Source: Flavipsychrobacter sp. (GTDB lineage Bacteria > Bacteroidota > Bacteroidia > Chitinophagales > Chitinophagaceae). Taken from it: DNA of 63,122 bases. Location of the stretch: the NCBI GenBank assembly GCA_021155965.1, contig JAJNBJ010000022.1:1-63122 (forward strand). Reading direction: 5' to 3'. Made by a program: the position numbers and the translations under genes. Within the stretch, counting starts at the first letter, position 1, and every line of letters starts with the position of its first letter. The notes under the pieces are model-generated. The model was not told the origin of the DNA, did no database searches, and saw nothing but the letters and a program-made list of their open reading frames with translations. Positions 1-63,122 of the stretch are shown piece after piece.

Positions 1-145
1 CTACACTAACAGCAAGGAAGGTGGCTGGGATGGTACGTTCCATGGCACACCACAAGATCTTGGTGTGTACAACTACCTGATCATAGTAGCGCGGCCCGGG
101 CAGGACAATGTAGTCTATAAGGGAAATGTAACACTAGTGAGATAG
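1..145 (+). CDS. C-terminus of a type IX secretion (type B sorting domain) protein, partial
   Basis: Only the last 47 codons are in the window (frame from base 2, stop TAG at 143-145). The residues contain WDGTFHGTPQDLGVYNYLI followed by a short strand and a final NVTLVR. This is the end of the gliding-motility-associated C-terminal domain (CHU_C / T9SS type B sorting domain), which directs Bacteroidota proteins across the outer membrane through the type IX system. The same ending is seen in the complete protein at 29399-31375 (WDGSYQGSLPLPDVYVYVV...VTVVR). The function of the passenger part cannot be told from this fragment. Confidence 0.85.
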   Translation, partial: YTNSKEGGWDGTFHGTPQDLGVYNYLIIVARPGQDNVVYKGNVTLVR

Positions 146-172
146 CGTAAGAAATGATGGTTATCTAATAAT

Positions 173-204
173 AGAAAATCCCCTGCACATGCAGGGGATT
201 TTCT
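173..204. terminator. Bidirectional intrinsic terminator
   Basis: Perfect 14-bp inverted repeat AGAAAATCCCCTGC / GCAGGGGATTTTCT around a 4-nt loop. It lies between two convergent genes (ends at 145 and 217), with A/T flanks on both sides, so it can serve both strands. Confidence 0.9.
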
Positions 205-216
205 ATTTGAATTCTA

Positions 217-1065
217 TCAGTTATCCAATTTTACTTCTAGTAGCTTTGGCCAATATTTGCCGGTAATATAGATCTTATTATTAACGGCATCGTAGGCAAT
301 GCCATTAAGCACTTCAGGTCCTTCTGCTCTACCGGTTGGCGGGGGAACTACAACGGTGTGACGAAGCATATTCAGATCAGCCCTGCCTACCACATGGCCT
401 GTTGCGGTATCTATCTTTAAGATCATATCGGTACGCCATACATTTGCATAGATAAATCCTTTTATCAGTTCCGGTTCATTCAATTCCTTTACCGGCCCAT
501 ATTCATCGGTTACCTTCAGTTGTTTTATTACTTTAAAGGTATTCGGGTCCATAAAATAAAAGACATTGCTGCCATCGTCAAATATGAGGTGAGTGCCATT
601 GTTGGTCATGCCCCAGCCTTCGGCAGCATCAAATATGAAAGTCCTTTCCAGTTTCAGCGTTTTGGCATCATATACAAAGCCCTTCCCTTCGCGGTAGGTG
701 AGTTGGTATAGTTTCCCATTCAGCACTGTTATTCCTTCACCGAAAAAACGTGGTTCCAATTTTGTGGATTGCAGCACTTTACCGGTTTGCAGGTCAACCT
801 TACGCACATCAGAATGCCCATACTGTCCGGTGCCCTCATATAGTATGCCATCCCTGAATTCCAGCCCTTCTGTGAATGCACCCGCATCGTGGGGATATTC
901 TTTTACTACCTCGAACGAAATTGGGATCGGTATGGGCACAGAAGTGGTGCCGGCAGTACTATCAGCAGTGCTATGGGGCGGTTTTTCATTACCATTACAT
1001 GCCGCCAAAAACAGGCAGCCTGACAAAAACAAGTAATTAAGATTTGGTTTTCTCGGTCGTTTCAT
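217..1065 (-). CDS. Glutaminyl-peptide cyclotransferase-like lipoprotein (Glu_cyclase_2 family)
   Basis: A 282-residue five-bladed beta-propeller of the bacterial/plant type glutaminyl cyclase family, which turns N-terminal Gln into pyroglutamate. Recognisable blocks are YPHDAGAFTEGLEF, GEGITVLNGKLYQLTYREG, GWGMTNNG...LIFDDGSN and a final EGPEVLNGIAYD...YITGKYWPKLLEV. The start at 1065 is chosen because it gives a lipoprotein signal (MKRPRK, hydrophobic stretch, lipobox LAAC), so the enzyme is probably membrane-anchored in the periplasm. An upstream in-frame ATG at 1122 would put 19 more residues before the signal and is less likely. The gene overlaps the end of the upstream gene by 29 bases, so the two are probably co-transcribed. 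Confidence 0.85.
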   Translation of the reverse strand: MKRPRKPNLNYLFLSGCLFLAACNGNEKPPHSTADSTAGTTSVPIPIPISFEVVKEYPHDAGAFTEGLEFRDGILYEGTGQYGHSDVRKVDLQTGKVLQSTKLEPRFFGEGITVLNGKLYQLTYREGKGFVYDAKTLKLERTFIFDAAEGWGMTNNGTHLIFDDGSNVFYFMDPNTFKVIKQLKVTDEYGPVKELNEPELIKGFIYANVWRTDMILKIDTATGHVVGRADLNMLRHTVVVPPPTGRAEGPEVLNGIAYDAVNNKIYITGKYWPKLLEVKLDN

Positions 1066-1651
1066 ATCTTTTAAAACCAATTGGAGTGTAGCGTGGTGAT
1101 TTCTGCGTTTCAGCCTGTTCATTTATTTTTTGTATATCCGCCATGCCGGTAAAACTGCTGTAATAGGCAATTTCAATGCCCTTGGCAATTATCTGGTCTG
1201 CCATATCCATGGTGAATGCGGCGGGGTCGTTTATGACAGCAAGTGTATTATATTGCGCAGGTTGCTCATTAAGATCGCTGTGATGGGGGAGTAATAGAAC
1301 TATTACTTCCCCGGTGATGATAGGATTGAACGATATACGAAACCCCTCTTCGGTATATTCTTTCAGCTCTCCCAGGCTATTGCGGAAAGTAACAAGCATG
1401 GGCATATCGCCTGACCTGAATGTAATGGATGGCAATTCGTTGCAAACGCCATTTGTTTCCTCATTGAATGCGCGAAGGGTATCAACAAAAAAACCTTGTT
1501 TATAGGTAGTGTTGTTGTTCAGATGCTCTGCAACTTTTTTTAAATGTATTTTCAGTTCGGCATGTTTCTTTAACCAATGGGTCCTTCGTTCCTTTACCTG
1601 TTTTATGCCGTTATCATAACGGTTCGCGGCATTCAATATATCAGATAGCAT
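1037..1651 (-). CDS. Conserved hypothetical protein, 204 aa
   Basis: I do not recognise the family. The protein has no signal peptide or membrane segment. The N-terminal 45 residues are helical and basic (QVKERRTHWLKKHAELKIHLKKVAEHL), like a short coiled coil, and the rest is mixed alpha/beta with a hydrophobic strand EVIVLLLPHH near the middle. The C-terminus ends with KRYETTEKTKS, and its last codons overlap the start of the glutaminyl cyclase gene, which suggests translational coupling. It is divergent from the secreted protein gene at 1764 across 112 bp that probably hold both promoters. Confidence 0.7.
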   Translation of the reverse strand: MLSDILNAANRYDNGIKQVKERRTHWLKKHAELKIHLKKVAEHLNNNTTYKQGFFVDTLRAFNEETNGVCNELPSITFRSGDMPMLVTFRNSLGELKEYTEEGFRISFNPIITGEVIVLLLPHHSDLNEQPAQYNTLAVINDPAAFTMDMADQIIAKGIEIAYYSSFTGMADIQKINEQAETQKSPRYTPIGFKRYETTEKTKS

Positions 1652-1763
1652 AAAAATGATTTGTTTTAGCTTTGTAATCTGTCTTTATGCGGCAATATTA
1701 ATAGTTTACCTGCTTTTACTGAAAATAATTCTATTTATTAACTTTATTGTTACTTTTACCGGG

Positions 1764-2261
1764 ATGAAAAGACTTGTACTCTTCATGTTCTTCCTGCTGC
1801 CAGCCAGTGCTTTATTTGCCCAGAGCGGTATGATAGCGGGGATATTGACCGATGAGGACAATAATCCCATTCCAAGAACAACGCTGGTAATAAGTAAAGC
1901 CGGAACGGCCATTAAAATACATTCGGATGATGATGGGTTGTTTTATAGCCAACTACTGCATTCAGACCTGTACCGCCTTGATGTGATCATAGATGGCAAG
2001 ATATTGAAAGCAGGGAAGGTATATATACCTTTTCAGCGGAAGAAGAAAGAGTTTTATTACCTAAAGGTGGTTGGGAATAAAGTACAGATGAGGGTAGATG
2101 GGAAGGATCCGTTCATGGGAACGAGGGTAAGCAAAATAAAACAATCAGACCCATATCAATATTATGATATTGACGCGCGCAGTCATTTCATGAGACTTGA
2201 TATGCAGGGCGAGCTTGTTCCGGCTGTAGGTCCGCCGGTGCCAATGCGTCACCTTGAATAA
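1764..2261 (+). CDS. Secreted hypothetical protein with a carboxypeptidase-regulatory-like fold
   Basis: The start at 1764 gives a classic signal peptide (MKRLVLFMFFLLPASALFAQ) with cleavage after FAQ; the longer reading frame beginning at 1656 only adds a hydrophobic tail before it. The mature part, about 145 residues, begins GMIAGILTDEDNNPIPRTTLVI with a GLFYSQLL segment, the pattern of the CarboxypepD_reg-like / CnaB beta-sandwich often found on Bacteroidota envelope proteins. The C-terminal half is not recognisable. Probably periplasmic or outer-membrane associated; function unknown. Confidence 0.65.
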   Translation: MKRLVLFMFFLLPASALFAQSGMIAGILTDEDNNPIPRTTLVISKAGTAIKIHSDDDGLFYSQLLHSDLYRLDVIIDGKILKAGKVYIPFQRKKKEFYYLKVVGNKVQMRVDGKDPFMGTRVSKIKQSDPYQYYDIDARSHFMRLDMQGELVPAVGPPVPMRHLE

Positions 2262-2301
2262 TAAGGGTTGGCAAAATCTTCAATACTTTCCGTAAGATGC
2301 C

Positions 2302-2309
2302 TATTTTTG
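2302..2309 (+). promoter_or_regulatory. Candidate -7 element for pepT
   Basis: TATTTTTG matches the Bacteroidota -7 consensus TAnnTTTG, 16 nt before the pepT ATG. I see no convincing -33 TTTG at the usual distance. Confidence 0.4.
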
Positions 2310-2325
2310 AGCCTCAATAAAAAAT

Positions 2326-3579
2326 ATGGCACTCTCCAATTACCAACATACTGCTGCCAGCCGCTTTATGCGCTATGTGCAAGTGGACACACAAAGTGAT
2401 CCTGCATCACCGTCACAACCATCTACTGAAAAACAAAAAAACCTGAGCAGGATACTTGTACAAGACCTGCTGGAGATTGGTATTAAGGATGCAGAACTGG
2501 ATGAGCATGGGTATGTATACGCTACCATACCGGCAACCAGCGATAAAAATGTGCCTGTGCTTTGCTTTTGCTCGCATGTGGATACTGCGCCTGATTGCAG
2601 CGGCACAGGCGTAAAACCAATATTACATAAGAACTATGACGGGAAAGACATTACACTACCTGACGACACTGGTGTTGTAATTTCAACCAAAGATCACCCA
2701 TATCTTAAAGAGCGGATAGGGGATGACATCATTACGGCATCGGGCACTACGTTGCTTGGAGCAGATGATAAGGCTGGAGTGGCAATAATCATGGACCTGG
2801 CGAATTACCTTATTCAGCATCCTGAGATAAAGCATGGTAAGATACGCATACTTTATACGCCGGATGAGGAGATAGGACGTGGTGTTGCGGCGGTGGATAT
2901 GACAAAGTTGGGCGCCCAGTTTGGTTATACCCTGGACGGGGGAGAACGTGGTCACCTGGAAGGAGAGACCTTTTCGGCGGATGCAGTTGTTGTTACGTTT
3001 TATGGCATTAGCGCGCACCCAGGCTATGCAAAAGGCAAGATGGTAAATGCAATAAAGGCTGCATCTGCATTTGTTGCCATGCTGCCACGGAATGAGTGGT
3101 GCCCGGAAGCGACTGAAGGGAAAGAAGGCTTTGTACATCCTACATCAATTGAAGGCGTGTTGGAGAAGGCAACGGTACAATTCATTGTTCGTAGTTTTGA
3201 AACAGCTAAATTGGCAGAATATGAACAGCGTTTAAAAGAACTTGTGGAAGCCACGATAGTGCAATTCCCGGGTGTTACAACAGGATTTGTGGTAAAGGAA
3301 CAATACCGCAATATGAAGGAAGTGCTGGATAAATACCCGGAAGTGATGGATCATGCTGAGGAAGCTTATAAGCGCTCCGGCTTAAAAGCAGAGCGTATGA
3401 GTGTGAGGGGGGGGACTGATGGCTCAAGATTATCGTTTATGGGCCTTCCATGTCCAAATTTGTTCACAGGTGAAATGGGCATTCATTCAAAACAGGAGTA
3501 TGTGAGTGTACAGGATATGGAGAAAGCAGTTGAAGTGTTGGTAAATCTTGCCGCTATTTGGGAAGAAAAAGCAAAATAA
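2326..3579 (+). CDS. pepT: Peptidase T (tripeptide aminopeptidase)
   Basis: A 417-residue cytosolic M20 zinc aminopeptidase that removes the N-terminal residue from tripeptides. The metal-site motifs are all present: FCSHVDTAPD (His and Asp), TLLGADDKAGVA (bridging Asp), YTPDEEIGRG (general-base Glu followed by metal Glu), TLDGGERG and the C-terminal IHSKQEYV (His). The inserted dimerisation domain with ISAHPGYAKGKMVNA lies in the middle, as in the family. The length matches the usual 405-420 residues, and the ATG at 2326 starts a typical N-terminus. It is transcribed alone. Confidence 0.97.
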   Translation: MALSNYQHTAASRFMRYVQVDTQSDPASPSQPSTEKQKNLSRILVQDLLEIGIKDAELDEHGYVYATIPATSDKNVPVLCFCSHVDTAPDCSGTGVKPILHKNYDGKDITLPDDTGVVISTKDHPYLKERIGDDIITASGTTLLGADDKAGVAIIMDLANYLIQHPEIKHGKIRILYTPDEEIGRGVAAVDMTKLGAQFGYTLDGGERGHLEGETFSADAVVVTFYGISAHPGYAKGKMVNAIKAASAFVAMLPRNEWCPEATEGKEGFVHPTSIEGVLEKATVQFIVRSFETAKLAEYEQRLKELVEATIVQFPGVTTGFVVKEQYRNMKEVLDKYPEVMDHAEEAYKRSGLKAERMSVRGGTDGSRLSFMGLPCPNLFTGEMGIHSKQEYVSVQDMEKAVEVLVNLAAIWEEKAK

Positions 3580-3619
3580 TTTAATATGTATAGGGGTATT
3601 TATATCTAAAATAATTTTG

Positions 3620-3627
3620 TATATTTG
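3620..3627 (+). promoter_or_regulatory. -7 element of the DUF1573 gene promoter
   Basis: TATATTTG is a perfect TAnnTTTG match, 17 nt before the ATG at 3645. No good TTTG lies 19-21 nt upstream. Confidence 0.5.
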
Positions 3628-3644
3628 CAAAAACACCCATTGTA

Positions 3645-4181
3645 ATGAACAACAGAAAGTATAAGATAATAATGCTTACTATACTGGTAGTATGTGTTTT
3701 TATCATTGCAATTGTTGAGCTTGCAGGTATCAGCGACCATTCCCTTGGATGGTGGAGGGACCGACATCGTGGCGAAGCGAGTCTATATGACAGGCATAAC
3801 GACCGTTATTATCACGGTGATATCTACCCTGAAGAAACATTATCGCGCTCTGAATTGGTAAAAAAGATGCAGAAAACCACCATGCAGTTTTATGAAACTA
3901 AGTACAGTTTTGGAGTAGTTAGGCAGGGCAGCACAGTAAAACATGCTTTTCGTTTTAAAAATACAGGGCAGCATCCGCTGATGATAGCTAAATCAGATGT
4001 TTCATGCAATTGCACGGTTTCCGGTTTTCCTAATGATGCCATTGCACCCGGCCAGGAAGGTGAGATCACTGTTGAACTGAATACAACAGGCATAGTGGGC
4101 TGGCAGGAAAAGTCTGTAACTGTCCATTCAAATGCGATGCCCGAGTCTGTAGTAATAAAGATCGACGCGGATATACAATAA
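3645..4181 (+). CDS. DUF1573 domain protein, membrane-anchored
   Basis: A 178-residue protein with an N-terminal transmembrane anchor (residues about 7-25, IIMLTILVVCVFIIAIVELAG) and a C-terminal DUF1573 domain (about 80-178). The domain shows the usual landmarks: YSFGVVRQGSTVKHAFRFKNTG, the CNCTVS cysteine pair, APGQEGEITVELNTTG and VTVHSNA. DUF1573 is an Ig-like beta-sandwich common in Bacteroidota envelopes, with no proven activity. The stop codon is followed after one base by the start of the UbiA-type gene, so the two genes form an operon. Confidence 0.85.
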   Translation: MNNRKYKIIMLTILVVCVFIIAIVELAGISDHSLGWWRDRHRGEASLYDRHNDRYYHGDIYPEETLSRSELVKKMQKTTMQFYETKYSFGVVRQGSTVKHAFRFKNTGQHPLMIAKSDVSCNCTVSGFPNDAIAPGQEGEITVELNTTGIVGWQEKSVTVHSNAMPESVVIKIDADIQ

Positions 4182-4182
4182 G

Positions 4183-5079
4183 ATGATCGCTAACGGTACA
4201 AGCCCTTTCCGTAGATTCCTGGTTTATTTGTCGCTGATACGCTTTAGCCATACAGTATTTGCATTGCCATTTGCGCTCATAGGCTTTTCACTTGGCTTTA
4301 TTGAACTGAAGCAGAAGGGTATCATTTTGCCCTTTCAATGGCCGCTTTTTGTTAAGATGCTGCTCTGCATGGTTTTTGCGCGAAGCGCCGCAATGGCATT
4401 CAACAGGTATCTTGACCGGCATTATGATGCATTGAACCCCCGCACAGCGAAAAGAGAGATACCGGCCGGCATTATTAAGCCACAGCATGCGCTGGTATTT
4501 ACTATTGTTAACTCATTGCTGTTCGTACTCACAACATGGTTTATTAATACAGCCTGCTTTTACCTTTCTTTCATAGCCTTGTTCGTTACATTGTTTTACA
4601 GCTATACGAAGCGCTTTACCGCCCTTTGCCACCTGGTATTAGGACTTGGCCTGGCCCTGGCGCCTATTGGGGCTTTTCTGGCAGTTACAGGCTATTTTGC
4701 ACTACTGCCTGTATTGTTTTCAGCCTCCGTACTTACGTGGGTAGCCGGATTCGATATTATATATGCGCTGCAGGACGAGAATTTTGACAGGAGTAATAAG
4801 TTACACTCTATTCCTGCCGCCTTAGGTGTAAAAAAAGCTTTGCTTGTGTCTGTCGTATTGCACTTTTTAACAGCTGCAACGGTAATTGCCGCCGGTATCA
4901 TAGGCCGCTTCCATTGGGTCTATTGGTGTGGGGCGGCAAGTTACATTGCAATGCTCGTGTATCAGCATTTGCTGGTAAAGCCGGGCGACCTGAGCAAAGT
5001 AAACATCGCATTCGCCAACACAAACGGAATAGCAGGCGTACTGTTCGCTATCTTCACGATCATCTCGTTTTTTGTATAG
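4183..5079 (+). CDS. UbiA-family prenyltransferase (menaquinone-type, MqnP-like)
   Basis: A 298-residue polytopic membrane protein with about eight hydrophobic helices. It carries both Asp-rich motifs of aromatic prenyltransferases: AFNRYLDRHYDALNPRTA (residues about 66-83) and IIYALQDENFDRSNKLHSIPA (about 187-207). These bind the magnesium-complexed prenyl diphosphate. Close relatives in Bacteroidota prenylate the ring acid of menaquinone synthesis in the futalosine route (MqnP), but with no other quinone gene nearby the exact substrate is inference. The start lies one base after the DUF1573 stop. Confidence 0.85.
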   Translation: MIANGTSPFRRFLVYLSLIRFSHTVFALPFALIGFSLGFIELKQKGIILPFQWPLFVKMLLCMVFARSAAMAFNRYLDRHYDALNPRTAKREIPAGIIKPQHALVFTIVNSLLFVLTTWFINTACFYLSFIALFVTLFYSYTKRFTALCHLVLGLGLALAPIGAFLAVTGYFALLPVLFSASVLTWVAGFDIIYALQDENFDRSNKLHSIPAALGVKKALLVSVVLHFLTAATVIAAGIIGRFHWVYWCGAASYIAMLVYQHLLVKPGDLSKVNIAFANTNGIAGVLFAIFTIISFFV

Positions 5080-5088
5080 GGCCGGAAA

Positions 5089-5193
5089 TTAAAAGCTAAC
5101 GACAATATAGGCCAGTACGGAAAGGATAACTATTATTATAAATATAGGGATGACTTCATCCCTGAAGCGTTTGAATAGTTTGTTTTTATTCAT
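5089..5193 (-). CDS. Small single-pass membrane protein, 34 aa
   Basis: A short frame with ATG at 5193 and TAA at 5089-5091, reading MNKNKLFKRFRDEVIP, then a 16-18 residue hydrophobic helix (IFIIIVILSVLAYIVV), and ending SF. The basic N-terminus followed by one helix is the make-up of a small inner-membrane peptide. It overlaps the 3' end of the 136-aa gene by 8 bases, an arrangement typical of translational coupling, which supports it as real. Function unknown. Confidence 0.55.
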   Translation of the reverse strand: MNKNKLFKRFRDEVIPIFIIIVILSVLAYIVVSF

Positions 5194-5596
5194 AATGTTC
5201 AATAAGGCCCTTGCTTACAAGGTAATTCACCGGGCTATATTTTTTCCAGGAAAAAAGTGTTTGCAGTATCGACCTCTTCTGCTTTTTAAATTCTGTGATA
5301 TCATATTTTTCAATAGACCCGGCTTGAATGAGCGCAATTCCCCTGCCCGTTAAAAAATAGGCAACCATTTCATTTTTTTCAACAATAAACTGGTTGAGCA
5401 GCAGGTATTCTTTGATAGCATGATAGGTTTCCATGATCAATTCATTCTGGCTCGGTAATATGCATTTATAGGATACCGATTCACTAACCAGTTCGTAAAT
5501 ATTAAATTCCTGGTTTGTGGCAAAGCCAGCCAATATTCGGTTTAGGATATACCTATTGTACTTAGACAATTCCTGATGGGGAAGAAATTTATCCAT
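5186..5596 (-). CDS. Hypothetical cytosolic protein, 136 aa
   Basis: No family recognised. The protein is mostly alpha-helical without signal peptide or membrane segment. A region NELIMETYHAIKEYLLLNQFIVEKNEMVAYFLTGRGIALIQAG looks like a winged-helix segment (helix, wing hairpin, 'LTxxG' turn), as in small DNA-binding proteins of Bacteroidota; this is only a resemblance. The stop overlaps the start of the 34-aa membrane peptide. The 165 bp before the start are very AT-rich. Confidence 0.6.
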   Translation of the reverse strand: MDKFLPHQELSKYNRYILNRILAGFATNQEFNIYELVSESVSYKCILPSQNELIMETYHAIKEYLLLNQFIVEKNEMVAYFLTGRGIALIQAGSIEKYDITEFKKQKRSILQTLFSWKKYSPVNYLVSKGLIEHYE

Positions 5597-5761
5597 ACAA
5601 TCAATTAATATTTTATTTTAAAAAGTGTAAATTATAAATTAATAATCAATTATCAAAAAATAGTTTCTTAACGGTCGTTTTATTTTTTTACCGGTAGCGG
5701 GCGATAATATTCACCTCAAAACCTAATTATTATTATTTTTGGTTATATAATAATTTAGCAA

Positions 5762-5947
5762 ATGAAGAAATATATGGTTGTTTCGGGGTCAGACATTCAG
5801 GAATTGGAAACGGAAGTAACCAGGCTGCTTAATGAAGGCTGGGAACTAGCGGGTGGTATAAGCGCGGCTTACAAGCATGAGCACGGTGAAGGGAAACACA
5901 TTCCCGGGCATTTAGCATATGCCCAGGCTATGATAAAGGAAGGGTAA
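5762..5947 (+). CDS. DUF1737 small protein
   Basis: A 61-residue protein (MKKYMVVSGSDIQELETEVTR...LNEGWELAGGISAAY...YAQAMIKE) matching the DUF1737 pattern: a strand, a helix carrying 'LExxVxxLLNEGWELxGG', a second strand and a final helix. Members are 55-80 residues, cytosolic and of unknown function. The upstream 100 bp are AT-rich, and TAATTTAG at 5751-5758 is a one-mismatch -7 element directly before the ATG. Confidence 0.75.
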   Translation: MKKYMVVSGSDIQELETEVTRLLNEGWELAGGISAAYKHEHGEGKHIPGHLAYAQAMIKEG

Positions 5948-5948
5948 A

Positions 5949-6065
5949 TTAATGATGTGCATTAGTTACTGTAAATACTGCAAGCAACACTACTGCAATG
6001 GATGTTGCAAGACTAAGGAGAACACATGTATTTGCCGACATTTCATTATTAATATGCTTGTTCAT
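5949..6065 (-). CDS. Small single-pass membrane protein, 38 aa
   Basis: ATG at 6065, TAA at 5949-5951. The sequence is MNKHINNEMSANTC, then a hydrophobic helix (VLLSLATSIAVVLLAVFTV), then TNAHH. It is convergent with the DUF1737 gene, with one base between the two stop codons. Its upstream region carries TGGCATGGTATT 43 nt before the ATG, the motif also found before several other small genes at 54-62 kb, which is the main support for it being a gene. Function unknown. Confidence 0.5.
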   Translation of the reverse strand: MNKHINNEMSANTCVLLSLATSIAVVLLAVFTVTNAHH

Positions 6066-6097
6066 AAAATAAAGAATTGGTTACTAACCGGGTGTAA

Positions 6098-6109
6098 AAT
6101 ACCATGCCA
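6098..6109 (-). promoter_or_regulatory. GGCATRGTWTT-type promoter motif
   Basis: On the minus strand TGGCATGGTATT, 43 nt before the 38-aa membrane protein ATG. It is the same string as the one before the gene ending at 55242. Confidence 0.4.
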
Positions 6110-6167
6110 TGCCCTTTATTTGTACATGTTTGTATGTTATGATTAAATGAAATTATTGTTAAGACTT

Positions 6168-6214
6168 ACCAAAAAGACGGAACCCCGCAAATTGCGGGGT
6201 TCCGTCTTTTTGGT
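6168..6214 (-). terminator. Strong intrinsic terminator of the rplKAJL operon
   Basis: Perfect inverted repeat with 23-bp arms around a single central base (the real loop will be larger), GC-rich in the middle and flanked by A5/T5 runs. It lies 13 bp after the rplL stop. The symmetry means it can also stop transcription from the other strand. Confidence 0.95.
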
Positions 6215-6227
6215 ACTATAGATTAAT

Positions 6228-6605
6228 TTAAGCGATCTCTACTTCAGCGCCTGCTTCTTTCAGCTTGTTAGCTATGTCTTCAGCTTCAGCTTTGCTTACG
6301 CCTTCTTTCACGTTCTTAGGAGCGCCATCTACCAGTTCTTTAGCTTCTTTCAAGCCAAGGCCGGTAAGATCTTTCACGGTCTTCACAACGTTCAGTTTAG
6401 AAGCGCCTGCGTTCTTCAGTACAACTGTGAATGCAGTTTTCTCAGCAGCAGGAGCAGCAGCGTCTCCGCCTCCACCACCTGATACCACCACTGCAGCAGC
6501 AGCTGGTTCAATGCCGTAATCGGCTTTTAATACGTTTGCCAGTTCCTGTACATCCTTTACAGAAAGAGCAACGAGTTGTTCGGCTAATGCTTTTACGTCT
6601 GCCAT
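6228..6605 (-). CDS. rplL: Ribosomal protein L7/L12
   Basis: A 125-residue stalk protein present in several copies on the large subunit, where it recruits translation GTPases. The N-terminal dimerisation helix ([21 protein letters not shown]), the Ala/Gly-rich hinge ([20 protein letters not shown]) and the C-terminal domain with [12 protein letters not shown] and [16 protein letters not shown] are all intact. Length and sequence are normal. It is the last gene of the operon; a 190-bp AT-rich spacer with inverted repeats separates it from rplJ, and a strong terminator follows instead of rpoB. Confidence 0.98.
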
Positions 6606-6693
6606 TTTATTATTGTTTTTGTGTTGTTTTTAAAATTGTTTTTTACTTGTTACTCATTTATTTATTTGACTTGGAAGCCTTGTTTAATGAGAT

Positions 6694-6794
6694 AATTTGA
6701 AAATTTGAGAATTTGAAAATTGCTCAAAATCATTTTACCTGTCTTAGAAAGTGCGACAATTATCAAATTTTCAAATTGCCACATTTTCAAATTG
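6694..6794. repeat. Inverted AT-rich repeat element, copy 1 (rplJ-rplL spacer)
   Basis: Iterated AATTTGAAAATTTGAGAATTTGAAAATTG at 6694-6722 is mirrored by iterated TCAAATTTTCAAATTG at 6762-6794, so the spacer can fold into a long AT-only stem around about 40 nt. A related copy fills the rplA-rplJ spacer; both copies end with CACATTTTCAAATT. Confidence 0.7.
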
Positions 6795-6795
6795 C

Positions 6796-7323
6796 TTACG
6801 CTTCGGCAGCAGGAGCTTCTGCCCCGGCTTTGCTTTCGTGATGGTGCAGAAGAGCAGCCAGAACGCGTTTTGCAGGTGACTGGAGCAAGCCGATAACTTC
6901 ACCGATAAGCTCGTTCTTCGTTTTGATCTTGGTCAGATTTGCTAATTGGTTATCACCGGTAAATACATCATCACCGATAAGTGCAGCTTTCAACACAGGT
7001 TTCTCCTTGTTTGCAGCATCTTTACGGAAAGAAGTAAGGATCATTGCCGGCTCTTTTGGCGAATCAGAGAACATGATGGCCGTAACACCATGCAGTGCAT
7101 CATATACACCGGTATATTTGTTATCATTAAAGCTTTCGAGCGCTTTTTTGATAAGCGTATTCTTCGCTACCTTCATTTCTACATTCTTTTCGAAACAAAG
7201 CCTGCGAAGCTTGCTCACTTGTTCTACCGTTAATGATTCGGTATTAGTGACATAAAAGTTGCTGTACTGAGTGAACTTCGACTTCAGTACTTCTATTGCT
7301 TCATTTTTTTGAGCAGGTGTCAT
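6796..7323 (-). CDS. rplJ: Ribosomal protein L10
   Basis: A 175-residue protein anchoring the L7/L12 stalk on 23S rRNA. It shows the expected N-terminal pattern (KNEAIEVLKSKFTQYSNFYVTNTESLTVEQVSKLRR), KVAKNTLIKKALE and the C-terminal stalk-binding helix (LIGEVIGLLQSPAKRVLAALL), ending with an Ala/Glu-rich tail. The ATG at 7323 is the only sensible start. In many bacteria L10-L7/L12 represses its own mRNA leader; here the leader is the repeat-filled spacer at 7329-7452. Confidence 0.97.
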   Translation of the reverse strand: MTPAQKNEAIEVLKSKFTQYSNFYVTNTESLTVEQVSKLRRLCFEKNVEMKVAKNTLIKKALESFNDNKYTGVYDALHGVTAIMFSDSPKEPAMILTSFRKDAANKEKPVLKAALIGDDVFTGDNQLANLTKIKTKNELIGEVIGLLQSPAKRVLAALLHHHESKAGAEAPAAEA

Positions 7324-7328
7324 TTTGT

Positions 7329-7452
7329 TTAATTTGAAAATTTGAAAATTTGGGAATTTGAAAATGAACCCGTGTTTTCAAAAATGTTATTAATTCTTTG
7401 TCTTTATGTGTGTTTGAATTTTCAAATTTTCAAATCAACACATTTTCAAATT
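7329..7452. repeat. Inverted AT-rich repeat element, copy 2 (rplA-rplJ spacer)
   Basis: Iterated TTTGAAAATTTGAAAATTTG at 7330-7364 faces iterated GAATTTTCAAATTTTCAAAT at 7410-7435, followed by CACATTTTCAAATT. It is homologous in sequence and layout to the repeat at 6694-6794 and sits in the leader of rplJ. Confidence 0.7.
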
Positions 7453-7453
7453 A

Positions 7454-8143
7454 TTACGCTACTGTTTTAGTGTCAATAGTTATACCGGGGCTCATGGTGC
7501 TTGCCATGCTGATACCCCTTAAATAATGGCCTTTTGCAGTAGCCGGTTTCAAACGTACCAGGGTATTGATCAACTCCTGCGCGTTCTCAGCTATTTTCTT
7601 AGGCTCGAAAGATATGCGGCCAACAGAAGCATGGATGATACCAGCTTTGTCTATTTTGAACGCGATCTTACCGCCTTTTACTTCATTAACTGCTGCAGCC
7701 ACATCCATGGTAACAGTACCTGTTTTAGGGTTGGGCATCAGGTTACGAGGACCTAATATCTTACCCAAACGACCTATTTTAGGCATCACAGATGGGGTAG
7801 CAACGATCACATCTACATCGGTCCATCCGCCTTCGATCTTAGTTACGAATTCGTCCAGTCCTACGAAGTCTGCGCCTGCGCCTCTTGCTTCAGCTTCTTT
7901 ATCAGGAGTGCAGAGAACAAGTACACGCTTTGTTTTACCGGTACCGTGAGGAAGCGTCACAGTGCCGCGGATCGCCTGGTCAGCCTTCTTAGGGTCTACA
8001 CCAAGGCGTATATGCATATCCACCGAGCTGTCGAATTTTGTGGTGTTCACTGTTTTTACAACAGCGGCAGCCTCAGCCAGTGAGTATTGTTTGTTTTTAT
8101 CGATTTTAGCTTCTGCAGCTTTTCTTTTCTTAGAGATTGCCAT
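7454..8143 (-). CDS. rplA: Ribosomal protein L1
   Basis: A 229-residue protein binding 23S rRNA at the E-site stalk, and in many bacteria repressing its own operon. It has the N-terminal [39 protein letters not shown]...LPHGTGK, the second domain with [21 protein letters not shown] and the C-terminal [11 protein letters not shown] / [11 protein letters not shown]. The start is the ATG at 8143; the frame is open to a TTG at 8149 but MAISKK is the conserved N-terminus. It lies 28 bp after rplK. Confidence 0.98.
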
Positions 8144-8171
8144 TATCAAATGTTTTTAATAAGGTAAATAA

Positions 8172-8615
8172 TTAGTTAGCCCATGGCGCATTGCCTTCTA
8201 CCGTGAAGCCCATGCTGCGTGCTGTACCGGCAACCATTTTCATGGCGCTTTCCAGGGTGAAGCAGTTAAGGTCAGGCATTTTGTCTTTAGCAATGGTTTC
8301 TACCTGCGCCCAGGTAACTTTACCTACTTTCTGGCGGTTTGGTTCTTTAGAGCCTTTTGGTTGCTTAGCCAGTTCCATCAATTGAACAGCAGCCGGAGGA
8401 GTTTTGATAACGAAATCAAAGCTCTTGTCTGTGTAAACGGTAAGTGTTACAGGGAGTACTTTACCCATCTTGTCCTGCGTACGGGCATTGAACTGCTTGC
8501 AGAACTCCATAATGTTGACGCCTTTTGAGCCGAGCGCCGGGCCGATTGGTGGGGCTGGATTAGCCTGGCCACCTTTTACCTGCAGCTTCACAAAGCCGCT
8601 GATCTCTTTAGCCAT
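8172..8615 (-). CDS. rplK: Ribosomal protein L11
   Basis: A 147-residue protein of the GTPase-associated centre. Motifs: [21 protein letters not shown] (proline-rich thiostrepton-loop domain), [27 protein letters not shown] and the rRNA-binding C-terminal domain ending [12 protein letters not shown]. Length and start are normal. It is the first gene of the operon; nusG and secE, which precede rplK in most bacteria, are not found upstream in the window. Confidence 0.98.
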
Positions 8616-8710
8616 TTAATTGGTTTTTGGTGTTAACGAATTTTCCCCTCGCGGGTACTGTTTCTTCCAAATGCGATCTTATAAAAAGAGCAAAATTGAA
8701 AATTGGACTG

Positions 8711-8741
8711 CAAAGGTAAGGGAAAAATATAATTCAACAAA
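8711..8741 (-). promoter_or_regulatory. Promoter of the rplKAJL operon
   Basis: On the minus strand TTTG (8741-8738), 19 nt, then TACCTTTG (8718-8711): an exact match to the Bacteroidota housekeeping promoter TTTG-N19-TAnnTTTG. It predicts a start near 8704 and a leader of about 90 nt before rplK. Confidence 0.8.
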
Positions 8742-8784
8742 TAAAATACTCAAAAATAATTTGATAGCTCAAAAGGGCTATAAC

Positions 8785-8855
8785 AAAAAAGCCAGTCTGA
8801 GAACAGACCGGCCCCTATAAACCTTATGAAAAGCCGAATTGAGAACAATTCAGCT
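8785..8855 (-). terminator. Two tandem homologous hairpins, probable terminators
   Basis: Read on the minus strand, two units about 42 nt apart share the layout 'ATAGG.GC-stem-TTCT loop-stem-GGCTTTT'. The stems differ in sequence (GAATTG/CAATTC in one, GTCTG/CAGAC in the other), and each has one G-T wobble at the same place. Each ends in a T-run, so they look like intrinsic terminators for the yceI-like gene ending at 8995 and insulate the ribosomal promoter just downstream. The rest of the 379-bp gap (8616-8994) holds that promoter and AT-rich DNA; I see no gene in it. Confidence 0.55.
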
Positions 8856-8994
8856 CCTATATACCCTATGGGTACAAAGATAGTACAATCAGATAAACAA
8901 AAAAACTTTTTACGGGATTTTTTTTCAGGTCATTAACATATGTAATATTGCAAAATATTACATGCTGAAAATAAAGATAAGTATGATTGAGAAA

Positions 8995-9528
8995 CTAGCT
9001 CTTTCTTGCTTTTATTTTAATAGTAACAACAACGTCGTCTGACATGGTCATGCTGCTGCCGCCTACATTAAAGTCCCTGCGGTTAAGTGTAAAGGTGCTG
9101 TTGAAATCGGCCTGGTCGCCAAACTGGATGAAATCGAAAGGTATTTCCATTTCTTTGGTAGTGCCCTTGATAGTTATTTTAAATAAGCCTGCATATTGCG
9201 TATTCTTGGGATAGAGTTTTACAGAAGATATTTCGATGAGTTTATGCCCGGCAACATCAAGGTAATGGTCATCTTTAATGGTCTTATCGCGCATGCCAAC
9301 GCCGGTTTTCAGTGTTCCGGATTCTACAGACCCTTTCAATTTTGAAGATGATAACTTGTCCGGGTTGAATACGATTTCCGTTCTCAGGTTAGATAATTTT
9401 CCATTCACACTAACACCTGCATTCTTCACTTTGAAAGATATGTTAGATGTGATGGGAGTCCATGTCTGGCACAATGCCATTACCGGAATACTTAACAACA
9501 AAACGGAGATCGCTACTATCTTCTTCAT
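8995..9528 (-). CDS. YceI-family periplasmic lipid-binding protein
   Basis: A 177-residue protein with a signal peptide (MKKIVAISVLLLSIPVMALCQ) and a YceI-type lipocalin-like barrel. It opens WTPITSNISFKVKNAGVSVNGKLSNL, has DDHYLDVAGHKLIEISSVKL and TIKGTTKEMEIPFDF, and ends FTLNRRDFNVG...DDVVVTIKIKA. Members bind isoprenoid-like lipids in the periplasm; the physiological ligand here is unknown. The length is normal for the family, and the gene is monocistronic on this strand. Confidence 0.9.
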   Translation of the reverse strand: MKKIVAISVLLLSIPVMALCQTWTPITSNISFKVKNAGVSVNGKLSNLRTEIVFNPDKLSSSKLKGSVESGTLKTGVGMRDKTIKDDHYLDVAGHKLIEISSVKLYPKNTQYAGLFKITIKGTTKEMEIPFDFIQFGDQADFNSTFTLNRRDFNVGGSSMTMSDDVVVTIKIKARKS

Positions 9529-9609
9529 ACTGCAATTTACAAAAACGTTTTAAAGACTGTGTTAAATGTCTCAATAACAACGACATCCGCATTGCCGGAG
9601 ACTATATGG

Positions 9610-9933
9610 CTATTTAGCTCCCATGGTTATTACATACTTCAGGATCATATCCTGGTCCGTACCAGTTATTGGCTTGGTACCGCTTTCCTGCGCTTTTGTT
9701 GCCATAGCCGGCACGATCTTTCGCCACTGCTCTTCGGTATAATCTGAAGGCCTTTTGGCCCCGTGGCATACAGTGCATTTTTCATCGTGAACAGCTTTAC
9801 CTCTTTTCAATTCTTCAACGGTGAGGCCGGGGAATTTATTCGCACCACGGGTTGCATCGGCCTCTGTGAATTTGAACGTTTTAGGGCTGCATGCAACAAA
9901 TAATACAGATAGAATAACAGCAATTTTTTTCAC
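9610..9933 (-). CDS. Small cytochrome c lipoprotein
   Basis: The frame holds one haem c attachment site CTVCHG, followed by RPSDYTEEQWRKIVPAMATKA, in which the Met (or the late VITMG Met) can be the distal haem ligand. The likely start is the GTG at 9933, giving a lipoprotein signal (KKIAVILSVLFVACS, lipobox VAC); this makes a 107-residue protein. The ATG at 10041 would add 36 residues unlike a leader. The fold and the CHG-rich N-terminus fit a membrane-anchored electron carrier in the periplasm. Confidence 0.8.
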   Translation of the reverse strand: MKKIAVILSVLFVACSPKTFKFTEADATRGANKFPGLTVEELKRGKAVHDEKCTVCHGAKRPSDYTEEQWRKIVPAMATKAQESGTKPITGTDQDMILKYVITMGAK

Positions 9934-9970
9934 GAGAATGTATTTGTAGTTATTGATCAATTGTTCGCAA

Positions 9971-9978
9971 CAAAAATA
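9971..9978 (-). promoter_or_regulatory. Candidate -7 element for the cytochrome c gene
   Basis: On the minus strand TATTTTTG, a TAnnTTTG match 37 nt before the GTG start. It favours the GTG at 9933 over the ATG at 10041, which lies upstream of this element. Confidence 0.4.
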
Positions 9979-10057
9979 CGTGTATAAACTTACAATTTTG
10001 TTAAAAACGGAATGCTGCCCGGATATGTATCCGGGCAGCATTCTAAATTGCTCCCAA

Positions 10058-11251
10058 TTACCTGTTTGTTACAGGAATACTGGCTTTTATATAGCCATGG
10101 CTGTCGCTTACGCGAATAATATAATTGCCGCTTGCCCGTTCCGAAATATCTAGGGATTGCTGTGCTCCGGTTGCATGGGTAGAGGAAACTAACCTGCCTG
10201 AGAGGGTATAGACAGTGATTAGGTCGCCATTGGTTGTACCGGAAATAGTAATAATTCCATTTGTGGGGTTAGGGTAGGCTTTAATGTTGAAAGCAGGTGA
10301 ATAATATTCATTTATGCTGGTTGTGCCCACGCCAAAAGCCAGTGAGTGAGGGCTTGATGCAATGTTTATGGTTGCTATTTGTGCATGTGTAGCCTCATTA
10401 AATACGGTTACTGTGTCATCATAATGGGCAACAACCCATATTTCAGCCCTTGTTGGGTGGCGGTAAATATCAAATGGCTCCCTTGTCCCGCAATCTATCG
10501 AATCTATAATGGTCATTGTTGAAGTAGCATATATCCTTACTTTTTTTGCAGAAGGGAAGGTTACGAATATTTTACTGCTGTCTGCCGAAACTTCAATGGC
10601 GTTTATTCCGACGGGGGTAGTTAAGGAGTCAATAACTGTCTTAGTGACAGCATTTATTTTATAAACCTTGGTGCCGGTCCACGCCGTCCTGTATGCCAAA
10701 GTTCCGCCTTTTGTAAAACGGGTATCCCCATTGTCAGTAGAGACAGCCGATGTAGTAAAGGGTGTTGAAGTGAGGCTACCGGTATAATCTACAACATAGA
10801 TACTATTATTGCTGCTTACCCAAACTTCTTTAGAGTTTGGGCGTTCTGTAACAAATTGGGCACTTGGTATGGCAACGCTGTCGGTAACGGTTTTTGTGAG
10901 TGTATTTACCCTTCCCAGCCCATTATTTGTGCGTGCGAATAAAGTGTTAGGTTCATTAGAAGCAGTGAGGTTGTACATGATGTAGTTGATCGAATCGGTA
11001 ACATTGAAACTCCCGGGGTCTACATAATACAGGTAGCGTTTAGCAAATGACGCCGCAAAAAATTTCGTGCGGTCGTTGGATGCACATACAAATGCATAAG
11101 CGCCGGTTGGGTCGCCAACTGTGCCTGTTCTTGTATAAGTAGTACCGTTTACGGAGGCCATACCGTTAAACCCACTGGTGAGCACAGGCTGGCTATGGCC
11201 AGTGATGATTGCAGCAAACGCCGCGAAACAGAAAGTAATTATCTTTTTCAT
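10058..11251 (-). CDS. Secreted YncE-like beta-propeller with T9SS type A sorting domain
   Basis: A 397-residue protein. The signal peptide is MKKIITFCFAAFAAIITGHS; an upstream ATG at 11272 is less likely. The middle is a seven-bladed propeller of the YncE/NHL kind, with repeats such as NRTKFFAASFAKRYLYYVD, NSKEVWVSSNNSIYVVD, DSSKIFVTFPSAKKVRIY and RAEIWVVAHYDDTVTVFN. The last 75 residues (IKAYPNPTNGIITISG...LITVYTLSGRLV...GNYIIRV) are a type A sorting domain, so the protein is exported by the type IX system. The ligand or partner is unknown. It follows the cytochrome gene region but is separately transcribed. Confidence 0.85.
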   Translation of the reverse strand: MKKIITFCFAAFAAIITGHSQPVLTSGFNGMASVNGTTYTRTGTVGDPTGAYAFVCASNDRTKFFAASFAKRYLYYVDPGSFNVTDSINYIMYNLTASNEPNTLFARTNNGLGRVNTLTKTVTDSVAIPSAQFVTERPNSKEVWVSSNNSIYVVDYTGSLTSTPFTTSAVSTDNGDTRFTKGGTLAYRTAWTGTKVYKINAVTKTVIDSLTTPVGINAIEVSADSSKIFVTFPSAKKVRIYATSTMTIIDSIDCGTREPFDIYRHPTRAEIWVVAHYDDTVTVFNEATHAQIATINIASSPHSLAFGVGTTSINEYYSPAFNIKAYPNPTNGIITISGTTNGDLITVYTLSGRLVSSTHATGAQQSLDISERASGNYIIRVSDSHGYIKASIPVTNR

Positions 11252-11350
11252 AGTATTTTGTTTTGTTTGCACAAAAATACCAGTGGGCTATGGTGTGCTG
11301 AATACCACTTTGAGGGTATTTTTTATCCGTATTTTTACGGATAGAACACA

Positions 11351-13123
11351 TCAGGCCGGCATATGAATGGCTACCAATGTGCCCTTGCCTGGTTGAGAAT
11401 CAATATCTACGGTGCCATTTTGCAGTTGCACCCGTGAGTAGATGTTTTTCAGGCCGATGCCAGCTTTCTTCAGTGTTTTTGGATCAAATCCCTTACCATC
11501 GTCCTCGATCGTTACCGAAATCCCATCTTCATCTTTGTGTATTTGTATGTCCACGTGTTTCGCCTCAGCATGCTTGATGACATTATTTATGGACTCCTGT
11601 ATAACCCTGTATAATACTGATTCAATTTCCTCATCCAGGCGGCTTCCGAGCCCTGAACATTCAAAGGTTACAGTCATTCTATCTGGTTCTATGCCCGATA
11701 CCAATTCCTGCACTGCAGATTCCAATCCCGACTTTGCCAGTGCTTTAGGCATCATCTGGTGCGATATTGCCCTCAGCTCATCGTAGCTGTTCGTAACAAG
11801 GCGCAATACCCGTTCTGCATCCGGATTGGTGGTTTTATCAATGCTGTTTTTTGCAAAGAAACCGTTCAGGTTCAGTAACGATGCAGACAGCAATTGACCT
11901 ACGCCATCGTGCAGGTCGGCAGCAATGCGTTTTCTTTCCTTTTCTTCAGCATTAAGCACTTCACGGGTAGTTATTGCCTGCTGCCGGTTTATCTCTGCTT
12001 GTAGCTTCGCTTCGGCTTTCAGTTTTCTCCTGTTATAAAATAAATAACCGGCAATTGCGGCAACAATGAACAGGCCAATTATGAAGTACAGTAAAATGCT
12101 TCTTTGCTTTATTTTCAGGTTTTGAATGGTGGCGCGTTGGCTAAGGTCTCGGATGTGCTGCTCCTTTTTCTCGGTTTCATATTTTTTATCTGCTTCTATT
12201 GCCATCTTTGCTTTCCGTTCGGTTAAAATGCTATCGTGCAATATTGTATATCTTTTATACAATGCCAGCGCTTTTGGAAAGTCTTTGCGTGTTTCATAGA
12301 TACCGGAAAGAAACTGGTAAGTATAGGTTTCCAGGTCGGCATATTTTATCGAATGGGCTATAGATTGGGCGAGCAGTGCATAGTGTATTGCGCTGTCATA
12401 TTGCTTTAACGAGTTAAAAGTTTCACCAATATTTATTAGGGTCATTGCCTGGTCTAGAGGTTTGCCCACAGCTTTCTTTATAGGTAAGGCTTTTTTAAAA
12501 TAAACAAGTGCTGTATGTGCATCATTTTTCAGGCCGTAAATACCCGCAAGGTTATCCATACTGTATGCAGCGCCAAGCCGCAGGGTACTGTCTTTTTCAT
12601 TTATTCTTAGGGCATGCTCGTAATAATATTGTGCTGAATCAAGCATGCCTTTTCTCTCGTAATATATACCTATCCGGTTGTAGCCATCGCCAATTGCTGA
12701 ATTGCTGTTGATACTCAAGGCTACGCCAATGCCTTTTTTTAAATATTGTTCATGTATGTTGTTAATATCATTTTTTGAGTAAACCTGCGCTATACCATAA
12801 TACAAGATGGCCAGTTCTGCACTTGGCGGGTATTTTTCGGCTTTTCGCAGTGCATCGAGCAATAGTGTTGTTGCCGCGTCTGGTTGCCCATTAACGAACA
12901 GATGCATGCCATATATGCGCTTAGACTCGATTTCCTTTTTAATGTCCTTCAGTTTAACGGCAAGTTCTGCGGTTTTTTTGTAATAGTATTCTATAGAGTC
13001 GGAGTTATCGTTATCGTGCTTCTGCAGTTTACTGAACCACAAAGACAGTTCATCTCGTTCTGTTTGGGCATGTGCGCTGATGGTACAGCCTATAAGTAGT
13101 AATATGAATATCCGGTGGAACAT
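11351..13123 (-). CDS. TPR sensor histidine kinase, NarL (HisKA_3) class
   Basis: A 590-residue kinase. The start at 13123 gives a signal peptide (MFHRIFILLLIGCTISAHAQ). About 330 residues of tetratricopeptide repeats follow in the periplasm (for example SAIGDGYNRIGIYYERKGMLDSAQYYYEHAL), then one transmembrane helix (LLYFIIGLFIVAAIAGYLFY) and a coiled coil. The HisKA_3 dimerisation domain carries RIAADLHDGVGQ, and the HATPase_c domain has QESINNVIKHAEAKHV and EDDGKGFD...GIGLKNIYSRV. It is divergent from the LuxR-type regulator gene, its obvious partner, with a 60-bp space between the two starts. The signal sensed is unknown. Confidence 0.9.
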   Translation of the reverse strand: MFHRIFILLLIGCTISAHAQTERDELSLWFSKLQKHDNDNSDSIEYYYKKTAELAVKLKDIKKEIESKRIYGMHLFVNGQPDAATTLLLDALRKAEKYPPSAELAILYYGIAQVYSKNDINNIHEQYLKKGIGVALSINSNSAIGDGYNRIGIYYERKGMLDSAQYYYEHALRINEKDSTLRLGAAYSMDNLAGIYGLKNDAHTALVYFKKALPIKKAVGKPLDQAMTLINIGETFNSLKQYDSAIHYALLAQSIAHSIKYADLETYTYQFLSGIYETRKDFPKALALYKRYTILHDSILTERKAKMAIEADKKYETEKKEQHIRDLSQRATIQNLKIKQRSILLYFIIGLFIVAAIAGYLFYNRRKLKAEAKLQAEINRQQAITTREVLNAEEKERKRIAADLHDGVGQLLSASLLNLNGFFAKNSIDKTTNPDAERVLRLVTNSYDELRAISHQMMPKALAKSGLESAVQELVSGIEPDRMTVTFECSGLGSRLDEEIESVLYRVIQESINNVIKHAEAKHVDIQIHKDEDGISVTIEDDGKGFDPKTLKKAGIGLKNIYSRVQLQNGTVDIDSQPGKGTLVAIHMPA

Positions 13124-13183
13124 GAGATGGTTAAGATAGACAAAAAATGAATAATTGATCATATTGCCCTATTTTAGTGTTTC

Positions 13184-13816
13184 ATGAGTTTAGAGCTGAA
13201 GGTAAATATTGTTTTGGCAGATGATCATGCTATTGTTTTGGATGGCATCCAGGCTTTACTGGCAGCACACCCATCCATTCATGTAGTCAGCAAAGTGTCT
13301 GATGGGACGGAAGCATTGGAGGTGCTGAAGAATGAAACGGTTGACATGGTGCTTACTGATTACTCCATGGATGGTATGGATGGGCTTGCGCTTGTGCAAA
13401 ATGTAAAGAAACTGTACCCGCATATCAAGATCATTATGCTGAGCATGCATGATGAGCCATCTATTGTACAGGAAGTTTTCAGGGCTGGTGTAGATGGCTA
13501 TATTTTGAAGAAGCATACCCACCAGGAGCTGATCAATGCAATAGAAGTAGTGTCGGCGGGCGGGCAGTTCAAAAGCCCGGAAGTAAATAAAATACTGATG
13601 AAGCGGCTGCAGCCTGAAAGTTCTGCCCAGCTAACAGACCGGGAGCTTGATGTGCTGAAGTTGCTTATTAATGAACTAAATACCAGGCAGATAGCAGAAA
13701 AGCTGGAGATAAGCGAGCGAACAGTTGAAACACATCGTAAGAACCTTTTAAGAAAAACCAACTCGTTAAACATTGTGGGGCTGGTTAAGTATGCCCATGC
13801 ACACCACCTGATATAA
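13184..13816 (+). CDS. NarL/FixJ-family response regulator
   Basis: A 210-residue regulator. The receiver domain has the acidic pair D13-D14 (LADDHA), phosphoacceptor D59 (LTDYSMDGMDG) and the Lys of YILKKHT. The C-terminal LuxR-type helix-turn-helix reads LTDRELDVLKLLINELNTRQIAEKLEISERTVETHRKNLLRK. It is divergent from the TPR kinase gene at 11351-13123, so the two form a two-component system. Its stop overlaps the start of the S1/P1 nuclease gene (TAATG), so the nuclease is translationally coupled to it. Confidence 0.93.
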   Translation: MSLELKVNIVLADDHAIVLDGIQALLAAHPSIHVVSKVSDGTEALEVLKNETVDMVLTDYSMDGMDGLALVQNVKKLYPHIKIIMLSMHDEPSIVQEVFRAGVDGYILKKHTHQELINAIEVVSAGGQFKSPEVNKILMKRLQPESSAQLTDRELDVLKLLINELNTRQIAEKLEISERTVETHRKNLLRKTNSLNIVGLVKYAHAHHLI

Positions 13817-14724
13817 TGAAACAGATCAAATTCCTGATTTTATTTTTATTGAGCCCGTTCATCTGCCTTGCGTGGAGCGAGAATGGCCACAACATGGGAG
13901 GGGCTATTGCATACTATTACCTGAAAGCAAACAAACCTGCAACAATAGACTATGTTGTCAATATTCTAAAACAGCACCCTTGGTATAACACAAGGTGGCA
14001 AAGTAAATTGGCAGGGTTAAACCCTGAGCAGAAGAAAGTAACGCTGTTTATGCTGGCATCAACATTTCCGGATGATGCACGGGATGACTATGAATTGGGT
14101 GGGGGAGAGAAAACAAAATGGCATTATGTGGATTATCCTGTAGTGCCTGCCGGTAGCAAAATAAAGGGCAAACAACCGGAGCGACCTAACGCAGAGGAGG
14201 TAATAACGAAATTATTGAGCTCACTTAAAAAACAAAATGACCCAAAGCAAAAAGCCCTGGATGTATGCTGGCTGTTTCATCTCATAGAAGATATACACCA
14301 GCCGTTACATGCTGCCAGCCTGTTCGATGAGCAACACCGCGATGGTGATAAAGGGGGGAATCTCACTTATATCATTTTTAATGACGCGCAGCGATCTGTG
14401 AAGCTGCATAGTTATTGGGACAGATTGATACCCGGCAGTTTTGCCGGTACCCCCTCACGGGCACAAGAATTGCTGCAAATGCCAGAATACAGGGAAGCTA
14501 AGTTATATGAGTTGAAAGCCAATACCACTGTGAAAAGCTGGATATTTAATGAGAGTTATGTAATAGCTAAAGAACAGGTTTATGAGAAAGGACGTGTAAA
14601 TGGGACTGAAGACTCGCCAACCGGCGTGGATGTTATCTACGGCAAAAATGCTAAAAAGACCGCCGAGCGTAGGGTAGTGCTGGCGGGTATTAGGATAGGG
14701 AAAGAGTTGGCGAAACTGTTCTGA
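13816..14724 (+). CDS. Secreted S1/P1 nuclease
   Basis: A 302-residue zinc nuclease that degrades single-stranded DNA and RNA. The signal peptide (MKQIKFLILFLLSPFICLA) is cut so that Trp becomes residue 1 (WSENGHNMGGAIA); in this family the N-terminal Trp and His bind zinc. Other zinc ligands are visible in FPDDARD, HLIEDIHQPLHAA and GDKGGNLTYI...LHSYWD. The ATG overlaps the stop of the response regulator gene. The coupling suggests that the two-component system and the nuclease share a transcript, for instance for phosphate or nucleotide scavenging; that role is inference. Confidence 0.92.
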   Translation: MKQIKFLILFLLSPFICLAWSENGHNMGGAIAYYYLKANKPATIDYVVNILKQHPWYNTRWQSKLAGLNPEQKKVTLFMLASTFPDDARDDYELGGGEKTKWHYVDYPVVPAGSKIKGKQPERPNAEEVITKLLSSLKKQNDPKQKALDVCWLFHLIEDIHQPLHAASLFDEQHRDGDKGGNLTYIIFNDAQRSVKLHSYWDRLIPGSFAGTPSRAQELLQMPEYREAKLYELKANTTVKSWIFNESYVIAKEQVYEKGRVNGTEDSPTGVDVIYGKNAKKTAERRVVLAGIRIGKELAKLF

Positions 14725-14786
14725 TTGTTTGCTTCCCAATGATCATACTTATATACAAACGAGAACTCTGAACAAAGCGATTGCGG

Positions 14787-15959
14787 TCAGGACAAAGATT
14801 TCAATTCATTCATCATTTCCGTCAAAGGCAATACGGTGACGTTAGAACCTAATGAGTATGTCTCTTTTCCTGGATAGACGATAAATTGCCGGGTAGCTCT
14901 GATATCTTCACATCCAAGATGAAATCCTTTCGATATAGTAGGTGTAAGAGATCGTTTAATTTCAACAGCATAAATCTTCTTTGTACCTTGCTCAACAACA
15001 AGATCAATTTCTGCGCCGGCAGAGGTACGATAAAACCAACACGCTACTCCGGTTGGCAAGCAGGCTAATAAGTTTTCCAGTACAAATCCTTCCCAGCTTG
15101 CTCCCACCACAGGATGGCCAAGCACGTCATCAATTGTGGTAAGGTTCAGCAATGCATGTGTAAGTCCACTGTCCCGGATATAAATTTTTGGTGCCTTTAC
15201 AAGACGTTTCCCCACATTGCCGGCCCAGGGCCGAAGCGTGCGAATAAGCAGCAGGTCTTCAAGCAACTCTAAATATCTTTTTGTTGTAGATGCTGCAACA
15301 TCCAGGTTTGCCCCAAGTTGTGCAATATTGAGTTGCCCACCTTGACTATGCGCTAGCATCACCCATAACCGGCGAAGTGTAACTGCCGGGATTCGTGGCC
15401 CCAGTTGAGGTACATCCCGTTCCAGGTAAGTGCTGATGAAATTCATACGCCACCGTAGAGAGGCCTGGTCATTGGCCGCTAGGAAGCTATCCGGAAACCC
15501 GCCCCTTAGCCATAGCTTATTTTGCTCCGGGGAAGTGATTTCATGGGCTGTTAACCCGCTTAGCTCCTTGTAGGCAATCCGGCCTGCAAGTGTTTCAGAT
15601 GATTGTTGCAGTAAGTCGAGAGAAGCAGATCCCAGGATAAGGAATTGTCCGGTACGAAACCCTTCTCGCCGCCGCCCATCTATAACGCCGCGTAGTATAG
15701 GAAACAACTCGGGGACACGTTGTATTTCATCCAGGATAATTAATCGTCCCCGTTGTGTTTCAAAATAGCTCTCCGGTTCCGCTAGCCGGTTGAGATTAGA
15801 AGGGATTTCAAGATCAAGATAAGTGGATGCATCCGTGAAATTTTGCGCTATTTCTTCGGCAAGTGTAGTTTTCCCCACCTGGCGGGGCCCCAGTACCCCA
15901 ACCGCAGGAAATTCGTTCAACAATTCAATTATTTCAGGCTGTACACTTCGTTTGATCAC
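14787..15959 (-). CDS. AAA-family ATPase with DUF4143 domain
   Basis: A 390-residue protein of the common 'ATP-binding protein, DUF4143' group. The Walker A motif is VLGPRQVGKTTLAEE (residues about 20-34), Walker B is LIILDEIQRVPELFPILRG, and an arginine/serine sensor GSASLDLLQQSSETLAGR follows. The C-terminal half is a winged-helix segment (QLNIAQLGANLDVAASTTKRYLELLEDLLLIRTL) and a nuclease-like fold (AEIDLVVEQGTKKIYAVEIKRS) in which D, E-x-K recall the restriction-endonuclease-like core. The start is GTG at 15959. These genes are often horizontally moved and linked to toxin-antitoxin or defence roles, but no function is proven. The gene stands alone. Confidence 0.88.
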   Translation of the reverse strand: MIKRSVQPEIIELLNEFPAVGVLGPRQVGKTTLAEEIAQNFTDASTYLDLEIPSNLNRLAEPESYFETQRGRLIILDEIQRVPELFPILRGVIDGRRREGFRTGQFLILGSASLDLLQQSSETLAGRIAYKELSGLTAHEITSPEQNKLWLRGGFPDSFLAANDQASLRWRMNFISTYLERDVPQLGPRIPAVTLRRLWVMLAHSQGGQLNIAQLGANLDVAASTTKRYLELLEDLLLIRTLRPWAGNVGKRLVKAPKIYIRDSGLTHALLNLTTIDDVLGHPVVGASWEGFVLENLLACLPTGVACWFYRTSAGAEIDLVVEQGTKKIYAVEIKRSLTPTISKGFHLGCEDIRATRQFIVYPGKETYSLGSNVTVLPLTEMMNELKSLS

Positions 15960-16036
15960 CTTGCAAATATAGCATATTGTGAACGATTTGCAAGGTAAGA
16001 TATATCCAATTTAGGGCATTATCGTCCTGAAGAAGA

Positions 16037-16064
16037 TCAAGGCTACTTATTATGGTAGCCTTGA
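16037..16064 (-). terminator. Terminator after tRNA-Met
   Basis: Perfect 10-bp stem TCAAGGCTAC / GTAGCCTTGA with an 8-nt loop, immediately 3' of the tRNA on the minus strand. Confidence 0.7.
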
Positions 16065-16068
16065 TATG

Positions 16069-16142
16069 TAGCGAGATCGGGAGTTGAACCCGAGACCTCA
16101 GGGTTATGAATCCTGCGCTCTAACCGCCTGAGCTACCTCGCC
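16069..16142 (-). tRNA. tRNA-Met (CAU)
   Basis: A 74-nt tRNA on the minus strand starting GGCGAGGTAGCTCAG, with all four arms. The anticodon loop is TTCATAA (anticodon CAU), the T-arm is TCGGG-TTCAACT-CCCGA and the acceptor stem has wobble pairs at 1-72 and 7-66. The anticodon stem CAGGA/CCCTG has an A31-C39 mismatch. It looks like the elongator methionine tRNA; a lysidine-modified tRNA-Ile with CAU is the alternative. CCA is not encoded. Confidence 0.92.
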
Positions 16143-16244
16143 GTTTTTCGGATTGCAAAAGTAGGAAAATCCATTAAATAATTGGCGTTTTCTCACCAAA
16201 TAATCCAATTTATTTTGTTTTATATTGTGTCCTGCTATACTGCC

Positions 16245-18299
16245 ATGAAGAGGATATTCGCATTTTGTTTGCTCCTGTTGCCATTTTTTGCTGCAAGCCA
16301 GCAAAGAAACGAACATACCATATATCTTACTAAAGACAGCCTCAGGCGCGATCTGGAAAAGCATTGGCGGTTTCATGTAGGCGATTCTGCTGTCTGGGCC
16401 ACTAAATTATATAACGACTCTGCATGGGAACTGGCAAACCCTGGATTATACCGGAAACGTAAGGCCACCAAAGAATCTCAGCGTTTTAATGGTATTGGCT
16501 GGCTGCGCCTGCACATTTATGCCGATACCGGTATCACCAATATGCCACTGGCATTCAGAATGACACATTATGGTGCATCGGAGGTTTATTTTGATGGTGA
16601 AAAAATAGATTCAACAGGGGTTATCAAAGGCAAGGACAGCACCGAATATCTTGATCCCCAGCTAATACCCGTCACATTTATCATTAAAAATGCCGGAGAT
16701 CATGTTCTTGCTATACGGTATGCTAATTACCACGCTGAGAGAAACGAGCGGCTATTTAAAAAAAATATGGCCGGCCTCCATATATCCCTTGGAGATGCTA
16801 ATAGTTATATAGCGTTTCACCACTGGCAAACCATAGCATTTGGGGCCATTTTCTTTTTTCTCTTTGGTTTGTTTCTTGCACTGTCTTTGTTGCATTTGTT
16901 CCTTTACCTGTACATAAAAGATATAAGATCTAATTTATATTTCAGCATATTTTGTTTTTCTTTCGCTTTATTGTTTCTGCTTGCATTTCTCTCAAGGTAC
17001 ACCATGGCTGTTTCGGTAGGGCTATGGTTTGGTACCATTGCTGTTATCCTCACATCCATTGGTTGTTTTTCTCTCAGCGGGTTCAATAATGAGTTGTTCA
17101 GCACTGGAAAGCTGAGGTTCAAACTGATCATTGCCTTGTGTATAATTTCTCCTGTTCTGTATTTTTTAAAGGTGGAACTGGGACTGATCTTTTTTGTCCT
17201 TATTGGTGTCGTAATGCTCGAATCGGTTGTTCTTACAATAAGGGCCATCTATAAGAAAGTAAAAGGTGCACGCATTATAGGTGTTGGAATTATTTTCTTC
17301 GGTTTTTTCTTTCTTTTTGTTCTTTTTCTTGGTGCAGTCTTCGGCGATATTAATTTGAATGACAGCACCATCGCAGGAAAACTGTTCGAGATATTCGCCG
17401 TAATGGCAATTTTGAGTATGCCGGCGTCTATGTCGGTTTACCTTGCCTGGAATTTTGCCGCTATAAACAGAGATCTTAAAAACCAATTGCAGCAGGTGAA
17501 AATGCTTTCTGATAAAACATTGGAGCAAGAGCGGGAAAAGCAACAAATGCTGGAGACTCGGCAAGAAGAATTAGAACGGGAGGTTGCATTGCGCACCCAG
17601 GAAGTAACAACCCAGAAGCTCGAAATAGAGAAACAACATGAGGAGTTGAAAGTGGAGAAGAAGAAATCTGATGATCTGCTGTTAAACATTTTGCCTGAAG
17701 AGATAGCAGACGAGCTGAAAGAGAAGGGTACATCTGAAGCCAAATACTTTGACCGCGTATCTGTGTTATTTACCGACTTTGTTGATTTCACAAAAGCCGG
17801 GGAAAGAATGACCCCGCAGGAGCTGGTTTATGAATTAGATACCTGTTTTAAGGCGTTTGATGAGATCATATCACAACACAATGTTGAAAAGATAAAAACC
17901 ATTGGCGATGCTTACCTGGCCGTATGTGGTTTGCCCGCTGAAGACCCCGATCATGCCCTGAATATTGTAAGGGCAGCTATTAAGATACGGGACTTTATGG
18001 CAGAGCGCAAAAAACAGCTAAATGATAAGACATTTGACATTCGTATTGGCATCCACAGCGGAAGTGTTGTAGCAGGCATAGTTGGCGTAAAGAAATTTGC
18101 CTACGATATTTGGGGCGATACCGTTAACACTGCTGCACGTATGGAGCAGAATAGCGAAACAGGCAAGGTCAACATCTCACAGGTCACATACGAACTGGTA
18201 AAGGATCAATTTGACTGTACCTATAGGGGCGAAATTACGGCTAAGAATAAAGGGGCATTAAGCATGTATTTTGTTGAAAAAGAAATATTGCATATTTAG
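16245..18299 (+). CDS. Adenylate/guanylate cyclase with 7TM-DISM sensor
   Basis: A 684-residue membrane receptor. The start at 16245 gives a signal peptide (MKRIFAFCLLLLPFFAASQ). The periplasmic domain (about 25-190; WHFRVGD-like segment, GIGWLRLHIYAD, NHVLAIRYANY-like strand) resembles the 7TMR-DISM extracellular jelly-roll. Seven membrane helices follow (about 200-425), then a coiled coil and a class III cyclase domain (about 490-680). The cyclase has VLFTDFVDFT (metal Asp), GDAYLAVCG (metal Asp) and IGIHSGSVVAGIVG, and DIWGDTVNTAARM (transition-state Asn/Arg). It probably makes cAMP in response to an external ligand. The next gene begins 39 bp downstream with its own promoter. Confidence 0.9.
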   Translation: MKRIFAFCLLLLPFFAASQQRNEHTIYLTKDSLRRDLEKHWRFHVGDSAVWATKLYNDSAWELANPGLYRKRKATKESQRFNGIGWLRLHIYADTGITNMPLAFRMTHYGASEVYFDGEKIDSTGVIKGKDSTEYLDPQLIPVTFIIKNAGDHVLAIRYANYHAERNERLFKKNMAGLHISLGDANSYIAFHHWQTIAFGAIFFFLFGLFLALSLLHLFLYLYIKDIRSNLYFSIFCFSFALLFLLAFLSRYTMAVSVGLWFGTIAVILTSIGCFSLSGFNNELFSTGKLRFKLIIALCIISPVLYFLKVELGLIFFVLIGVVMLESVVLTIRAIYKKVKGARIIGVGIIFFGFFFLFVLFLGAVFGDINLNDSTIAGKLFEIFAVMAILSMPASMSVYLAWNFAAINRDLKNQLQQVKMLSDKTLEQEREKQQMLETRQEELEREVALRTQEVTTQKLEIEKQHEELKVEKKKSDDLLLNILPEEIADELKEKGTSEAKYFDRVSVLFTDFVDFTKAGERMTPQELVYELDTCFKAFDEIISQHNVEKIKTIGDAYLAVCGLPAEDPDHALNIVRAAIKIRDFMAERKKQLNDKTFDIRIGIHSGSVVAGIVGVKKFAYDIWGDTVNTAARMEQNSETGKVNISQVTYELVKDQFDCTYRGEITAKNKGALSMYFVEKEILHI

Positions 18300-18317
18300 T
18301 TAAATTTGTTATATTTG
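18287..18317 (+). promoter_or_regulatory. Promoter of the outer-membrane protein gene
   Basis: ATTG (18287-18290), 19 nt, TATATTTG (18310-18317): near-perfect Bacteroidota promoter ending 21 nt before the ATG at 18339. It overlaps the last codons of the cyclase gene. Confidence 0.65.
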
Positions 18318-18338
18318 ATATAGCTAAATAGATGTTTT

Positions 18339-18989
18339 ATGAAAAAATACTACGCGATTATTTGTTTGTTGCTCATCGCTGTCAACGGCTCATTCGCCCA
18401 ATCATTCAGGAAAGGTTCTTTGCTGGTTAGTTTCTCTGAGGGGGTTACTTATACAAAATATACAACCGCTTACAAAGGAGATGGTATTAAGCAGGGCAAT
18501 GTTACCGGCGAAAGGGATCCCCTTACTGTTGAGTATGGCCTTACTGACCGCTGGGGAATAGGTATGAACCTGGGTGGCGACATTTTCAACATTAATTCAG
18601 CTTCCTACTACAATTTTGAGTCGGGAGAAACAAACAATAAAGCCAAAGTGATCACCTCAGAGATAACGGCTGATATACACTATCATTTTTTTGTTACTAA
18701 GAGAACTGATCTTTCTTTATTCACATCAGTGGGTATTGCCGGTGTAACAATCGAAGGCAAAAATGGCGATGCTGAATATAAATACAATGCAGCGGGCGGT
18801 ATTATCAGGAGTGGTGCCCAGGCGAGGTATTATTTCTGGAAGCGTTTTGGCGCATTGGCAATGGTGAGTGCTTATACTTCCCAATGCTCTACCGATGCGA
18901 TAAAGGATAATACTGTTGGGCATGGAATTTCTACCAATATTACCGGTTTTGCCTGGGAGTTGGGAATACAATACCGCATACTTAAATAA
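18339..18989 (+). CDS. Outer-membrane beta-barrel protein, 216 aa
   Basis: A signal peptide (MKKYYAIICLLLIAVNGSFAQ) is followed by alternating amphipathic strands rich in Tyr, Gly and Thr and ending in the aromatic-containing strand GFAWELGIQYRILK, a usual barrel C-terminus. Recognisable segments are EYGLTDRWGIGMNLGGD and TADIHYHFFVTKRTDLSLFTSVGIAG. It resembles the 'outer membrane beta-barrel protein' domain (OMP_b-brl) of Bacteroidota. An 8-10 stranded barrel is likely; no substrate can be given. Confidence 0.75.
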   Translation: MKKYYAIICLLLIAVNGSFAQSFRKGSLLVSFSEGVTYTKYTTAYKGDGIKQGNVTGERDPLTVEYGLTDRWGIGMNLGGDIFNINSASYYNFESGETNNKAKVITSEITADIHYHFFVTKRTDLSLFTSVGIAGVTIEGKNGDAEYKYNAAGGIIRSGAQARYYFWKRFGALAMVSAYTSQCSTDAIKDNTVGHGISTNITGFAWELGIQYRILK

Positions 18990-19057
18990 TTGCTTCAGAA
19001 CAACCTTGATTGATGGCATGCGAATGTTATTGATAACTTTGCAACGCCGGGCCATTA

Positions 19058-20233
19058 ATGATATTTAAGAAAAAACAAGAGAGTTTCACCACACGAAATC
19101 GCGTAAAAATAATACGTGGTGGAGCTGAGTATTTCCAGCTGATCGAAGAGATAGCTGATAGTGCGCAATATTCGCTTCATTTACAAACCTACATTTATGA
19201 TGAGGATGAGACCGGCAAGAAGATCGCCGATGCATTGATAAGGGCTGCCAGGCGGAATGTACTGGTATATGTTTTACTCGACGGGTATGCCTCCCAGCAT
19301 CTTTCAGAAGAATTTATCGCCCGCCTGAAGTCTGCCGGCATTCATTTCAGGTTCTTTATGCCCCTGTTCAAAAGTGAATACTTCTATTTAGGCAGGCGGC
19401 TGCACCACAAGGTAGTTGTTGCTGATGGACGAGTGTGCATGACCGCAGGAATAAACATCAGCAACAGGTATAACGATATTGGAGATGTATATGGCTGGCT
19501 GGACTGGGCTGTGTATATGGAAGGAGAAATAGCGCAGAGAATAAACGATATCTGCGTAAAAACATGGAACAAGTCAGTATTTCGCAAGCATTGCCTGGCA
19601 ACAAATAATCCTGAATATCCTTGGCCAGATGAAAATTGTCCGGTACGTGCACGGGTCAATGATTGGGCGTTCGAAAGAACAGAAATAACAAATACGTATA
19701 GGGAGTTATTTCGCGATGCTACATCAGAGGTTATCGTGATGACCAGTTACTTCTGGCCGCCGCAAAGATTGCTGAAGCGTATGGCCGCAGCATCGAGAAG
19801 GGGAGTAAAGGTTAGGCTGATATTGACTGCCACAGCCGATGTACCTCTTGCTAAATATGCGGAAAGGTATCTTTACCGCTACCTGTTCAGGCACAATATA
19901 GAAGTATATGAATACCAGAAGAACGTCCTGCATGGCAAAATTGCGATCCGCGACAACGAATTCATCACAGCAGGCTCCTATAATGTTAATAACATCAGTG
20001 CTTTTGCCAGCGTAGAGCTAAATGTAGATATAATTGACAAGACCATTGCCAATGGGCTTCATGATAAATTTCAGTCCATAATTGAAGAAGATTGTGTGCA
20101 GATAGACAAGGAAGAATTCTGGCCGAGGAGCAGCCATGCCGAACGGCTTTTCTTTTATTTCTCTTACAGGATCATTCACCTGATATTCTTCCTCTTCACC
20201 TTTTACTTTATTCAGCGAAAGCAACAGGATTAA
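19058..20233 (+). CDS. Phospholipase D-like / cardiolipin synthase family enzyme
   Basis: A 391-residue protein with two HKD motifs: HHKVVVADGRVCMTAG (residues about 112-127) and HGKIAIRDNEFITAGSYN (about 292-309). The two sites combine into one PLD active centre, where His forms the phosphatidyl-enzyme. The N-terminus is short, without the two membrane helices of classical ClsA, so it is like the ClsB/YbhO group; a hydrophobic helix near the C-terminus (IIHLIFFLFTFYFIQ) can anchor it. Probable role: cardiolipin synthesis or related phospholipid exchange. Its last 4 bases overlap the convergent hydrolase gene. Confidence 0.88.
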   Translation: MIFKKKQESFTTRNRVKIIRGGAEYFQLIEEIADSAQYSLHLQTYIYDEDETGKKIADALIRAARRNVLVYVLLDGYASQHLSEEFIARLKSAGIHFRFFMPLFKSEYFYLGRRLHHKVVVADGRVCMTAGINISNRYNDIGDVYGWLDWAVYMEGEIAQRINDICVKTWNKSVFRKHCLATNNPEYPWPDENCPVRARVNDWAFERTEITNTYRELFRDATSEVIVMTSYFWPPQRLLKRMAAASRRGVKVRLILTATADVPLAKYAERYLYRYLFRHNIEVYEYQKNVLHGKIAIRDNEFITAGSYNVNNISAFASVELNVDIIDKTIANGLHDKFQSIIEEDCVQIDKEEFWPRSSHAERLFFYFSYRIIHLIFFLFTFYFIQRKQQD

Positions 20234-21240
20234 TCACCTCCAATCCGGCGAAGGAATATTTTTATATTCGCCTTATCCCAGCGTGCAAAGCGCCCTCGCT
20301 GAACGATGAGTTTATTATCGAACGGATGTTCAAGCAAATAATAGAAAACAAACTTTGGCTTTTTTTCCGACCAGCCTAATACTTCACCAAAACGAAGGTC
20401 GTTAAATACAAGTGTATCATGCCACATTTGCACAGCATAATAACCTTGCGAAAAACGGATAAGGTCATCTACCGTATTTTTATGGGTGGCGAGTTGTAGC
20501 AGAGTGTCATTCTTATAAACGAAGTGGAAATCTATACTGTCAGATTTGTCAAATACCGACCAGTAGCCAATAGAATATCCCGAGTCGCTTTCTGCAACTA
20601 TATACCAGAGTAGATTATTGAGCGGGGTAGGAGTAGTGAAATGTCTGTGTGATACCAGGTTCTTACTCCTGATCTCTTTATTCAGCCTGTTTTCAGCAAA
20701 AGATTTAAACGTAACTCCTGCGATAAGGTAGATACTTGATAATGCTATTGCACCCCATGCCAAAATTCTTCTTTTGTTATTATTTCTTTTTATAACGAGT
20801 AATACAATGAATGCAGCAATTGGCCATATTGTGAATAACGGGTCCGCTACAAACATTGTATTAAAAGATACCCTTTGATGGCTGAATGGCTCGAACCAGC
20901 CTGTACCGTACGCATTGAAAGCATCAATGAACTGGTGAATGAATATCTGCAACCCCCAGAAAAACAGCCAATGACCAAATGTCATTCCCCTTTTTCGAAA
21001 GCCTTTTTGGCATAACCATGCAAGTATTGGTGCAACGATCGCGATAAAGAGAAATGAATGCGTAATTCCCCGGTGTGCCAGCAGGTCAGCAGATGTTGAT
21101 AACCAAGAGGCTGCTACAAAATCAATATCAGGCAGGCTTTGTGCAATAGCGCCCAGGAACAGAACTTTCCTTCCCAGTTGTTTCCCGGCTATTACTTCAC
21201 CTATACATGCTCCTAAAACTACGTGGGTTACTGAATCCAT
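20230..21240 (-). CDS. Membrane-bound metal-dependent hydrolase (YdjM / DUF457 family)
   Basis: A 336-residue polytopic protein. Its N-terminal half matches the YdjM/DUF457 pattern: MDSVTHVVLGACIGEV, LPDIDF, and LAHRGITHSF (His/Asp residues that can bind metal), with helices such as FLFIAIVAPILAWL and LFFWGLQIFIHQFIDAFNAYGTGWF. The C-terminal 140 residues are soluble with beta structure and are not recognised. Members are inner-membrane proteins with a presumed hydrolase site; substrate unknown. Confidence 0.85.
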   Translation of the reverse strand: MDSVTHVVLGACIGEVIAGKQLGRKVLFLGAIAQSLPDIDFVAASWLSTSADLLAHRGITHSFLFIAIVAPILAWLCQKGFRKRGMTFGHWLFFWGLQIFIHQFIDAFNAYGTGWFEPFSHQRVSFNTMFVADPLFTIWPIAAFIVLLVIKRNNNKRRILAWGAIALSSIYLIAGVTFKSFAENRLNKEIRSKNLVSHRHFTTPTPLNNLLWYIVAESDSGYSIGYWSVFDKSDSIDFHFVYKNDTLLQLATHKNTVDDLIRFSQGYYAVQMWHDTLVFNDLRFGEVLGWSEKKPKFVFYYLLEHPFDNKLIVQRGRFARWDKANIKIFLRRIGGD

Positions 21241-21313
21241 TGAAAATCAACTGTTATTTTAATAAATAAAAAAGATTAATCCCTTTTGCACCTTTGTTTT
21301 TTTATATTTTTTA

Positions 21314-21325
21314 TATACTTTGGCA
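21314..21325 (+). promoter_or_regulatory. TANACTTTGGCA promoter motif, site 1
   Basis: TATACTTTGGCA, 44 nt before the ATG at 21370. The same core ACTTTG(G/A) precedes two more genes of this secreted-peptide cluster. Confidence 0.4.
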
Positions 21326-21369
21326 GAAATAATTATCATATTACTCTACAAAATTAAAAAATACGCTTT

Positions 21370-21705
21370 ATGAGATTGAATTTAATTGCTTTCGTAGTGG
21401 TAACGTTGTTATCATTTGGTTTTAGCTCCAGTGCTAGTGCTCAGGATGGCAGGTGGGGCCATGGCACACGCCGTAATTATACAGTTTATGCAGCAGACAC
21501 TGCTTCGTGCCATCACAACGATTGCAATTATGATGACCACGATTGTTATTATGGCTGTCGTTATACACGCAAATATTACCGCCATAAATACCGCGCCGAA
21601 AGATATTATCACGACCATTATTACCATACAAAATATAGCCGTTACAATCGCTACCATGACCGTTGGGATGATGACAGGTACTACTACCGTGGTGGTGGAT
21701 ACTAA
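21370..21705 (+). CDS. Secreted Tyr/His/Asp-rich peptide, 111 aa
   Basis: The signal peptide is MRLNLIAFVVVTLLSFGFSS plus SASAQ. The mature peptide, about 86 residues, is low-complexity: Tyr, His, Arg and Asp make up most of it, with Cys pairs (CHHNDCNYDDHDCYYGC), a run of YY pairs and a RGGGY end. No family is recognised. The His/Asp/Cys content suggests metal binding and the Tyr/Arg pairs suggest aggregation or matrix formation; both are inference. It is the first of four similar secreted genes in tandem, and is followed by an intrinsic terminator. Confidence 0.75.
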   Translation: MRLNLIAFVVVTLLSFGFSSSASAQDGRWGHGTRRNYTVYAADTASCHHNDCNYDDHDCYYGCRYTRKYYRHKYRAERYYHDHYYHTKYSRYNRYHDRWDDDRYYYRGGGY

Positions 21706-21726
21706 TATTTATATTTAAAATATTAT

Positions 21727-21758
21727 AAGAAAGGCTGCTCATTTGAGCAGCCTTTCTT
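21727..21758 (+). terminator. Intrinsic terminator
   Basis: 14-bp perfect stem AAGAAAGGCTGCTC / GAGCAGCCTTTCTT, loop ATTT, 21 bp after the stop of the Tyr/His/Asp-rich gene. Confidence 0.9.
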
Positions 21759-21822
21759 ATTTGATAATTTATAAACGCAGATTATTGATTATTTATTGAT
21801 TTTATTATTTTTATTGCTCGCT

Positions 21823-21836
21823 TTAAACTTTGATCA
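21823..21836 (+). promoter_or_regulatory. TANACTTTGGCA promoter motif, site 2
   Basis: TTTAAACTTTGATC, 38 nt before the ATG at 21875; matches sites 1 and 3 in the AAACTTTG core. Confidence 0.4.
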
Positions 21837-21874
21837 GGGAATTATATCAATTCATCAAACTAAAACATACAATT

Positions 21875-22132
21875 ATGAAACTTAAATTAATGATTACTGC
21901 GTTTTTGATAGTTTTACTGTCACTGGGCAATTCTTTCACCGCTAGTGCCCATAGGGGCCACAGGCATAACTGCAAGCATTGCTGCTCTCATTCGTATTCT
22001 TCCCGTTATAATCACTACCATACATATCGTCATCATCATCACCATCGTTATGATCGTTATCATCACAATTGCTGTGATAATTGTGAGGGTAACAGGCACA
22101 GGCACTATACCCACCATAGCCGCCGTTGGTAA
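21875..22132 (+). CDS. Secreted His-rich peptide, 85 aa
   Basis: The start at 21875 gives a signal peptide (MKLKLMITAFLIVLLSLGNS then FTASA) like those of the neighbours. The mature 60 residues are about one third His with Tyr, Arg and Cys (HRGHRHNCKHCC, RHHHHHRYDRYHHNCCDNC). His runs and CC pairs make metal (Cu, Zn, Ni) binding plausible. The frame is open from 21830, but the extra residues do not belong to a leader. No family recognised. Confidence 0.7.
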   Translation: MKLKLMITAFLIVLLSLGNSFTASAHRGHRHNCKHCCSHSYSSRYNHYHTYRHHHHHRYDRYHHNCCDNCEGNRHRHYTHHSRRW

Positions 22133-22203
22133 GAGCTTTTGGAACAAATAGATAATGCAGTTTCGCATAAGCAGCTGCTTGCTTTTATTTTTTATTAGAA
22201 CTT

Positions 22204-22449
22204 ATGAAGAACAAGATCATCACTGGTGTAGTATTAGCAATGCTATTACTCGCATCTAACATATCTGAGGCAGGCCCTTGGAAACACAAGCATTACAGGC
22301 ATCATCCGTATGTGCGTATAAATAGAGCAGGGCCGCTTATTGTAGTAAAGGGAGATCATGACTATTACCGGCATCATGACGGGCACTCTAAATGCTATGG
22401 CCATAACTGTTATTACGAACACAAACACTATTGGCGCCACCATCGCTGA
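22204..22449 (+). CDS. Secreted His-rich peptide, 81 aa
   Basis: The signal peptide MKNKIITGVVLAMLLLASNI ends near SEAG. The mature part begins PWKHKHYRHHPYVRINRAGPLIVVKGDHDYYRHHDGHSKCYGHNCYYEH (given here only as a description of composition: His, Tyr, Lys, Arg with two Cys). The middle 'RAGPLIVVKGDH' is the only non-repetitive segment. It lies 71 bp after the preceding His-rich gene with no terminator between, so they may share a transcript; an intrinsic terminator follows at 22473. Confidence 0.68.
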   Translation: MKNKIITGVVLAMLLLASNISEAGPWKHKHYRHHPYVRINRAGPLIVVKGDHDYYRHHDGHSKCYGHNCYYEHKHYWRHHR

Positions 22450-22472
22450 AAAAACCTGATAATAATATATTG

Positions 22473-22498
22473 AAAGGCTGCTGTGTGCAGCCTTTTTT
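22473..22498 (+). terminator. Intrinsic terminator
   Basis: AAAGGCTGC / GCAGCCTTT stem, 5-nt loop, followed by a T-run; 23 bp after the stop at 22449. Confidence 0.85.
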
Positions 22499-22572
22499 GT
22501 TAATAATTCATTGTGTTAAAATGCGACAAGTTGTTAAAAGCTATAAAAAAGACTGCTTTCTTTTCGTACGCA

Positions 22573-22585
22573 TTAAACTTTGGCA
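22573..22585 (+). promoter_or_regulatory. TANACTTTGGCA promoter motif, site 3
   Basis: TTAAACTTTGGCA, 39 nt before the ATG at 22625. Confidence 0.4.
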
Positions 22586-22624
22586 AGCCAATTGCATCTA
22601 TGTATTAAACAAACAATTTTTGCT

Positions 22625-22939
22625 ATGAAACTAAAAATGATCATGACCGCTTTATCGGTAGTAGTGTTGACAGCTGGCTTTAGCGCAAATGCCCAGCCAG
22701 GTTGGGGAGGAGGATATGGAGGTGGATGTGGCCAGCCCGGTGTATCAGTAAGAGTATTTGCTCCTCCTATACCGGTTCCGCCAATGCCGGTAGTCGTAGC
22801 GGGAAATTATGGCTACGGCGGTGGTTATGGTTACCAAAGGCAACGCTGTGCGCCAAGGTATAACAGGGGCGGTGGTTATGGATATGGTCGCGGCTATGGA
22901 GGCCGCTATAACGGTTATCGCAGGGGCGGTTGCCGCTAA
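22625..22939 (+). CDS. Secreted Gly/Tyr/Arg-rich peptide, 104 aa
   Basis: The start at 22625 gives a signal peptide (MKLKMIMTALSVVVLTAGFS then ANAQ) closely like that of the gene at 21875. The mature part has GWGGGYGGGCG, a Pro/Val segment (FAPPIPVPPMPVVVAGNYG) and a GYGGG/RGGGYGYGRGYGGRYNGYRRG tail. Gly/Tyr/Arg composition of this kind is typical of adhesive or phase-separating, matrix-forming peptides; function unknown. It is the last of the four secreted low-complexity genes. Confidence 0.7.
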   Translation: MKLKMIMTALSVVVLTAGFSANAQPGWGGGYGGGCGQPGVSVRVFAPPIPVPPMPVVVAGNYGYGGGYGYQRQRCAPRYNRGGGYGYGRGYGGRYNGYRRGGCR

Positions 22940-22960
22940 TTCCAAAAAAATGTATGAAAA

Positions 22961-22987
22961 ACAAGGCGCTCGTATGGGCGCCTTTGT
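22961..22987. terminator. Terminator between convergent genes
   Basis: ACAAGGCGC ... GCGCCTTTGT hairpin with one bulged base, followed by T-rich sequence; it serves the Gly-rich gene and, on the other strand, the oxidoreductase gene ending at 22990. Confidence 0.7.
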
Positions 22988-22989
22988 TA

Positions 22990-24003
22990 TCATACCTTAA
23001 CAGCACCTCTATACATTTGTTCTATAATGTGTACGACATCTTTTCCTTCCCTGGCGCTGGTCATTACCGGTTTGCCATGGTGCAGAAAATCCACTACATT
23101 TTGTATCACCTTATCATGGTTGCTCATTGAGCCCTGGTAGAGCCCGTAATCATTGGCTTTGGCAGTTATATTTATGTTGGGGAGGGTAGCGCCTGCCAGT
23201 TTCTGGTACTCTATTGTATTCAGGTATTGGCCACCAATTTTTAATGTGCCTTTTTCTGCAAATATGGTTATCGAGCCCTCCATATTACGCTCATAAGAGC
23301 AAGTGGTGAAGTTGAAATTGATGATCGCTCCATTTTCTGCCTTTAGCACAAAGCTGCCTGTATCTTCCACTTCTGTATTATGTTGATGCGCGAAATTATG
23401 TATCCATCCCTGTGCATCTTTTACCGGTCCATTTAGATAATACAATATATCCACAAAATGACTAAATTGGGTGAACAAGCAGCCTCCATCTTTTTCTTTT
23501 TTACCCCTCCAGTTGCTGCCGGAATAATAAGCATCACCCCGGTTCCAGAAGCAGTTTACCTGTATCATGTAAATGCCCCCAAGTTCATTTTTGGCGATAA
23601 GCTTTTTTACTTCCTGCACAGGTGGATTATACCTGTTCTGTTTAACTGCGAAGATGGTTTTGCCTGTTTTTTCCGCAGCAGCTATCATTCTGTCGCAAGA
23701 TGCTGAGCTTATTGCCATAGGTTTTTCTACTACAGTATGCAGCCCTGCGTTCAGGCCGGCAATTGTATGTGGCTCGTGCAGGTAGTTGGGCGTGCAGACA
23801 CAGAGTATATCGGCTTGCGTTTTTTCCAGCATTTCCTCCAGTTTGCTGTAAAAAGCAACGTTTGAAGGAATTTGATCCTGTAAAGATGTATTAATATCAC
23901 AAACAGCTACCAAAGTAGTGTCGGGATTATATAAAATGTGTTCGGCGTGGCGGCGGCCTATATTGCCATAACCAACTATTGAGAAGCGTATCTTATCAGG
24001 CAT
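22990..24003 (-). CDS. Gfo/Idh/MocA-family oxidoreductase
   Basis: A 337-residue NAD(P)-dependent sugar dehydrogenase. The N-terminal Rossmann fold has FSIVGYGNIGRRHAEHI (residues 6-22), DINTS at the end of strand 2, VCTPNYLHEPHTIAGLNAG and the family signature VVEKPMA (catalytic Lys of EKP). The C-terminal domain carries GGCLFTQFSHFVDILYYL, where the His is the usual catalytic residue. The relation to LPS sugar dehydrogenases (WbpB/WlbA-like) is a guess; no polysaccharide genes are adjacent. Length and start are normal. It is divergent from the GAF gene at 24129. Confidence 0.9.
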   Translation of the reverse strand: MPDKIRFSIVGYGNIGRRHAEHILYNPDTTLVAVCDINTSLQDQIPSNVAFYSKLEEMLEKTQADILCVCTPNYLHEPHTIAGLNAGLHTVVEKPMAISSASCDRMIAAAEKTGKTIFAVKQNRYNPPVQEVKKLIAKNELGGIYMIQVNCFWNRGDAYYSGSNWRGKKEKDGGCLFTQFSHFVDILYYLNGPVKDAQGWIHNFAHQHNTEVEDTGSFVLKAENGAIINFNFTTCSYERNMEGSITIFAEKGTLKIGGQYLNTIEYQKLAGATLPNINITAKANDYGLYQGSMSNHDKVIQNVVDFLHHGKPVMTSAREGKDVVHIIEQMYRGAVKV

Positions 24004-24082
24004 GGATTTTCAAAAGTAAAAAACCATAACGGAAGATTTAACGTATCTTATATGAAACGTATAAAAACTCCTCTTTTTCAGA

Positions 24083-24090
24083 TAATTTTG
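24083..24090 (+). promoter_or_regulatory. Candidate -7 element for the first GAF gene
   Basis: TAATTTTG, a TAnnTTTG match 38 nt before the ATG at 24129; no clear -33. Confidence 0.4.
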
Positions 24091-24128
24091 GCCTTGAAAC
24101 CATGATAAATAGCATAAATCTATAAACT

Positions 24129-24869
24129 ATGGCAGGTGTTGCATATACAGAAGCAGAAAGGCTTAATTCCGTAAAGCGTTTCAGGGACTTTAATTTTAAC
24201 CTGAATAAGAACCTGGATGGCATCCTTCAACTGGCTACAGAGATATATGAGACGCCGGTAGCTTTTATTACCCTTATAGATGACCAGGAGCAGATATTTG
24301 TTGTGAACAGGGGCTTTGAAGTAGCTAAAATGCCACGCGCAACATCCTTCTGTACAGAGGCGATAAAGCAGCAGGAGGTGATGGTAGTGAGTGATGCCTT
24401 TGAAGATGACCGATTTGCGGACAATCCACTAGTTAAAAATGTGCCCAACATCCGTTTTTATGCCGGTGCACCATTAGCTACTTATGAAGGCCTGAATATT
24501 GGCACTTTGTGTGTGATGGATGTGAATCAGAAAGAAGTAAGTGAGACTAAAAAGCAACTATTAGACGTGCTTGCCAAACAGGCCATTCACCTAATGGAGC
24601 TTGAATTGACTTACAAGCTGTTGAACGAAAAAATGAATCAGGTTGAGCTACAGAATAAAGCTCTGAAGGATATCGCCTTTATCCAATCCCATGAATTCCG
24701 TGGGCCGCTTTCTACTATAATGGGCTTAATGAACATAATTAAAGATGAGGACTACGCATCGCCCAAAGAACACCTTGTAGTAATGGAAGGCTACATTGCC
24801 AAACTTGACGAAAAGATCATCAAGGTAGTACAGTCTACAGAAGTCGCAAAAAGCTTATATACAGCCTGA
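24129..24869 (+). CDS. GAF-domain protein with an orphan histidine-kinase dimerisation helix (copy A)
   Basis: A 246-residue cytosolic protein. Residues about 20-160 form a GAF domain (GILQLATEIYETPVAFITLID, NIRFYAGAPLATYEGLNIGTLCVMD). A coiled coil (about 160-182) leads into a segment like the HisKA dimerisation helix with an H-box, IQSHEFRGPL (His188), followed by a second helix and the end. There is no HATPase_c domain, so the protein cannot autophosphorylate by itself. It may be a phosphotransfer or dimerisation module. A paralogue follows 64 bp downstream, in which His188 is replaced by Tyr. Confidence 0.85.
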   Translation: MAGVAYTEAERLNSVKRFRDFNFNLNKNLDGILQLATEIYETPVAFITLIDDQEQIFVVNRGFEVAKMPRATSFCTEAIKQQEVMVVSDAFEDDRFADNPLVKNVPNIRFYAGAPLATYEGLNIGTLCVMDVNQKEVSETKKQLLDVLAKQAIHLMELELTYKLLNEKMNQVELQNKALKDIAFIQSHEFRGPLSTIMGLMNIIKDEDYASPKEHLVVMEGYIAKLDEKIIKVVQSTEVAKSLYTA

Positions 24870-24933
24870 TATAAAAGTCTAAACCATATTAACGGGTTTG
24901 TCGTATATTGTAAAGTACGGTAAATCGTTTGTT

Positions 24934-25671
24934 ATGGCACATAATGAAGTTGAACGGATAAAGTCGGTGAAGCGTTTCGAAAAATTCGATTTCGCATTGC
25001 ATAACGGCCTTCGTGGTATTCTGGAGATAGCTGCTGATGTATACCAGACACCAGTAGCATTCATCACACTTTTAAATGAGGAAGAGCAATTATTCAAAGT
25101 CAAACATGGCTTTGATGTGTTCACTATGCCCCGTGATACATCTTTCTGCACGCATACTATTTTACTGCATGAACCTATGATAGTATGCGATGCCCTGAAC
25201 GATTATCGCTTTGCGGAGAACCCCTTAGTAACAAATGTGCCAAACATCCGTTTTTATGCCGGGGCTGCCCTGTCCAGCTATGATGGTGTGAATGTAGGCA
25301 CACTCTGCGTAATGGATAATAAGCCCAAAGAAGTTCCTGCAGATAAAAAGAAGTTATTGCTGTTCCTGGCAAAGCAGGCGATCCATTTAATGGAACTCGA
25401 ATTAAATTACAAGCGCATCAACCATATGCTTGAGCAGGCAGAAGAACAGAACGCAACGTTAAAGGAAATAGCATTCATTCAATCATACGAGTTCAGGCAG
25501 CCACTGGCAAAAGTGAAAGGGCTGATCAACGAGATAAAGGCTAATAACTATAAAGCGCCGGAAGAAGCTATACAGACAATTGCGGATGCGGTCGATCAAC
25601 TGGACACAAAAATAGAAGAGGTAGAGATAGCAACTGAACTGGCAAGGAATAAGTTTATAATGGTTCCCTGA
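24934..25671 (+). CDS. GAF-domain protein with a degenerate H-box (copy B)
   Basis: A 245-residue tandem paralogue of the gene at 24129, sharing SVKRF, TPVAFITL, NVPNIRFYAGA, VGTLCVMD and LAKQAIHLMELEL. The H-box reads IQSYEFRQPL, with Tyr185 where copy A has the phosphoacceptor His. The start at 24934 aligns with that of copy A; the frame is open to 24898. The last 17 bases overlap the convergent recQ gene. It also lacks an ATPase domain. Likely a dimer partner of copy A or a diverged sensor; the exact role is unknown. Confidence 0.83.
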   Translation: MAHNEVERIKSVKRFEKFDFALHNGLRGILEIAADVYQTPVAFITLLNEEEQLFKVKHGFDVFTMPRDTSFCTHTILLHEPMIVCDALNDYRFAENPLVTNVPNIRFYAGAALSSYDGVNVGTLCVMDNKPKEVPADKKKLLLFLAKQAIHLMELELNYKRINHMLEQAEEQNATLKEIAFIQSYEFRQPLAKVKGLINEIKANNYKAPEEAIQTIADAVDQLDTKIEEVEIATELARNKFIMVP

Positions 25672-27553
25672 TCAAACCATTGTCAATTTCAAGAATCCCA
25701 TGGTCAAGCATTTCCCTGATAACAGCTAATAGCTGATCTTGCCTGATAGTAGGGTCAGGGTAGAAATCTACTAGTTCTTTTATCGATACTTTACGTTTTA
25801 TTTTTATTGTCTCAAGCAATTCTTTGTGTATTTCCTTATTACTTTTATTTGCCGATTGCTTGCCCCTGCATACGTCACAATGCCCACAGTCTTTTTTCAC
25901 TTCTTCGCCAAAGTAAATTAACAGTATCCGCTCCCTGCATATGGTCTTATTTTCCAGGAAACGGATCATTGCTTCCGTTCTTGTTTCATGCCGTTTGCGT
26001 AATGCTGCTATTCTCTCTAAGTCTATATTCAGATAGCGGCTATCTACCCGGTAATGATGAAAGAATAACTGTGGCCCTTCTCCCGGTTTATTGTACCTGA
26101 GTAATTCCATATTGTCCATTTGCTCCAGCGCCTGCTCTATCTCCTCCTTCTTCATTTTTAGCTGTTTGGCCACAGCAGTTTCTCTAATGTGCGTGGGAAA
26201 ATGGAAAATGGTTCCGTACATTCTAAGTAAACCAATGATGACATATCCAAGATGAGGATGTGTCTGGCTGATGCTGTCCAGAACATGCCTATCCGTAGTA
26301 AACTGAACCGTTGCAGGGCTATATACTGCCTCACTTAATGTCCAAAGCCCTTCTCGCTCGAGTAATTTAAGTGCAGGAATAGCATTGTTTACCTTTAATG
26401 AGAATTTCTGGCAAAAGTCAAACACATCAAAATGATAGTATCTGTCGGGCTCCGCACTTATAGGTATTTGCAGGTATTCTGAAACTGCCTGATACACCTG
26501 GCGTAGGTAAGTTTCGGAAGGGTACTGCAAACCAGTGCTATCGGCAAGCCTTTTTATATCTGTGCTGTTATATAAGCCAAGTGCCATTGAGGGTTTTCCA
26601 TCCCGTCCTGCTCGACCGGCTTCCTGGTAGTATGCCTCAAGATGTTCCGGCGCATCATAATGCAGCACCATTCTTACATCTGGTTTATCTATTCCCATTC
26701 CAAAAGCTGTAGTCGCAGTCATTACGGGCGTTTCATTGTTCATCCACTTATTCTGTGCTTCCTCACGTTTTTCTTTCGCCATACCTGCATGATAGGGTAT
26801 TGCATTTACGCCGGACAGGGATAGATATTTACTGATTGCCTCTGTCTGTTTCCTGCTGCGGGTGTAAATAATGCTGCATCCCTTGCCTGCGTTCTTTAAA
26901 GTATCACCATCCTTGTTCTCGCTATATCTTATATCATAAAAGATATTGTCACGCGCGAAGCTTTGCTTGAAAATAGTTGGGTTTGTTAATTCCAACTGCT
27001 TTACAATATCCGCCCGGACATCTTTAGTGGCCGTGGCAGTCAACGCCAATATTGGTGTGTCTGGAAATATATCTCTTACGGTTGCTATTGTCATGTAATC
27101 CGGTCTGAAATCATGTCCCCATTGCGATATGCAGTGGGCTTCATCCACAGCTATTAAATTCACATCAAATTCAGGCAGGTAGTCTTTAAATAATTCGGTC
27201 TGTAGTCTTTCCGGGGATATATATAGCAATTTATAACCACCTTGCACTGTATTATCCAATATCCGCCTTACATCATTAAAATGTAAACCGGAGTGGATAC
27301 ACTCTGCACGGATGTTCAGTTGTTTCAATCGGTGTACCTGGTCTTGCATAAGGGCGATAAGCGGAGAGATCACTAAGCAAACGCCTTCTTTCATCAATGC
27401 AGGCACCTGGTAGCAGATTGATTTGCCACCACCTGTTGGCAGCAATGCAAGTGTATCTTTGTTCTCAAGCACACTATCAATAATATCTCTTTGCAGGGGC
27501 CTGAAGTTATCATAGCCCCAGTATTCTTTTAATATTTGCTCCGGTGTCTGCAA
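25655..27553 (-). CDS. recQ: ATP-dependent DNA helicase RecQ
   Basis: A 632-residue superfamily 2 helicase, 3'-5', acting in recombination and repair. Motif 0 is GYDNFRPLQRDII, Walker A LLPTGGGKSICYQ, DEAH box AVDEAHCISQWGHDFRPDY, motif III LALTATAT, motif V TATTAFGMGIDKPDVR and motif VI QEAGRAGRDG. The zinc-binding subdomain has CRERILLIYFGEE...CGHCDVC. A short winged-helix region follows but no HRDC domain, so it is the shorter type common in Bacteroidota. The start is a TTG at 27553; no upstream ATG fits. It is downstream of the 156-aa gene with a 23-bp gap and probably co-transcribed. Confidence 0.95.
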   Translation of the reverse strand: MQTPEQILKEYWGYDNFRPLQRDIIDSVLENKDTLALLPTGGGKSICYQVPALMKEGVCLVISPLIALMQDQVHRLKQLNIRAECIHSGLHFNDVRRILDNTVQGGYKLLYISPERLQTELFKDYLPEFDVNLIAVDEAHCISQWGHDFRPDYMTIATVRDIFPDTPILALTATATKDVRADIVKQLELTNPTIFKQSFARDNIFYDIRYSENKDGDTLKNAGKGCSIIYTRSRKQTEAISKYLSLSGVNAIPYHAGMAKEKREEAQNKWMNNETPVMTATTAFGMGIDKPDVRMVLHYDAPEHLEAYYQEAGRAGRDGKPSMALGLYNSTDIKRLADSTGLQYPSETYLRQVYQAVSEYLQIPISAEPDRYYHFDVFDFCQKFSLKVNNAIPALKLLEREGLWTLSEAVYSPATVQFTTDRHVLDSISQTHPHLGYVIIGLLRMYGTIFHFPTHIRETAVAKQLKMKKEEIEQALEQMDNMELLRYNKPGEGPQLFFHHYRVDSRYLNIDLERIAALRKRHETRTEAMIRFLENKTICRERILLIYFGEEVKKDCGHCDVCRGKQSANKSNKEIHKELLETIKIKRKVSIKELVDFYPDPTIRQDQLLAVIREMLDHGILEIDNGLIREPL

Positions 27554-27576
27554 ATGAAAAGTGATTTCCTAACGCG

Positions 27577-28047
27577 CTAAGGTCGCGAAGTAGTTAAAAG
27601 CGGATTATCCACGAGGACGGGTTTCATGCCGTTTATCCATAATTGCTTTTTAATATCCTGGTTCTTCTCCAGTTCATTTATGGAAAGAGTAGGCAACCAT
27701 GTTTTACCATCAAAGCTATTTGCACTGTTGAGGCTAAATAATGCAGATACCCCCAGTTGTGATGGAAGAACACCTATCAGAAATATAATATCCGGCTGCA
27801 ATTGGTCACGCAATTGATGCCAAGCAACCATTTGCCTCTCGCTTAACTGAAGAATATTGTACTGTTGAGGTGTGAGTTTGCAGGCATCCAGCATTTTCTT
27901 TAGTTGTATCTCTTCTATTCCGCCTGCGTCATAATTATTGACAATAATAAGCACCGGTTTCACTGGCATGTTACCCACTAAAGCTGAACTATCGCTCCAC
28001 AATTCATCATATTTCGTATCTACTACCTGCGTTTTAATTATATCCAT
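27577..28047 (-). CDS. Hypothetical protein, possibly related to DNA polymerase III psi (HolD)
   Basis: A 156-residue cytosolic protein. It has a Rossmann-like layout: strand PVLIIVNN, helix QLKKMLDACKLTPQQYNILQLS, strand IIFLIGVLP, and a final WLPTLSINELEKNQDIKKQLWING. From memory, E. coli HolD (psi) has the same succession: hydrophobic strand, helix with 'LrALtvSPDQVLQLT', and the late 'SPALTDLRANPTARAALWQQI'. The similarity is weak by identity but consistent in order and spacing, so HolD-like is an inference only. It is upstream of recQ in the same orientation. Confidence 0.6.
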   Translation of the reverse strand: MDIIKTQVVDTKYDELWSDSSALVGNMPVKPVLIIVNNYDAGGIEEIQLKKMLDACKLTPQQYNILQLSERQMVAWHQLRDQLQPDIIFLIGVLPSQLGVSALFSLNSANSFDGKTWLPTLSINELEKNQDIKKQLWINGMKPVLVDNPLLTTSRP

Positions 28048-28171
28048 ACATCCCTATGAAATTCTATATAAATTAGTTTATTAACTTATAACTCAAGGCC
28101 GTTTTAGCCATTTGACATAAAAGTTGTTTCTTTGCAAAAATTCTGAACACAATATTAATTTAATTTGCTGT

Positions 28172-29242
28172 ATGGGTGTTACTAAATCGCGTATCAAGGT
28201 CAAGAAAACGGAGAATAGCAGGTTGCATGAGGTGGATGCCTTGAATATTAATTTTGGTAAACACTATTCCGATCATATGCTTATTGCATATTATGAGAAT
28301 GGTCAATGGAACCCTCCTGAGATCATGCCGTTCCATAACCTCTACTTTAGTCCGGCAACTACTTTCTTGCATTATGGCCAGGCTATATTTGAGGGTGTAA
28401 AAGCATACAAAGATCCACAGGGTAACCCGCTTATTTTCAGGCCATATGACAACCTGAAGCGCATGAACCGTTCTGCGGTGCGTATGGCAATGCCTGAAGT
28501 TCCCGAGGAGATTTTTATTGAGGGCATGCGCCACCTCATCGAGCTAGACCGTGATTGGATACCTACTTCAGAAGATACATCATTATATATCAGGCCATTC
28601 ATGCTGGCTATTGATGAATTTATCGGTGTTCGCCCTGCTGAGAAATTCATGTTTATCATAATTACTAGCCCTGCAGGCCCTTACTATAACAAACCCGTTT
28701 CCATATATGTGCAGGATAAATATGTGCGTGCTTTCCCTGGCGGCATTGGTTTTACCAAGGCCGCGGGTAATTATGGCATGAGTATGTATCCTACGCAGGA
28801 AATAAAGAAAATGGGCTACGACCAGATACTCTGGACTGACGGCTTTGAGCATAAATATGTGCAGGAAATAGGTACAATGAATGTATTCTTTGTTATTGGC
28901 GATACAGTTGTTACTCCTGATGCTTCCAACGACCTGATACTGGAAGGTGTGACCCGCGATAGTGTTATTACGCTGCTGCGTGAAAAAGGGGTAAAAGTAG
29001 AAATTCGCCCATTGAGCATAGATGAAATAGAAGCTGCACATAAAGCGGGACAGCTCAAGGAAGCTTTTGGTACAGGTACTGCAGCATCGATAGCTCCAAT
29101 TTATGCGCTTACTTATCATGATGATAAAATGATGTTGCCGCCTATCGAGAAATGGGAGATAGCTAACTGGCTGAAGAAAGAATTAGCTGATATCCGCTAC
29201 GGACATAAAGAAGATGTTCATGGCTGGAACTTAAAAGTATAA
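28172..29242 (+). CDS. ilvE: Branched-chain amino acid aminotransferase
   Basis: A 356-residue PLP fold-type IV aminotransferase converting Val, Leu and Ile to their keto acids and back. Typical segments: HYSDHMLIAYYENGQW, ATTFLHYGQAIFEGVKAY, RPYDNLKRMNRSAVRMAMPE, TKAAGNYGMSM (Lys is the PLP anchor), QEIGTMNVFFV, LEGVTRDSV and FGTGTAASIAPIYAL. The start at 28172 (MGVTKSRIKVKK) fits the family; the frame is open to 28124. Monocistronic, ended by a strong terminator. Confidence 0.95.
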   Translation: MGVTKSRIKVKKTENSRLHEVDALNINFGKHYSDHMLIAYYENGQWNPPEIMPFHNLYFSPATTFLHYGQAIFEGVKAYKDPQGNPLIFRPYDNLKRMNRSAVRMAMPEVPEEIFIEGMRHLIELDRDWIPTSEDTSLYIRPFMLAIDEFIGVRPAEKFMFIIITSPAGPYYNKPVSIYVQDKYVRAFPGGIGFTKAAGNYGMSMYPTQEIKKMGYDQILWTDGFEHKYVQEIGTMNVFFVIGDTVVTPDASNDLILEGVTRDSVITLLREKGVKVEIRPLSIDEIEAAHKAGQLKEAFGTGTAASIAPIYALTYHDDKMMLPPIEKWEIANWLKKELADIRYGHKEDVHGWNLKV

Positions 29243-29260
29243 TTCTTACTCTTAATATAC

Positions 29261-29291
29261 TAAAATGGCTACCTGTTTGGTAGCCATTTTA
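29261..29291 (+). terminator. Terminator of ilvE
   Basis: Perfect 13-bp stem TAAAATGGCTACC / GGTAGCCATTTTA with a 5-nt loop, 18 bp after the stop. Confidence 0.9.
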
Positions 29292-29398
29292 GCATATATC
29301 ATTAACAATTTTCGAATTGAAACAAACCATTTATTAATTTAGAGTGTCTATTTAGATGCGAATTCGCAACACCAGATTACACATCAAATCCGCCCATT

Positions 29399-31375
29399 AT
29401 GAAATTTACCCGTACGGTTGTTTGCCTGTTATTGGGTTTATTTTTTTTATCAAGTGCCCGTGGCCAAGGGTGGCAATGGGGCAGGGCTAATACCGGTGCT
29501 TTTGTAGAGGCTTGGCCGGTAGCAACCGATAGATCAGGTGATGTGTTTGTTGCGGGAATAAAATTAGATGCGGGGCTTGCATCCTTTGGGCCTGTACAGG
29601 TTCCGTGCAACGTGCCCGGTGGTTTACAATGTATCCTTACAAAGTACGACCCCAAGGGTGGTTTTTTATGGTCACGCGGCACTATGAATGGCCCGGCAGA
29701 TCTAATTGCTATGACCACTGATCCAAGTGGTAATGCATATATGCTGGGCAGATTAGCCAAGTCAACCTATACCAGGGTAGGTAATATTACGCTAACGAAC
29801 AGCACAACAGATAACCAGTATTTTCTGGCAAAATTTGACCCGGCAGGCAATGTGGCATGGGCGTTTAATGAGGGTAACGCACAAACCCCTTTCTCGGGTA
29901 CAATTGCCGGGATGGCATACATGCTGGGAATGGGCGCGATAGCAACCGATGATGCCGGGAATGTGTATATAACAGTCAATTTCCATACTACCATAGTCAC
30001 TGCTGGGGGGCGCACGTTGACCAATGCCGGCCCTGCGGCAACGAATGATGTACTAGTTGTGAAGTATGATCCATCTGGCAGTGTAGTATGGGCTAAAAGC
30101 ATGGGCGGCATTGGTAATGATGAAGCCTATGCAATTACTGTAACACATGCCGGCGATGTGTACGTTGCTGGTATATTTGGTTCACCATCCATTGTATTTG
30201 GCCCTTCAACTATTACCAATATCAGTTCAGGGCAGGCAACCTTTATCGCCCGTTTCGATGCATCTGGCAACCCGGTGTGGGCAGAGGCAAGCGGCGGTAA
30301 CGGCAGGGAATATGCGTCAGGCCTTGCTGCAGATGTAGCCAATAATGTGTATATGATAGGTGGCATAGACTCTAATATCATGCGGTTCAGTGGAGCAACC
30401 ATCACCAATCTCACAGGCAAACCCGCACTTTACTTTGTAAAATTTGATCCATCCAATAATGTGCACTGGTATAAAACCATACATTCACCAACACTTCACG
30501 GCAAGGCATATGGCTATTCAGTTGCCGCATCATCCTGTGGCGAAATATGGATAACCGGCGCTTTGAACAAGAGCGATTCGGGATATAGTATTGCTGTTGA
30601 TGCAGGTTCATTGGCAGTTCCACCGTCTTCCAGCGACCCGGTATTAGTTGCCGGTTTTACTATTGCTGGCCACTATGTAGGTGGCAGTGTTTTGCAGAGT
30701 GGGGGCGATGACCAGGTGGGTATAGCCACAGATGCACATAGCAATGTTTACCTTGCCGCCGATTATGATTGTAAGTCACCTTTTTCTGTTGCTGGTACAA
30801 CTTTCCCGGCAGAGACAGTCCATGAAGAGTATATGTACTTAGCAAAATTTTTTGTGCGTGATCCCGCAAAGGCGTTTAAACATTCAGATACCACTTTTTG
30901 TTTTAAGTCAGGCATTTCGATATCAGCTCCCACCGGTTACAGGGAGTATACCTGGAATGATGGCCATAAGGGTATCTCGTATGAAGTAAAAGATACCGGC
31001 ATCTACTGGGTACTCGGACAGGACAGTTGCGCTGCTTTTACAACGGATACTTTCCATATCAAGGGCATTTGCGATTGTGCCAATACACTGTTCCTCCCCA
31101 ATACCATTACTCCTAATGGAGATGGGCAGAATGATGTCTTTTATCCACGCAGTGGGGCTGGTATTACAAGGATCACCACTTTCCGGATATATAACCGGTG
31201 GGGAACATTGCTGTTTGAACGGGAAAATATATTGCCCAATAACCCTGCTGATGCATGGGATGGCTCCTACCAGGGCAGCCTGCCATTGCCCGATGTGTAT
31301 GTTTATGTTGTGGATGCGGTATGCGAAAATGGTAAAGTGATCAACAAAAAAGGAAGTGTAACGGTAGTCAGATAA
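29399..31375 (+). CDS. Secreted SBBP-repeat protein with T9SS type B sorting domain
   Basis: A 658-residue protein. The signal peptide is MKFTRTVVCLLLGLFFLSSA then RGQ. Residues about 20-480 are repeats of the SBBP/beta-propeller kind, each with a pattern like GDVFVAG..., KYDPSGSVVWAKSMGG, DEAYAITVTHAGDVYVAGIFG. Residues about 495-555 are an Ig-like segment (FCFKSGISISAPTGYREYTWNDG). The last 85 residues (FLPNTITPNGDGQNDVF, FRIYNRWGTLLFE, AWDGSY, YVYVVDAVC) are the CHU_C type B sorting domain. It forms an operon with the PorP/SprF gene 8 bp downstream, as is typical of T9SS type B substrates. Confidence 0.9.
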   Translation: MKFTRTVVCLLLGLFFLSSARGQGWQWGRANTGAFVEAWPVATDRSGDVFVAGIKLDAGLASFGPVQVPCNVPGGLQCILTKYDPKGGFLWSRGTMNGPADLIAMTTDPSGNAYMLGRLAKSTYTRVGNITLTNSTTDNQYFLAKFDPAGNVAWAFNEGNAQTPFSGTIAGMAYMLGMGAIATDDAGNVYITVNFHTTIVTAGGRTLTNAGPAATNDVLVVKYDPSGSVVWAKSMGGIGNDEAYAITVTHAGDVYVAGIFGSPSIVFGPSTITNISSGQATFIARFDASGNPVWAEASGGNGREYASGLAADVANNVYMIGGIDSNIMRFSGATITNLTGKPALYFVKFDPSNNVHWYKTIHSPTLHGKAYGYSVAASSCGEIWITGALNKSDSGYSIAVDAGSLAVPPSSSDPVLVAGFTIAGHYVGGSVLQSGGDDQVGIATDAHSNVYLAADYDCKSPFSVAGTTFPAETVHEEYMYLAKFFVRDPAKAFKHSDTTFCFKSGISISAPTGYREYTWNDGHKGISYEVKDTGIYWVLGQDSCAAFTTDTFHIKGICDCANTLFLPNTITPNGDGQNDVFYPRSGAGITRITTFRIYNRWGTLLFERENILPNNPADAWDGSYQGSLPLPDVYVYVVDAVCENGKVINKKGSVTVVR

Positions 31376-31383
31376 AGTAGCTT

Positions 31384-32454
31384 ATGAAGAAATTTTACCA
31401 ATTCTGTTCCTTTGCGTCTATGCTTCTTTGCGGTATTGTTTTATTATTTGCACTCTTGTTTTTCCCGTACAACACTAATGCCCAAACCGATATCCATTTT
31501 TCGCAATTTTATGAAACAGCGCTTTTAAGAAACCCTGCACTTACCGGTGTATTTGACAACAACTATAAAGTAGGCGCTTTTTACCGCAGCCAATGGGAGA
31601 GTGTAACCTATCCTTATGAAACGATGCAGATAAATGGCGAATATCGCTTGTCGCTGGGCAGGAACGCCAACGATTTCATTAGCATTGGCGCACTTGGCTA
31701 TATGGATAAGGCCGGTGACCTTAACACAAAGATAACTGCCGGTTATCTGGCGCTTAATTACAATAAGTCAATTAATACGAACAATAACTCATACTTGTCT
31801 GTTGGTTTTGTTGGCGGCCATGTGCAGTATAGCTTCGACCCTTCAAAAGCTACCTACAATAACCAGTTTGTAGGGGGGGTGTTCGATCCCGTAGCCCCAT
31901 CAAATGATAACCTGCCATTTGCCAAGATGAGTATGACCGATGCAGGAGCAGGTGTAAATTACAACTTCAGTTCCGGCCCGTCTCAGGAATCAACTTATAT
32001 CATAGGTATATCTTGTTATCACTTCACCCAGCCGTTATTTTCTTATTATAGAACTTATAATTTCAAGCAAAATATTCGCTGGAATTTAAACGGTGCAGCA
32101 ATACGGGAAGTAAATGAAAATGTAGTAGTACAGTTGCATGCGAATTTTGCCCAACAAGGCAGCTATTCAGAGATTATTGGAGGTGGGCTGGTGGGCTGGC
32201 GGCAGTTCAAAGCATTTGATGACCCGGAATATGAAATATATGCCGGTTTATTATACCGTTATAATGATGCATTTATCCCCATAGTGAAACTACGTTACAG
32301 GCATGCTGCTTTTGGAATAAGTTATGATGTTAATACATCCACACTGAAACAAGGCAGCAATATGCGGGGCGGCCTTGAGGTTTGTGCCTTTCTTTCTGGT
32401 AATTATCCACCAGGCCGGGGATATAAGAAAACCGTTTGTCCCCGGTTTAACTGA
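31384..32454 (+). CDS. PorP/SprF-family type IX secretion outer-membrane protein
   Basis: A 356-residue protein with a signal peptide ending NAQT and the PorP/SprF opening (DIHFSQFYETALLRNPALTGVF), then NYKVGAFYRSQWESVTYPYETM. Alternating barrel strands and loops follow, down to PIVKLRYRHAAFGISYDVNTS and a C-terminal FLSGNYPPGRGYKKTVCPRF. PorP/SprF proteins pair with type B sorting-domain substrates and help place them on the surface. The gene follows the substrate gene at 29399-31375 by 8 bp and very likely serves it. Confidence 0.92.
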   Translation: MKKFYQFCSFASMLLCGIVLLFALLFFPYNTNAQTDIHFSQFYETALLRNPALTGVFDNNYKVGAFYRSQWESVTYPYETMQINGEYRLSLGRNANDFISIGALGYMDKAGDLNTKITAGYLALNYNKSINTNNNSYLSVGFVGGHVQYSFDPSKATYNNQFVGGVFDPVAPSNDNLPFAKMSMTDAGAGVNYNFSSGPSQESTYIIGISCYHFTQPLFSYYRTYNFKQNIRWNLNGAAIREVNENVVVQLHANFAQQGSYSEIIGGGLVGWRQFKAFDDPEYEIYAGLLYRYNDAFIPIVKLRYRHAAFGISYDVNTSTLKQGSNMRGGLEVCAFLSGNYPPGRGYKKTVCPRFN

Positions 32455-32508
32455 GATACTTTGCAGCTTTTTTCCTTTTTGTGAAAACACATTTTCCCAT
32501 TTGTGAAG

Positions 32509-32537
32509 TTGAAAGAACGGATACTGGTGTTTCTTTG
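32509..32537 (+). promoter_or_regulatory. Candidate promoter of the DUF4856 lipoprotein gene
   Basis: TTG (32509-32511), 18 nt, TTTCTTTG (32530-32537), one mismatch from TAnnTTTG; ATG at 32560. It also argues that the upstream ATG at 32503 is not the start. Confidence 0.45.
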
Positions 32538-32559
32538 CCGGGCAAATCAAAAACAAAAC

Positions 32560-33666
32560 ATGAAAAAATATTACATCTCAGCTATCGCTGTTTTAAGTAT
32601 TGCTGCACTGGCATCGTCTTGTAAAAAGAAAAAAGATGACACTATTCCGGTTTACACTATTCCCTCTACTTATACGTATGATAATGTGGAATATACCGAA
32701 GCATCCGGCAGGGTAAGCCAGTGGGCTGGCCTTACAAGTTATTTGGGTAAATCTACCAGCCGCAAATTAAGCCAGGATACCGCAAATAACCTGTGGAACA
32801 ATGCCAACAGTCCCTTTACTTCAGAAACAACTACCAATCTTCCGTTTTCTACGAGCGCTTTAAATGCACAAACATTTAATGTTTCCAGCAAAACCAGTGA
32901 TGCAGGTACGTTCAAGCAATATATTGACTCTATGGTGGAAGTAAGCAAATCATATACAGTTACTGCTACTCCTGGCAAAGCTGGTAAAGTGGGCTCACGT
33001 ATAGTTAACCATGCAGGTCTTGAATATAACCAAGTTGTTGCCAAAGGCCTGATGGGTGCGTTGCAGATGGCACAGGTTATTGTTTACTTAGATAAATCAA
33101 CTACTGCCGATAATAATACCGTTACAGCCGGAAGTGGCACAGCTATGGCGCACAATTGGGACCTTGCATTTGGTTTCGTAGGCATCCCTACAGATTACGA
33201 TAGCTCTAAATCTTACGCATCAACAGAGGCGAACAGGCCACTAGCTATAGGTGGTTATTTCAAAGAAAGGGGCCGTTATATCATGGCAGGTGGAACTATT
33301 TACGAAGCATTCCGTAAAGGTCGTGCCGCGATCAACAATAAAGATTACAAACGCCGCGACTCGTGCATAGCTACCATCAAGCTTACTCTGGAGAAAACAT
33401 TAGCCGCGTCTGCATATGAATATATGAAGCTTTCGTATGGCAGTACTGACCTTGCGACAAGGTTCCACGCTCTTTCTGAAGGATATGGCTTTATACTTGC
33501 TTTGAAATACCGCCAGTCCGGCAGCCCGCTTACATCTGCTAACTACACAACCCTGTTAGACCTGATCAAAACAAACTTCTATGAGTTAGTGTCTGATGCA
33601 TCAAATACTAAAGTGAAACAGGCCCAGACAATACTCACAAACGCTTATGGACAACTGCAACCCTAA
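32560..33666 (+). CDS. DUF4856-family lipoprotein
   Basis: A 368-residue surface/periplasmic lipoprotein. The signal is MKKYYISAIAVLSIAALASS with the lipobox Cys next (C then KKKKDD). The body resembles DUF4856: TYTYDNVEYTEASGRVSQWAGLTSYL, NHAGLEYNQVVAKGLMGALQM, AHNWDLAFGFVGIPTDY and IKTNFYELV near the end. It heads a cluster imelysin-HTTM-TonB receptor that is conserved in many Bacteroidota and points to iron or another metal; the DUF4856 protein is probably a surface-exposed accessory. A terminator-like hairpin follows at 33696. Confidence 0.78.
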   Translation: MKKYYISAIAVLSIAALASSCKKKKDDTIPVYTIPSTYTYDNVEYTEASGRVSQWAGLTSYLGKSTSRKLSQDTANNLWNNANSPFTSETTTNLPFSTSALNAQTFNVSSKTSDAGTFKQYIDSMVEVSKSYTVTATPGKAGKVGSRIVNHAGLEYNQVVAKGLMGALQMAQVIVYLDKSTTADNNTVTAGSGTAMAHNWDLAFGFVGIPTDYDSSKSYASTEANRPLAIGGYFKERGRYIMAGGTIYEAFRKGRAAINNKDYKRRDSCIATIKLTLEKTLAASAYEYMKLSYGSTDLATRFHALSEGYGFILALKYRQSGSPLTSANYTTLLDLIKTNFYELVSDASNTKVKQAQTILTNAYGQLQP

Positions 33667-33695
33667 TATTACAAATGAGTGATAAGAGTTTCGAA

Positions 33696-33726
33696 GCAAG
33701 TGCCTAATTTTGGCGCTTGCTTTTTT
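33696..33726 (+). terminator. Intrinsic terminator between the DUF4856 and imelysin genes
   Basis: GCAAGTGCC / GGCGCTTGC stem (one G-T pair), 7-nt loop, then T6. It lies inside an apparent operon, so it may act as a partial terminator that lowers expression of the downstream genes. Confidence 0.7.
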
Positions 33727-33755
33727 ACATTTTACAGAAAAAGATAATGTTAGTT

Positions 33756-34826
33756 ATGAATAACTACAAGTTCTTTATTGCAATTGTGCTCACTTGGCTT
33801 TTTTTGTATGCCTGCAATAAAGAGAAGGGAAATAACACACCATCCGGCGACACATTTAAGAAAAATATGTTGCTGAACTATGCGGATACACTCATCATTC
33901 CGGCATATAACAATATGCAGTCTGCACTGATCAGTCTTGAGAGTTCTGCTGAGACCTTCCTTGCAACTCCATCAGCAGGTACACAAGCTGCATTATTAGT
34001 GCAATTCAAAAGCACATATGTTTCTTACGAAGACATATCGGCGCTCTATTTTGGCCCTGCATCTGCGCTGCAGTTGAACAATAGTCTAAACAGTTTCCCT
34101 ACAAGCATTTCTAAGATTGAAGACGGCATACTTACCGGCACTTATAATTTTGCCTTGTATGGAGCTTCTGATAGTATCCAGGGTTTCCCGGCTTTAGATT
34201 ACCTGCTTTTTTCTTCAGATGCTCTTTCAAAGTTTACAGGTTCTGCTGCAACAAACCGGAAAAAATATGTAAGGGATGTTATTACACGCATGAAACAGGT
34301 TGTGGGCAATGCAATTGACCAGTGGAATAGTGGATACCGCGACAACTTCATTACCTCACTGAAAACAGATGTTGGCAGTTCTATTGGCAGCCTTGTTAAC
34401 CAGTTTGCTTTCGAGATGGATGCTTTGAAAGGGCCCAGGATCGGTTGGCCTTTCGGCAAACAATCGAATGGCATTGTATTTGCTGACAAATGTGAAGCAT
34501 ACTATTCCGGAATTACCAAGGACGTTGCGATTGCTAATCTTACCAGCTTAAAAAAATATTATACCGGAGGTAGTGGAAAGGGTATCGACGATTATCTGGA
34601 CCTGCTGGGTAAGCAACAGCTCAATGACGACGTGCTCATACAATTCGATGTTGCGCTTAGTGCATTACAGGCAATTCCTGCGCCGATGTCCGCGGCATTC
34701 AGTGGAAACCCTGCTACAGTTGATGCTGCCTATCGCGAAGTACAAAAACTGCTTACGTTCATTAAAACCGATGTAGCATCAGCAACAGCTGTGCAGATAA
34801 CCTACATGGATAACGACGGAGACTAA
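33756..34826 (+). CDS. Imelysin (peptidase M75-like) lipoprotein
   Basis: A 356-residue lipoprotein (signal MNNYKFFIAIVLTWLFLYAC, lipobox LYAC). The body is an all-helical imelysin domain: NYADTLIIPAYNNMQSALISL, the substrate-site region DSIQGFPALDYLLFSSDA in place of the GxHxxE of the founder family, and GPRIGWPFGKQSNG near the end. Imelysins are iron-regulated and linked to iron or haem acquisition, and many lack peptidase activity. It is followed one base later by the HTTM gene. An ATG at 33747 is also in frame; 33756 fits the signal peptide better. Confidence 0.85.
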   Translation: MNNYKFFIAIVLTWLFLYACNKEKGNNTPSGDTFKKNMLLNYADTLIIPAYNNMQSALISLESSAETFLATPSAGTQAALLVQFKSTYVSYEDISALYFGPASALQLNNSLNSFPTSISKIEDGILTGTYNFALYGASDSIQGFPALDYLLFSSDALSKFTGSAATNRKKYVRDVITRMKQVVGNAIDQWNSGYRDNFITSLKTDVGSSIGSLVNQFAFEMDALKGPRIGWPFGKQSNGIVFADKCEAYYSGITKDVAIANLTSLKKYYTGGSGKGIDDYLDLLGKQQLNDDVLIQFDVALSALQAIPAPMSAAFSGNPATVDAAYREVQKLLTFIKTDVASATAVQITYMDNDGD

Positions 34827-34827
34827 A

Positions 34828-36186
34828 ATGGCACCGGGCGGCAGTATATTCAATAGTATAAGGACAAGGCTTAGCGCACCTGTTTCTATTGCGCCGCTCA
34901 TCACATTCAGAATAGTTTTTGGATTATTGATGTTCGCCAGCATGCTGAGGTTCATGTGGCGCGGGTGGATTGAAACAGTTTATCTGACCCCGCAATTCCA
35001 TTTCACTTATTGGGGATTTGAATGGATCAAACCGATGGGCAGCACGGGCATGTACTTGCTGTTCATTATGTTACTGGCCGCCACGCTATTTATTACGATC
35101 GGGTTCCTTTACCGTGTGGCTGCCATTGTCTTTTTCCTCGGCTTCACTTATGTAGAGATGCTCGATGTGGCCACCTACCTTAACCACTACTATTTCATAA
35201 GCCTGGTAGCCTTTATAATGATCTGGCTGCCTGCTAACAAAGATCACTCCGCTGATGTGTTGCTGAAACCCGGAGCCCGCAGAAAGTTGGTGCCTCTATG
35301 GTGTATCGGAATTATTCGGTTCCAGATGGGCATAGTGTATGTTTTTGCCGGATTGGCAAAACTGAACCCTGATTGGTTGCTGGATGCTCAGCCATTGCGC
35401 ACATGGTTGCCTGCTAAAAGCCACCTGCCCGTGGTAGGTGGATTTATGTATGATGCATGGGTGGCATACCTTTTTTCGTGGTTTGGTGCAGTATATGACC
35501 TGTTCATTGTGTTCTTTTTACTGAACAGGCGCACACGGCTGGTGGCTTATTTTTTTGTTGTCGTATTCCATACGGCTACAGCCATCTTTTTCCCGGGTAT
35601 AGGCATGTTCCCATATGTAATGATGACCTGTAGCCTTATATTCTTTTCGGGGAAATTCCACGAAATGCTGTTGTCCTTTTTGCCCTTTAAGAGCGCAGGT
35701 AAGGCATCTTTGTATAAAATATCTTACGACTATAGATTTCCCAAAGCGCTGTTTGCTGGTATAGCTATGTACACTTTGTTGCAAGTCACCATTCCTTTCA
35801 GGTTTTTGCTTTACCCGGGCCATTTGTTCTGGCACGAGGAGGGCTTCCGGTTCTCATGGCGGGTAATGCTGATGGAAAAATCCGGTGCGGCATATTTCAC
35901 GGTAAGAGAAAAAGATACGCACCGTTCTTACTCGGTCAATAACGCCGAATTTTTGACGAACTTGCAGGAAAAAATGATGAGCACCCAACCGGATATGATA
36001 TTGAAGTATGCTCATTTCCTGGCAAACGAGTACAAAAAAAGGGGAGTATCGGAACCGGAAGTTTATGGGGAAATATATGTTTCGTTGAACGGGCAACGTT
36101 CGCGGTTATTTATTGATTCTGCGGTGAACCTTGCCGCCGAACCTTTAAGCTGGAAGCATTATACATGGTTGCTGCCGTATAAATAA
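34828..36186 (+). CDS. HTTM-domain membrane protein (gamma-carboxylase related)
   Basis: A 452-residue protein with several transmembrane helices in its first 300 residues (LITFRIVFGLLMFASML, TYWGFEWIKPMGSTGMYLLFIMLLAATLFITIGFLY). It carries HTTM landmarks: RFMWRGWIETVYLTPQFHF and IGIIRFQMGIVYVFAGLAKLNPDWL. The C-terminal soluble part (from about 350) includes FLWHEEGFRFSWRVMLMEKSG. HTTM is the membrane domain of vitamin K-dependent gamma-carboxylase; the bacterial relatives in TonB clusters may modify or thread a peptide, but this is not known. It sits between the imelysin and TonB-receptor genes. Confidence 0.88.
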   Translation: MAPGGSIFNSIRTRLSAPVSIAPLITFRIVFGLLMFASMLRFMWRGWIETVYLTPQFHFTYWGFEWIKPMGSTGMYLLFIMLLAATLFITIGFLYRVAAIVFFLGFTYVEMLDVATYLNHYYFISLVAFIMIWLPANKDHSADVLLKPGARRKLVPLWCIGIIRFQMGIVYVFAGLAKLNPDWLLDAQPLRTWLPAKSHLPVVGGFMYDAWVAYLFSWFGAVYDLFIVFFLLNRRTRLVAYFFVVVFHTATAIFFPGIGMFPYVMMTCSLIFFSGKFHEMLLSFLPFKSAGKASLYKISYDYRFPKALFAGIAMYTLLQVTIPFRFLLYPGHLFWHEEGFRFSWRVMLMEKSGAAYFTVREKDTHRSYSVNNAEFLTNLQEKMMSTQPDMILKYAHFLANEYKKRGVSEPEVYGEIYVSLNGQRSRLFIDSAVNLAAEPLSWKHYTWLLPYK

Positions 36187-36198
36187 GTGGTAGGAATA

Positions 36199-38595
36199 AT
36201 GAAAAGAATAACGGTTTGGATAGTTTTTTGTTTGCTTGCAATAACATCATCTGCGAAGCAATTCACCATCAGCGGCACTGTGCGTGCCGGTGATGAACCT
36301 GCTGTATATGCGCTCGTGGAGATCAAGGCGAAGGCATTGCATAAGTTCACGGATGATAATGGTTTTTTCAGGCTGGCACAGTTGGATTCAGGTTTATATA
36401 CCTTAACAGTGTCTTATCCGGGTTATAAGGATTACACAAAGGAAATTAAGCTCGTTAAGAATCTTACGCTTCATATAAATCTTGAAAGAAACTTAGTTGT
36501 CTTGGCAGATGTAACGGTTACCACCAAAAAAGACGAATTGGCATCGGGTAAGATGAATGATGTGTCTGGTACTACTATCAACGCGGGCAAAAAGACTGAG
36601 GTTATTCACCTGAAGAATATCAATGCCAATCTTGCAACAAATAACACACGCCAGATCTATGCTCGTGTACCGGGTTTGAACATATGGGAATACGACAGGG
36701 GAGGGCTGCAACTGGGAATAGGTGGGCGTGGCCTCAGCCCCGACAGATCTTCTAACTTTAATATTCGCCAGAATGGCTATGACATAAGTGCTGATGCCCT
36801 TGGTTATCCTGAAAGCTATTATTCTCCATCAGCAGAAGCTGTGGAACGAATAGAACTAACACGAGGAGCCGCGAGCCTGCAATACGGGCCGCAATTTGGT
36901 GGGCTTGTGAATTTTGTAATGAAAGAGGGGCCAAAAGAAAAACCATTTGAATTTACAACCCGGCAAACAGGTGGGGCATGGGGATTCTTTAATTCGTTCA
37001 ATAGTATTGGTGGCACTATAGCTAAAGGCAAACTGAACTACTATGCATTCTATCAATATAAAAGAGGGGATAGCTGGCGGCCAAACAGCCATTACGACCA
37101 GCATAATGCTTACGTTCATGCAGCCTATAATTTTAGTGACAAGCTGAAGGTAACTGCTGAATATACCCTGATGAAGTACCTGGCACAGCAGCCGGGAGGA
37201 CTAACAGATCTACAATTCTATGCTGATCCATCAGTATCTGTAAGGGCTAGGAACTGGTTTAGGGTAGACTGGAATCTTATCAGTCTCAGCCTTGATTATC
37301 GCTTTAACGATCATACCCGCCTTAATTGGCGAAGCTATACACTACAAGGTGGCAGGGAAGCGCTGGGTATTCTGAATTACATAAACAGGCCGGATATTGG
37401 TGGCAACAGGGATTACCTGGCAGACAGGTATAATAACATCGGTTCTGAACTGAGATTCATTCACCAATATAAGCTTATTACTGACAACTTTAGTACATTG
37501 CTGGTGGGGGTACGTTATTATGACGGCCTTACAACAAGAATACAAGGAACAGCAGATAGCGGGAGCAGTGCGACATTCAACTTTGTAGGGCCTGAACCGG
37601 ATAAATCCTCCTACAAGTTTCCAGGTATTAATACAGCCGCTTTCTGTGAGCATATTTTCCAGTTGAACAGGCACTGGAATATTACCCCGGGCCTGCGTTT
37701 TGAATACATTGATACAAAAGCAGACGGTTATTACTACAAACAGAACATGTTCATACCAAATGAGAAGATACTAGAACATAGATCAAACCCCCGTTCATTT
37801 CTGCTGCTGGGCATAGGTACTTCATGGAAATTTGACAATCACACTGAACTATATGGCAACATTTCTCAAAACTACAGGTCTATCAACTTTAATGATATAA
37901 GGGTCATAAATGCAAACGCTAAAGTGGACCCTGCACTGAAAGATGAAACGGGTTATAATGCGGACCTGGGTTACAGGGGAACTTATAAAGAGTGGCTGTA
38001 CCTGGATGTAAGCGTTTTTTACCTGAAGTATAACGACCGTATTGGCTCCATATTTGCGAAAGACAACAATTTTATGACCTACCGGCTGAGAACTAATGTA
38101 TCAGATAGCCGCAACCTTGGTACCGAGATGCTGCTGGAAGGAGATATTCTTAAAGCGATAACAAAGGGCAGATCAAATTATAAATTAACGGTGTACACCA
38201 ATTTGTCGCTGATAGACGCACGTTACATTAATACCAAAAACACAGCGATAGCCGACAAACTGGTGGAGAATGTACCGCCTATACTTTTCCGTACAGGGTT
38301 TTCATTTGGCACCTCACGGTTCAATGTTACCTACCAGTTCTCATACCAGGCAAAACAATACTCCGATGCAACTAATACAGAGGAGACGCCCACTGCTGTG
38401 GATGGTGCTATTCCCTCGTTTTCTGTAATGGACCTCAGCCTGAGTTATAACTGGCGGCAGTTTGCCATATTCGCCGGTATAAACAACCTGGCTGATAAAA
38501 TGTATTTTACCCGCCGTGCTGATGGTTATCCCGGCCCCGGTATTTTACCTGCCGATAAGCGTAACTATTATATTACCCTGCAGTTCAAAATTTGA
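36199..38595 (+). CDS. TonB-dependent outer-membrane receptor (metal-type, FecA-like)
   Basis: A 798-residue receptor. The signal peptide (MKRITVWIVFCLLAITSSA) starts at ATG 36199; the frame is open to GTG 36187. A CarboxypepD_reg-like beta-sandwich (FTISGTVRAGDEPAVYALVEI; about 20-110) comes before the plug (ARVPGLNIWEYDRGGLQLGIGGRG, AVERIELTRGAASLQYGPQFGG) and the 22-strand barrel, which ends LADKMYFTRRADGYPGPGILPADKRNYYITLQFKI. Its plug resembles siderophore-type receptors such as FecA. With the imelysin gene it suggests iron-complex uptake, which is inference. It ends 3 bases before the convergent gene at 38599. Confidence 0.9.
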   Translation: MKRITVWIVFCLLAITSSAKQFTISGTVRAGDEPAVYALVEIKAKALHKFTDDNGFFRLAQLDSGLYTLTVSYPGYKDYTKEIKLVKNLTLHINLERNLVVLADVTVTTKKDELASGKMNDVSGTTINAGKKTEVIHLKNINANLATNNTRQIYARVPGLNIWEYDRGGLQLGIGGRGLSPDRSSNFNIRQNGYDISADALGYPESYYSPSAEAVERIELTRGAASLQYGPQFGGLVNFVMKEGPKEKPFEFTTRQTGGAWGFFNSFNSIGGTIAKGKLNYYAFYQYKRGDSWRPNSHYDQHNAYVHAAYNFSDKLKVTAEYTLMKYLAQQPGGLTDLQFYADPSVSVRARNWFRVDWNLISLSLDYRFNDHTRLNWRSYTLQGGREALGILNYINRPDIGGNRDYLADRYNNIGSELRFIHQYKLITDNFSTLLVGVRYYDGLTTRIQGTADSGSSATFNFVGPEPDKSSYKFPGINTAAFCEHIFQLNRHWNITPGLRFEYIDTKADGYYYKQNMFIPNEKILEHRSNPRSFLLLGIGTSWKFDNHTELYGNISQNYRSINFNDIRVINANAKVDPALKDETGYNADLGYRGTYKEWLYLDVSVFYLKYNDRIGSIFAKDNNFMTYRLRTNVSDSRNLGTEMLLEGDILKAITKGRSNYKLTVYTNLSLIDARYINTKNTAIADKLVENVPPILFRTGFSFGTSRFNVTYQFSYQAKQYSDATNTEETPTAVDGAIPSFSVMDLSLSYNWRQFAIFAGINNLADKMYFTRRADGYPGPGILPADKRNYYITLQFKI

Positions 38596-38598
38596 TGG

Positions 38599-40188
38599 TT
38601 ACTGAGCCAGCAGTTTTTGAGTATGATATTCACCCTTATATAACCAGCACACGAATACAACGCCTTTTATCTCTGTGGGCACTGATATGATATTAGAAAC
38701 AGGGTTTGTTTCAGATACAATAACTCGCCCGGTAATATCATAAATGGTTAGCTTGTTAATTTGCGATAACTCCCATTCACTCCCAATTGCCAGTGTTCCA
38801 TTAAAAGGATTTGGCGAACATAGTGAAGGCATTGGCTTGATCGTTGCAGGTATATCAAGTGTGTAAACACATGTAGCCGGATTCACAGCTTTGAACCACA
38901 AACTGTCTGTAACCGGTGTTGCGTCATTAATGAAAGGGTCATTAGCAAAAGTGAGTTGCCATTGGCCTGAGTCAACAACTGTTGTGCTGCTCACAGTATA
39001 AGGCAGTGTAGTAACAGTAGTAAGTGTTAGCGGCGCCTCGCCCGAAGTAGAACCGGTGGTGCCATTGCTGTTAAGTTTTGCCCAGTAACCTTTCTTGGCA
39101 AGGCTTGTGCCTATTGGCGTAGAACTGTAAATACCGAATGTACAGTAGTCAAGCATATGATTAGTCGACCGGAAATAACCCGCACCATTCAGCAGGAATT
39201 TACTCCACTGCACTGTGCCACTGTTATCTAAAGCAAATACGGGTATTTTGCCTATAGTATTATCATAAGCGCTGAGAAAATAACGATCACCCCCATTGTA
39301 ACATACATTGTGTGTGTACATAGGTGTACCGCTGTACTTTTTAGCATTGGTAACGTTCAGGTTCGTATCTACATCGGCCGAATAAATATCATTATTGTGA
39401 TGCCCGAAGACTTTCAGCTTATTGGCAGATTCTTTAAAGCTATAACTGATATCGCTGCCATAGGGAGCACCATTCTTAAACTTCTTTTGCCGAATAATAT
39501 TACCATTAGTATCTGCAATGCTGTGAAAACTGGCTTCGTAAACACTTGCTGTGTCCTTAAGGTCACCTGAAAGGTAAAAACGGTTAGCTGATAGCGGGGT
39601 GAGTGATTTATAATTCACAAAGGTATAATGACTGGTATTGGTTGCAGAAGGCCCATAAAATTTTGAGAATATTACAGTGCCGTTTTCATTCACTTTCGTG
39701 ATAATATTACTAAATACAAAGTAATACGTGTGGTTCACCTCTGCAATATCTTCAATATATGGCCCCGAGTAGACGCTGCCCGGCTTTTGTTCTATGACCC
39801 GTGTCCATAATACGTTGAACATGGTATCCATCTTCATAATAAGCCATTTTGCACCCGAATAAGAGCCTACCATGATTATATTGCCGTCGCTGGTATAGAT
39901 AGCTTTATTCGGGTCTACATCATTGGCAATAGAGCCAATTTTTTTATAGCGAAGCATATTTCCATTCTTGTCTATAAGTATAGCAGCCATACCATGGTTG
40001 CAGGTCGCGGTCATGCAATTAGAGGTAATGTTGAACAGGACAACACGATCGTCATTGATACGCATACTCAAATGCCCGAATTCCCTGGAACCACCACCCA
40101 TTGAGAAAGCTCTTGTTGCGAGGGAATCCTGTGCGGAGGCAATGCTTGCAAATGTTAACAGGCAAGAAAGCATAAAAGTGTATTTCAT
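38599..40188 (-). CDS. Secreted protein with T9SS type A sorting domain, 529 aa
   Basis: Signal peptide MKYTFMLSCLLTFASIASAQ. The body is a large propeller-like repeat protein (IYTSDGNIIMVGSYSGAKWLIMK, NRFYLSGDLKDTASVYEASF), ending with a type A sorting domain (PSLCSPNPFNGTLAIGSEW, KLTIYDITGRVIVSE, VFVCWLYKGEYHTQKLL). It is exported by the type IX system; the cargo function is unknown. It is convergent with the TonB receptor gene (3 bases between the two ends), and is preceded by 172 bp holding the terminator of the next upstream gene. Confidence 0.85.
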   Translation of the reverse strand: MKYTFMLSCLLTFASIASAQDSLATRAFSMGGGSREFGHLSMRINDDRVVLFNITSNCMTATCNHGMAAILIDKNGNMLRYKKIGSIANDVDPNKAIYTSDGNIIMVGSYSGAKWLIMKMDTMFNVLWTRVIEQKPGSVYSGPYIEDIAEVNHTYYFVFSNIITKVNENGTVIFSKFYGPSATNTSHYTFVNYKSLTPLSANRFYLSGDLKDTASVYEASFHSIADTNGNIIRQKKFKNGAPYGSDISYSFKESANKLKVFGHHNNDIYSADVDTNLNVTNAKKYSGTPMYTHNVCYNGGDRYFLSAYDNTIGKIPVFALDNSGTVQWSKFLLNGAGYFRSTNHMLDYCTFGIYSSTPIGTSLAKKGYWAKLNSNGTTGSTSGEAPLTLTTVTTLPYTVSSTTVVDSGQWQLTFANDPFINDATPVTDSLWFKAVNPATCVYTLDIPATIKPMPSLCSPNPFNGTLAIGSEWELSQINKLTIYDITGRVIVSETNPVSNIISVPTEIKGVVFVCWLYKGEYHTQKLLAQ

Positions 40189-40305
40189 CCGGAAAATTTA
40201 CATAAGAGACAACAATATGCTTGTAAAGGTTGGGTTTAGGCCTTATTGCATAAAGGCACTTTAATTGATAGTTAGTAAGGAATATAGTTTAATAAAGACA
40301 AAAAG

Positions 40306-40335
40306 AAACCGGCAGGGTATAAACCCCACCGGTTC
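40306..40335 (-). terminator. Terminator of the 450-aa lipoprotein gene
   Basis: Stem AACCGG..GGGT / ACCC..CCGGTT; two C-A mismatches on the plus strand become G-T wobbles on the minus strand, so the RNA hairpin is complete in the gene direction (about 25 bp past the stop). Confidence 0.75.
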
Positions 40336-40360
40336 TCTGTATTTAAACGACATTCTTAAA

Positions 40361-41713
40361 TTAGAATTTGCTCCAGGTTTTCCACCATGTATCTCCTACG
40401 CCAACGGCGCCACGGAAAGTGGTAGTTGTAAAGAAACTGGTCAGCTTAGTGCTTGTAACAGCACCTGAAGCTGCAACTGAACCTGAAGCTGCAGATGGGT
40501 CGAACGCGCTGCCTGCGCCATAAGCTGCAGTAAGGCCCGCTTCAGACGTGTTTGATTTGATCTCGTTGCCCCAGCCAGTAGTGCTGAAAAGAGTGGTTAA
40601 ATTGAGTGAAACGGAAGTGGTGCCTGTTGTATCTAGTGATTTTGTCATACCGCCTACAATATTGCCTTTCAATTCTATATCGCCATTGATCAGGTTAGTG
40701 CCGCATTTAGAGCCATCTATCAAAATACCCGTTGGATAACCGATCAATATTGAGTTCAGGAGGCACATACGTGAATTTCTCCTTATGTGCGCTGCACGTT
40801 TGAAGTTTGTGCTGATCGTTGTTGAAGCGTCCTGTTTTGGGCCAATAACAGTAACATTAGCAAACACCGGGGCTGTAAAAGGAGTAGTAGTGGTGCCGCT
40901 TGCATCATTATCTGATTCAAAACCATTTGAACCCGAAACGTCGGCCTTGTCTTTGTCGCGGATAGCAATAGCGAACTGTATCTTGCCATGGAAGCCGAAG
41001 TCTGTATCGAAGTCATCATCCAGCGTTTTGTATGAGATAAGGTGCTTTGCATTAACAGAGCCGCCAAACCACTCGAAAGCGTCATCATAGCCATACATAA
41101 CTTCCACATAGTCTATTTCTGTTCCGCTGCCTACAGCGCCCATAGTAAGCGAGTTAAGCTCTTTATCAGGCTGGAAGGGATAGCCGCCATATTCAATACG
41201 CACATATTTCAGCTTGCCCGAATTGTCCGCATCATCTGTACCACCATAGATACCATCACCGGCTGAGTTGTTCACACCGCCCTCGATCTCGCCCTGGCCC
41301 GCTACACTATTGAATGAAGTATTTGTTGTTGCTCTGCCCAGGATCACTATACCACCCCAGTCACCATAAGAAGGTGCAGCTTCAGCTGAAGTAAAGACGA
41401 TAGGCTTATCAACTGTACCCGTCGCCATGATCTTTGCGCCACGGGTAATTACGAGTGCATTTTTGCCTTTGGATACTTTAATAGTTACACCTTCAGGGAT
41501 AGTTAATGTAGCGCCGTTCTTAACGTACACCATTGCTTCCAGGGTATAAGTACTGTTCGCAACCAGTGTCCTGTTGGCAGTAATGTCCGCGTTGAGTACA
41601 TACCCATTAGGGTCAGTTGGTGTTACTGGCGTGTTGTTTGTTTTTTTCTTGCATGCCGTTACCGAAAAAAGCAACATAGACAATGCTGTGAAACCTGTAA
41701 TAAATTTTTTCAT
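40361..41713 (-). CDS. Lipoprotein with right-handed beta-helix-like repeats, partner of the TonB receptor
   Basis: A 450-residue lipoprotein (signal MKKFITGFTALSMLLFSVTAC, lipobox VTAC, then KKKTNN). The body has short repeats like TYTLEAMVYVKNGATLTIPEGVTIKVSKGKNALVITRGAKIMATG and segments YVRIEYGGYPF, DAFEWFGGSVN and LDDDFDTDFGFHGKIQFAIAI, typical of a Bacteroidota surface family paired with TonB receptors. It follows the 925-aa receptor in the same orientation, separated by a terminator and its own operator, which is of the same 11-nt-repeat type. A role in binding the ligand of the receptor is inferred. Confidence 0.8.
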   Translation of the reverse strand: MKKFITGFTALSMLLFSVTACKKKTNNTPVTPTDPNGYVLNADITANRTLVANSTYTLEAMVYVKNGATLTIPEGVTIKVSKGKNALVITRGAKIMATGTVDKPIVFTSAEAAPSYGDWGGIVILGRATTNTSFNSVAGQGEIEGGVNNSAGDGIYGGTDDADNSGKLKYVRIEYGGYPFQPDKELNSLTMGAVGSGTEIDYVEVMYGYDDAFEWFGGSVNAKHLISYKTLDDDFDTDFGFHGKIQFAIAIRDKDKADVSGSNGFESDNDASGTTTTPFTAPVFANVTVIGPKQDASTTISTNFKRAAHIRRNSRMCLLNSILIGYPTGILIDGSKCGTNLINGDIELKGNIVGGMTKSLDTTGTTSVSLNLTTLFSTTGWGNEIKSNTSEAGLTAAYGAGSAFDPSAASGSVAASGAVTSTKLTSFFTTTTFRGAVGVGDTWWKTWSKF

Positions 41714-41730
41714 CGTTTTTTAAGTTTTAG

Positions 41731-41774
41731 CAAAGTTCTGCACTCAATGTTACCGGGACATTATCGCCTGATTA
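41731..41774 (-). promoter_or_regulatory. Pho-box-like operator with -7 element (lipoprotein gene)
   Basis: TTA triplets (plus strand) at 41750, 41761 and 41772, spaced exactly 11 nt, ending 19 bases from CAAAG at 41731 (CTTTG on the minus strand, the -7 element). The same 19-base distance occurs in the array before the TonB receptor gene. Confidence 0.65.
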
Positions 41775-41822
41775 AGTAAATGTTTCGCAATAATTAATTT
41801 TACGTGAACTAATTAAATTTAA

Positions 41823-41850
41823 GAGCCCCGCACGATGGTGTGCAGGGCTC
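41823..41850 (-). terminator. Terminator of the 925-aa TonB receptor gene
   Basis: GAGCCC-TGCAC ... GTGCG-GGGCTC on the minus strand (one G-T pair, 6-nt loop), followed by a T-rich tail, 22 bp after the stop. Confidence 0.8.
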
Positions 41851-41871
41851 CTGTATTTTGCATGATTTGAA

Positions 41872-44649
41872 TTACTTGATCTTGTAAGAGAATGATAATG
41901 CATAAGTGGTGCCGGTCAATCTTGATATTCTTAAGAAATCACCATTGCTGTCATACTTGCCATTTTCATTCTTGTCCTGGTAGAAGTTAGCCCTTTTATT
42001 CAGGATGTCGGTAATGGTAAACTTGATATCAGCATTTCCTTTCAGCACTTTTTGTGATACCTGGAAGTCAAACAATGGTCTTGGGGCTTCCCAAATGTGA
42101 GGGTTTTGCTCATTGCCCACCAGGAATATGCGCCTGCCTATCATATTGAAAAGAAGGGTAGCATTAGTGCCCGATTTTTCGCTTTCAAACTGTATTCCAC
42201 TGTTGATAACATATGGCGATTGCCCCTGCATCGGCCTGTCCGCTTTGACCTCATTGCCGGCGGCATCTTTCATATTGAAGGCGATCTTGTTATAGATATA
42301 TGATGCATTTGCGAAAACGGTGAAATGTTTGAAAATTTTGCCGGGTATGAAATCAAGGCCTTTCCTGAATTCAACTTCCACTCCGGAACTGGTAGCTGCC
42401 GGGGCATTGTTATAAGTGAACGAAAAAGTATTTATACCTGATTCATTATAGAACTGTTCAATAGGGTTATTGAAATACTTGTAAAAACCACCTATTGTTA
42501 CCAACTCCCCGCTGCGGGGATAAAGTTCATAACGTACATCAACATTGGTTATTTTTGTACGTTTCAGGTCGGGGTTGCCCTGTACGGCGGCCAGCAGTTC
42601 AAAATCATAAAATGCAAATGGGGACAGTTCCCTGAATTCAGGCCTGATAACTGTCTGCGATGCGCAGAAACGGAGGTTAGACTTTTCATTATGCTTATAA
42701 GTAACATTTACCGATGGAAGGAAATCGCCTACATTCCTATCCAGGTTCACCGGTTGATTACTCCTGAAACCATTCAGCTGCTGGTTAAAATTTTCGTAGC
42801 GCACACCCCATACAACCCTGAATTTGTCGCCAAAAGAGTTATCAAGCATCAGGAATGCCGCGTTTAGCAAGCTGTTTGCTGTATAGTCATAATCTTTATC
42901 GCTCAGTTCTCCCAATGTATAGCCATCGGTTGTGTTTATATTCTCTGTAGCAAATATATTGTCATTAGTCAGTTGGTTCAGGTCATTATTGCCACCCACC
43001 ATACCAAACGGACGTGAATTGAATACACGGCTCTTACTTTGCGCCAAATAGCCTATCTTAATATTTTGTGGCTGGCCAAACATATTTACCTGTTTTGCCG
43101 CATCAAGGCTGCCAAGCGCTATATTATCTGTCAGGTCTGAGTAGAACCTGCTGGATGATGCGAGTGAGGGGAGATAGCCTGGTACCAACGCATAGTAAAC
43201 ACTGTCGCCATCAGAACGCCTGTATTCCATACGGCGAAGGTTAGGCTGGTCCTGGTGGAGACGCACATAGCTGGTGTTCCAGTTTACCTTTATCTTCGAA
43301 TTTTCAAGATAATGGTTGCCCATCAGTTGGTTGGTAAGGTATTGAGTAGACTTGAACGCCAACTGGTATGCTCTTACATCAGCTCCGTAGTCATTGTTCC
43401 TTCCGGTACGGATAAGCGTGTTATCAAATCCATTAACATTGTACAGGTTTTTAAATGAGATCTTACTGTTTTTGTTCAGTTCAAGGGTAAGGTTGGCCAA
43501 TGCGCCCCACAGCACTTCTTCTGTATATGATTGCTCGTTGAAATCAAGTGTTTTCTGGATTGCACCGGACTGGTTGTAAAATGCACGCAGGAATTCGGTA
43601 TTGCGGTTTTGTTTGTTGTAATTAACAGCGAAGATAGCGCCTAGCTTTTTATTGCCAAGCTTGGTATTGATGCCGCCCGAAGCCTGGATATTTGCGTTAA
43701 GCGGGCCGCTTTTTTTATCAAACGCCCAGTCATTCTTAAATTCTTTGGCGTATTGTGCCCTGTTTTCGACAGTTGATGACCTGAACTTATCCTTTCCAGG
43801 AACCGCTGATGGGAGGGCGCGGGTGCCGTCATCCATACCAAGCCAGTCAAGGCTGCCGCCTTTATAGTAATAAAAATCCTTGCCGAAAGTTTGTGAGTTT
43901 GCGCCTCCACCTACCAGAACAGTAAAAAAGTCCTTACTGGGAATGTCTTTGGTATTGACCTGGATAAGGCCACCTGCAAATTCACCGGGAAGGTCGGGCG
44001 TTGCCGCCTTATTGATAACTATGTTATCTATCATACCCGATGGGAAGATATCGAAAGAAAAGGTCTTGCGGTCAGGTTCTGTGCTGGAGAGTAGCGTGCC
44101 ATTTAGCGTTGCCTGGTTGTAACGGTCAGCCAGTCCGCGAACAATAAGATATTTCCCTTCCTGTATTGATGCGGATGAAACCCTTTTAAGCACCTCGCCG
44201 GTATTCCTGTCCGGCGATTTGCGGATAGCTTCTGCTGATACCACCTGGGCTACTGTGTTGGTGTTTTTCTGGAACAGTATCATTGCGCTGATATTCTCTT
44301 TCTTAAGAGAAGTTTGCACAACAACTTCCTTAAGCTCCGTACCGCTTGCTGCCGACAGTATTATATTCAGTGTAACCTCATTATTATTTGCAATTGTTAC
44401 GTCGGCTATTTCTTTGGGCTGGTAGCCAACATATTTTACTTCAATTGTGTAAGTGCCGTCTTCTGCAGGTAAAATGAAATTTCCATCTATATCGGTAACC
44501 GTACCAATTGTGGTACCCTTTATAGTTACAACGGCGCCTATTACAGTCTCGCCGTTCTTTTCATCCACAACTTTACCGGTAATCTTACCAGCACCGAAAG
44601 ACTTCAGGAATGAGCAGGAAAAAATGGCAACTAAAAATAAATAACGCAT
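41872..44649 (-). CDS. TonB-dependent receptor with CarboxypepD_reg domain, 925 aa
   Basis: Signal peptide MRYLFLVAIFSCSFLKSFGA, then a CarboxypepD_reg-like domain (about 22-105; GKITGKVVDEKNGETVIGAVV, GTVTDIDGNFILPAEDGTY, YVGYQPKEI). The plug follows (about 110-260), with VVSAEAIRKSPDRNTGEVLKRV, YLIVRGLADRYNQATLNG and MIDNIVINKAATPDLPGEFAGG. The barrel ends GRLTGTTYALSFSYKIK. It is preceded by ten tandem 11-nt-phased TTA repeats of the Pho-box kind, so it is probably induced by phosphate limitation; the substrate is then likely a phosphorus compound, which is inference. Confidence 0.9.
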   Translation of the reverse strand: MRYLFLVAIFSCSFLKSFGAGKITGKVVDEKNGETVIGAVVTIKGTTIGTVTDIDGNFILPAEDGTYTIEVKYVGYQPKEIADVTIANNNEVTLNIILSAASGTELKEVVVQTSLKKENISAMILFQKNTNTVAQVVSAEAIRKSPDRNTGEVLKRVSSASIQEGKYLIVRGLADRYNQATLNGTLLSSTEPDRKTFSFDIFPSGMIDNIVINKAATPDLPGEFAGGLIQVNTKDIPSKDFFTVLVGGGANSQTFGKDFYYYKGGSLDWLGMDDGTRALPSAVPGKDKFRSSTVENRAQYAKEFKNDWAFDKKSGPLNANIQASGGINTKLGNKKLGAIFAVNYNKQNRNTEFLRAFYNQSGAIQKTLDFNEQSYTEEVLWGALANLTLELNKNSKISFKNLYNVNGFDNTLIRTGRNNDYGADVRAYQLAFKSTQYLTNQLMGNHYLENSKIKVNWNTSYVRLHQDQPNLRRMEYRRSDGDSVYYALVPGYLPSLASSSRFYSDLTDNIALGSLDAAKQVNMFGQPQNIKIGYLAQSKSRVFNSRPFGMVGGNNDLNQLTNDNIFATENINTTDGYTLGELSDKDYDYTANSLLNAAFLMLDNSFGDKFRVVWGVRYENFNQQLNGFRSNQPVNLDRNVGDFLPSVNVTYKHNEKSNLRFCASQTVIRPEFRELSPFAFYDFELLAAVQGNPDLKRTKITNVDVRYELYPRSGELVTIGGFYKYFNNPIEQFYNESGINTFSFTYNNAPAATSSGVEVEFRKGLDFIPGKIFKHFTVFANASYIYNKIAFNMKDAAGNEVKADRPMQGQSPYVINSGIQFESEKSGTNATLLFNMIGRRIFLVGNEQNPHIWEAPRPLFDFQVSQKVLKGNADIKFTITDILNKRANFYQDKNENGKYDSNGDFLRISRLTGTTYALSFSYKIK

Positions 44650-44665
44650 GTAAAATAATTTTACG

Positions 44666-44782
44666 CAAAGGTCATAACCCTATGTTATGCTATTGTTACG
44701 TAAGCATTACCTCAATGTTATTATTGTTACGGGAATATTACTGCAACGTTACTTGTGTTATTGCAATATTACCTTAATGTTA
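44666..44782 (-). promoter_or_regulatory. Pho-box-like operator array with -7 element (TonB receptor gene)
   Basis: Ten TTA triplets (plus strand; TAA[CT] on the minus strand) start at 44685, 44696, 44707, 44718, 44727, 44738, 44749, 44758, 44769 and 44780: spacings 11, 11, 11, 9, 11, 11, 9, 11, 11. The unit on the minus strand is close to TAAYATT plus 4 nt. The first triplet is 19 bases from CAAAG at 44666 (the -7 element), as in the sibling operator at 41731. E. coli PhoB binds direct repeats with the same 11-nt period. Confidence 0.7.
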
Positions 44783-44811
44783 AGAAATGCATCAATTATG
44801 AGGTATTGCCA

Positions 44812-45834
44812 TCAGGATAGCAATTGCTCTATCTGTAAAAAACCATCAGATGGGCTGAGGTTTTCCCAAAGGATCTGGTAAATAATAGTGGCTATTGGAA
44901 TAGAAATGGCATACTCTTTTGATACAGATTGCATGCCCCTGGCCGCATAATACCCTTCTGCCACCATATTCATTTCTAACATGGCCGCTTTTACCGAATA
45001 ACCCTTACCGATCATGGTGCCAAAAGTACGGTTGCGGCTGTGCAGTGAATAACACGTTACCAACAGGTCACCGAGGTAGGCGCTGGTGTGGAAATCAGGG
45101 TTCTCGTTCGATGGGTGTACCTTCTCAAAATGGTCCTGCAGGAAATGGTACATCTCCCTGTAGCAATTAGTAATGTAAACGCTCAGGAAGTTATCGCCAT
45201 AATCCAAAGCACGGGCTATACCTGCCCCTACAGCATATATATTTTTCAATACAGCTGCGAATTGCGCCCCCCATATATCATGGTTGCAGGTAGTGTTGAT
45301 ATATGTGTTCCTGAAAGCGTCAGCTACAGCACAGGTAAGGCCGTCATTCATACCTGAGAAGGTGAGGTAGGAGAGGCGCTCTTCCGCCACTTCTTCGGCA
45401 TGGCATGGCCCCATTATAGAAACATATTTTTCAATAGGGTAGTTGAGTTTAGTTGCCAGGTAGTCGTTCAATAATAGGTTGGTATCCGGTAATACGCCCT
45501 TTATTGCAGAAATGATGTTTTTATTCTGCCACATACTTTTGTCTACCTGTTCTATTACTCCCTGCGCATATGCTGATGGTACTGCTACAATAATGGTGTT
45601 GCAGGTTTTGAGCATTTGGGCAAGGTTATTGGTAGGCAGTATAGTTGCCGGTGAAAAATGTACGGAAGTAAGGTAATGTGGATTATGATGCCGTGTTTTC
45701 AGATAGCTTATCGCTTCCTCGTTACGCACCCACCAGTGGATTATATTACCATTGTCCGTTAGTATTTTAGCCAGTGCGGTACCCCAGCTGCCGTTGCCTA
45801 CAATGCCTATTTGCCCTAATAGCGTGTTGTCCAA
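44812..45834 (-). CDS. gpsA: Glycerol-3-phosphate dehydrogenase [NAD(P)+]
   Basis: A 340-residue cytosolic enzyme making sn-glycerol 3-phosphate from dihydroxyacetone phosphate for phospholipids. The Rossmann motif is IGIVGNGSWGTALAKIL (residues 9-25), followed by IIVAVPSAYAQGVIE, ISAIKGVLPDTNLLL, SIMGPCHAEEVAEE and the catalytic-Lys region AAVLKNIYAVGAGIARALDYGDNFLS. The start is TTG at 45834: an in-frame stop lies 27 bases upstream and no ATG precedes the Rossmann fold. It begins 24 bases after the RND adaptor gene and is probably co-transcribed. Confidence 0.96.
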   Translation of the reverse strand: MDNTLLGQIGIVGNGSWGTALAKILTDNGNIIHWWVRNEEAISYLKTRHHNPHYLTSVHFSPATILPTNNLAQMLKTCNTIIVAVPSAYAQGVIEQVDKSMWQNKNIISAIKGVLPDTNLLLNDYLATKLNYPIEKYVSIMGPCHAEEVAEERLSYLTFSGMNDGLTCAVADAFRNTYINTTCNHDIWGAQFAAVLKNIYAVGAGIARALDYGDNFLSVYITNCYREMYHFLQDHFEKVHPSNENPDFHTSAYLGDLLVTCYSLHSRNRTFGTMIGKGYSVKAAMLEMNMVAEGYYAARGMQSVSKEYAISIPIATIIYQILWENLSPSDGFLQIEQLLS

Positions 45835-45858
45835 ATCAGAAAGTGTTAATGAAGAATG

Positions 45859-47196
45859 TTATTCGCTGCTTTTTGATTCAAATAAATGGTCTTTATCTAC
45901 CACCCGTACCTTGGCTTTGTCTTTCAATGTGCGGGCAATAGCACCATAGGGTGCTACGATCACTTGCTCATCTTCTTTAAGCCCTTCTGTGATCTGCAGG
46001 TATTTATTATCCTGTAACCCTGTCTTCACATCGCGAATTCCAACCGTCTTAGCCGCGGAGTCATAAACAAACACCACCTGGCGTATATCATCGTTGGATG
46101 AAAAATCCTTGTTCTTGTTTTTTATACTATCCGGCCAGTCGCGGGTAGTTACTGCGTTTACGGGAACAGACAATATATTTTCCTGCCGGTTGGTCTGTAT
46201 TTCTACAGATGCCGACATGCCCGGTTTAAACGGGAATTTGCCTTTTATGTGGTTAGCTGTCAGGTCGGCATAGCTGGATGGCAATATTAGGATATGTACG
46301 GTATAGTTGGTTACCTGGTCGGTGCTGTTGCCACCTGAAGAAACTGTTGCGGTTGTGCTGCTCACCGCAACTTTAGATACGATACCTTTAAACTTCCTGT
46401 TACGGTAAGCATCAGCGTCAATAATAGTAGTATCACCTATTTTCACTTTAGAGATGTCTGTTTCGCTAACATCAACACGCACTTCTATGCGGCTCATGTC
46501 TGCTATGGTAAGCATGTTGGTGCCTGCCATTTGCGCAGTACCAACAACACGCTCACCCTTTTTTACACCCAGTTCAGATATCACGCCGGATGTAGGGGCG
46601 ATGATAGTTGTTTTCTGCAAATTTTGCTTTGCCTGGTTCAGGCCTGCTTGCGCTCCCTGTATACTATACTTGCCGCCTGATGTAGATGCCTTGGCAGCAT
46701 CAAAAGTAGCTTTTGCAGACTTAAAGGCGGCCTCGCCCTGTTCGAATTCCAGTTGGGAGATAACTTTTTGCTGATACAGTTTTTTATTGCGGTTATAAGT
46801 GGCGAGGGCAAGTTCATATTGCGATTCTGCCTGTGCCATCATTTCCCTGGTATTGTTGGCTGTGGCGCGGCTTTGCTCTACACTGGCTTCGGCCTGGTCA
46901 ACCATGGAGTTGTAAATGGCTGGGTTAATTTTCACCAGCACATCGCCCTTCCGTACGCTATCTCCCTCTTCAACATTCAGCATGGTTATTTCCCCGCTCA
47001 CTTCAGGTGCTATCTTCACCTGCGTTTCGGGGTATATCTTACCGCTCGCTGTCACTGTTTCGGTAATAGTATGGCGGCCTGCTTTTTCTACTGACACTTT
47101 TGTGGCATCATCCTCACCGCTTTTAGCAATAACGATCAAAATGATTATTAATAACACAGAGCCAATGATTATCCACCAGGTCTTTTTCGACTTCAT
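45859..47196 (-). CDS. RND efflux / ABC export periplasmic adaptor (HlyD/MacA-like)
   Basis: A 445-residue membrane fusion protein with an N-terminal transmembrane anchor (WWIIIGSVLLIIILIVIA). The barrel-sandwich (lipoyl-like) half-motif is GKIYPETQVKIAPEVSGEITMLNVEEGDSVRKGDVLVKINP, followed by a coiled-coil hairpin (QAEASVEQSRATANNTREMMAQAESQYELALATYNRNKKLYQ). A second lipoyl half follows, ending IIAPTSGVISELGVKKGERVVG, then the beta-barrel with VDVSETDISKVKIGDTTIIDADAY. It is of the MacA type, which works with an ABC transporter, but no transporter gene is adjacent; the operon partner is gpsA. Confidence 0.88.
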   Translation of the reverse strand: MKSKKTWWIIIGSVLLIIILIVIAKSGEDDATKVSVEKAGRHTITETVTASGKIYPETQVKIAPEVSGEITMLNVEEGDSVRKGDVLVKINPAIYNSMVDQAEASVEQSRATANNTREMMAQAESQYELALATYNRNKKLYQQKVISQLEFEQGEAAFKSAKATFDAAKASTSGGKYSIQGAQAGLNQAKQNLQKTTIIAPTSGVISELGVKKGERVVGTAQMAGTNMLTIADMSRIEVRVDVSETDISKVKIGDTTIIDADAYRNRKFKGIVSKVAVSSTTATVSSGGNSTDQVTNYTVHILILPSSYADLTANHIKGKFPFKPGMSASVEIQTNRQENILSVPVNAVTTRDWPDSIKNKNKDFSSNDDIRQVVFVYDSAAKTVGIRDVKTGLQDNKYLQITEGLKEDEQVIVAPYGAIARTLKDKAKVRVVDKDHLFESKSSE

Positions 47197-47244
47197 AGTA
47201 AGAGTGAATTTCGTTGTAAATATAATATTAATTTATCCGAAACG

Positions 47245-49383
47245 CTACCTCACCTCGCTGCCTGCAGCGGCCATTTCCAAAGGAGATACAAATATCAGTC
47301 TGCCATCAGGGTTTTGTGCCATTAGTATCATACCTCTGCTTTCGATGCCGCGCATTTTTCGTGGGGCAAGGTTTGCCACTACTGTTACCTGTTTGCCTAT
47401 TATTTCTTCCGGCTTAAAGTGCATTGCAATCCCCGAAACCACTGTCCGCACCTCATCGCCCATATCCAGTTCCAGTTTCAGGAGCTTATCTGCTTTTTCT
47501 ACTTTTTCAGCTTTCATAATGGTGCCTACGCGCAAATCCATTTTGCTGAAGTCATCGATCGATATTTCAGCTTTCTTAATAGGCGCTTCTGCTACCGCTT
47601 CCGGTTTTGTTTCAACAATTTTGTCATCCTGAGCCTTCGTCGAAGGATCTGTACTTGTCTGTTCCACGTTAGCAGATGTTGTTTTAGTTAAATTACTTTT
47701 TAGTTTTTCTACCTGTGCGGCCACTTCCATATCCTCTATTTTCCTGAACAATAATTCAGGTGCGCGAAGCGGATAGCTTACCTTCAGCAGGTTCATTTTT
47801 CCTGCGTTCTCCCACTCCAGCATACGCTCCACCACCTTCATCATCCTGCACATCTTATTTGCCGTGAACGGCAGGAACGGGTTAGCCAGTATAGCCAGGT
47901 TGGCAGTAAGCTGCAGGCACACATGCAGGCAAATATCAATACGCTTCTGGTTTTCGGCTTGCTGCTCCGGTGTTTTAGACAGGCTCCATGGTGCGTTATC
48001 CTGCAGGTATTTATTGCCTTTGCGTGCAAGGTCTATCACTTCGAACAAGCCATCCCTGAATTTATAATTCTCTATGTAATCTTCAATTTTCTGTTTGGCA
48101 ATGGCTATTTCAGCTACCATAGCTTTATCGGCATCTGTTACAAGATCATCATGAACAGGGGGCACCCTTCCACTGCACAGTTTATGCATCAGCACGAAGG
48201 TGCGGTTCACAAAATTACCGAATACTGATACCAGCTCATTATTCGTCCTGTCCTGGAAATCCTTCCAGGTAAAGTCGTTGTCCTTTGTTTCCGGGGCATT
48301 GGCGCATAGCACGTATCGCAGTGTATCTTGCTGGTCGGGGAAGTCTTTTATATACTCATGCACCCAAACCGCCCAGTTGCGTGAGGTGGACACCTTATCG
48401 CCCTCAATATTCAGGAACTCATTGGCAGGCACATTATCAGGCAGTACAAAACCGCCATGAGCCTTCAGCATAGACGGGAAGATGATGCAGTGGAACACTA
48501 TATTATCCTTACCTATGAAGTGGACCAGCTTGGTATCCTCGCTGCACCAATAATCGCTCCATTGGTTGGTTAGCTCTTTAGTGGCGCTTATGTAGCCAAT
48601 AGGCGCATCGAACCATACATACAAAACCTTACCTTTTGCATCTTCCAAAGGCACAGGTACGCCCCAGTTGCTGTCGCGCGTCATGGCGCGGGGTTGCAGG
48701 CCGCTGTCCAGCCAGCTTTTACATTGGCCGTAAACGTTGGCCTTCCATTCATCTTTCTTGCCATTAACTATCCATTCATTCAGCCACTTTTCATACTTGT
48801 TTAGCGGGAAATACCAATGCTTGGTTATCCTTTTCACCGGCACCGCACTGCTCAGCGCACTGCGTGGATTGATCAACTGCTCCGGCGATAACGTACTGCC
48901 GCATTTCTCGCATTGGTCGCCATAGGCATTTTCGTTGCCGCATATGGGGCAGGTGCCTATAATGTACCTATCGGCGAGGAACATATCCTTGTTCTCGTCA
49001 TAATACTGCTCTGTGGCACGCTCCTCGAAAAGCCCGTCTTTATGCAGCTTTGTAAAGAAAGCCTGCGATGTCTCGTGGTGTATCTTATTAGAGGTGCGCG
49101 AGTATATATCGAACGATATACCCATCTGCTCAAAACTGTCTTTTATAATTGCATGGTACTTATCCACCACATCCTGTGGACTAATGCCCTCCTTCATGGC
49201 GCGTATAGTAATAGGCACCCCATGTTCATCGCTGCCGCAAACAAATTTCACATCCCTTTTCTTAGCCCTCTGGAAGCGTGCATACACATCCGCCGGCAGG
49301 TAGCAACCGGCCAGGTGGCCTATGTGCACAGGGCCATTGGCATAGGGTAGGGCAGCAGTAATTAGTACTCTTTTATATTCCAT
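47245..49383 (-). CDS. metG: Methionine-tRNA ligase with C-terminal tRNA-binding domain
   Basis: A 712-residue class I synthetase charging tRNA-Met. HIGH motif [13 protein letters not shown], zinc knuckle [24 protein letters not shown]-type loop [15 protein letters not shown], anticodon-binding helices around [15 protein letters not shown] residues 430-570. The C-terminal 110 residues ([20 protein letters not shown]...[13 protein letters not shown]) form a Trbp111/EMAPII-like domain giving dimerisation and extra tRNA affinity. The linker between core and this domain (about 575-620) is low-complexity and contains a REP-like palindrome read in frame ([12 protein letters not shown]). Confidence 0.96.
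47623..47650. repeat. REP-like palindromic element inside the metG linker
   Basis: GTCATCCTGAGCC followed by TTCGTCGAAGGATCT, with the perfect core CCTTCG-T-CGAAGG. This is the shape of the dispersed intergenic palindrome 'GTCATCCTGAG-n-GTCGAAGGATCT' that I know from Bacteroidota and other genomes. Here it encodes part of the MetG linker without breaking the frame. Confidence 0.6.
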
Positions 49384-49463
49384 TATATTTTTCCTTCAAT
49401 TGGGGATGCAAGATAATTAATAGGCAGGAGAGTTCGGGTGTTAAAAATATCCTATACCGAGTC

Positions 49464-50117
49464 TTACTCTTGCCAGAGGAAGGGGAACAATATCACCCCT
49501 AGAAGGATGACCAGCACATCCAGCGCTATAAGGATAAGCGCTAGGCCCCACCAGCCGGGCATGTAGAAAGGGGCTATGGCCTTTACAGCCAGTTTGCTGA
49601 GTATCATGAGCACTGGTGTGACCAGCGGGAAACCCAGTATGGCCATAAGCGCAGAATTTTGCTGCGCCCGGGCTGCTATTGCCGACAGGAAGGTGAACAC
49701 AGCCGATAAACTGAGCCCGCCTATGAGCGAGAGGGCCACGAAAAGCCCACCCTGCGCCAAAGGCCAGCCAAGCAATATATAATAGAGCAGCAGGCTTACC
49801 AGGCTCATCACCGCCATAAGCAGTATACTGTAGAGCATTTTTGCCAGCAAAAAGGTGACTGGTTTTACCAGTGTATGATAATACCGGAAGCGATGAGGGT
49901 GCTCTTGCAGGAAGCTTTTGGCAACCGAATTCACCGCTACAAATAGCATGGTGAGCCAGAACAGGGCGTTCCAGGTGCTGGCCTCGGGCTGGCCGCTCAT
50001 CATGCGGACCACAAAGACCGTGGCACCTACATAGAGCAACACACCAAAGAGGGTATGCTTCTGCCGCCACTCCATGAGCAGGTCTTTCTTTACAAGCGAT
50101 ATAAACGGTGATGCCAT
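49464..50117 (-). CDS. ccmB: Haem exporter subunit CcmB-like permease
   Basis: A 217-residue six-helix membrane protein. The start at 50117 (MASPFISLVKKDLLMEWRQKHTLFGVLLYV) is the family N-terminus; the frame is open to 50249 but the extra residues do not fit. Helices follow (ALFWLTMLFVAVNSVAKSFLQE, ILLMAVMSLVSLLLYYILLGW, LSLIGGLSLSAVFTFLSAIA and a C-terminal WGLALILIALDVLVILLGVILFPFLW). CcmB is the permease of the cytochrome c maturation ABC complex. The neighbouring ccmA/ccmC genes are not in the window. Confidence 0.85.
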   Translation of the reverse strand: MASPFISLVKKDLLMEWRQKHTLFGVLLYVGATVFVVRMMSGQPEASTWNALFWLTMLFVAVNSVAKSFLQEHPHRFRYYHTLVKPVTFLLAKMLYSILLMAVMSLVSLLLYYILLGWPLAQGGLFVALSLIGGLSLSAVFTFLSAIAARAQQNSALMAILGFPLVTPVLMILSKLAVKAIAPFYMPGWWGLALILIALDVLVILLGVILFPFLWQE

Positions 50118-50197
50118 ATTAGAAACAGGGTTCAAAAGTACTCTGAACCTTGGAATTTGGGCTTTGTTTATTGGGATTTTTAAAATGTTCACTTTGT

Positions 50198-50229
50198 TTT
50201 GGTTTTTTAATTCGGCACTTCTATATTTG
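50198..50229 (+). promoter_or_regulatory. Promoter of tRNA-Gly
   Basis: TTTG (50198-50201), 20 nt, TATATTTG (50222-50229): a full Bacteroidota promoter 42 nt before the tRNA. Confidence 0.7.
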
Positions 50230-50271
50230 CACTCCCGAAGCGCAAGCATAGGGGATAGTTCTTAGTCATAA

Positions 50272-50344
<73 letters not shown>

Positions 50345-50348
50345 CTGG

Positions 50349-50380
50349 AAATTCCATCCCGCTTAAGGATGGAATTTTTT
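50349..50380 (+). terminator. Terminator after tRNA-Gly
   Basis: 11-bp stem AAATTCCATCC / GGATGGAATTT with a 7-nt loop and a T-run. It separates tRNA-Gly from tRNA-Leu, so the split tRNA-Leu has its own expression signals or relies on read-through. Confidence 0.85.
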
Positions 50381-50480
50381 GTTTTATACCTTCCCGGGAA
50401 TGTTTACCACCGGGAAAGGATAATGCCCTGGTGGCGGAATAGGTAGACGCGCAGGACTTAGTTCTTTGAATTTCTGGAAA

Positions 50481-50488
50481 TATATTTG
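50481..50488 (+). promoter_or_regulatory. -7 element inside the intron, before the HNH ORF
   Basis: TATATTTG, a perfect TAnnTTTG match, 18 nt before the HNH ATG at 50507; TTAG lies 19 nt upstream (50458-50461). The endonuclease can probably be transcribed separately from the tRNA precursor. Confidence 0.5.
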
Positions 50489-50506
50489 TAATATGAGCTA
50501 ATATAT

Positions 50507-51022
50507 ATGGCTAAATACAAATTTGATACTGCTTTTGAAACGCATTTTGTTGCAACCTGTAATTCGGCCGTAAGTATGAGCCAGGCAGCTATCCAACTCG
50601 GGATGAACTATAAAACTCTCTGTTGGCATGCTAAAAGGCTTGGTTGTTTTAAGGCTAATCAGGCAGGTAAGGGTCATTCAAAGCCTTTTAAAGGAGAAGT
50701 TACTCCAATTGAAAGGATTTTTGATGGCACACACAAAACTTACCAAAGCCATAAGCTAAAGAAACGCTTGTTGTTGGAGGGATTTAAAAAACATCAGTGT
50801 GAACAGTGCAATTTATCGGAGTGGATGAATGTCCCGATCCCGCTTGAATTGCATCATGCTGACGGCAACAGGTATCATAATGCGCTTGAAAATTTAGTAT
50901 TGCTTTGTCCTAACTGCCATGCGCTTACAGACACTTATAGAGCCAGAAACATCAGAAATTTGAGTGCCCGGGTTGAAATGCCCGGAGTAGAACCGCTTAA
51001 ATTCGGGGAAGCCTTCCAGTAA
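50507..51022 (+). CDS. Intron-encoded HNH homing endonuclease
   Basis: A 171-residue protein encoded in the P1 loop of the tRNA-Leu intron. An N-terminal helix-turn-helix-like part (SMSQAAIQLGMNYKTLCWHAKRLG, about 23-46) is followed by an HNH domain: zinc pair C98/C101, H116-H117 of ELHHADGN, N129 of NALENL, and C134/C137/H138 of CPNCH. This is the phage-type HNH fold that makes a nick or double-strand break and can drive intron homing. Its last dozen codons overlap P3 and P4 of the ribozyme core, so the stop codon lies within structured RNA. Start and stop are clear. Confidence 0.9.
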   Translation: MAKYKFDTAFETHFVATCNSAVSMSQAAIQLGMNYKTLCWHAKRLGCFKANQAGKGHSKPFKGEVTPIERIFDGTHKTYQSHKLKKRLLLEGFKKHQCEQCNLSEWMNVPIPLELHHADGNRYHNALENLVLLCPNCHALTDTYRARNIRNLSARVEMPGVEPLKFGEAFQ

Positions 51023-51090
51023 CGCTGATGGTAATCCCGAGCCAAGTCCCGGTAATTCCGGGAAAGGTGTAGAGACTTAACAGGCGGCAC

Positions 51091-52719
51091 CTACGTTCCG
51101 TAAGGAATATGGTGAAGAGAAAGTCCAGACCACAAAACGATGAGGCAACGAAAGTTGTAGTGGTACGAAAATCCTGTTTGCCGCAAGGCGAGTACGGGTT
51201 CGATTCCCGTCTGGGGCACTTGTTGCAAATCTGCAACAAAATAAGAGGGTTGCTCTACCAAGAGCAGCCCTTTTTCCTTTAGTGGCAAGGCTTTAAGCCC
51301 AAATACAGGCAGTAAATAAGGTGTTCGATAAAATCCATCTGCATAGTATAGTTTGCTATCGAACTCCAATTCAATGAAAGATTTTTTATTATGTATGTCT
51401 GCTTCAGAGAACAAGTAATGCATATTTGTAAGCTTATGGAGGTTTTCTGAATATTTAGCCCAAGCATCGGCAAGGGGGGCTTTTAGATCATCCAAAGCAT
51501 TTAACGTCGAAAATCGTTCGTTTTCATACCTCACTTTCCATTTATCGTATGTTCCCTGATCTATGGCATTGCTGATATACTTTTCCTCCAGTTCCTCAAT
51601 TTTCGCCTCTAATTGGTTCAATTCCCTTTGTTTTTCAGAGACCCTATTATTCCGCCCCTTCATTTCCTCCTCAATTAGGTCTATTACCTCATTCTGCAAT
51701 TGTTCAATATAATGTTCAGGCAGGGATAATTCCCCAAGTAGATCGTCAAACTGCTTATGAAGGGTAATTGCCGAATGATTTTCTTTACAAGTAGGGCAGA
51801 TGTAGTACCAATAGTATTTCGATTTCCCCTTACTATTTCCCGCCGTCATATACCTGCCACATTCGCAATGTAGTGAACCCCTTAGCGGAACTTCCTCATT
51901 ATTATGCCTGTTATTCTGCTTTCCGCTCAATTTGTCTTGTACTGCCCAATATGTTGCTTTGTCTATAATTGCCTGATGTTTTCCCTCGATCAGTTGCTCT
52001 GGTTCATCATAATAGGAGGGCACTTTAATCATTCCGGCGTAGGTGGGGTTTTCCAATATTCGCCTTATCGCACTATTGCCGCCCCGGTTTAACCCATCGG
52101 GTTTTAATATCCTGCTAATATCCTCCATATTCATCCCGGAAAGGAATAGCTTAAATGCTTGTTGCACTATGTAGGCATTCTTTTCATCCGGTACAATTAT
52201 CGGTTTTTTATCATCGTCCCTTGCATTCTTATACCCAAAAGGTGCTGCATGCAAGTATCTCCCGCTCTTTGCACCTTGATGCATACCAAAGGCTGTCCTT
52301 TCCCGTATATAGTTTAGTTCCGTATTAGCGTTTAATAATAGCTGGGTGCGCATGTAAAAGAACATAGGGCTTTTAGGGTGAACGCCGATATTCTCAAGCA
52401 GGGAAAGAACAACAATCTTATACTTTTTTTCCAGCTTATCTATCATTGCCAGTGCCTCAGTAAGATTGCGGCTAAATCTGTCATACTTATAAACTATTAG
52501 ATAGTCTATCTCCTTATGTCGTTGCTGGATAAAGGTTTCAAGCTGTTGCCAGCTAATCCTGTCAAAGTTTTTGGCACTTTGCCCATCATCCTCAAAAATT
52601 TCAAGAAGCTGGATTTCTTGTTTAGCGCAATAATCGGTTATTGCGTTGCGCTGTCCATCTAAGGAATAATTAGACTGCTCTTTTGTACTGATGCGGGAAT
52701 AGCCGATTGCTTTTTTCAT
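51091..52719 (-). CDS. Large serine recombinase (site-specific integrase)
   Basis: A 542-residue recombinase. The resolvase domain (about 1-150) has the catalytic Ser in AIGYSRIST, the QxxxI region SLDGQRNAITDYC, and YDRFSRNL with the active Arg residues. The recombinase domain (about 155-250) and the zinc ribbon (LHCECGRY...ICPTC, about 290-330) follow, then a long coiled coil (about 345-400). The start at 52719 is an ATG; the frame is open to 52740. The final 50 or so residues after 'VFGLKALP' are encoded antisense to the tRNA terminator, the tRNA-Leu 3' exon and part of the intron, with no stop before 51091. It overlaps a 59-aa ORF at its start. Confidence 0.9.
   Translation of the reverse strand: MKKAIGYSRISTKEQSNYSLDGQRNAITDYCAKQEIQLLEIFEDDGQSAKNFDRISWQQLETFIQQRHKEIDYLIVYKYDRFSRNLTEALAMIDKLEKKYKIVVLSLLENIGVHPKSPMFFYMRTQLLLNANTELNYIRERTAFGMHQGAKSGRYLHAAPFGYKNARDDDKKPIIVPDEKNAYIVQQAFKLFLSGMNMEDISRILKPDGLNRGGNSAIRRILENPTYAGMIKVPSYYDEPEQLIEGKHQAIIDKATYWAVQDKLSGKQNNRHNNEEVPLRGSLHCECGRYMTAGNSKGKSKYYWYYICPTCKENHSAITLHKQFDDLLGELSLPEHYIEQLQNEVIDLIEEEMKGRNNRVSEKQRELNQLEAKIEELEEKYISNAIDQGTYDKWKVRYENERFSTLNALDDLKAPLADAWAKYSENLHKLTNMHYLFSEADIHNKKSFIELEFDSKLYYADGFYRTPYLLPVFGLKALPLKEKGLLLVEQPSYFVADLQQVPQTGIEPVLALRQTGFSYHYNFRCLIVLWSGLSLHHIPYGT
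51247..51275 (+). terminator. Terminator of tRNA-Leu
   Basis: GGGTTGCTCT / AGAGCAGCCC stem (one G-T pair), ACCA loop, then T5, 29 bp after the tRNA. It lies antisense to the end of the serine recombinase frame. Confidence 0.8.
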
Positions 52720-52849
52720 TACTGAATATTGAGGATACAAAAATGTTCGCTAGTAACTGCAAAAACTCTTTCTCCTCTGGCGTAATTAACGGCACACTGT
52801 TTTGCGAAGTTTTGATAGGTTTTAAAGGGATTATTTCTGCTTTTTCCAT
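52670..52849 (-). CDS. Small ORF overlapping the serine recombinase start, 59 aa
   Basis: ATG at 52849, TAA at 52670-52672, in another frame from the recombinase, which starts at 52719 inside it. The predicted peptide is MEKAEIIPLKPIKTSQNSVP then a helical LITPEEKEFLQLLANIFVSS and IFSNEKSNRLFPHQYKRAV. The helix 'TPEEKEFLQLLANIFV' looks like a designed short domain rather than random DNA. The overlap of 50 bases favours translational coupling with the recombinase. No family recognised. Confidence 0.55.
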   Translation of the reverse strand: MEKAEIIPLKPIKTSQNSVPLITPEEKEFLQLLANIFVSSIFSNEKSNRLFPHQYKRAV

Positions 52850-53201
52850 TGCTAACGATTTTGTCCGTTCTGTTATCCTAAAAATGTTGATTAAAATGCT
52901 CTGAAATGCCTTATTTAACAGGAGTTTCCAAACCGTACTAAATTATAAAAAGTTTACCAAATAGCCAAAATTATTTGCGCCTTTTTGGAGATAGAAATTC
53001 CCAATTCCTCCTAAGTTATCCACAAATTCAGATGCATTGATTTTTGCCTTTTTTAGTTGAGTAAATTTGTATTGAAAATCCGATAGTATTTGTGGCTGCA
53101 CTTAATATCGGGTTTTATAAAGGAATAATCCTTTTTAAAGCCTCAAAAATGCAGCCACGTTTTTGGGGCTTTCCCTTTTGCTTCGGATTGTTGAATCAAA
53201 G
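52850..53201. other. Intergenic region with a DnaA-box-like site
   Basis: 352 bp without a gene, AT-rich. It contains TTATCCACA at 53016-53024, identical to the E. coli DnaA box consensus, and a long stem-loop at 53092-53158 (listed separately). No other ORF is convincing. Confidence 0.5.
53092..53158 (+). promoter_or_regulatory. Structured leader upstream of the DNA-binding protein gene
   Basis: A 9-bp stem GTGGCTGCA (53092-53100) / TGCAGCCAC (53150-53158) encloses a smaller hairpin AAAGG-AATAAT-CCTTT, and is followed by a T-run just before the gene. It can be a terminator-like attenuator or a protein-binding RNA structure in the leader. Confidence 0.4.
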
Positions 53202-53978
53202 ATGAAACAGCTAGGCTTAAGGACAATATTAATCCCTTCACAACTATGTCAGCATGCTATTGAGCATAACCTGTATAAGCCTATGCAGTTGTATGTCTTA
53301 CTCAAAACAAATTGCGCCGGGAAATTAAAGCTCTCCAATACAGATATCACCCTAGTTGCATCTCAACTAAACGTTTCCGCCAGAACCGTAAGGAACAATC
53401 TTAAGAAGCTTTTAGGACTAAATTGGATAGGATACAACTATAGAAGCAAATACTATTTCATTCGTTCCTTTGAGACTGTAAGGAGAATGTATGAATACAC
53501 TGCTAAGACCAAGTCTTCTTTTGACTTACGGGATATTCTAAAATTCAAAGCATTTGTAGCAGCTACTGCCATTGGCAAGCTCGTGAATAATACCATTAAT
53601 AAAGAAAAATCCGAAAAACGGAAACCTACCGAAAGTAATAAAAAGGGTCTTTCCAAGCATCAGGTTTCCGCGTATCCCGGATATTATCAAATGTCAAACA
53701 GTGGTCTTGCTAAGTGTTTAGGTAAGTCGAAATCAAATGCTTTCAAACTAAAGGAACTGGCAAAAGAGGCTGGTTACATCGATGTGATACAACAATACGA
53801 ATCTACTGGTGTTCCTGCAAATCAATGGAAAGCATTTATGAAGGGAAACCCTGAAATTGCCTATAAATGCACAGTCAAAAATGGGATGATTGTTACAAAG
53901 CAGCCCGATTTAGTATGCCACTCCATTTATTTTAAAAGCGGACGAAAGTCAATAAAATCAACGGTTGTGAAAAAATGA
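53202..53978 (+). CDS. DNA-binding protein with two helix-turn-helix segments (mobile-element type)
   Basis: A 258-residue basic protein. The start at 53202 is an ATG (MKQLGLRTILIPSQLC); the frame is open to a TTG at 53163. Residues about 40-85 (LSNTDITLVASQLNVSARTVRNNLKKLLGLNWIGYN) form a winged-helix-like domain. A Lys-rich linker follows, then a second HTH-like part (SNSGLAKCLGKSKSNAFKLKELAKEAGY, about 175-202). It resembles phage or plasmid replication/regulatory proteins of Bacteroidota. It is divergent from the recombinase and probably belongs to the same element. Confidence 0.6.
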   Translation: MKQLGLRTILIPSQLCQHAIEHNLYKPMQLYVLLKTNCAGKLKLSNTDITLVASQLNVSARTVRNNLKKLLGLNWIGYNYRSKYYFIRSFETVRRMYEYTAKTKSSFDLRDILKFKAFVAATAIGKLVNNTINKEKSEKRKPTESNKKGLSKHQVSAYPGYYQMSNSGLAKCLGKSKSNAFKLKELAKEAGYIDVIQQYESTGVPANQWKAFMKGNPEIAYKCTVKNGMIVTKQPDLVCHSIYFKSGRKSIKSTVVKK

Positions 53979-54389
53979 GAACTATCTAGTAGGGTGGGTA
54001 CAGGGAGGGAAGCCATTGGTGTAGTAAAGCTTCTTCTACAACTGCGACAGCAGCAAGCAAGCCGGCGACTAGCCCTAAATACCCTTTTTCACAAGCAACT
54101 AAATAGAAAAAGAGAGAGAGGTGCGATTTTCAAACAAGAATATGTATATGCTGCTATTTTCGCCCTCTGTTTTATAATTTTCTAAAAATTTTCCTGCGCG
54201 ATTATTAGACACCTTTCATTCCATATCCCTCTTTTTGAATTTTGATGCTCGGATAATTCAATTCCCAAAAATTTCCGACATTGATCAACTTTCACTCATC
54301 CAGTGACGAAGTTAACATTGCAGATAAATTAAACATTCAAATTAACAATTTAAGGCATGGTTTTGACATTGTATAATAAATAATGTGCG
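53979..54389. other. 411-bp region without a recognised gene
   Basis: AT-rich DNA. An open frame from 53994 (63 codons, GTG start) has no support and is left out. The right end holds the GGCATGGTTTTG motif of the next gene. It may contain the end of the recombinase element, but no repeat marks it. Confidence 0.4.
54354..54365 (+). promoter_or_regulatory. GGCATRGTWTTG motif before the 111-aa gene
   Basis: GGCATGGTTTTG starts 36 nt before the ATG at 54390; the distance is like those at the other sites (39-43 nt), which favours that start over the ATG at 54426. Confidence 0.45.
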
Positions 54390-54725
54390 ATGGGAAGCGA
54401 TGTGATTGGAAGGAACGAAAACAACATGAACACCAGTACGGCTGTGATAAATAAAGTGATCCTGGATGGATATACTGAGTGTTTCAAAGCAGAACATAAA
54501 GGGCTGTTTGCTCCATCCACCGGAAAATACTACCGGCCGAAGGAAGTTAATATCATTAACTTTTATCGCTTCGAAGGTGACTCAGATCCTGGAGATAATT
54601 CTATTCTTTATGTTGTTGAAACCACAGATGGAGTAAAAGGGACTTTACTGGATGCATACGGCGCAGAAGGCTCAACAAACGTAACAGATTTTATGAATAA
54701 AGTGGGCCGTACGCATAAGCAATGA
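54390..54725 (+). CDS. Small conserved protein with YRFEG...SDPGD motif, 111 aa
   Basis: This is one of the ~100-residue Bacteroidota proteins often mislabelled 'phosphoribosylpyrophosphate synthetase'. The signature is NFYRFEGDSDPGDNSILYVVETTDGVKGTLLDAYG (listed here only by its key blocks YRFEG, SDPGD and GVKGTLLDAYG). The N-terminal 40 residues include a helix with GYTECFKAEHKG. It has no real PRPP synthetase domain, and its function is unknown. It carries the GGCATRGTWTTG motif upstream and is followed by the small gene at 54767. Confidence 0.75.
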   Translation: MGSDVIGRNENNMNTSTAVINKVILDGYTECFKAEHKGLFAPSTGKYYRPKEVNIINFYRFEGDSDPGDNSILYVVETTDGVKGTLLDAYGAEGSTNVTDFMNKVGRTHKQ

Positions 54726-54766
54726 GGTTGTTTCAATAACAGCATAGTTTTTGGCCGTTTTCTATA

Positions 54767-54955
54767 ATGAATAATATACAGAATATAGCAAACGAACTAA
54801 ACAAGAACATATGCCCAATTCATTTGAAGCATACAAAATGCAGAATAACACTTGAAGGGGTAGATTTTGATACGTGCTGCATTGCGTTTAGGAAGCATAT
54901 AGCAGATATGTTACTACTTCTTATTGCAGCCGAAGCTAAATATAAGCACGTTTAA
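54767..54955 (+). CDS. Small cysteine-containing protein, 62 aa
   Basis: Reads MNNIQNIANELNKNICPIHLKHTK, CRITLEGVDFDTCCIAFRKHI, then a hydrophobic helix ADMLLLLIAAEAKYKHV. The order CPxH, strands, CC, FRK helix fits a family of small Bacteroidota proteins with a 'CPEHGK...FNISCCCEEF' pattern that I know only as uncharacterised. It begins 41 bp after the 111-aa gene. A motif AGCATAGTTTTTGG at 54741 is only loosely like the GGCATRGTWTTG sites. A pair of hairpins follows. Confidence 0.6.
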   Translation: MNNIQNIANELNKNICPIHLKHTKCRITLEGVDFDTCCIAFRKHIADMLLLLIAAEAKYKHV

Positions 54956-54993
54956 AAAAATGCCGGGCATAAAATCATTGAGCACCTGATAAA

Positions 54994-55037
54994 GGAGAGC
55001 CCTGTTAAGGGACTCTCCAATGTCCCAATCGGGGACA
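54994..55037. terminator. Two adjacent hairpins after the 62-aa gene
   Basis: GGAGAG-CCC-TGTTAA-GGG-A-CTCTCC at 54994-55018 and TGTCCC-AATCG-GGGACA at 55021-55037, followed by AATTAT. Probable terminators for the convergent genes ending at 54955 and 55057. Confidence 0.6.
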
Positions 55038-55056
55038 ATTATAAGCATATTAAACA

Positions 55057-55242
55057 CTAGCTTCCCGTATGGTTTGTTTTTGTGTTTTTTGCTTCTGTTT
55101 CTTCAGCACCTTTGCGCTCTTTTTCGCTACCACCTTTTGCTGTTTGCTCTGTTGTATTTGGCGTAGCAGGGTTTTTCTCATTTCCCTGGTTCTTGTTGTT
55201 GGCGGCGTTTTCGCTGCCACTCTGTTTGTTGTTCACGTTCAT
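55057..55242 (-). CDS. Small disordered hydrophilic protein, 61 aa
   Basis: Asn, Lys, Glu, Gly and Thr make up nearly the whole sequence (MNVNNKQSGSENAANNKNQG, NEKNPATPNTTEQTAKGG, SEKERKGAEETEAKN). No hydrophobic core, signal or family. Similar low-complexity proteins occur at 55355 and 61591. Its promoter motif TGGCATGGTATTGC lies about 40 nt upstream and matches that of several other small genes. The features (short, charged, disordered, common motif) recall stress-type hydrophilins, which is inference. Confidence 0.55.
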   Translation of the reverse strand: MNVNNKQSGSENAANNKNQGNEKNPATPNTTEQTAKGGSEKERKGAEETEAKNTKTNHTGS

Positions 55243-55268
55243 AAAATTGATTTAGAATAAGATTGGTG

Positions 55269-55282
55269 GCAATACCATGCCA
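55269..55282 (-). promoter_or_regulatory. GGCATRGTWTTGC motif
   Basis: On the minus strand TGGCATGGTATTGC; GG begins 39 nt before the ATG at 55242. Confidence 0.45.
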
Positions 55283-55354
55283 TTAAAAACGGGAGTACAT
55301 TAAATGCTTTATTCATGGTGGTGAATTTGCATTCCCGGCACATGAGTTCTTTCT

Positions 55355-55546
55355 TCACCTGAAAGAACCATTGCCAGAATCAGTATTATCGGTATGTTCA
55401 CCGCCTTGTATGTCATGGTCATGCCCCGGGTGTTTATGATTTCCTCCAAAATCATCATTTTCTTTTTTTGGAGCTTCGGGTATATCCGGTTTTTTTCTGG
55501 CACCTTTTGCGGGTTTTTGCGCTCGTTTACGGTTTTTATTTGTCAT
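55355..55546 (-). CDS. Small disordered basic/His-rich protein, 63 aa
   Basis: Reads MTNKNRKRAQKPAKGARKKP, DIPEAPKKENDDFGGN, HKHPGHDHDIQGGEHTDNTD and a short end. The first third is basic, the middle acidic and the last third rich in His/Asp/Gly. No family; probably disordered. GGGCATAGTTGTAATGC lies about 36 nt upstream, a partial match to the motif shared with the neighbours. Confidence 0.5.
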   Translation of the reverse strand: MTNKNRKRAQKPAKGARKKPDIPEAPKKENDDFGGNHKHPGHDHDIQGGEHTDNTDSGNGSFR

Positions 55547-55566
55547 GATTCTTGTTTAATTAAATA

Positions 55567-55583
55567 GCATTACAACTATGCCC
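55567..55583 (-). promoter_or_regulatory. GGCATRGTW-type motif (partial match)
   Basis: Minus strand GGGCATAGTTGTAATGC; the GGCATAGTT half is conserved, the TTGC half shifted. Confidence 0.35.
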
Positions 55584-55696
55584 GGAAAATACTAAATCAC
55601 TAACAGGAATATATTCCCGATAATGGGGAAACATTTGCCGAATAAGGATATCCGACAACTTTATAGTGCCCGCTTTTGTACTGTTGCCATGGCGTA

Positions 55697-56815
55697 TTAA
55701 AAGCGTAACCCAAACAACTCAATACTATTCGTTTTACCTTTTAAATAGATAACACCAATATTTTCTGTTTTACAATTAATAGCCGTATTGTCGATAAATG
55801 CTTTTGAAGCAATGTATTTATTTTCAAATTCATTGCATACTGAACAGATGCGTGCAGTTGTATTCATGGTATCACCGTTCATAGCTATATCTTTCTTAAT
55901 AACGCCAATTTCACCTACGGTAACGTCACCCACATGAATACCGGCTTTAAACTCCGGCACTATTCCATAATGCGAGCGAAAATAAACTGAGTTTTTCTTT
56001 AGTAACCGGAATGATAGCTTAAGTGCATCCAGGCATTTTTCTACGTTCTTTGGGCTATATAACCAGGAAACAACGATCTCATCGCCTACATATTGGTATA
56101 TGCGTCCATCATATTCCATCAAAGCCGTGGAAACATAGTATATAAAGTCCCGGATGAATTTAAAGTTCTCCTTGCTTCCTAATGTTTCGGCTATTGGAGT
56201 TGATCTTTGAAGGTCCATAAACATGACTATCCTTTTTTGAACCCTCGGCTGCCTGTATTTTCCTATTAATATTGCCCAAAATACACCCGGCGAGTATTTT
56301 TCATTAATTTCTATAATAACCTGCGTGAGCACAAAGAGTACTATCCATCCAACACTATGCTGCGCAAGCCAGAGCAAAGACATCGGGTAGTCAAAAAACC
56401 TGTGCAACCCGTTTGAGAATGTTAAGTTGAGAATGAAGATAGAGTAGGTTATATGTAGCAGAAAATTCATCACCACGGCTGCAATTAACAGTATCGCTGT
56501 TTTTGCGAGTAAATTCACCAATAAAGGATAAAAGCGGAATTTCTGCCTTAACCTGAAAATAAGAATATAGCACATGGTATAACTCATCATGAAAACGATG
56601 AAACACCGTAAAATGATCGCAGTTGTTGAAGCCACCTGGAATACCCCGTCAATTCCTAATGCAGGGGCTACATGCATAAATTTAACCCAGTAAATAAGAT
56701 CTGTCACCGTCCAGGTAACAGCAATAACCAGTACCATCCTGAAATTGTACTTCCGGACAAAAGACATGCTATGTGTTAGTCGGTTTGATCTGGTCATAGG
56801 TTTTTTCCTGGGCAT
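55697..56815 (-). CDS. Membrane-anchored class III adenylate/guanylate cyclase
   Basis: A 372-residue protein. The start is the ATG at about 56815 (MPRKKPMTRSNRLTHSM); the upstream TTG at 56827 is less likely. Five or so membrane helices make up residues 25-180 (FRMVLVIAVTWTVTDLIYWV, FIVFMMSYTMCYILIF, AILLIAAVVMNFLLHITYS). The C-terminal cyclase domain has IVMFMDLQRST (metal Asp), YQYVGDEIVVSW (metal Asp; Glu next), FKAGIHVGDVTVGEIG and NGDTMNTTARI. It probably makes cAMP. It is the last gene of a signalling block with the TMEM175-type channel 49 bp before it. Confidence 0.87.
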   Translation of the reverse strand: MPRKKPMTRSNRLTHSMSFVRKYNFRMVLVIAVTWTVTDLIYWVKFMHVAPALGIDGVFQVASTTAIILRCFIVFMMSYTMCYILIFRLRQKFRFYPLLVNLLAKTAILLIAAVVMNFLLHITYSIFILNLTFSNGLHRFFDYPMSLLWLAQHSVGWIVLFVLTQVIIEINEKYSPGVFWAILIGKYRQPRVQKRIVMFMDLQRSTPIAETLGSKENFKFIRDFIYYVSTALMEYDGRIYQYVGDEIVVSWLYSPKNVEKCLDALKLSFRLLKKNSVYFRSHYGIVPEFKAGIHVGDVTVGEIGVIKKDIAMNGDTMNTTARICSVCNEFENKYIASKAFIDNTAINCKTENIGVIYLKGKTNSIELFGLRF

Positions 56816-56864
56816 TAATTTCCCCAATTGTGGTAGTTATACATTCGTTAAAAGTGATTGCGAA

Positions 56865-57536
56865 CTAGTATATCTTGTCCTCATCACTTTCAAAACTGTC
56901 AAATAACGTTTTGGAAAGGCTTTTGCTATCAATACCTTCAGGAATGAAGCTAAGTACTGCGGGTATTATAAAACAAATATAAGTGAGTTGTACAATTGCA
57001 AAAGACAAGGGAATAGAAATTAAATACATAAGCATGGCTAAATAGGTTTTTACTTTTACCCGTTTCCCAAGCATTCTTAACGTATCGTTTAGCTCTTTGT
57101 TTTTGGTGATGTGAAGCAGGTTATGCCTTAATGCATACCGCCGCGACAAATAGAACGCTAAAGATGCCATGAACAAAATAAAGCCGTAAACTGCTGTAGA
57201 TAAAGGAAGTAGTGGATGTTTTCCAATTAAGGAGGTGGAAAAAGGGACTAAAGTGAGCCAGAAGAGCAAATGTAAATTATGCCATAGCAGTTTGCTGTCA
57301 ACGTGTCGTATTGTATGGTAAGTATGATGATGATTGATCCACATGATCCCTAATATCACGAAGCTGAGCAGGTAGGACAATAGATGAGGAAGAAGTTTTG
57401 CCAGTACTATCCATTCACTTTCCGATGTGATTGTCCTGTGGGGGATCTCCAACCGTATTTCCAAAACCATGATAGTGATGGCTATAGCTATTATTCCATC
57501 ACTGAACATTTCCACTCTTTTAGTTGATATTATCAT
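56865..57536 (-). CDS. TMEM175-family (DUF1211) potassium-channel-like protein
   Basis: A 223-residue protein with six hydrophobic helices. It carries the family hallmark in helix 1, RVEMFSDGIIAIAITIMVLEIRLE (the FSDGVFAIAITL-type motif); in TMEM175 this helix lines the pore, and bacterial members work as tetrameric K+-permeable leak channels. Others: HLLSYLLSFVILGIMWINHHHTYH and HLLFWLTLVPFSTSLIG. Only one repeat is present per chain, as in other bacterial homologues. It lies between the CheB-CheR kinase and cyclase genes in the same orientation. Confidence 0.88.
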   Translation of the reverse strand: MIISTKRVEMFSDGIIAIAITIMVLEIRLEIPHRTITSESEWIVLAKLLPHLLSYLLSFVILGIMWINHHHTYHTIRHVDSKLLWHNLHLLFWLTLVPFSTSLIGKHPLLPLSTAVYGFILFMASLAFYLSRRYALRHNLLHITKNKELNDTLRMLGKRVKVKTYLAMLMYLISIPLSFAIVQLTYICFIIPAVLSFIPEGIDSKSLSKTLFDSFESDEDKIY

Positions 57537-57599
57537 AGATTACGGCGTATTGATGCAACAATTCAATGCTAAAACTGTGCCTTGCAATAGCCGATCTCG

Positions 57600-60500
57600 T
57601 CAGACGGGCAGGTAAATATCGAACTTTGCACCTTTGTTTAACCTGCCGGTCGCGGTAATTATGCCACTATGTATCTCAACTATCCTTTTACAAATTGCAA
57701 GGCCAATACCGGTACCTTCATATTCATCCCGGTTATGCAAACGTTGGAAAACATCGAATATCCTGTCTTTGTATTGATTGTCGAACCCTATGCCATTATC
57801 CTGTATGGTAACGCAGCAGTATTTTTTTCCTTTTGAAATTTTGTCGATCTTCAGGTTACTGCCTGCAATTATTCTGCTCTTTATCGTGATGAGCAGCGGA
57901 CGTTGCGGATCAGCAAACTTCAATGAGTTACTGATCAGGTTATTCATGAGTATGCTGAACTGAAAAGGAATGATATTAGCCTCGTAGAGCTTACCATATT
58001 TAATTGTAGCGTTTTTATGTTTAATGATCTCATCAAGGTCTATTTTTACTTTGTCAATTATCAGGTTCAGGCTCGACTTTATGAAGTCCCGCTCCATATT
58101 CTTTGTATGCGAATACGCAAGTAAGTCCTCCAGCAGTTTTTGCATTCGTTTTGCTGTGTCCTGCATCCTGTTAAATAAGACCTTGCCATTTTCTGACAGG
58201 TGTTCTTTCTCTTCTTTAAGAATGATGTTTGAAAAGACCTGGATTTTGCGCAATGGTTCCTGCAGATCGTGGCTGGATATGTATGTAAATGACGTGAGGT
58301 CTTTATTTGCTACTTCCAGCTCGGTGTTTTTTATTTCAAGTATCTTTCTCGAATGTTCTATTTGTTTTGTTCTTTTTTTTACAGCGTTCTCCAATTGCTC
58401 ATTTTGGATCTTGCCGGCATGGATGTGTTTATGCAGCCTTTGCTTTTCGAGCTCTTGTGTATGCGTGAGTTCTGTAATGTCGTCAATTGCCAGCAGGATC
58501 AGTTGCTCACCATGGCTTTTTTGCTCTATCCTGCTGGCATTAAGCAATAGTACTTTTTCTCCCACACCTGGAAACAGATGGGTAACTTTAAAATTATAAA
58601 AGCTTGTGTTTTTTAAAAGTATTTTTTCGAGAAGGTCGTGCAACTCTGCTATATTCCATTGTTTATTGGCCAATTCAAAAACAGATATACCTTCTGTACC
58701 GTCTTTATGAACATTAAAAACTTTGTAAAATGCTTTATTAGCTGATTTTACTTCCAGGTTGTTATTCAAAATAAGCAAGGGTTCGTGAAGCGTATTGATT
58801 ATTGCCTCGGAAAAATTGTTGGATTCAACGAGCATTTCATTACGCATTCTCAGCTCCTGGTTTGTAGAGGTAAGTTCCTCGTTAGATGCTTCGATCTCTT
58901 CTTTTGTCGTTTCCAGTTCTTCATTCAATGTCTGGTATTCTTCATTACTCGAAACAATTTCTTCATTGGCAGCTTGCAGCTCTTCATAGGCTTTTTCCTG
59001 TGATTCAATGATGATCTGCATTTCTCCACGCAATCCGTTTAATTCTTCTGATAATCTTTTAATCCTGTTATCTTTTGTCCTTGAGTCACTTCCTTTTTCT
59101 GCATGATCATGTTGGCGTAGTTGTTCTTCAATTGTGAAAACAACGAGTAATAATGGCTCGTTCCATTCTATGTCAACAGGGTGGACGTTCAAAGATACTG
59201 TCAGCAATTTTGCATTTACCTGCATTTCAACTCCGTGCCTGCTTATGGCCTGTTTTGTTTTTATTACTTTGCCGATAGTACTGCGCAGTTCAAAAGCAAA
59301 TTCAGGCCGTATCATCTTCAGGATATTCAGGCTAGCCTTACCCTGGCCATGCCCGAGAAATAATGCTGTGCTGCCCCTGAACTGGATAATATCCATTTCC
59401 TTGTTTATTACCGCACATGCAGGCATATGCGATGATAGGAGAACAGTATCAATGATCTTGTTCAGGGCAATGTAATTTGTTGAGGTATCATCATATATTA
59501 CCAGCGGGATTTTTTTCTGGGAATCTGCAGCACCTTTAAAGCGGGGTATTAGTTCCGGCACCTTTCTTATGCCATTATCTTTTTTCCGGGAGAATATTTT
59601 GTATTTAGTACTTACCGCGGTAAACAGTAAAGATGTTCCGGCAGTTTCTGCTTTTCCCAGCAATAAATAGCCACTGTCATTTAGCGCAAAATGCAGGCTT
59701 ACCATTGTCCTCTTTTGAGCTGCTGCGTCAAAATAGATCAGCAGGTTACGGCAACTGATAAGGTCCATTCGTGAAAATGGTGGGTCGCTCAGGATATTGT
59801 GTGTAGAGAAAACACACATATCACGCAAAGATTTTATTACACGGTAGTTTATCCCGTCCCTGGAAAAATATTTTTTTATACGTGCAGGTGATACTTGTTC
59901 CAGGTCCTGAGCTGAATACATTCCACGACGAGCCACATTGATTATCTTTTCGCTTATGTCAGTAGCGAAGATCTGCACGGGAATTTTTTTTTCCATATCA
60001 TTCTGCAATTCACTGATAAGTATTGCAATGGAGTAAGCTTCCTCGCCGGTAGAACAGGCAGGGACCCAGATTCGCAATGGTTCATTTAGTTTTTTATGTT
60101 GCAATAAATGAGGTAAATATTTCTTCTTTAAGCATGCGAATGTATCCTTATCCCTGAAAAAACTGGTTACATTAATGAGCAGATCTTTGTAAAGTGCATA
60201 CACCTCGTCTTTATTTGCTGAAAGCAGTTTCAAATACAATTTTAGTGTTTTCACATTCTGTTGCGCCATCCTGTGCTGCATGCGCCTATTGATCGTAGCT
60301 GGTTTATAATGACTGAAATCCACACCGATCGTTTTGTGAAGTATATCCAGGATAGCCCTAAAGGAAGGAGCTCCTTCTTTTAGTTGATTTTCCCCGGCTC
60401 CCTGCTTTGCAGCATTTCGTGCATAGCCGGTTTTGTTTATACGGATCAACTCCATCCCCATTTTTTTTGGCGACAATACAAAATCGGCAGCACCTGATGC

Positions 60501-61046
60501 GATGGCTGATGCCGGCATGCTCAGGTATTTGGCACTTTCGTCCTGTACAAAAGTATGCCCACCTTCCTCTTTAATGGCTTTTAGCCCCAGTGTGCCATCT
60601 GTGGCGTTGCCGGATAATACGATGCCAATAACATTCTCTTTATACTTTTTTGCCAGTGAGCAAAAAAAGGCATCAATTGGCAAGTATGGTAAATTGCCAT
60701 CGCGCCGATGAACCAGTTTAATATTCCCATTCACCAGAACCATTTCTTTATTTGGTGTGCATACGTACATATTGCCGGGTTCTACACGCATCATATTTGC
60801 AGCCTCATTAACTTTTATTCTTGAGTTCTGCGATAAAATAAAAGCCAGGGAACTGGGATGTGTGGGGCTAAGGTGCTGCACATAGAAAAACACCATCTTC
60901 ATGTTCGGTTCCAGGTAGCTGAGTAGTTGTTTTACTGCATCAAGCCCACCGGCCGATGCCCCTATTGCTACTATTGGGAAAGATATTTTTTTTATAGTTG
61001 GTGTAACTTTTGGTTTTCTAATTAACGCTTGGGCTATATCCATCAT
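57600..61046 (-). CDS. CheB-CheR-PAS-histidine kinase fusion protein, 1148 aa
   Basis: Domains in order: CheB methylesterase (about 23-205) with Ser31 (GASAGG), His58 (VQHL) and Asp150 (GNATDG); CheR methyltransferase (about 228-490) with the SAM motif WVPACSTGEEAYSI (327-340); a long coiled coil (about 655-745) in which NEELETTKEEIEASNEELTS repeats; a PAS domain (about 750-870); HisKA with H-box SSHDLQEPLRKI; HATPase_c with NLISNSLKFAD, DNGIGF and GTGIGLAICKRIVEIH to the end. All catalytic residues of the three enzymes appear present. It probably methylates and demethylates an adaptor and phosphorylates the single-domain regulator encoded 52 bp upstream. It is the centre of a signalling block. 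Confidence 0.93.
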   Translation of the reverse strand: MMDIAQALIRKPKVTPTIKKISFPIVAIGASAGGLDAVKQLLSYLEPNMKMVFFYVQHLSPTHPSSLAFILSQNSRIKVNEAANMMRVEPGNMYVCTPNKEMVLVNGNIKLVHRRDGNLPYLPIDAFFCSLAKKYKENVIGIVLSGNATDGTLGLKAIKEEGGHTFVQDESAKYLSMPASAIASGAADFVLSPKKMGMELIRINKTGYARNAAKQGAGENQLKEGAPSFRAILDILHKTIGVDFSHYKPATINRRMQHRMAQQNVKTLKLYLKLLSANKDEVYALYKDLLINVTSFFRDKDTFACLKKKYLPHLLQHKKLNEPLRIWVPACSTGEEAYSIAILISELQNDMEKKIPVQIFATDISEKIINVARRGMYSAQDLEQVSPARIKKYFSRDGINYRVIKSLRDMCVFSTHNILSDPPFSRMDLISCRNLLIYFDAAAQKRTMVSLHFALNDSGYLLLGKAETAGTSLLFTAVSTKYKIFSRKKDNGIRKVPELIPRFKGAADSQKKIPLVIYDDTSTNYIALNKIIDTVLLSSHMPACAVINKEMDIIQFRGSTALFLGHGQGKASLNILKMIRPEFAFELRSTIGKVIKTKQAISRHGVEMQVNAKLLTVSLNVHPVDIEWNEPLLLVVFTIEEQLRQHDHAEKGSDSRTKDNRIKRLSEELNGLRGEMQIIIESQEKAYEELQAANEEIVSSNEEYQTLNEELETTKEEIEASNEELTSTNQELRMRNEMLVESNNFSEAIINTLHEPLLILNNNLEVKSANKAFYKVFNVHKDGTEGISVFELANKQWNIAELHDLLEKILLKNTSFYNFKVTHLFPGVGEKVLLLNASRIEQKSHGEQLILLAIDDITELTHTQELEKQRLHKHIHAGKIQNEQLENAVKKRTKQIEHSRKILEIKNTELEVANKDLTSFTYISSHDLQEPLRKIQVFSNIILKEEKEHLSENGKVLFNRMQDTAKRMQKLLEDLLAYSHTKNMERDFIKSSLNLIIDKVKIDLDEIIKHKNATIKYGKLYEANIIPFQFSILMNNLISNSLKFADPQRPLLITIKSRIIAGSNLKIDKISKGKKYCCVTIQDNGIGFDNQYKDRIFDVFQRLHNRDEYEGTGIGLAICKRIVEIHSGIITATGRLNKGAKFDIYLPV

Positions 61047-61098
61047 TTTGTTTCTTTTAAGTCATAAACAAAAAGTATTTGAGACTTGACTTATTACT

Positions 61099-61554
61099 TC
61101 AGGTTCCATCAACCGGGCTAAGTATAAAATTGTCCCTGGAAGGCCTGTCAAATTTTTTCTCTGTTATTTGTGTGAATACTATTTGAAGGACCCTCGTAAG
61201 TTCAGGAAGGTTGGATTTTCGGATGTAGTAATCTGCCCCCATTTGATAGACCTGGTCTGCAACGTTGTAATGGAGCGATGTAGAGTATATAATTATAGGA
61301 AGCTGCATCAGTTTTTTATTTTGCTTTATTTCTGTCAGGCATTCTATGCCATTTTTTAGCGGCATGTTCAGGTCAAGAAAGAGTACATCAGGAAGTGTAG
61401 CAACGTCGGAAAGATAAGCCATGAGTTTTTTGCCATTCGGAACAGTTTCAAGGTGAGTAGTGAAAGGCAGGTCGCTTAATGTCATTGCAAAGAATAAACA
61501 ATCATCGCTATCATCTTCTGCGAGCAACAGACGTAAAGAATTTATTTTTTCCAT
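61099..61554 (-). CDS. Single-domain response regulator
   Basis: A 151-residue receiver domain without output domain. D15-D16 region LLLAEDDSDDC, phosphoacceptor Asp in VLFLDLNMPLKNG (about residue 58), Ser/Thr in IIYSTS and Lys in YYIRKSN. It is the type of regulator that accompanies CheB-CheR-kinase fusions or phytochrome kinases in Bacteroidota and takes phosphate from the kinase. It lies directly upstream of that fusion gene and downstream of the small disordered protein gene. Confidence 0.93.
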   Translation of the reverse strand: MEKINSLRLLLAEDDSDDCLFFAMTLSDLPFTTHLETVPNGKKLMAYLSDVATLPDVLFLDLNMPLKNGIECLTEIKQNKKLMQLPIIIYSTSLHYNVADQVYQMGADYYIRKSNLPELTRVLQIVFTQITEKKFDRPSRDNFILSPVDGT

Positions 61555-61590
61555 TTCTTGTAACAGAACGTTACTGAAATTTTATGTTCG

Positions 61591-61779
61591 TTAAGGTTTT
61601 GGGGCTGAATATTTATCGTCATCGTATACCGTATCTTCATGCAATCTGTTTTTTTCTCCGGTTTCCTTTGCAGGTTTCCCTTGTTTCGGTGGTTTGCCAA
61701 TAGTGGTTTTGCTGTTGACCGGGCGATCTTTCTGATCTGTATTGGCTGTAAAACGTGTTTGTTTATTGCTTTGATTCAT
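61591..61779 (-). CDS. Small disordered hydrophilic protein, 62 aa
   Basis: The start is taken as the ATG at 61779 (MNQSNKQTRFTANTDQKDRP); the frame is open to 61803. Composition is Lys, Pro, Gly, Thr, Asp: VNSKTTIGKPPKQGKPAKET, GEKNRLHEDTVYDDDKYSAP. No family; probably disordered. TGGCATAGTTTTGC lies about 41 nt upstream. It begins the transcript that could continue into the response regulator and CheB-CheR kinase genes. Confidence 0.55.
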   Translation of the reverse strand: MNQSNKQTRFTANTDQKDRPVNSKTTIGKPPKQGKPAKETGEKNRLHEDTVYDDDKYSAPKP

Positions 61780-61807
61780 AAAAAATTGATTTAGGACATA
61801 CAAGTGA

Positions 61808-61821
61808 GCAAAACTATGCCA
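61808..61821 (-). promoter_or_regulatory. GGCATRGTWTTGC motif
   Basis: Minus strand TGGCATAGTTTTGC; GG begins 41 nt before the ATG at 61779. Confidence 0.45.
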
Positions 61822-61871
61822 CTGAATATTTGTAGGATATATGTTGATAGTGGCATTTCAGTTGGTTTATT

Positions 61872-62225
61872 TTATAACTCGAGTGCGTATTTGTTGAACG
61901 TAGAGATCATTTTAAATTGTATTGAGGTATAGAATGAGTGTATGGTATATGCAGGTATCACGAGTCCTTCGCCTAATCTTAGCTCATACCTTCTGGCCTT
62001 TATTGCAAGATCTGCTGAGCCATGAATTATCTGAACGTAATTATCATAAGGTAAAGTCCGTTCCTTTAACCCTTCAAGCCGCCCTGATGGGTAAATAACC
62101 AACTTGCCATATTCGTTTGTTATGATCGTTCTTTGCAAACCTGCATCGGGAGTGCTCTCAATGATCTCAATAACAACATCGTTTTGAGAAATGGCGGGTT
62201 TACTTTTTAAGATGCGTGTATGCAT
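61872..62225 (-). CDS. Cupin-domain protein, 117 aa
   Basis: A single small cupin barrel. Visible blocks: NEYGKLVIYPSGRLEGLKERTLPYDNYVQIIHGSADLAIKARRYELRLGEGLVIPAYTIHSF (only the order of strands is used: 'VQIIHGSADL', 'LRLGEGLVIPAYTIHSF'). The metal-ligand residues of cupin motif 1 are not standard, but the second motif with PAYTIHSF is good. Small cupins bind a ligand or act as isomerases; no substrate can be named. It lies upstream of the signalling block with a 92-bp gap. Confidence 0.65.
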   Translation of the reverse strand: MHTRILKSKPAISQNDVVIEIIESTPDAGLQRTIITNEYGKLVIYPSGRLEGLKERTLPYDNYVQIIHGSADLAIKARRYELRLGEGLVIPAYTIHSFYTSIQFKMISTFNKYALEL

Positions 62226-62263
62226 ATGGCTTATTTTAAGTATTCTGCTTATCTTTTCCTTCC

Positions 62264-62533
62264 CTAAGTTACTTTCATAAGTAGTCTTAACATTTGAAAT
62301 TTAGGTAGTAGTTCATTTTGATACCAATCTTCTACAGTAGCTATTCCATCTGTGTTCTCAACAACATATTTTATATTTCCGCAAAAAAAATACGCAGATG
62401 CGGTGAATGGGGTATCTAAATAATGTTTTTCATTCCGGTAAGTAAAGTGGTCCGTTGTAATTGTTATTTCATTTTTGGTAAATTTTGTTTGGTTGCGCAG
62501 TGCTTTGTCTATGTGAAAACCTGTTTGTTTCAT
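62264..62533 (-). CDS. Hypothetical protein, 89 aa
   Basis: No family recognised. The sequence is of ordinary composition (MKQTGFHIDKALRNQTKFTK, then TITTDHFTYRNEKHYLDTPF, an alternating hydrophobic ASAYFFCGNIKYVVENTDGI and a C-terminal helix YQNELLPKFQMLRLLMKV). No signal or membrane segment. It lies upstream of the cupin gene by 38 bp and may be in the same operon. Confidence 0.45.
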   Translation of the reverse strand: MKQTGFHIDKALRNQTKFTKNEITITTDHFTYRNEKHYLDTPFTASAYFFCGNIKYVVENTDGIATVEDWYQNELLPKFQMLRLLMKVT

Positions 62534-62889
62534 TTTGGGGAAATAGACGTCAAAATTGCGGTTCTTTGCCTGATTTCTCGTTACATGATTGGCGCCGAAT
62601 CTTACATAATTTCCGTATAGTATTTCTTGTTGTTTTTATCGTTGAACCATCCACTCAAATTGTATAGTTTCGATGACATATCCTTTACTGGTAAGTCATT
62701 CAGGCTATGATTTTCGGAAATGATCACATCCGTGTTCCGGCATATATCCGTCTTGATGTTCGTCCCAGGTCCGCACCGTGGCACTATATTTATTACTATA
62801 TCTAATGTTATTATTATTAAAAACTTATCTTTGCAGATAATTTATATGTTTTTCGAGTTCTTTTTTTAATGCGCTTTGCTATCTACCTG
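62534..62889. other. 356-bp region without a supported gene
   Basis: On the minus strand 62602-62784 could encode 60 residues (MPRCGPGTNIKTDICRNTDV...), but its composition and position give no support. The right part holds the TATCTTTG promoter of the AraC-type gene and AT-rich DNA. Confidence 0.4.
62826..62833 (+). promoter_or_regulatory. -7 element of the AraC-type gene
   Basis: TATCTTTG, perfect TAnnTTTG, 56 nt before the ATG at 62890 and 35 nt before the in-frame ATG at 62869. Confidence 0.5.
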
Positions 62890-63122
62890 ATGAAACTACT
62901 AATTAAAAACATGGTGAGTATCCGTTGCAAGATGATTGTAAGGTCGGAGTTGGAAAACCTCGGGATCACCTATTCCGTAGTTGAACTGGGAGAAGTATCG
63001 ATAAACGAAGTGCCGGGCGTAATGAAATATAACCAGTTAAAAGCAGCATTATTAGCCCATGGCCTGGAAATACTGGAAGATAAGAAGAGTATTCTTATAG
63101 AAAAGATCAAAAACACAATTGT
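62890..63122 (+). CDS. AraC-family regulator N-terminus, partial
   Basis: Cut by the window end after about 77 codons. It reads MKLLIKNMVSIRCKMIVRSE, LENLGITYSVVELGEVSINE, VPGVMKYNQLKAALLAHGLE, ILEDKKSILIEKIKNTIV. This is the N-terminal domain of a Bacteroidota AraC-type regulator group (the 'MKxxIKNMVSxRCK...LGL...VELGEV...KxAL...G.ELMDDKKSILIEKIK' pattern), whose C-terminal AraC helix-turn-helix would follow outside the window. An in-frame ATG at 62869 is also possible. Confidence 0.7.
   Translation, partial: MKLLIKNMVSIRCKMIVRSELENLGITYSVVELGEVSINEVPGVMKYNQLKAALLAHGLEILEDKKSILIEKIKNTI

Follow-up and report, generated by a model that had tools for sequence, protein, structure and literature searches.

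The group I intron of cyanobacterial and plastid tRNA-Leu(UAA) genes lies in the anticodon loop, and the intron described here occupies the same place in the same tRNA; our intron model R1 also matches cyanobacterial copies. It differs from them in carrying an HNH open reading frame (ORF) in P1 and in having its nearest tree relatives among introns of Bacteroidota and of a phage catalogue. A bacterial tRNA intron bearing an endonuclease is known from another tRNA, whereas the present one interrupts tRNA-Leu(UAA); the endonuclease of the former reportedly targets the anticodon region and is said not to be of the HNH class. Outside the cyanobacteria, a likewise split tRNA-Leu(TAA), together with a tRNA-Arg(TCT), is described with putative group I introns in Beggiatoa/Thiomargarita, but the accessible part of that report mentions no endonuclease (PMC4853749), while our intron has an HNH ORF. 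Collaborative homing, in which a free-standing endonuclease is associated with an ORF-less intron, is outlined for two phage systems, and the acquisition of an endonuclease by an intron has so far been argued from few phage genes (PMC3984707). The family examined here likewise includes free HNH genes that adjoin an ORF-less intron inserted at this site, but it concerns a tRNA gene, occurs both in phages and on bacterial chromosomes, and unites free, flanking and intron-borne forms. The F-TflIV/HegA proteins of phages T5 and BF23 are homologous to the protein studied here (46% over 102 aligned residues, E 4.5e-31; 53% over 144 residues for the intron-borne HNH protein of locus L168) but are free-standing and have an extra C-terminal region, and the T5 copy adjoins tRNA-Ile2. 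A search of titles and abstract openings in the open-licence PMC literature returned no report of this HNH family or of a Bacteroidota tRNA-Leu(UAA) intron.

We analysed a 63,122-nucleotide stretch of a Flavipsychrobacter sp. assembly (GCA_021155965.1, contig JAJNBJ010000022.1), hereafter the window. In this genome a single tRNA-Leu(UAA) gene was found, and it carries a predicted self-splicing intron that is likely homed by its own HNH protein, a reading to which we give a probability of about 0.85. The features are as follows.

50272-50345, + strand: tRNA-Gly(GCC), the upstream neighbour, also present in congeners and in genus g114 (ARAGORN)
50425-50459, + strand: 5' exon of tRNA-Leu(UAA), last base U34 (ARAGORN, congener comparison)
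50456-50461, + strand: P1 5' strand over the splice site, partner 50960-50965, with the wobble U50459.G50962 (duplex fold)
50460-51167, + strand: group I intron, 708 nt, with a 3'-terminal G (omega-G) (Rfam; ARAGORN; congener comparison; 154 bits with R1, our own model from 15 sequences, the window's intron among them)
50465-50477, + strand: P1 extension 5' strand, 50471-50477 pairing with 50943-50949 and 50465-50469 with 50952-50956 (fold)
50507-51022, + strand: ORF of 171 aa for a predicted HNH endonuclease, within the P1 extension (Pfam HNH_3, E 0.0074, below cut-off)
50960-50965, + strand: P1 3' strand, internal guide sequence (duplex fold)
50968-50985, + strand: P2 hairpin (alignment and covariation)
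50993-50998, + strand: P3 5' strand, partner 51082-51087 (both-side changes in 6 of 6 pairs)
51003-51040, + strand: P4-P5 arm (alignment and covariation)
51042-51067, + strand: P6 arm (alignment and covariation)
51074-51078, + strand: P7 5' strand, G-binding site, partner 51121-51125 (alignment and covariation)
51088-51114, + strand: P8 hairpin (alignment and covariation)
51145-51158, + strand: P9 hairpin with GAAA cap (covarying pairs in the alignment and a fold)
51168-51218, + strand: 3' exon of tRNA-Leu(UAA), CCA not encoded (ARAGORN, congener comparison)

The gene at 50425-51218 is interrupted by a 708-nt insert, and the joined exons form an 86-nt tRNA-Leu(UAA); the initial annotation had the split layout right but gave 85 nt for the tRNA and 709 nt for the insert. 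ARAGORN with introns allowed reports tRNA-Leu(taa) with an intron of 708 nt, while plain ARAGORN overlooks the gene. The congener G171 has a contiguous tRNA gene identical to the exon join, so that the empty site is seen directly. In this comparison, interruption between U34 and A35 and between A35 and A36 fit equally well; we retained the former, as originally annotated, because of the terminal G (G51167 being the last intron base) and the U.G pair at the splice site. The assignment to a Bacteroidota chromosome also held, a nearby MetRS gene sharing 78-80% identity with proteins of Flavipsychrobacter and Nemorincola.

The group I core announced by the initial annotation was confirmed by the covariance search, in which Rfam RF00028 (Intron_gpI) matched 50917-51160 with 53.2 bits (cut-off 50, E 1.1e-10), the sole match in the 4.25-Mb assembly. 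Covariation was assessed on a hand-picked set of 15 related introns. The 34 helix pairs examined had 95.9% of their cells paired, and 23 of these pairs were altered on both sides. Control alignments in which the sequences were slid gave 31-49% paired cells; among 500 shuffles, 17 equalled the count of further pair types and none equalled the other measures. The P3-P8 core with the P7 G-binding site is backed by this covariation. The claim of a GAAA-capped P9 fared less clearly, since covarying pairs and a fold support it but the minimum-energy fold of the stretch taken alone pairs differently. We tentatively label the intron as subtype IC3.

The HNH ORF runs into the ribozyme core, its last ~20 codons being also the internal guide sequence, P2 and the 5' strands of P3, P4 and P5. 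Residues C98, C101, N129, C134, C137 and H138 are invariant in 64 aligned HNH sequences, and H117 is nearly so. The sub-threshold Pfam score counts against the assignment. The AlphaFold model of the protein has a mean pLDDT of 82.7, and its best PDB fold match in Foldseek, EcoKMcrA, is weak (E 0.017); a PDB sequence search with the protein found no relative. The proposal that the intron has its own endonuclease is supported as regards the ORF, the endonuclease role being predicted from sequence.

Within the genus, the split gene occurs in the window's genome only: 25 of the 34 congeners carry the gene without interruption (92-100% identity) and 9 show a weaker, partial or no match. The intron is exactly present or absent among relatives, as in a mobile element, and a recent gain is supported. 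The same annotation had called such an intron unexpected in this phylum and suggested looking for relatives in other Bacteroidota; this wording proved too strong, since R1 matches 18 of the 395 genomes of the class, patchily and in several tRNAs, with 9 of 21 matches in Leu(UAA) by reading of the exons. The nearest relative is probably not a virus-borne copy. In the HNH tree the candidate, L109, is the window's sister, and in the intron tree it is one of the nearest set; its intron-bearing tRNA lies at the contig end and is followed by a 359-aa ORF that by eye resembles a tyrosine integrase, so that L109 is probably a provirus edge, in host DNA.

Three other accounts of the locus were weighed against this reading. 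That it is a pseudogene, with UUA codons read by another tRNA, appears highly improbable: the exons are identical to the congener gene, the ribozyme is complete, and BLAST of the spliced tRNA against the 99.8% complete assembly returned the two halves and a Leu(CAA) gene at 81% but no second Leu(UAA) gene. This absence rests on BLAST because the Rfam tRNA list, which leaves the pseudogene some room, is not exhaustive (34 genes, with for instance no Thr or Trp gene). We also regard as quite unlikely that the old cyanobacterial/plastid tRNA-Leu(UAA) intron lineage was gained from a cyanobacterium. Gene and position are indeed identical, and R1 matches 38 of the 117 genomes searched in the cyanobacterial phylum, but none of the 34 congeners has the split gene and 25 have it uninterrupted. 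Moreover, in an intron tree of 84 rows (86 sources were given and 84 matches passed 1e-9, P6-ORF introns not among them), the window's intron is placed among those of Bacteroidota and the phage catalogue (95/90), and 19 cyanobacterial introns fall into a cluster of their own, itself not starred. Forcing the window together with these 19 costs 37.6 log units with a p-AU of 0.057, so that a cyanobacterial transfer is unsupported by the best tree without being formally rejected, and descent from cyanobacterial introns is not favoured; of the label "cyanobacteria-like", the insertion site stands and the descent is disfavoured. Finally, the HNH protein might be a mere passenger or relic in an intron that is now immobile. 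The ORF-less sister introns L195 and L196 (the latter with a core 82% identical to the window's) indicate that the ORF is dispensable, but 171 codons have stayed open with catalytic and zinc residues retained, an 87% identical homologue matches along the full length, and the insertion is present in one genome of the genus, which makes this account rather unlikely.

Relatives of the HNH gene are associated with tRNA-Leu in four arrangements. In genus g114, all 31 loci examined have a free gene flanked by tRNA-Gly on one side and an intact tRNA-Leu(UAA) on the other, and R1 found no intron in these 31 loci. In the second arrangement the free gene adjoins an intron-bearing tRNA-Leu; in L148, L164, L167, L172, L174, L178 and L186 the intron next to it lacks an ORF and occupies the same site, and L179 has a free gene without intron. 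In the two others the gene is located within the intron, either in the P1 loop or in the P6 loop. Among the best 80 of 375 matches in the viral catalogue, 24 were dropped as exact duplicates of HNH DNA; 43 of the 56 distinct genes lie in, or at most 120 nt from, a Leu(UAA) labelled by ARAGORN, and 54 of the 56 when the exons are read. Against tRNA-Leu targeting, T5 HegA/F-TflIV lies by tRNA-Ile2 and not tRNA-Leu, no tRNA is annotated within 900 nt of BF23 HegA, and 4 of the 9 further phage records have Leu(UAG) as the neighbour. In the HNH tree, into which 15 of the 31 g114 loci were taken, the state in or out of an intron switches at least 9 times, and grouping the HNH introns as a single clade was rejected (p-AU 0.0002). 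These results suggest that a free HNH gene may have entered a resident intron several times. The g114 proteins and the window protein sit on different main branches of the tree (the G578 protein is 41% identical to the latter), and the putative cleavage target of the window protein is therefore carried over by homology.

This putative target was approached through anticodon-arm variation in 113 of the 120 g114 genomes, leaving out G843, G852, G862, G889 and G898 (short HNH matches) and two genomes without tRNA match. Of the 57 gene-free genomes, 56 have the consensus anticodon arm; among the 47 that carry a full HNH gene, 18 do (Fisher 2e-12, leaving out 9 genomes with HNH fragments, 3 with consensus arms and 6 with others). 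All the variants are re-paired, and the T-stem letters are identical in 113/113 genomes. The pattern marks the anticodon arm, where the intron itself is inserted, as the probable cleavage target. The altered arms could instead reflect phylogeny or exchange of the whole tRNA locus, which we consider possible but doubtful. Gene-bearing genomes also show greater diversity in the D-arm, variable region and T-loop, as expected if the whole tRNA allele is co-converted, and the 18 full-gene genomes that retain the supposed target unchanged count against cleavage there. However, it is the anticodon arm alone that hardly varies among gene-free genomes, and among 18 independent pairs on a flank tree (built rapidly from 88 of the 104 Fisher-test genomes, with one very long branch) about 12 go in the same direction, none in the opposite one and 6 show no difference (median p 0.0005).

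On the reading of a homing intron, splicing of the precursor would yield a functional tRNA, the HNH protein would cleave intron-free tRNA-Leu DNA in the anticodon arm, repair templated by the intron-bearing copy would move the intron, and the intron would shield its own copy by splitting the target. Such introns would arise when a free-standing HNH gene already aimed at the site enters a resident intron. With more reserve, we lean towards a broader proposal, in which one HNH family would be specialised in parasitising the tRNA-Leu anticodon arm, free or in introns, having repeatedly invaded introns, in two loops at the least (P1 and P6), in Bacteroidota and phages, while bacteria would rewrite otherwise fixed stem pairs as immunity. 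If so, this family would provide a complete natural series for the formation of a composite mobile intron, in a tRNA gene, and a selfish DNA element would be shaping the sequence of an essential tRNA. The free gene, the gene beside an ORF-less intron and the intron-borne gene coexist at one short, well-known target, which makes the acquisition route directly testable.

Anticodon-loop inserts of ~20-67 nt are reported in L110, L141, L158 and L187; they could be repair scars, but we do not rely on them because ARAGORN reports chance short introns in AT-rich loci. None of the 15 g114 loci tested has a tRNA-Leu-like 5' half on the far side of the HNH gene. Such halves, which we record as a hint, lie on the far side of free HNH genes in L114, L115 and L125 (regex) and in L128 (by eye).

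The interrupted tRNA gene is a real and well-defined object, made up of the following parts:

50272-50345, tRNA-Gly(GCC), 79 nt before tRNA-Leu(UAA)
50425-50459 and 51168-51218, tRNA-Leu(UAA) in two pieces, with 708 nt in between
50456-50461 paired with 50960-50965, P1 of the intron, with U50459.G50962 at the splice site
50507-51022, HNH ORF, 171 aa

The initial annotation had recognized a group I intron at this place, and the covariance check it asked for bore this out: Rfam Intron_gpI matched 50917-51160 with 53.2 bits, the sole match in a genome of 4.25 Mb (50 contigs, 99.78% complete). A one-base slip leaves the placement of the insert ambiguous between U34/A35 and A35/A36; U34/A35 was chosen because it follows the group I rule of a 5' splice-site U paired to G and a terminal G. 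The joined 86-nt tRNA was then compared by BLAST with 35 genomes of the genus (its own and 34 congeners). An uninterrupted, full-length tRNA-Leu(UAA) was found in 25 congeners with 92-100% identity, the copy of congener G171 being identical to the joined exons, and the two-piece gene occurred in its own genome only; in the remaining nine congeners the match was weaker, partial (at a contig end) or lacking, and these count neither way. The other leucine tRNAs read in the window's genome carry TAG, CAA, CAG and GAG. Of 20 congener loci compared, all match the window on the tRNA-Gly side and 19 in the ORF at 49464-50249; downstream of 51228 none matches it.

The ribozyme structure was examined in an alignment of 15 related introns of our choice, with P2-P8 named and a P3/P7 pseudoknot. 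In this alignment 95.9% of 510 cells were paired and 23 of 34 pairs showed changes on both sides. The covariation score was reached by none of 500 shuffles and the number of further pair types by 17 of 500; sliding the partners by 1-3 columns lowered pairing to 31-49%. P1 is extended by UUUCUGG/CCAGAAA, and the ORF sits within the loop of this extension. The GAAA-capped P9 hairpin was conserved and covarying in a six-intron alignment and formed in one fold, but was absent when its stretch was folded alone.

The 171-aa protein matched Pfam HNH models only below their cut-offs. It has 568 homologues, the best of the 120 listed being 87% identical; named ones in that list include Spirosoma, Fibrella, Tellurirhabdus and Flavisolibacter. 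C98, C101, N129, C134, C137 and H138 are invariant in 64 aligned sequences. The AlphaFold model has a mean pLDDT of 82.7, with low confidence from about residue 151 on (block means 37-49), and from about the same residue the codons double as internal guide sequence (IGS), P2 and the 5' strands of P3-P5. Tails of the 120 listed homologues were sorted by regular expression: 61 have a core-encoded tail like that of the window's protein (an undercount by at least one, P0035), 8 terminate directly past the IGS and 40 have a tail of none of the kinds distinguished. Five tails were read as translation of P7-P8, that is, an ORF in P6, and six as the 5' end of tRNA-Leu.

The HNH family is tied to the tRNA-Leu locus. 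Among 395 genomes of the phylum, a single-sequence search (E 1e-10) found it in three: the window's genome, G590 (same order) and G578, where the gene stands free, with tRNA-Gly(GCC) on one side and an uninterrupted tRNA-Leu(UAA) on the other. HNH matches, short ones counted, occurred in 61 of the 204 genomes of G578's family, all of them in genus g114. All 31 g114 loci examined carry the gene between tRNA-Gly and an intact tRNA-Leu(UAA), with a broken frame in L096, and none of the 31 matched R1, our intron model built from the 15 introns.

Viral contigs gave 375 matching stretches, of which the best 80 were kept, 56 distinct by HNH DNA. By our own assignment these 56 loci comprise in-intron genes (nine in P1, one antisense in P1, nine in P6), eight genes adjoining a tRNA-Leu with an ORF-less intron, free genes on the same strand (12 upstream and 11 downstream of tRNA-Leu) and four on the opposite strand; L123 and L128 were left outside the classes. 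The antisense case is L146; its gene occupies the P1 loop, and the intron is in tRNA-Leu(UAA). ARAGORN labelled the tRNA Leu(UAA) in 43 of the 56, and we read 11 more as Leu by their letters (eight split genes otherwise labelled, two with inserts, one at a contig end). Of the 245 plain tRNAs in these viral loci, 24 are Leu(UAA), and a plain copy of it lies at most 120 nt from the HNH gene in 23 of the 23 viral loci having one; of other isotypes, Met had the most loci within this distance (3 of 24) and Ile(GAU) the highest share (1 of 4). In four viral-catalogue tRNA-Leu genes adjoining a free HNH gene (L110, L141, L158, L187) the anticodon loop contains an insert of 20-67 nt, that of L187 resembling the 3' half of another tRNA. 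In L114, L115, L125 and L128, remnants like a tRNA-Leu 5' half lie on the side of the free HNH gene away from the tRNA. HegA of T5 and BF23 (annotated F-TflIV) are relatives of the window's protein; the former adjoins tRNA-Ile2, and the latter lies >900 nt from the nearest annotated tRNA. In nine of nine other phage records, picked from 40 listed of 205, tRNA-Leu stands beside the gene (five UAA, four UAG; KP13-7 and Muenster are close kin). Because UAG neighbours occur in four of these nine, the specificity may extend to tRNA-Leu more broadly.

On the best tree of 73 HNH proteins, the state in or outside an intron changes at least nine times; starred branches alone force three changes for the P1 class and two for the P6 class. 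The window's protein is sister to that of L109 (100/100), and the flanking HNH genes of L178 and L179 are sisters (100/98), with the intron present in one and absent in the other.

In genus g114 the tRNA-Leu(UAA) could be read in 113 of 120 genomes: 57 without HNH, 47 with the full gene and nine with fragments. The gap between tRNA-Gly and tRNA-Leu is 514-621 nt in the 47 gene-bearing genomes, compared with 57-241 nt in genomes without HNH for which both tRNAs could be read. A single sequence of the 17-nt anticodon arm is found in 56 of 57 gene-free but only 18 of 47 gene-bearing genomes; among the other 29 there are ten different arms, with six different stems, each fully paired. The anticodon arm is the sole tRNA region nearly fixed in gene-free genomes: their commonest sequence was found in 30 of 57 gene-free and 13 of 47 gene-bearing genomes for the D-arm, 28 and 9 for the variable region, and 41 and 22 for the T-arm with its loop. 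These three regions are polymorphic in both groups, and to a greater degree in gene-bearing genomes; this does not apply to the acceptor strands, and the T-stem letters are identical in 113 of 113. On a quick tree of upstream flanking DNA from 88 genomes, HNH presence changes 20 times, 18 of them forced by starred branches. Among 18 independent pairs, about 12 had the variant arm on the gene-bearing side, none had it on the gene-free side, and six showed no difference (median p 0.0005, range 0.0001-0.004). From these sequence patterns we read the variant arms as immunity of gene-bearing genomes at the predicted cleavage site, which would coincide with the intron insertion site. Where a gene-bearing genome retains the ordinary arm (18 cases), the gene may be inactive, or insertion may by itself be enough. 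Of six probes from DNA upstream of the g114 tRNA-Gly, five matched about 90 of 109 genomes and one matched 16; DNA downstream of tRNA-Leu is shared by 1-17 genomes, a variable hotspot.

Of 394 genomes in the window's family, eight had introns by Rfam, four above the cut-off; those of G366 and G370 are ORF-less, in tRNA-Leu(UAA) behind tRNA-Gly. R1 gave 21 matches in 18 of 395 genomes of the class. ARAGORN assigned eight to Leu(UAA), and L191, beside tRNA-Gly, was taken as a ninth by position; the rest were labelled Leu(CAA), Met(CAU), Gln(CUG) or Arg(UCU), labels that are uncertain for split genes. Only the window's genome and G590, whose tRNA-Leu(UAA) intron measures 725 nt by ARAGORN, have an HNH ORF in these class loci. 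G590 has a second R1 intron (L207) in another leucine tRNA gene, labelled CAA, and class genomes at L202-L206 and L208 have R1 introns in genes labelled tRNA-Gln(CUG) and tRNA-Arg(UCU). Other group I introns of the window's family lie beside a tmRNA match (L032, G127) and within 23S rRNA (L036, G113). R1 was also run on the phylum of the Lyngbya locus, matching 38 of 117 genomes, and on the class of the Rhodopila locus, matching 20 of 115. In an intron tree of 84 rows, the window's intron falls with L109, L195 and L196 in an unstarred group (99/77), and this group plus L157 and L150 is starred (95/90); 19 cyanobacterial introns (15 labelled Leu(UAA), four Ser(AGA)) cluster apart (84/86). Forcing the window's intron together with these 19 gave p-AU 0.057, compared with 0.0002 for all HNH-bearing introns as one clade and 8e-5 for all Bacteroidota introns.

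The intron itself belongs to a known kind. According to passages of PMC4853749, sulfur bacteria have putative group I introns in tRNA-Leu-TAA, and passages of PMC8450103 describe such introns in fMet and Ile2 tRNAs of bacteria. In passages of PMC3984707, two models are set out for how composite introns form, collaborative homing is cited from two phages, and a legend notes that ORFs may overlap the intron core; the word stem Bacteroid is absent there, as are both Bacteroid and HNH from passages of PMC11835236. SegB, another free-standing endonuclease, is linked with phage tRNAs of no particular isotype in passages of PMC13096335. What sets this case apart is the endonuclease family, with its several positions at a single tRNA, together with the rewritten anticodon arms.

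A serine recombinase gene (51091-52740, minus strand; Pfam Resolvase and Recombinase) ends against tRNA-Leu, its frame open and stop-free through the 3' exon into the intron; it is probably part of an integrated element next to tRNA-Leu. Congeners G414 (L069) and G410 (L070) carry 3' fragments of tRNA-Leu(UAA) spanning about bases 27-86. In both, the intact gene is 4-5 kb away, and the intervening DNA contains a 402-aa ORF whose sequence reads like a tyrosine recombinase. This is the pattern expected of an integration site, which the intron would split. G401 and G097 also gave partial matches to the joined tRNA.
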